Shown here: piece by piece, positions 1 to 8,346 of the stretch | Numbering within the stretch: position 1 is the first letter of the stretch | How the letters are laid out: every line of letters starts with the position of its first letter | Assembly: GCA_001816645.1 (NCBI GenBank) | Contig: MHCO01000049.1 | Coordinates: 2,099 to 10,444, forward strand | Length of the DNA: 8,346 nucleotides | Reading direction: 5' to 3' | DNA from: Candidatus Woykebacteria bacterium GWB1_45_5 | GTDB taxonomy: Bacteria; Patescibacteriota; Microgenomatia; Woykebacterales; RBG-16-39-9b | Notes under the pieces: generated by a model | What the model was told of the DNA's origin: nothing | Database searches by the model: none | Seen by the model: the letters and a program-made list of their open reading frames with translations, nothing else | Made by a program: the position numbers and the translations under genes

Positions 1-1385
1 ATTCCCGAAATAATTACCTCACCGGTTTCTTGGTCTGTCTTTAATTCAAAGGTCGGGTCCTCCTCGGAAAGTTTAGCAAGCGACAGGCCCATTTTTTCTT
101 GGTCAGCTTTTGTTTTTGGTTCGATGGCTAAGGAGATTACTGGATCGGGGAAGCGAATCGATTCAAGAACAACTCCCCTTGCCTCGTTACAGAGAGTGTC
201 ACCAGTAAAGGTGTCTTTTAAGCCCACGGCAGCGCCAATTTCTCCAGCAGAGATTTCGCTAATCTCTTGCCGAGCATTAGCATGCATGAGAAGGATTCGA
301 CCGACCCGTTCCTTGACTTCTCTTGTTGAGTTGTAGATGTAACTTCCCGCAGAAAGTTCCCCTGAATAGACTCGAAAATAAGTTAGCCGTCCAACAAATG
401 GGTCGGACATTACCTTAAAGGCCAGCGCAGCAAAAGGCTGTGTATCATCGGTTTTTCTCTCTTCTTCCTCTCCGGTTTTTGGGTTTTTACCTTTTACTGG
501 CGGAAGATCAAGCGGTGAAGGAAGATAATTGATTACAGCAGCAAGCAGAGGTTGAATCCCTTTATTTTTTAGGGCACTTCCCGCTAAAACCGGTACTACC
601 TTAGCTGAAATGGTAGCTATCCGCAGCCCCTTGATTAGTTCATCTTCGGATAGTTCCTTACCCCCTAAGTATTTTTCCAAAAGCTCATCGGTGGAGTGCT
701 CGGCAATTTGCTCAACCAATACACTTCGATACTTCTCAACTTCATCTTTTAATTCCGCTGGGACATCAACGGTTTGAGGGTTGGTGCCCAATTCATCGGT
801 ATAAATGGTCGCTTTTCGGCTAATTAAATCGGCTGTCCCGCGAAAACCACTCTCCTCACCAATTGGTAACTGGATTGGCTGGGCATTGGCCCCAAGGCGA
901 TCTTTAATTGATTGCAAACTTTTATAAAAGTCGCCGCCAATTGCATCTAGCTTATTAATAAAACAGAGCCGGGGGACATGGTATTTATCGGCTTGCCGCC
1001 AAACGGTTTCGCTTTGCGGCTCTACCCCCATCTTCCCGTCAAACACAACGACACCACCATCTAAAACCCGCAGCGATCGCTCCACCTCTGCTGTGAAATC
1101 GACGTGCCCTGGGGTATCAATAATATTAATCCGGTATTTTTCATCTTTAAACGGGCCATCTTTGGTTTTCCAAAAAGCAGTCGTCGCTGCACTTGTGATC
1201 GTGATTCCTCGTTCCCGCTCTTGCGCCATCCAATCCATGACGGCTGTACCTTCGTGGACCTCGCCGATTTTGTAAGTTTTGCCGGTATAAAAGAGTACAC
1301 GTTCAGTCACCGTGGTCTTACCGGCATCAATGTGAGCAATAATACCAATGTTACGAATTTTTTCTAATGTAACTTCCTTAGCCAT
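1..1385 (-). CDS. fusA: Elongation factor G, N-terminal 461 codons (runs off the left edge)
   Basis: EF-G is the cytosolic GTPase that drives ribosomal translocation and, with RRF, ribosome recycling. The reading frame is open from an ATG at 1385 to the window edge. The G domain is intact: P-loop AHIDAGKTT at residues 17-25, switch I with [12 protein letters not shown]3 DTPGHVDF, and G4 as NKLD, where many EF-Gs have NKMD. The G' subdomain, domain II and the first residues of domain III ([21 protein letters not shown], interrupted by the edge) follow. Bacterial EF-G is about 700 residues, so roughly a third is missing, only because of the window boundary. The frame was followed through several segments without finding a frameshift. 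There is no Shine-Dalgarno site. A four-codon ORF (ATG at 1392, TAA at 1380-1378) overlaps the start in another frame. fusA normally follows rpsG directly; here an 836-bp gap containing an opposite-strand gene separates them, and fusA has its own promoter. Confidence 0.97.
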
Positions 1386-1425
1386 ATTTCATTTGGGTAT
1401 TCTTAATTGTACCAATTTCCCCACG

Positions 1426-1445
1426 AAAAAACACCGCTTGGTGTT
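1426..1445 (-). terminator. Attenuator-like hairpin in the fusA leader
   Basis: On the minus strand, AACACC, a four-base loop AAGC and GGTGTT form a perfect 6-bp stem. It is followed at once by four more T residues, the form of an intrinsic terminator. It lies between the predicted fusA promoter (1459-1488) and the start codon, so it can only act on the fusA transcript, as an attenuator or as a leader structure. The stem is short, so its strength is uncertain. Confidence 0.5.
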
Positions 1446-1458
1446 CGTTGAGTTGCGG

Positions 1459-1488
1459 ATCATAACAGAAAGGCGAGCCTCGTGTCAA
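1459..1488 (-). promoter_or_regulatory. fusA promoter
   Basis: The minus strand reads TTGACA (1488-1483), an 18-bp spacer, then TATGAT (1464-1459), close to the sigma-70 consensus. Transcription should begin near 1452, giving a leader of about 67 nt that contains the hairpin at 1430-1445. It explains how fusA is expressed despite being cut off from rpsG by an opposite-strand gene. Confidence 0.7.
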
Positions 1489-1499
1489 CCAATCTATAT

Positions 1500-1522
1500 A
1501 ATTCAACCCCTGGGGTTGAATT
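1500..1522. promoter_or_regulatory. Perfect palindrome between two divergent promoters (candidate operator)
   Basis: The arms AATTCAACCCC and GGGGTTGAATT are perfect 11-bp inverted repeats around a single central T. The site starts 12 bp beyond the -35 of the leftward fusA promoter. Its last base is the first base of the -35 of the rightward promoter (1522-1527). This is the geometry of an operator that could repress the rightward gene or influence both promoters. The regulator is not identified. Confidence 0.6.
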
Positions 1523-1550
1523 TGACAAAGCCCTTCCCACTGCCAATAAT
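1522..1550 (+). promoter_or_regulatory. Promoter of the small membrane protein gene
   Basis: TTGACA (1522-1527), a 17-bp spacer and AATAAT (1545-1550) make a near-consensus sigma-70 promoter. Transcription would begin near 1557 and reach the ATG at 1599 after about 42 nt. The -35 abuts the palindrome at 1500-1522. Confidence 0.65.
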
Positions 1551-1598
1551 TAAATTAGCACTTTTGACTTAGGCATTTATATCAGCAAAGTAATTAGT

Positions 1599-1988
1599 AT
1601 GATGGTTAGCAAAATCGCTATCTCCAAAAATAGTTTGATCGCGGCCATAATCGGAGTTTTGTATGCTGTCTACAACGCATTTATTTTCTATAGTTCTTTT
1701 TTATTAGGAAAGCAGTTAATTTCAATTTTAGAAATTATCCCTAGTCTTGCTTTCCTTGTTCTTTTATATTGGGCTTGGAAAAAGAAATTCCCTTTAAAAT
1801 ATTTTATTATAGCCTTCGTCAGTTACTCATTAGCCAGCGTAACTTTAATTAACTTTAACATGACAACTGGCCAATTCTTATTTAACCTTTCAATCACTAC
1901 TATCATGGTTGTTGGAGCCTTTTTAATTTCAAAGAGAAGACCAGGAATTCTTGATGGAACTTATAGGCCACAGAAGCCGAAGAGTTAA
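1599..1988 (+). CDS. Small four-helix membrane protein, unknown function
   Basis: I do not recognise this 129-residue protein. It contains four hydrophobic stretches, at about residues 12-36, 41-60, 66-86 and 92-111, with a KKK turn at 61-63 and a basic, proline-rich tail (SKRRPG... YRPQKPKS). The positively charged segments suggest that the N-terminus, the central turn and the tail face the cytoplasm. There is no separate signal peptide. The first two codons are both ATG (1599 and 1602); neither has a Shine-Dalgarno site, so the exact start is open. The gene sits inside the str gene cluster, between rpsG and fusA, on the opposite strand and behind its own good promoter and a palindrome. It is richer in AT than its neighbours, which could mean later insertion, although membrane codons alone can produce this bias. 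It is probably a lineage-specific inner-membrane protein. Confidence 0.75.
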   Translation: MMVSKIAISKNSLIAAIIGVLYAVYNAFIFYSSFLLGKQLISILEIIPSLAFLVLLYWAWKKKFPLKYFIIAFVSYSLASVTLINFNMTTGQFLFNLSITTIMVVGAFLISKRRPGILDGTYRPQKPKS

Positions 1989-2056
1989 TCTTTAGTTTAC
2001 GTAGTCATCGCAAGGCTTTCGTACCTTAATTTACTATCTAAAATAATCCACTCGTA

Positions 2057-2081
2057 GCTAATATCTTCTCCGAAGATTAGC
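2057..2081. repeat. Hairpin 1 of the rpsG downstream cluster
   Basis: ATCTTC (2063-2068) and GAAGAT (2072-2077) pair around TCC, and GCTA (2057-2060) pairs with TAGC (2078-2081) outside a two-base bulge. No T-run follows on either strand, so it is not a classic terminator. Confidence 0.5.
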
Positions 2082-2096
2082 TGCTGCGTGTAGTGC

Positions 2097-2130
2097 GATC
2101 AAGCATAATCTAACGATTATCAGCTTGATC
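2097..2130. repeat. Hairpin 2 of the rpsG downstream cluster
   Basis: GATCAAGC (2097-2104) pairs perfectly with GCTTGATC (2123-2130), and ATAATC with GATTAT inside, around the loop TAAC. This makes a 14-bp stem interrupted by a two-base bulge, the strongest dyad of the group. No T-run follows. Confidence 0.6.
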
Positions 2131-2160
2131 TAGAGCGAAGGCTTTTAGAGAAGGAAAGGC

Positions 2161-2183
2161 TATTGAAACAATCGATTTCAATA
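2161..2183. repeat. Hairpin 3 of the rpsG downstream cluster
   Basis: TATTGAAA (2161-2168) pairs perfectly with TTTCAATA (2176-2183) over a seven-base loop. On the minus strand it lies about 40 nt past the rpsG stop codon. Confidence 0.55.
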
Positions 2184-2199
2184 GTAGCGTACTTCTCGC

Positions 2200-2248
2200 A
2201 AAGCGTTTGCTAACAGTTTCGTTACCAACGAAAATGCGCAAACGCTTT
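2200..2248. repeat. Nested hairpin spanning the rpsG stop codon
   Basis: The outer arms AAAGCGTTTGC (2200-2210) and GCAAACGCTTT (2238-2248) are perfect 11-bp inverted repeats. The inner arms TTTCGTT (2217-2223) and AACGAAA (2227-2233) are a perfect 7-bp pair. The rpsG stop codon (2224-2222) lies inside the inner hairpin, so the last coding bases double as structure. No T-run follows; a role in mRNA 3' end stability is possible. Confidence 0.6.
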
Positions 2249-2695
2249 ATTCGCCTCTGCCATTCGGTGGGCCTCGTCACGCTTTTTAATCGCTCCACCC
2301 GTTCCAGATGAAGCATCAAGTAATTCCGCTGCTAACTTATCAATCATTGTTTTGTATTCACTGTGGGACCGCTGTTTGGCGAATGAAACAATCCAACGTA
2401 GAGCCAAAGATTCGCGGCGGTCACCTTTTACTTCGGTTGGCACCTGATAGGACGCGCCACCAACCCGGCGGGGGTGAACTTCAAGTCTTGGTCCGACATT
2501 TTTGACCGCTGCTTCTAAAACCTCAACTGGGTTTTTATCAGCTGCTTTAATCTTTTCTAGAGCTTTGTAAACAATTCTTTCAGCAACCGCCTTTTTACCT
2601 TCTTCCATCACACGGTTAACCAATCGATGGACTAAGCGGCTGTTATATACTGGATCTGGCTCTAATTTTCTTTTTTCTACTCGTCTTCCTCGCAT
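2222..2695 (-). CDS. rpsG: 30S ribosomal protein S7
   Basis: S7 binds the 3' major domain of 16S rRNA, starts assembly of the 30S head and lines the tRNA exit site. The 157-residue product matches the usual bacterial length of about 156. The basic N-terminus carries [13 protein letters not shown], the conserved GGASYQVP lies at residues 79-86, and the C-terminus has the family signature [20 protein letters not shown] followed by a final Trp. The ATG at 2695 begins the expected MRGRR sequence and has no Shine-Dalgarno site. It follows rpsL on the same strand after a 146-bp AT-rich spacer, which is unusually long because these two genes are normally tightly coupled. In some bacteria S7 represses its own operon mRNA; no such site was recognised here. 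The stop codon lies inside a nested hairpin. Confidence 0.97.
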
Positions 2696-2841
2696 AATCT
2701 ATATAAATTCGAAGCACGAAACTCGAAATACTAAACAATATCTAATTTGCAAATCCTAAACCCTAAACCTTTTGGATGATTGGAATTTAATATTTAAAAT
2801 TTGTTTCGAATTTAGAAATTCGAATTTCGGATTTTTGATCA
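2696..2841. repeat. AT-rich spacer of degenerate TTCGAA/CGAAA units between rpsL and rpsG
   Basis: No gene is visible. The spacer consists of degenerate units such as AATTCGAA, ACGAAACTCGAAA, TTCGAATTT and AAATTCGAATTTCGG, so the left and right ends are rough inverted copies of each other. The middle (2755-2769) contains CCTAAACCCTAAACC, a short CCCTAAA-type repeat. On the minus strand it lies in the rpsL-rpsG mRNA and could fold back on itself. Confidence 0.5.
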
Positions 2842-3255
2842 TTATTCTTTTGGCTTTTTACTTCCGTACAAACTCCTGCCTTGTTTTCGATTTTCTACAC
2901 CAGCGGTATCGTAATGACCACGAATTATGTGGTACTTAACACCAGGTAAATCTTTAACTCGACCGCCACGAACTAAAACAATCGAATGCTCCTGCAGATT
3001 ATGGCCAATACCTGGGATGTAAGCGGTAATTTCTTTACGATTGGATAGCCGCACCCTGGCTACTTTACGCAGAGCCGAGTTTGGTTTTTTTGGCGTCATA
3101 GTTTTCACCACGACCGCTACCCCCCGCTTTTGGGGGTTAGTAGTTGGTGCCATCCTTCTTTTGCTAGCGTTGAAAGAACCTCGTAGAGCAGCGGCTTTAA
3201 TTTTTTTAGTTATTTTCTTGCGTCCTTTTCGGACAAGTTGAGTTATTGTTGGCAT
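2842..3255 (-). CDS. rpsL: 30S ribosomal protein S12
   Basis: S12 sits at the 30S decoding centre and affects translational accuracy; it is the classic target of streptomycin resistance mutations. I chose the ATG at 3255, giving 137 residues beginning [14 protein letters not shown], which is the universal S12 start. A GTG at 3270 would add only five unusual residues (MFTEA). Conserved blocks are [20 protein letters not shown] (about 41-60), [16 protein letters not shown], and [10 protein letters not shown] (97-106), which contains the loop whose Asp is methylthiolated in some bacteria. The Lys residues of TPKKPNS and RVKDLP have the streptomycin-sensitive form. The roughly 15-residue insertion before PQKRG resembles the longer S12 of Gram-positive bacteria. 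It is the first gene of the operon here, as no rpoB/rpoC lies upstream. The leader is about 160 nt with a GC-rich dyad close to the start. Confidence 0.97.
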
Positions 3256-3269
3256 TGCTTCAGTGAACA

Positions 3270-3307
3270 CCCGCCTGCCAACGCCTAACGCCGTAGGCCA
3301 TGGCGGG
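3270..3307. repeat. GC-rich dyad just upstream of the rpsL start
   Basis: CCCGCC (3270-3275) pairs with GGCGGG (3302-3307), and inside it GCCTA (3283-3287) pairs with TAGGC (3294-3298). The segment is strikingly GC-rich in an AT-rich surrounding. On the minus strand it ends about 15 nt before the rpsL ATG, where a leader structure could control ribosome access. Confidence 0.5.
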
Positions 3308-3379
3308 CAGGGAGAGCAGCGAACAGTAAACAGCTAATTACAATAAAAAATTTCCTGGTCTCTGCTCAAACGTCGCTAA

Positions 3380-3428
3380 ATTATATCTCGCTAGAGAAAA
3401 AAGCGCGAGATGTAATCTTGCGATTATA
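3380..3428 (-). promoter_or_regulatory. Repeated promoter/leader element, copy 1 (rpsL)
   Basis: This 49-bp element aligns with 7199-7250 at about 45 of 52 columns. On the minus strand it starts with the rpsL -10 (TATAAT), then GCAAGAT, TAC, ATCTCGC, a T-rich stretch containing TTTTTT, GCGAGAT and a second TATAAT. ATCTCGC can pair either with the preceding GCAAGAT (one G-T wobble) or perfectly with the following GCGAGAT, so two exclusive hairpins are possible. The first is followed by a T-run, as in a terminator. The predicted transcription start falls inside the first arm, so an operator acting on DNA is equally possible. Confidence 0.6.
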
Positions 3429-3451
3429 CCGAGAGCCGGCTCAGCTGTCAA
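3423..3451 (-). promoter_or_regulatory. Perfect consensus promoter for rpsL-rpsG
   Basis: On the minus strand TTGACA (3451-3446), a 17-bp spacer and TATAAT (3428-3423) match the sigma-70 consensus at every position. Transcription should begin near 3416, about 160 nt before the rpsL ATG. Such a strong promoter fits a ribosomal protein operon. Confidence 0.85.
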
Positions 3452-3467
3452 TCACCTTGGTAATTCG

Positions 3468-3496
3468 TTGCTAAAAAGAGCCTTGTGTAATATAGT
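3468..3496 (+). promoter_or_regulatory. Promoter of the 6-phosphogluconate dehydrogenase gene
   Basis: TTGCTA (3468-3473), a 17-bp spacer and TATAGT (3491-3496). Only six bases separate the -10 from the ATG at 3503, so transcription should begin at or next to the start codon. It diverges from the rpsL promoter. Confidence 0.6.
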
Positions 3497-3502
3497 AGAA
3501 CT

Positions 3503-4411
3503 ATGCAGGTGGGTATTGTAGGCTTGGGAAAAATGGGTTTTAATTTCTCCCTCCACCTTTTGGAAAAAGGATATCAGGTTGTTGGCTTCGATTCTGATCC
3601 AAAGCAGAGTGAAGAGTTATCAAATCAAGGAATCGTAACAGTAAAGGCTTTAGACAAGCTAGTCGCTAAACTAGCCCCACCGCGAATAATCCTCCTTTCT
3701 GTTCCCCACACTGTTTTGGACGAGGTGCTTTTCGGCGAAAAAGGGCTAATTCGATATTTAGCGGCTGCTGATGCAATTATTGACGCTACCAATTCATATT
3801 ACAAAGATTCGATCCGTCGTGGACAAAAACTAAAAGGAAAAGGAATCAATTATCTGGACACTGGTGTTTCCGGTGGACCAGGTGGTGCAAGAACTGGTGC
3901 GTCAATTATGGTGGGTGGTAATGAGGCAATTTACAAAAAAATGGGAGGTTTGTTTAAAGACTTAGCCGCATCTGATGGTTACGCATATGTAGGACCAGCT
4001 GGTGCTGGGCATTTTGTCAAAATGGTCCACAATGGGATTGAATACGCCCTAATGCAAGCTTATGGTGAGGGGTTTGAACTTCTTGCCAACGGCCCTTACA
4101 AAAACTTAGATCTGCGGCAAATTGCCAAAATTTGGAGCCACGGAGCGGTCGTCGCTTCTTTCATATTAGATAAAATCGAAGCAGTTTTTGCCAAAGATCC
4201 TCGGCTCGAAACAATCGAAGGTTTTGTCGAAGATCTTGGTGAAGGTCGCTGGACGGTAAAAGAAGGGGTAGAAAGTGAAGTGCCGATGGACACAATCGCC
4301 CACGCTCTCTTTGCCAGATTTCGAAGCCGCCAAAAAGATTCTTTCGCCGCTAAACTTTCTGCCGCCCTTCGCCACGAATTCGGCGGCCACTCGGTAAAGG
4401 GCAAAGAGTAG
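3503..4411 (+). CDS. gnd: 6-phosphogluconate dehydrogenase, decarboxylating (short form)
   Basis: The enzyme oxidatively decarboxylates 6-phosphogluconate to ribulose 5-phosphate in the cytosol, the last oxidative step of the pentose phosphate pathway. The 302 residues match the short bacterial form of about 300, not the 470-residue E. coli form. The Rossmann motif GLGKMG is at residues 7-12 and Asp30 follows the second strand (VVGFDSDP), an arrangement that favours NAD over NADP by inference. The substrate loop DTGVSGGPGGARTG is at 119-132. The catalytic motif FVKMVHNGIE (171-180) supplies the Lys and Glu equivalent to sheep Lys183 and Glu190. GRWTV (248-252) and the terminal HEFGGH complete the signature and separate it from 3-hydroxyisobutyrate dehydrogenases. 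The promoter -10 ends six bases before the ATG, so the mRNA is probably leaderless. It converges on the next gene with 7 bp between stop codons. Confidence 0.93.
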   Translation: MQVGIVGLGKMGFNFSLHLLEKGYQVVGFDSDPKQSEELSNQGIVTVKALDKLVAKLAPPRIILLSVPHTVLDEVLFGEKGLIRYLAAADAIIDATNSYYKDSIRRGQKLKGKGINYLDTGVSGGPGGARTGASIMVGGNEAIYKKMGGLFKDLAASDGYAYVGPAGAGHFVKMVHNGIEYALMQAYGEGFELLANGPYKNLDLRQIAKIWSHGAVVASFILDKIEAVFAKDPRLETIEGFVEDLGEGRWTVKEGVESEVPMDTIAHALFARFRSRQKDSFAAKLSAALRHEFGGHSVKGKE

Positions 4412-4418
4412 ACTTTTC

Positions 4419-4703
4419 TTATGCCACCCCTTTTTTCTTGTCTACGGTTTTTGGCTGGGGTGGTTTTTCCTTTAAAATATCTCTATAAACTTTACCACGT
4501 AGAGTAGCAGCTTTTTCGATGGCTTGGAGAAGTTGTTTGCGTAGTTTCGGATCGTCAGGTGCAGTTTCTAGCGCCCCAGAAAGTGCCCACATCAGTCTTT
4601 CTTGCGAAGCTTTGAGCCGCTCAAAAATTTCCTCCTTAGTTGGTACGTGACCAAATTTTTTAATTAATTCTTCTTTTTGCTTTTTGGTCGGTTTCCTTCT
4701 CAC
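4419..4703 (-). CDS. Small charged helical protein, unknown function
   Basis: I do not recognise this 94-residue product. It begins with a very basic segment (RRKPTKKQKEELIKKFG). A helical middle follows with KEEIFERLKASQERLMWALSGALETAPDD and KLRKQLLQAIEKAATLRGKVYRD, and a Pro/Lys-rich tail ends it (KEKPPQPKTVDKKK). There is no membrane segment, cysteine cluster or signal peptide. The start is GTG at 4703; an ATG just upstream is followed at once by a stop. There is no Shine-Dalgarno site, and a plausible promoter (4715-4742) would start the mRNA about five bases before the GTG. The composition would suit a nucleic-acid or ribosome-associated protein, but this is only a guess. It converges with the dehydrogenase gene. 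Confidence 0.7.
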   Translation of the reverse strand: MRRKPTKKQKEELIKKFGHVPTKEEIFERLKASQERLMWALSGALETAPDDPKLRKQLLQAIEKAATLRGKVYRDILKEKPPQPKTVDKKKGVA

Positions 4704-4714
4704 ATAAAAATTTT

Positions 4715-4742
4715 AACATATTATGTATTCTAATGTTCTCAA
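4715..4742 (-). promoter_or_regulatory. Promoter of the 94-residue protein gene
   Basis: On the minus strand TTGAGA (4742-4737), a 16-bp spacer and TATGTT (4720-4715). The -35 lies inside the dispersed repeat copy at 4726-4754. The start of transcription would fall about five bases before the GTG codon at 4703. Confidence 0.4.
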
Positions 4743-4769
4743 GAATTTGAGGATGTGGTGGGGGAAGGT
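4726..4769 (+). repeat. Dispersed intergenic repeat, copy A
   Basis: Positions 4726-4754 match 8125-8153 at 27 of 29 positions, with the core AAGAATTTGAGGATG at 4741-4755. CTCAA and TTGAG form a small dyad around GAAT. A G-rich tail, GTGGTGGGGGAAGGT (4755-4769), matches 8183-8197 at 13 of 15 positions. It lies between a minus-strand gene and a small plus-strand ORF. Confidence 0.6.
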
Positions 4770-4796
4770 ATCAAGGAAAAATACATTTGATACCTT
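4765..4796. repeat. Perfect 10-bp hairpin downstream of repeat copy A
   Basis: AAGGTATCAA (4765-4774) pairs perfectly with TTGATACCTT (4787-4796) across a 12-base loop. No T-run follows, so it is more likely an operator or leader structure than a terminator. It overlaps the end of the G-rich tail of the repeat and precedes the small ORF at 4830. Confidence 0.5.
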
Positions 4797-4829
4797 GCTT
4801 ATTCGAATTTAAGGAGTAGACTGAAGGTA

Positions 4830-5021
4830 ATGACCGAAAATGTAAGTGATTTTATTTCCTTTCATAATGCCCATATATTAAATCTGGAACTATCCGCCAG
4901 CTTCGAAACAGTCTCAGCATTTGCCGCCAGGAAAAATATCGCTTTGGAGGATTTATCGATCGAAAAGCACCGTCTACCATTCATCAACTGGCGCACCAGC
5001 CTTTCCAGCTCTCAAATCTAG
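4830..5021 (+). CDS. Possible 63-residue protein, unknown function
   Basis: This small ORF is not recognised. It starts MTENVSDFISFHNAHILNLE and has no membrane segment or known motif. In its favour, AAGGAG lies at 4811-4816, one of the very few Shine-Dalgarno-like sequences in this window although 13 bases from the ATG, and a terminator-like hairpin with a T-rich tail (5065-5097) follows 44 bp after the stop. Against it are the short length, unremarkable composition and lack of a convincing -10. It could instead be part of a non-coding transcript. Confidence 0.3.
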   Translation: MTENVSDFISFHNAHILNLELSASFETVSAFAARKNIALEDLSIEKHRLPFINWRTSLSSSQI

Positions 5022-5064
5022 ATCTAAGTTCTACCAAGCGATTATCCAAGACCCGCACAAAACT

Positions 5065-5097
5065 CTATCGATAATCCGATAGTATTTGCTTTTTTTG
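5065..5097 (+). terminator. Intrinsic terminator before the helicase gene
   Basis: CTATCG (5065-5070) and CGATAG (5077-5082) form a perfect 6-bp stem over ATAATC, followed by a T-rich run ending in seven T residues (5083-5097). It would end transcription arriving from the 4830-5021 region before the helicase promoter. Confidence 0.55.
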
Positions 5098-5114
5098 CTT
5101 CTTTGTGTTAAACT
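5086..5114 (+). promoter_or_regulatory. Probable promoter of the DEAD-box helicase gene
   Basis: TTGCTT (5086-5091), a 17-bp spacer and TAAACT (5109-5114) make a moderate sigma-70 match. Transcription from about 5121 would give a leader of roughly 138 nt. The -35 overlaps the T-tract of the preceding terminator. Confidence 0.4.
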
Positions 5115-5258
5115 ATTCTAGTTGAATTAGAATACGAGCTAATACATTGCTCTTCCTTCGCAATTTCTGCATAGGTATCTTTGAAATTAGCTCCTAAGGT
5201 TTCAAAGTTCTTGCAGATCACCTTCAAGACTTTCCCTAAGTTTCTCTTTCAATAAATT
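5115..5258 (+). promoter_or_regulatory. Structured 5' leader of the helicase mRNA
   Basis: Several inverted repeats are stacked here. ATTCTA pairs with TAGAAT near 5115-5133 and GAGC with GCTC soon after. The main structure has an outer stem TCTGCA/TGCAGA (5166-5171, 5212-5217), a perfect 8-bp stem CTTTGAAA/TTTCAAAG (5179-5186, 5200-5207) and an inner TTAG/CTAA. No Shine-Dalgarno site precedes the start. Long regulated leaders are known for cold-induced DEAD-box helicase genes of other bacteria, so control by RNA folding is a reasonable inference. Confidence 0.45.
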
Positions 5259-6509
5259 ATGCATAAACGAAATGCGATGAGCTTTGGCAAACACCGCCGA
5301 GGGTTTGAACGAAGAAAATTTAATAAATTTGCTAATGGCGGTAGCTACAGCTATCCCAAATTTTTTTCGGACGCAAGAAGGTATACTAGCGGACCTAAAA
5401 GCGAATTGGGAGATGATATAAGCATCTTTATAAAGAAAGCGACTGTGGCCTCGGATGAGGCTGCTTACATCCCCCAGAACCGGTTTGCAAACTTCGAGAT
5501 TGTAGAAGCTCTGAAGCAAAATATCGCTAACAAAGGCTACAGCCAACTTACCCCTATTCAGGATAAAGCAATTCTTCCCATTCTTGAAGGAAGGGATTTG
5601 ATAGGATTGGCAACTACAGGCACCGGTAAGACAGCGGCTTTTTTGATCCCTCTAATCAACAAGATATATACGGACAGAAATCAAAGAGTTTTAATCGTCA
5701 CGCCGACTAGAGAATTGGCGGGGCAAATAAACGAAGAGCTTCACATATTAGCCAGGGGGATGGATATTTACTCCAGCCTGGTAATTGGTGGGACCGATAT
5801 ACATAGGCAGATTTCCGATATTAGACGCCGACCCAGCGTTGTCATTGGCACACCGGGTAGGCTCAAGGATCTTATCGAAAGAGGGGCTCTACATCTAGAA
5901 GATTTCCAAACCATAGTTTTGGATGAAGTAGATATGATGGTGGATATTGGTTTTATCAGAGATGTTAAATATTTCATTTCGCTACTTCCAAGGCAGCGCC
6001 AATCGCTGTTCTTCTCTGCCACTATCCCCCCGAAGGTGAGGGAGATACTTGACGCCTTTGTGACAGATCCAGTGACAGTCTCAGTCAAAAAGCAAGATAC
6101 TGCGGAAAATATTGACCAAGATGTCGTCAAAGTAGCGAGTCACGACCAAAAGCTCTCCCAACTCCATGATCTTTTAAACAAAGAAGGCTTTAGCAAGGTG
6201 CTTATCTTCGGCCGTACCAAACATGGTATTGAAAAGCTTAATCGACAATTGACCGATCGGGGTTTCCGAGTCGGGGCACTTCATGGCAATAGGACACAGG
6301 GGCAGCGACAAAGGACCCTGAAAAGCTTCAAGCAGGATGAGATCAGCATACTGCTTGCTACTGATGTAGCCTCCAGGGGACTTGATATTGATAATGTTTC
6401 CCACGTAATCAACTACGATCTACCGGAAACTTATGACGATTATATTCACCGTATCGGCCGCACCGGACGAATGAATAAAAAAGGAACAGCGCTGACTTTT
6501 GTTGACTAA
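5259..6509 (+). CDS. DEAD-box ATP-dependent RNA helicase
   Basis: This is a cytosolic ATP-dependent RNA-unwinding enzyme of superfamily 2, likely for ribosome assembly or RNA turnover. A basic 75-residue N-terminus (GKHRRGFERRKFNKFANGG) precedes the Q motif (FANF at 77-80, Gln101). The helicase motifs follow in order: I ATTGTGKT (118-125), Ia PTREL (149-153), Ib TPGR (198-201), II as DEVD (222-225), III SAT (253-255), V TDVASRGLDI (368-377) and VI HRIGRTGR (397-404). Motif II departs from the usual DEAD, but the ATP-binding Asp-Glu pair is kept. The protein ends at GTALTFVD, soon after motif VI, so it lacks the last helix of a typical RecA2 domain and any C-terminal tail. The frame after the stop shows no obvious continuation. 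An in-frame stop just upstream fixes the start at ATG 5259 or ATG 5277. A long structured leader precedes it. Confidence 0.95.
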   Translation: MHKRNAMSFGKHRRGFERRKFNKFANGGSYSYPKFFSDARRYTSGPKSELGDDISIFIKKATVASDEAAYIPQNRFANFEIVEALKQNIANKGYSQLTPIQDKAILPILEGRDLIGLATTGTGKTAAFLIPLINKIYTDRNQRVLIVTPTRELAGQINEELHILARGMDIYSSLVIGGTDIHRQISDIRRRPSVVIGTPGRLKDLIERGALHLEDFQTIVLDEVDMMVDIGFIRDVKYFISLLPRQRQSLFFSATIPPKVREILDAFVTDPVTVSVKKQDTAENIDQDVVKVASHDQKLSQLHDLLNKEGFSKVLIFGRTKHGIEKLNRQLTDRGFRVGALHGNRTQGQRQRTLKSFKQDEISILLATDVASRGLDIDNVSHVINYDLPETYDDYIHRIGRTGRMNKKGTALTFVD

Positions 6510-6541
6510 AAATTCTACTTTCCGCAACTCCAACAACAAGG

Positions 6542-6556
6542 AAGAATTTGAGGATG
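6542..6556 (+). repeat. Dispersed intergenic repeat, copy B
   Basis: AAGAATTTGAGGATG, identical to the core of copy A, preceded by AAGG as in copy C and followed by a G-rich stretch and CGAGTTT, which resembles CGAGCTTT after the tail of copy D. It lies in the 59-bp gap between the convergent helicase and 95-residue protein genes. Confidence 0.55.
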
Positions 6557-6568
6557 GGGGGCGAGTTT

Positions 6569-6856
6569 CTAATACTTCCGATTATTTACCAGAGAGATTG
6601 CGGCATTCTGGAAAAGGGTAGCCAAGAGAAGGGCCTTCTCGCCTTTTTCAACACCATCTTTTATTTTCGGAAGCCTTCCTACTTCGTTAAGCAAATTTAC
6701 AAGGTAAGGTGGGATCGACTTTGGGTCTATTTCTTGTTTTCTTTTTAGCGCTTCAAGGTAAAATCGATCGGCTGATTTGATCGAATTTCGGTAATAACCA
6801 ACCGCGGCCCGCTTTAAATCCATCGCCAACGATGAAAGAGGAATATAATTATTCAT
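6569..6856 (-). CDS. Helical partner of the DUF5674 protein, unknown function
   Basis: I do not recognise this 95-residue protein. It appears almost wholly helical: LSSLAMDLKRAAVGYYRNSIKSADRF, then FYLEALKRKQEIDP, a proline break at IPPYLVNLLNEVGRLPKI, and a last helix EKALLLATLFQNAAISLVNN. There are no cysteines, membrane segments or signal peptide. Its ATG (6856-6854) overlaps the end of the upstream DUF5674 gene by four bases, so the two are almost certainly translationally coupled and probably act together. A small acidic or basic partner directly after a compact conserved protein is also the layout of toxin-antitoxin pairs, but no toxin motif is visible. It converges on the helicase gene. 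Confidence 0.75.
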   Translation of the reverse strand: MNNYIPLSSLAMDLKRAAVGYYRNSIKSADRFYLEALKRKQEIDPKSIPPYLVNLLNEVGRLPKIKDGVEKGEKALLLATLFQNAAISLVNNRKY

Positions 6857-7191
6857 AAAACGTCTTTAAAAAAGAAGCGCATTAGATCATTAAACTTTTC
6901 TCTTATTTTTGGCTCCTGAATCTCGTTGCTGGTATTGTTATCATTAGGCCGAATATTTATAAACGCGTTGCAGTCGACCACTTTTGTCTCAAGGTCTACT
7001 CCTCCACCCCAAAGATTGGATTGTAACGAGCCTTTTTCTAATAAAAGCTTCTCAGATTCGAAATGCCGGTCACAACCGGCCGAGCAAACCCCTCTTTCAA
7101 TATCGATCACGGTTTTTATGTACACATCAAAGAGTTCGCGTAACTGTTTGATTTCTTCTTGGGTAAATGGTTCCTCTTTCGTTATGATCAC
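6853..7191 (-). CDS. DUF5674 family protein
   Basis: This 112-residue protein matches my memory of the DUF5674 family, found largely in candidate-phylum bacteria and of unknown biochemical role. Recognisable blocks are VIDIERG (28-34), the invariant-looking His43, LLLEKGSLQSNLWGGG (49-64), FINIRPNDNNTS (77-88) and PKIREKF (94-100). The polar block of Asn, Arg and Ser residues near 79-88 and the WGG turn would suit a ligand-binding or catalytic pocket, which is inference. Cys36, Cys40 and Cys74 are not arranged as a clear metal site. The start is GTG at 7191, giving the typical MIITKEEP opening; no Shine-Dalgarno site is present. It is the first gene of a two-gene operon with the 95-residue helical protein. 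Its promoter region carries copy 2 of the element found before rpsL, so the two operons may be co-regulated. Confidence 0.85.
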   Translation of the reverse strand: MIITKEEPFTQEEIKQLRELFDVYIKTVIDIERGVCSAGCDRHFESEKLLLEKGSLQSNLWGGGVDLETKVVDCNAFINIRPNDNNTSNEIQEPKIREKFNDLMRFFFKDVL

Positions 7192-7198
7192 AAGAGTG

Positions 7199-7250
7199 AT
7201 TATATCTTGCTAAAGAAACAAGCCGCAAGATGTAATCCTTGCGGATTATA
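7199..7250 (-). promoter_or_regulatory. Repeated promoter/leader element, copy 2 (DUF5674 operon)
   Basis: This 52-bp copy of the element lies at the rpsL promoter's equivalent position. On the minus strand it reads TATAAT, CCGCAAG, GATTAC, ATCTTGC, a T-rich stretch, GCAAGAT and a second TATAAT. ATCTTGC pairs perfectly with GCAAGAT, where copy 1 has ATCTCGC and GCGAGAT: a C-G pair replaced by T-A. The alternative stem CCGCAAG/CTTGCGG is perfect over 7 bp. The second TATAAT ends seven bases before the GTG start, so it could also act as a -10 for a leaderless transcript. Confidence 0.6.
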
Positions 7251-7272
7251 ATATACCGCTGGTTTATGTTCA
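7245..7272 (-). promoter_or_regulatory. Promoter of the DUF5674 operon
   Basis: On the minus strand TGAACA (7272-7267), a 16-bp spacer and a perfect TATAAT (7250-7245). The -35 is a four-of-six match. The -10 is the first base group of the repeated element, as at rpsL. Confidence 0.5.
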
Positions 7273-7289
7273 GTTGGTGAGATATTAGG

Positions 7290-7304
7290 AAGAATTTGAG
7301 AATG
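7290..7304 (+). repeat. Dispersed intergenic repeat, copy C
   Basis: AAGAATTTGAGAATG, preceded by TAGG, one base different from the core of copies A and B. It lies between the DUF5674 promoter and the 3' end of the antitoxin gene and lacks the G-rich tail. Confidence 0.5.
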
Positions 7305-7373
7305 AGCTCTGATCATAGCTTGTTGGAAAAATAAAGTAAGGCTTCAAAAGAAAACAGGCCGAACGTGTCCAGT

Positions 7374-7529
7374 TCACTTATTTTTCTGATTTTGATAATC
7401 CTTGATGCTGATTAAAACAACCATCGGTTTTCTCGACCTGGATATAATAACCTTCTTACCGCCATAATAAACCTCATTTAAAATCTCAGAAAAATTCTGC
7501 CTTGCCTGTTTTGCGCTTACTACTTTCAT
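7374..7529 (-). CDS. Phd/YefM-type antitoxin, probably frameshifted, no toxin beside it
   Basis: The 51-residue product starts MKVVSAKQARQNFSEILNEV and continues with YYGGKKVIISRSRKPMVVLISIKDY, the Phd/YefM DNA-binding fold: a short strand, the ARxNFSEIL helix, and the strand pair around KPMVVL. These antitoxins bind their own promoter and block a toxin with their C-terminal tail. This one stops soon after the DNA-binding part, while relatives usually have about 70-90 residues. In the next frame, joined at a run of five A, the sequence continues KISELDTFGLFSFEALLYF... to a stop at 7313. Removing one A would give a 71-residue protein. No toxin gene lies downstream, where the DUF5674 promoter begins, nor directly upstream. 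The mRNA is probably leaderless: the -10 ends nine bases before the ATG. Confidence 0.75.
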   Translation of the reverse strand: MKVVSAKQARQNFSEILNEVYYGGKKVIISRSRKPMVVLISIKDYQNQKNK

Positions 7530-7538
7530 TGCCCCGAT

Positions 7539-7566
7539 TTTATAAGAATAGAGGGTTATAAGTCAA
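7539..7566 (-). promoter_or_regulatory. Promoter of the antitoxin gene
   Basis: On the minus strand TTGACT (7566-7561), a 16-bp spacer and TATAAA (7544-7539). The predicted start of transcription (about 7532) is three bases before the ATG at 7529, so the mRNA is effectively leaderless. Confidence 0.6.
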
Positions 7567-7569
7567 CTT

Positions 7570-7607
7570 AATATAATTGTGTACTTTTGATACACTTTGT
7601 ATATATT
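7570..7607. promoter_or_regulatory. Imperfect palindrome upstream of the antitoxin gene (candidate operator)
   Basis: GTGTA (7579-7583) and TACAC (7591-7595) are inverted around seven bases, with AATATA on the left and TATATATT on the right as looser outer arms. TGTAC-type half sites are the known operator core of E. coli YefM, so autoregulation by the antitoxin is a reasonable inference. The site also covers a possible plus-strand promoter, TTGTGT (7577-7582), 17 bp, TATATA (7600-7605). Confidence 0.45.
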
Positions 7608-7611
7608 GACA

Positions 7612-8081
7612 AGGAATTTTAGGTATGTTACGTTTTTATTTCATGATGAAGACTATTTGTTGCTTTATCAATCCTCTTCTGTAGGCGGTTATCCAAAGCC
7701 TGCTTGCCGAAGAGGTAAAAAGCAGGTGGAAGGATAAGCTGAACCCTTCTTAAATTCCGTAAGGATAAGTAAAGTTCTGCGAGGTCGCGAAGCATTTGGG
7801 TGGGAAATTTCCAACGGACCCAATAACAACCAGCCTGTTTGTTTTCATCAATTAATGGGTGGTGACTGAATAAGCCGCTACGCAGGGCTAAAGTGGTTCC
7901 TGCTCCGGCGACGAGTCGGAGAGCTGACGGCAAGTGCTGAGGCTAAACAGGGGTGCTGGGGGCTAAACTAGGTTTGCGCTGGAACCTCAAACCGGCAAGA
8001 CTACTGCGGAGGCCCCAAGACTTGGAAGAGTAGGTTAAGAGGCGAGGAGAAGTTCTCAAATCTAGACAGTTCTTCCCTACC
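7612..8081. ncRNA. GC-rich hairpin-dense region, candidate structured RNA of unknown family
   Basis: No convincing protein gene explains this stretch, whose right half is far richer in GC than the surroundings. Hairpins follow one another: CCTGCTT/AAGCAGG (7699-7726), TTGGGT/ACCCAA enclosing GGAAATTTCC (7796-7823), GCAGG/CCTGC (7882-7903) and CTCCG/CGGAG (7903-7921). The segment 7999-8036 (GACTACTGCGGAGG ... GGAAGAGTAGGTT, with CTACT pairing AGTAG) resembles the 3' half of 5S rRNA around loop E, but no matching 5' half or terminal helix was found. RNase P and tmRNA hallmarks (AGGAAAGTCC, TTCGAC, a T-arm) are absent. The strand is uncertain: a plus-strand promoter candidate lies at 7577-7605, and a minus-strand one, TTGACT and TATTAT with a 19-bp spacer, at 8088-8118. 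No T-rich terminator is seen at either end. Confidence 0.35.
7934..7972. repeat. Imperfect tandem duplication, about 19 bp per unit
   Basis: GTGCTGAGGCTAAACAGG is followed at once by a near copy, GTGCTGGGGGCTAAACTAGG, differing by one substitution and one inserted base, with one G between them. It lies within the candidate structured RNA and may represent a duplicated helix strand. Confidence 0.5.
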
Positions 8082-8124
8082 CATTTAATAATATCTGTAG
8101 GCTTACGCAGGGAGTCAAGGAAAT

Positions 8125-8153
8125 TATTCTAATGTTCTTAAGAATTTGAGAAT
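8125..8153 (+). repeat. Dispersed intergenic repeat, copy D
   Basis: This copy matches copy A (4726-4754) at 27 of 29 positions; TTCTTAAGAA is here a perfect 10-bp palindrome. The G-rich tail GTGGTGGAGGATGGT, contiguous in copy A, lies 29 bp further on, at 8183-8197, as if the element had been split. Confidence 0.6.
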
Positions 8154-8253
8154 AATCAATCTGTTAAATTTCCAAAGAAGGCGTGGTGGAGGATGGTCGA
8201 GCTTTAACAAAAATTTTCATTTCAGAAAATCCTGTGCTTGTTTTTATGGTGAG

Positions 8254-8346
8254 TCAAATCGAACCCATGGATGAAGTGTCAAGAAAACTTAATTTTTCGG
8301 CTCGGGTGAGTTTTTTGATTCTGGCTTCTTCTTTTGAAGCTGCCGA
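8254..8346 (-). CDS. C-terminal end of an unknown gene (cut by the right edge)
   Basis: The minus strand is open from the window edge to a TGA at 8256-8254 and gives 30 residues, rich in Lys, Glu, Ala and Arg (KEEARIKKLTRAEKLSF) with a short polar tail ending SSMGSI. The charged, helical character is typical of a real protein tail. The plus strand is also open here for about 55 codons from GTG 8183 (containing SRKLNFSARVSFLILASSF), but its composition looks like the shadow of a charged minus-strand gene. The family cannot be identified from this fragment. Confidence 0.35.
   Translation of the reverse strand, partial: SAASKEEARIKKLTRAEKLSFLDTSSMGSI

Follow-up and report, generated by a model that had tools for sequence, protein, structure and literature searches.

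In REP/RAYT systems the repeats are short hairpin units, standing singly or in tandem and mostly extragenic. IS200/IS605 elements lack terminal inverted repeats; they have subterminal hairpins, are flanked by a fixed word and hold inner segments that pair with the words at their ends. Mobile promoters are promoter-bearing DNA repeated before unrelated genes. As described in passages of two reviews, Correia, RUP and ERIC elements are short, non-coding, dispersed, mostly intergenic repeats with stable stem-loops; Correia elements carry sigma70-like promoters, and pneumococcal repeats insert into each other (PMC10969869, PMC2229807). Small bacterial repeats and MITEs are given there as about 100-200 bp, and Rickettsia palindromic elements as palindromic insertions of 105-146 bp placed in frame within conserved genes (PMC2229807).

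The window analysed here, a stretch of 8,346 nucleotides from Candidatus Woykebacteria bacterium GWB1_45_5 (contig MHCO01000049.1), holds two copies of a hairpin unit that, on sequence evidence, likely spread as a small non-autonomous mobile element inserting at TATAAT, above all in promoter -10 boxes. Like MITEs, Correia, RUP and ERIC, the unit is a short, non-coding, dispersed and mostly intergenic stem-loop, and its copies also nest. Unlike MITEs, it measures about 43-51 bp, has no terminal inverted repeats, ends in direct TATAATs and favours the -10 box. With REP/RAYT it shares short hairpins that occur singly or in tandem, and with IS200/IS605 the traits listed above, but it is far shorter than the latter and this genome has no Y1 TnpA match; we regard this likeness as an analogy only. 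A unit in frame within an msrB-like gene recalls the Rickettsia elements, but it is 48 bp long and the one coding case. Mobile promoters are also repeated before unrelated genes, but the -35 seen with our units appears to be the host promoter's and not the unit's own. Among the literature matches listed, we found no description of this unit.

No partner transposase was found for the unit with the Y1 and rve profiles in this genome, which is 92.5% complete. The Y1 transposase profile PF01797 had no match in this genome (G000), G001, G002, G003, G004 or G006, and the rve profile PF00665 had none in this genome; RAYT and rve partners were not found here. PF01797 matched once in G005 and twice in G035, and this genome has one tyrosine recombinase.

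Results

Copy 1 (3380..3428) and copy 2 (7199..7250; 52 nt), both on the minus strand, represent one hairpin unit, identical in 45 of 52 alignment columns (86.5%); the original prediction of one leader element shared by rpsL and the DUF5674 gene was borne out. Its statement that both copies open with a -10 holds for the hexamer TATAAT in each, and that of copy 1 resembles a genuine -10 (TTGACA-17-TATAAT). TATAAT also closes both copies, a feature that had gone unmentioned. In copy 1, which measures 49 nt with both TATAATs and 43 bp minus one, the left TATAAT (3423..3428) is, judging from the sequence and from relatives, probably the orthologous rpsL -10 box; the -35 TTGACA (3446..3451), identified from the sequence and the rpsL of relatives, lies 17 nt before it. 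There follow on the same strand hairpin 1 (AATC-GCAA-GATT, 3414..3425), arm A (ATCTCGC, 3405..3411), the arm B core (TCTC, 3394..3397), arm C (GCGAGAT, 3385..3391) and the right TATAAT (3380..3385). Arm C is the partner of arm A, and its internal GAGA is the partner of TCTC. Downstream, rpsL (S12) occupies 2842..3255 on the minus strand, with a probable ATG start at 3255; the ORF is listed from a GTG at 3270.

Copy 2, also read on the minus strand, has a -35-like CTGAAC (7268..7273) 17 nt before its left TATAAT (7245..7250), then hairpin 1 (AATCC-GCAA-GGATT, 7234..7247), arm A (ATCTTGC, 7225..7231), the arm B core (TCTT, 7213..7216), arm C (GCAAGAT, 7204..7210) and the right TATAAT (7199..7204). 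The latter lies 7 nt upstream of the GTG with which the DUF5674 protein gene (6853..7191, minus strand) starts, a leaderless spacing.

The predicted middle arm with two partners was recovered: ATCTCGC or ATCTTGC pairs with the later GCGAGAT or GCAAGAT and with the earlier GCAAGAT (with a mismatch in copy 1), and the exchange of C-G for T-A between the copies does preserve pairing. Both copies fold better than shuffled sequences (z -2.4 to -4.4). The TTTTTT said to follow the first hairpin is present in copy 1 and absent from copy 2; such a T-run is atypical, occurring in 2 of 32 aligned units, and a terminator (hairpin plus T-run) was ruled out.

The unit is abundant in this 882-kb genome. Copy 1 matched 42 places by blastn, and a covariance model of the kind proposed with the original prediction found 47 copies at E<=0.001, in 41 clusters, where few would have spoken against the element; chance or artefact as the source of the shared leader is ruled out by this number. 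With 47 copies genome-wide, the unit is not a private switch that serves just the ribosomal-protein operon and a single gene of unknown function. Its build is TATAATC, hairpin 1, GATTACATC, arm A, TTGTTTC (arm B), arm C and GATATAAT, in that order, over about 43-51 bp (most units 47-57 nt counting both ends). An exact TATAAT marks the left end in 32 of the 41 clusters, leaving nine without, the right end in 38 and both ends in 30; the hexamer on both sides may be a target duplication or may be carried by the unit. Inverted terminal repeats are absent, the ends after TATAAT being CGCAAGAT and ..GCGAGA, and the inverted pairing is internal.

Arms A, B and C vary in concert between copies, and arm C is therefore able to pair with A or with B. 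Two-sided changes keep both A:C and B:C, covariation that extends beyond the one pair first noted; it is drawn from the A:C and B:C tests, a separate pairing tally being a selected set from which units below the script's pairing thresholds were dropped. The units are short, non-coding, multi-copy and mainly intergenic. Near-identical copies stand before unrelated genes, some units are nested within others, and in tandem arrays TATAAT recurs every 43-51 bp. A double unit with an identical short first part is found at four loci of this genome, and two loci inspected in G006 have it as well.

Units stand upstream of dozens of unrelated genes, which by our reading of the gene list have no common theme. 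In 22 of the 41 clusters of model matches, also used for the counts of TATAAT ends, the right end falls 6-14 nt upstream of a start codon. The corresponding share averaged 6.8% over 71 shifted offsets, reaching 19.5% at most, and was 5.3% for 6000 random positions. Two further clusters end 13-14 nt before a tRNA, and 17 lie outside 6-14 nt of any start codon or tRNA. Of 36 hand-chosen clusters, 14 carry a -35-like hexamer (>=4/6) 16-18 nt upstream of the left end, an end that is uncertain or shifted for IleRS, MreB, TyrRS and RF2; in 14 other spacer windows the count was 0-9. Before the right TATAAT, the same 16-18 nt spacing gave 8 of 36 with >=4/6, inside the 0-9 background, and one with >=5/6. 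With no -35 above background there, the repeat does not appear to contain a complete promoter. A self-contained promoter using TTGTTT as its -35 was likewise rejected, since TTGTTT lies about 11 nt from the right TATAAT and hexamers at 16-18 nt do not exceed background.

At rpsL, all six family relatives fetched have an uninterrupted -10 and no model match. Their promoters carry TTGACA in five cases (spacer 17 in four, 18 in G006) and TTGATA-17 in G001. Identity to the left flank of our site is 16/30 in G002 and G005 and 6-12/30 in the others, and 1-6/12 for the right flank; G001 has a unit-like remnant plus another TATAAT about 130 nt before rpsL. The RF2 site is empty in G001 and G002 and the MreB site in G006. 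For this empty-site comparison, start positions for L093 and L094 were assigned manually, and that of L094 probably lies 21 nt inside the gene.

The search for upstream regions gave 94 places, 82 of them in relatives, and 60 of these 82 regions, for 11 genes, were fetched; paralogues, orthologues such as RecX of G001 and G004 and ValRS of G002, and most of G035 were left out. No sense match to the model appeared at E<=0.1 in 57 of the 60. Only two (L106 and L126) matched at E<=1e-3, so the unit is not generally conserved before orthologous genes, and a third match was weak (L097, E 0.087). By eye, decayed or nested units were seen in L109 and L145.

Presence among relatives differs gene by gene, and no fewer than four genes have a unit both in this genome and in a second genus. 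L009/L069 shares it with G002 and so, by eye, does MreB; RF2 shares it with G006, a decayed unit being seen by eye in G005, and IleRS also with G006, where it lies 68 nt upstream of the start. Those genomes have few units, and at least four shared genes exceed what scattered recent insertion would produce, which implies that some copies were inherited or that the sites are hot spots. Across genomes the distribution is patchy: units were present in 6 genomes out of 59 in the relatives' set, in 21 out of 373 in the class and in 5 out of 379 in a phylum sample, our own genome being counted in each. Related units were found in three families of the class.

In G168, an msrB-like gene contains a unit in frame, its 48 bp adding 16 codons: MPYN is followed by RSRLHRELLVSHSRYN and then KLTPQ. 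Among the 120 homologue matches listed, a single YN precedes KLT in 74 and FN does so in 19 (93 together); 19 of the 120 N-termini were inspected individually, and 6 of these 19 have longer starts unlike the query's. Copies inside coding regions had been named as evidence against a shared switch, and here there is at least one.

Discussion

The original prediction held that a regulator or switch ties the rpsL operon to the DUF5674 module. This tie is not supported: the same unit precedes dozens of unrelated genes, is absent from the rpsL -10 of six family relatives, is patchy over genomes and lies once inside a coding sequence. In the explanation that we favour, rpsL and the DUF5674 gene would each have received an insertion, without any special link between them. 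The unit would enter TATAAT words, mostly the -10 boxes of predicted leaderless promoters. The left TATAAT would retain the old -35, and a transcript from there would begin with a hairpin leader; the right TATAAT would still occupy the former leaderless position and provide an additional -10. Such a unit would be tolerated because a -10 box is rebuilt at each end, and its arms would be conserved since a putative mover needs folded DNA. Movement is our interpretation of these patterns, and absence from relatives could be loss. The units at the same genes in two genera argue against purely recent spread.

Were the unit instead an RNA switch or attenuator, a transcript from the left TATAAT would fold into hairpin 1 plus A:C, or into B:C, and so control the downstream gene. 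The two-sided changes that preserve both alternatives, the folding of the window copies relative to shuffles and the occurrence at some genes in two genera are consistent with this, but most of the upstream regions fetched from relatives lack a model match, the target genes share no theme by our reading, one copy is coding, and Rfam gave no match in the window at E<=1. The predicted +1 moreover falls inside hairpin 1 and the U-run is inconsistent, and we consider a switch quite improbable. Were the unit an ancestral promoter architecture that passed down vertically and disappeared from most relatives, its occurrence in three families and the genes shared between genera would be accounted for. 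This reading seems very unlikely in the face of near-identical copies at unrelated genes of one genome, the double unit at several loci, the nested insertions and the msrB case.

It is also conceivable, though we think it unlikely, that the unit is a domesticated promoter cassette, mobile in origin and now kept for its second TATAAT or for hairpins that tune expression. Its strong promoter position, the TATAAT at its ends, the regular recurrence of that hexamer in tandem arrays and the genes with a unit in two genera would suit such a role. It brings no clear -35 to the right TATAAT, however, and relatives differ from one gene to the next in whether they have it.

Returning to a mobile unit that enters -10 boxes, it is tempting to speculate how these would be found. 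The inner words GATTACA and TTGTAAC/TTGTATC are near-complements (6/7) of TATAATC and GTTATAA/GATATAA, and the TTGTTTC usual in this genome reaches 5/7. The element itself, served by a putative mover, might locate -10 boxes by base pairing, the folded single strand presenting its TATAAT ends for cutting and joining; the word paired with would then be the word invaded, single-stranded in an open promoter. We offer this self-guided promoter parasite as a tentative and rather doubtful proposal.

Reviews place small bacterial repeats between or upstream of genes, and their passages on these repeats do not name the -10 hexamer as an insertion site (PMC10969869, PMC2229807). For our unit, this hexamer seems to be the site of entry and to be restored on either flank, and insertion therefore need not kill the gene. 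This would be one route to new promoters and structured leaders in the reduced genomes of the candidate phyla radiation, and the natural pairs of empty and filled promoters offer material for testing how leaderless transcription starts.

A phage or plasmid origin was rejected, copy 1 having no match there. One viral contig fits the pattern but lacks arm C as well as the right TATAAT, and a Sphingobacterium match lies, by eye, apparently inside an ORF and is without the unit's ends. The rpsL leader also holds a distinct GC-rich palindrome (3270..3312), which blastn places at one further position in the genome, and palindromes like it are nested inside some other units.

Copies in the source genome

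The hairpin unit that precedes rpsL in the window is most likely a small mobile element with TATAAT as its site. The original prediction was that copy 1 (3380-3428, before rpsL) and copy 2 (7199-7250, 7 nt before the GTG of the DUF5674 gene) mark a common regulator or RNA switch. Both copies are present as claimed, with 45 of 52 alignment columns alike and TATAAT at the start and end of each, and as single strands both fold better than shuffles on either strand (z -2.4 to -4.4). The proposed rpsL-DUF5674 link loses its basis, however, because DUF5674 carries one of many copies. In the source genome (882,399 bases, 55 contigs, 92.5% complete), blastn with copy 1 found 42 places, and R1, a covariance model built on 32 aligned units, found 47 at E<=0.001; 9 more between 0.001 and 0.1 are mostly antisense shadows of units.

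The 47 places group into 41 clusters, with an exact TATAAT at the left end of 32, at the right end of 38 and at both ends of 30. In some clusters the units stand in tandem, adjacent ones having one TATAAT in common, with a period of 43-51 bp (35 in the short form). Behind the units lie rpsL (by Pfam), tRNA-Leu and tRNA-Cys (by ARAGORN) and, read from protein starts, rpmH, rpmF, rplY, several tRNA synthetases, RF2, mreB, murD, recR and recX.

The window has two other features. AAGAATTTGAGRAT occurs four times exactly on the plus strand (4741-4754, 6542-6555, 7290-7303 and 8140-8153); shuffles contain no copy, nor do the other fetched loci except those of the same contig. These are possibly local recombination or cassette boundary repeats. 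A short ORF at 7374-7529 (minus strand) encodes a PhdYeFM-type antitoxin.

Anatomy and pairing

The unit consensus is TATAATC-GCAA-GATTACATCTCGC, a few bases, TTGTTTCTC, a few bases and GCGAGATATAAT. Arm C (GCGAGAT) can pair with either arm A (ATCTCGC) or arm B (TTTCTC), and the three covary among variants (A/B/C: TCTTGC/TTTCTT/GCAAGA, TCCTGC/TTTCCT/GCAGGA, TCAGAC/TATCAG/GTCTGA and TCGCGT/TTTCGC/ACGCGA). In other genomes B and C become AAACTC or TAACTC with GCGAGT, and A follows incompletely. Across 43 distinct rows, for which the tool cautions that kinship among rows inflates such counts, hairpin 1 plus A:C is paired in 95.1% of cells with two-sided changes at 5 pairs, and B:C in 87.6% with two-sided changes at 4 pairs (18 cells). 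For both schemes 0 of 500 shuffles reached the observed covariation score, and slid versions scored lower. At one B:C pair (columns 56-71), 34 of 43 rows lack pairing, and 42 of 500 shuffles matched the number of further B:C pair types.

Two other palindromes sit nested within some units. A GC-rich palindrome of the type CCTGCCCGC..GCGGGC lies in the rpsL leader (window 3270-3312), and other units hold similar ones between their hairpin 1 and arm A (L013, L028, L036, L145). A third palindrome, TAGGAGT..CGACGCAGAAAGC..GCTTTCTA, occupies the A-to-B loop or replaces the left half of units (loci L011 1301-1385, L013, L025, L026, L031, L033, L034 and L035), with TA on both sides in several cases.

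Position relative to promoters

In 22 of 41 clusters an ORF start codon follows the right end by 6-14 nt, against a mean of 6.8% (maximum 19.5%) for 71 shifted offsets and 316 of 6000 (5.3%) for random places in the fetched own loci. In two more, a tRNA gene begins 13 or 14 nt beyond the unit; the remaining 17 have neither arrangement. A -10 box stands at this distance from a leaderless start. Among 60 upstream regions of relatives, TATAAT matches of at least 5/6 concentrate 5-14 nt before the start (35 in two 5-nt bins; 1-8 in each other occupied bin). TATAAT itself numbers 577 in the source genome versus 640 in the reversed control, and TATAAT with ATG 5-9 nt behind, 60 versus 25.

A TTGACA-like hexamer (>=4/6) with a spacer of 16-18 stands before the left end in 14 of 36 clusters (14 other windows, 0-9) and before the right TATAAT in 8 of 36. 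A -35 on the left and a gene on the right are as expected if the unit entered a -10 box. Insertion would rebuild TATAAT on both sides. The left side would thereby keep the old -35/-10 pair, and the right side a -10 as far from the start codon as before; a transcript begun at the left TATAAT would gain a hairpin leader. The copies, their ends, the covarying arms, the positions and the empty and filled sites are observed directly; that the unit moves, how it does so and what it does to transcription we infer from them. At L173 (genome G078), a reversed unit, opposite to the usual orientation, lies just upstream of a dnaK-like start, as read from translation.

Empty and filled sites

Across 8 genomes, a joined protein query with 11 downstream genes gave 94 places, 82 of them in relatives, from which the 60 upstream regions were read. 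A wider model, R2, made 2 sense matches there at E<=1e-3 (L106, L126); decayed or nested units were recognised by eye in L109 and L145. The rpsL promoter is uninterrupted in the six same-family relatives G001-G006 (TTGACA-TATAAT with a spacer of 17 in four of them and of 18 in G006; TTGATA-17-TATAAT in G001), whereas in the source genome TTGACA-17-TATAAT is followed by the unit and then by another TATAAT. With the alignment anchored at TATAAT, 16 of 30 left-flank positions agree with G002 and G005 and 6-12 with the others; on the right flank 1-6 of 12 agree, which does not establish that side as orthologous. In G001 (L138), a unit-like remnant, TATAATACGCAAGATTGTATCTTGCGTATTG, and another TATAAT lie ~130 nt before the rpsL start, upstream of the uninterrupted promoter.

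The RF2 site holds a unit in G006 and none in G001 or G002; that of mreB holds one in G002 (by eye) and none in G006. The source genome and a genome of another genus have a unit at the same gene in at least four cases: the gene of L009/L069 (G002), RF2 (G006; decayed in G005), mreB (G002) and IleRS (G006, 68 nt before the start). These sites speak for inheritance or hot spots there and against purely recent spread.

One unit lies in a coding sequence. In G168, a 48-bp unit follows codon 2 of an ORF, in frame, so that the protein starts MPYN-RSRLHRELLVSHSR-YN-KLTPQ; homologues of this ORF carry PF01641, and those named are methionine-R-sulfoxide reductases. Among the best 120 of 3590 homologues, YN directly precedes KLT in 74 and FN in 19, and GTE falls within the first 25 residues in 102 (at 33 in G168); 6 of 19 N-termini inspected have longer starts of other sequence. 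The unit reads as an insertion at TATAA[T/C], outside a promoter, with the word left on both sides.

As to a mover, PF01797 (Y1) had no match in the source genome, G002 or G006, and PF00665 (rve) none in any of 8 genomes; one tyrosine recombinase is present in the source genome. A mover may have diverged, been lost or lie within the missing part of the source genome.

Spread across genomes

R1 found units in 6 of the 59 genomes in the relatives' set, source genome included. R2, run with filters that lose weak matches, found them in 21 of 373 genomes of the class (three families) and in 5 of 379 of the phylum sample, all in the same class. A pattern scan of named genomes returned 14 stretches, in Woykebacteria, Daviesbacteria, Curtissbacteria, unclassified Patescibacteria or 'bacterium' MAGs and Sphingobacterium; the one Sphingobacterium stretch was taken for chance.

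Double units that begin with the 35-bp short form recur as well. In the source genome they stand at L017 and L021 (84 bp) and at L011 and L034 (120 bp), where the second unit encloses another palindrome; G006 has the same form at L084 and also, its right end decayed, at L087. Behind the unit of L017 there is perhaps an interrupted or duplicated tRNA (minus strand, ~1520-1583 and 1370-1446): a tRNA-like start, GCGCTTGTAGCTCAATCGGATAG, gives way to different sequence, and 137 nt from the unit stands a complete tRNA-Arg.
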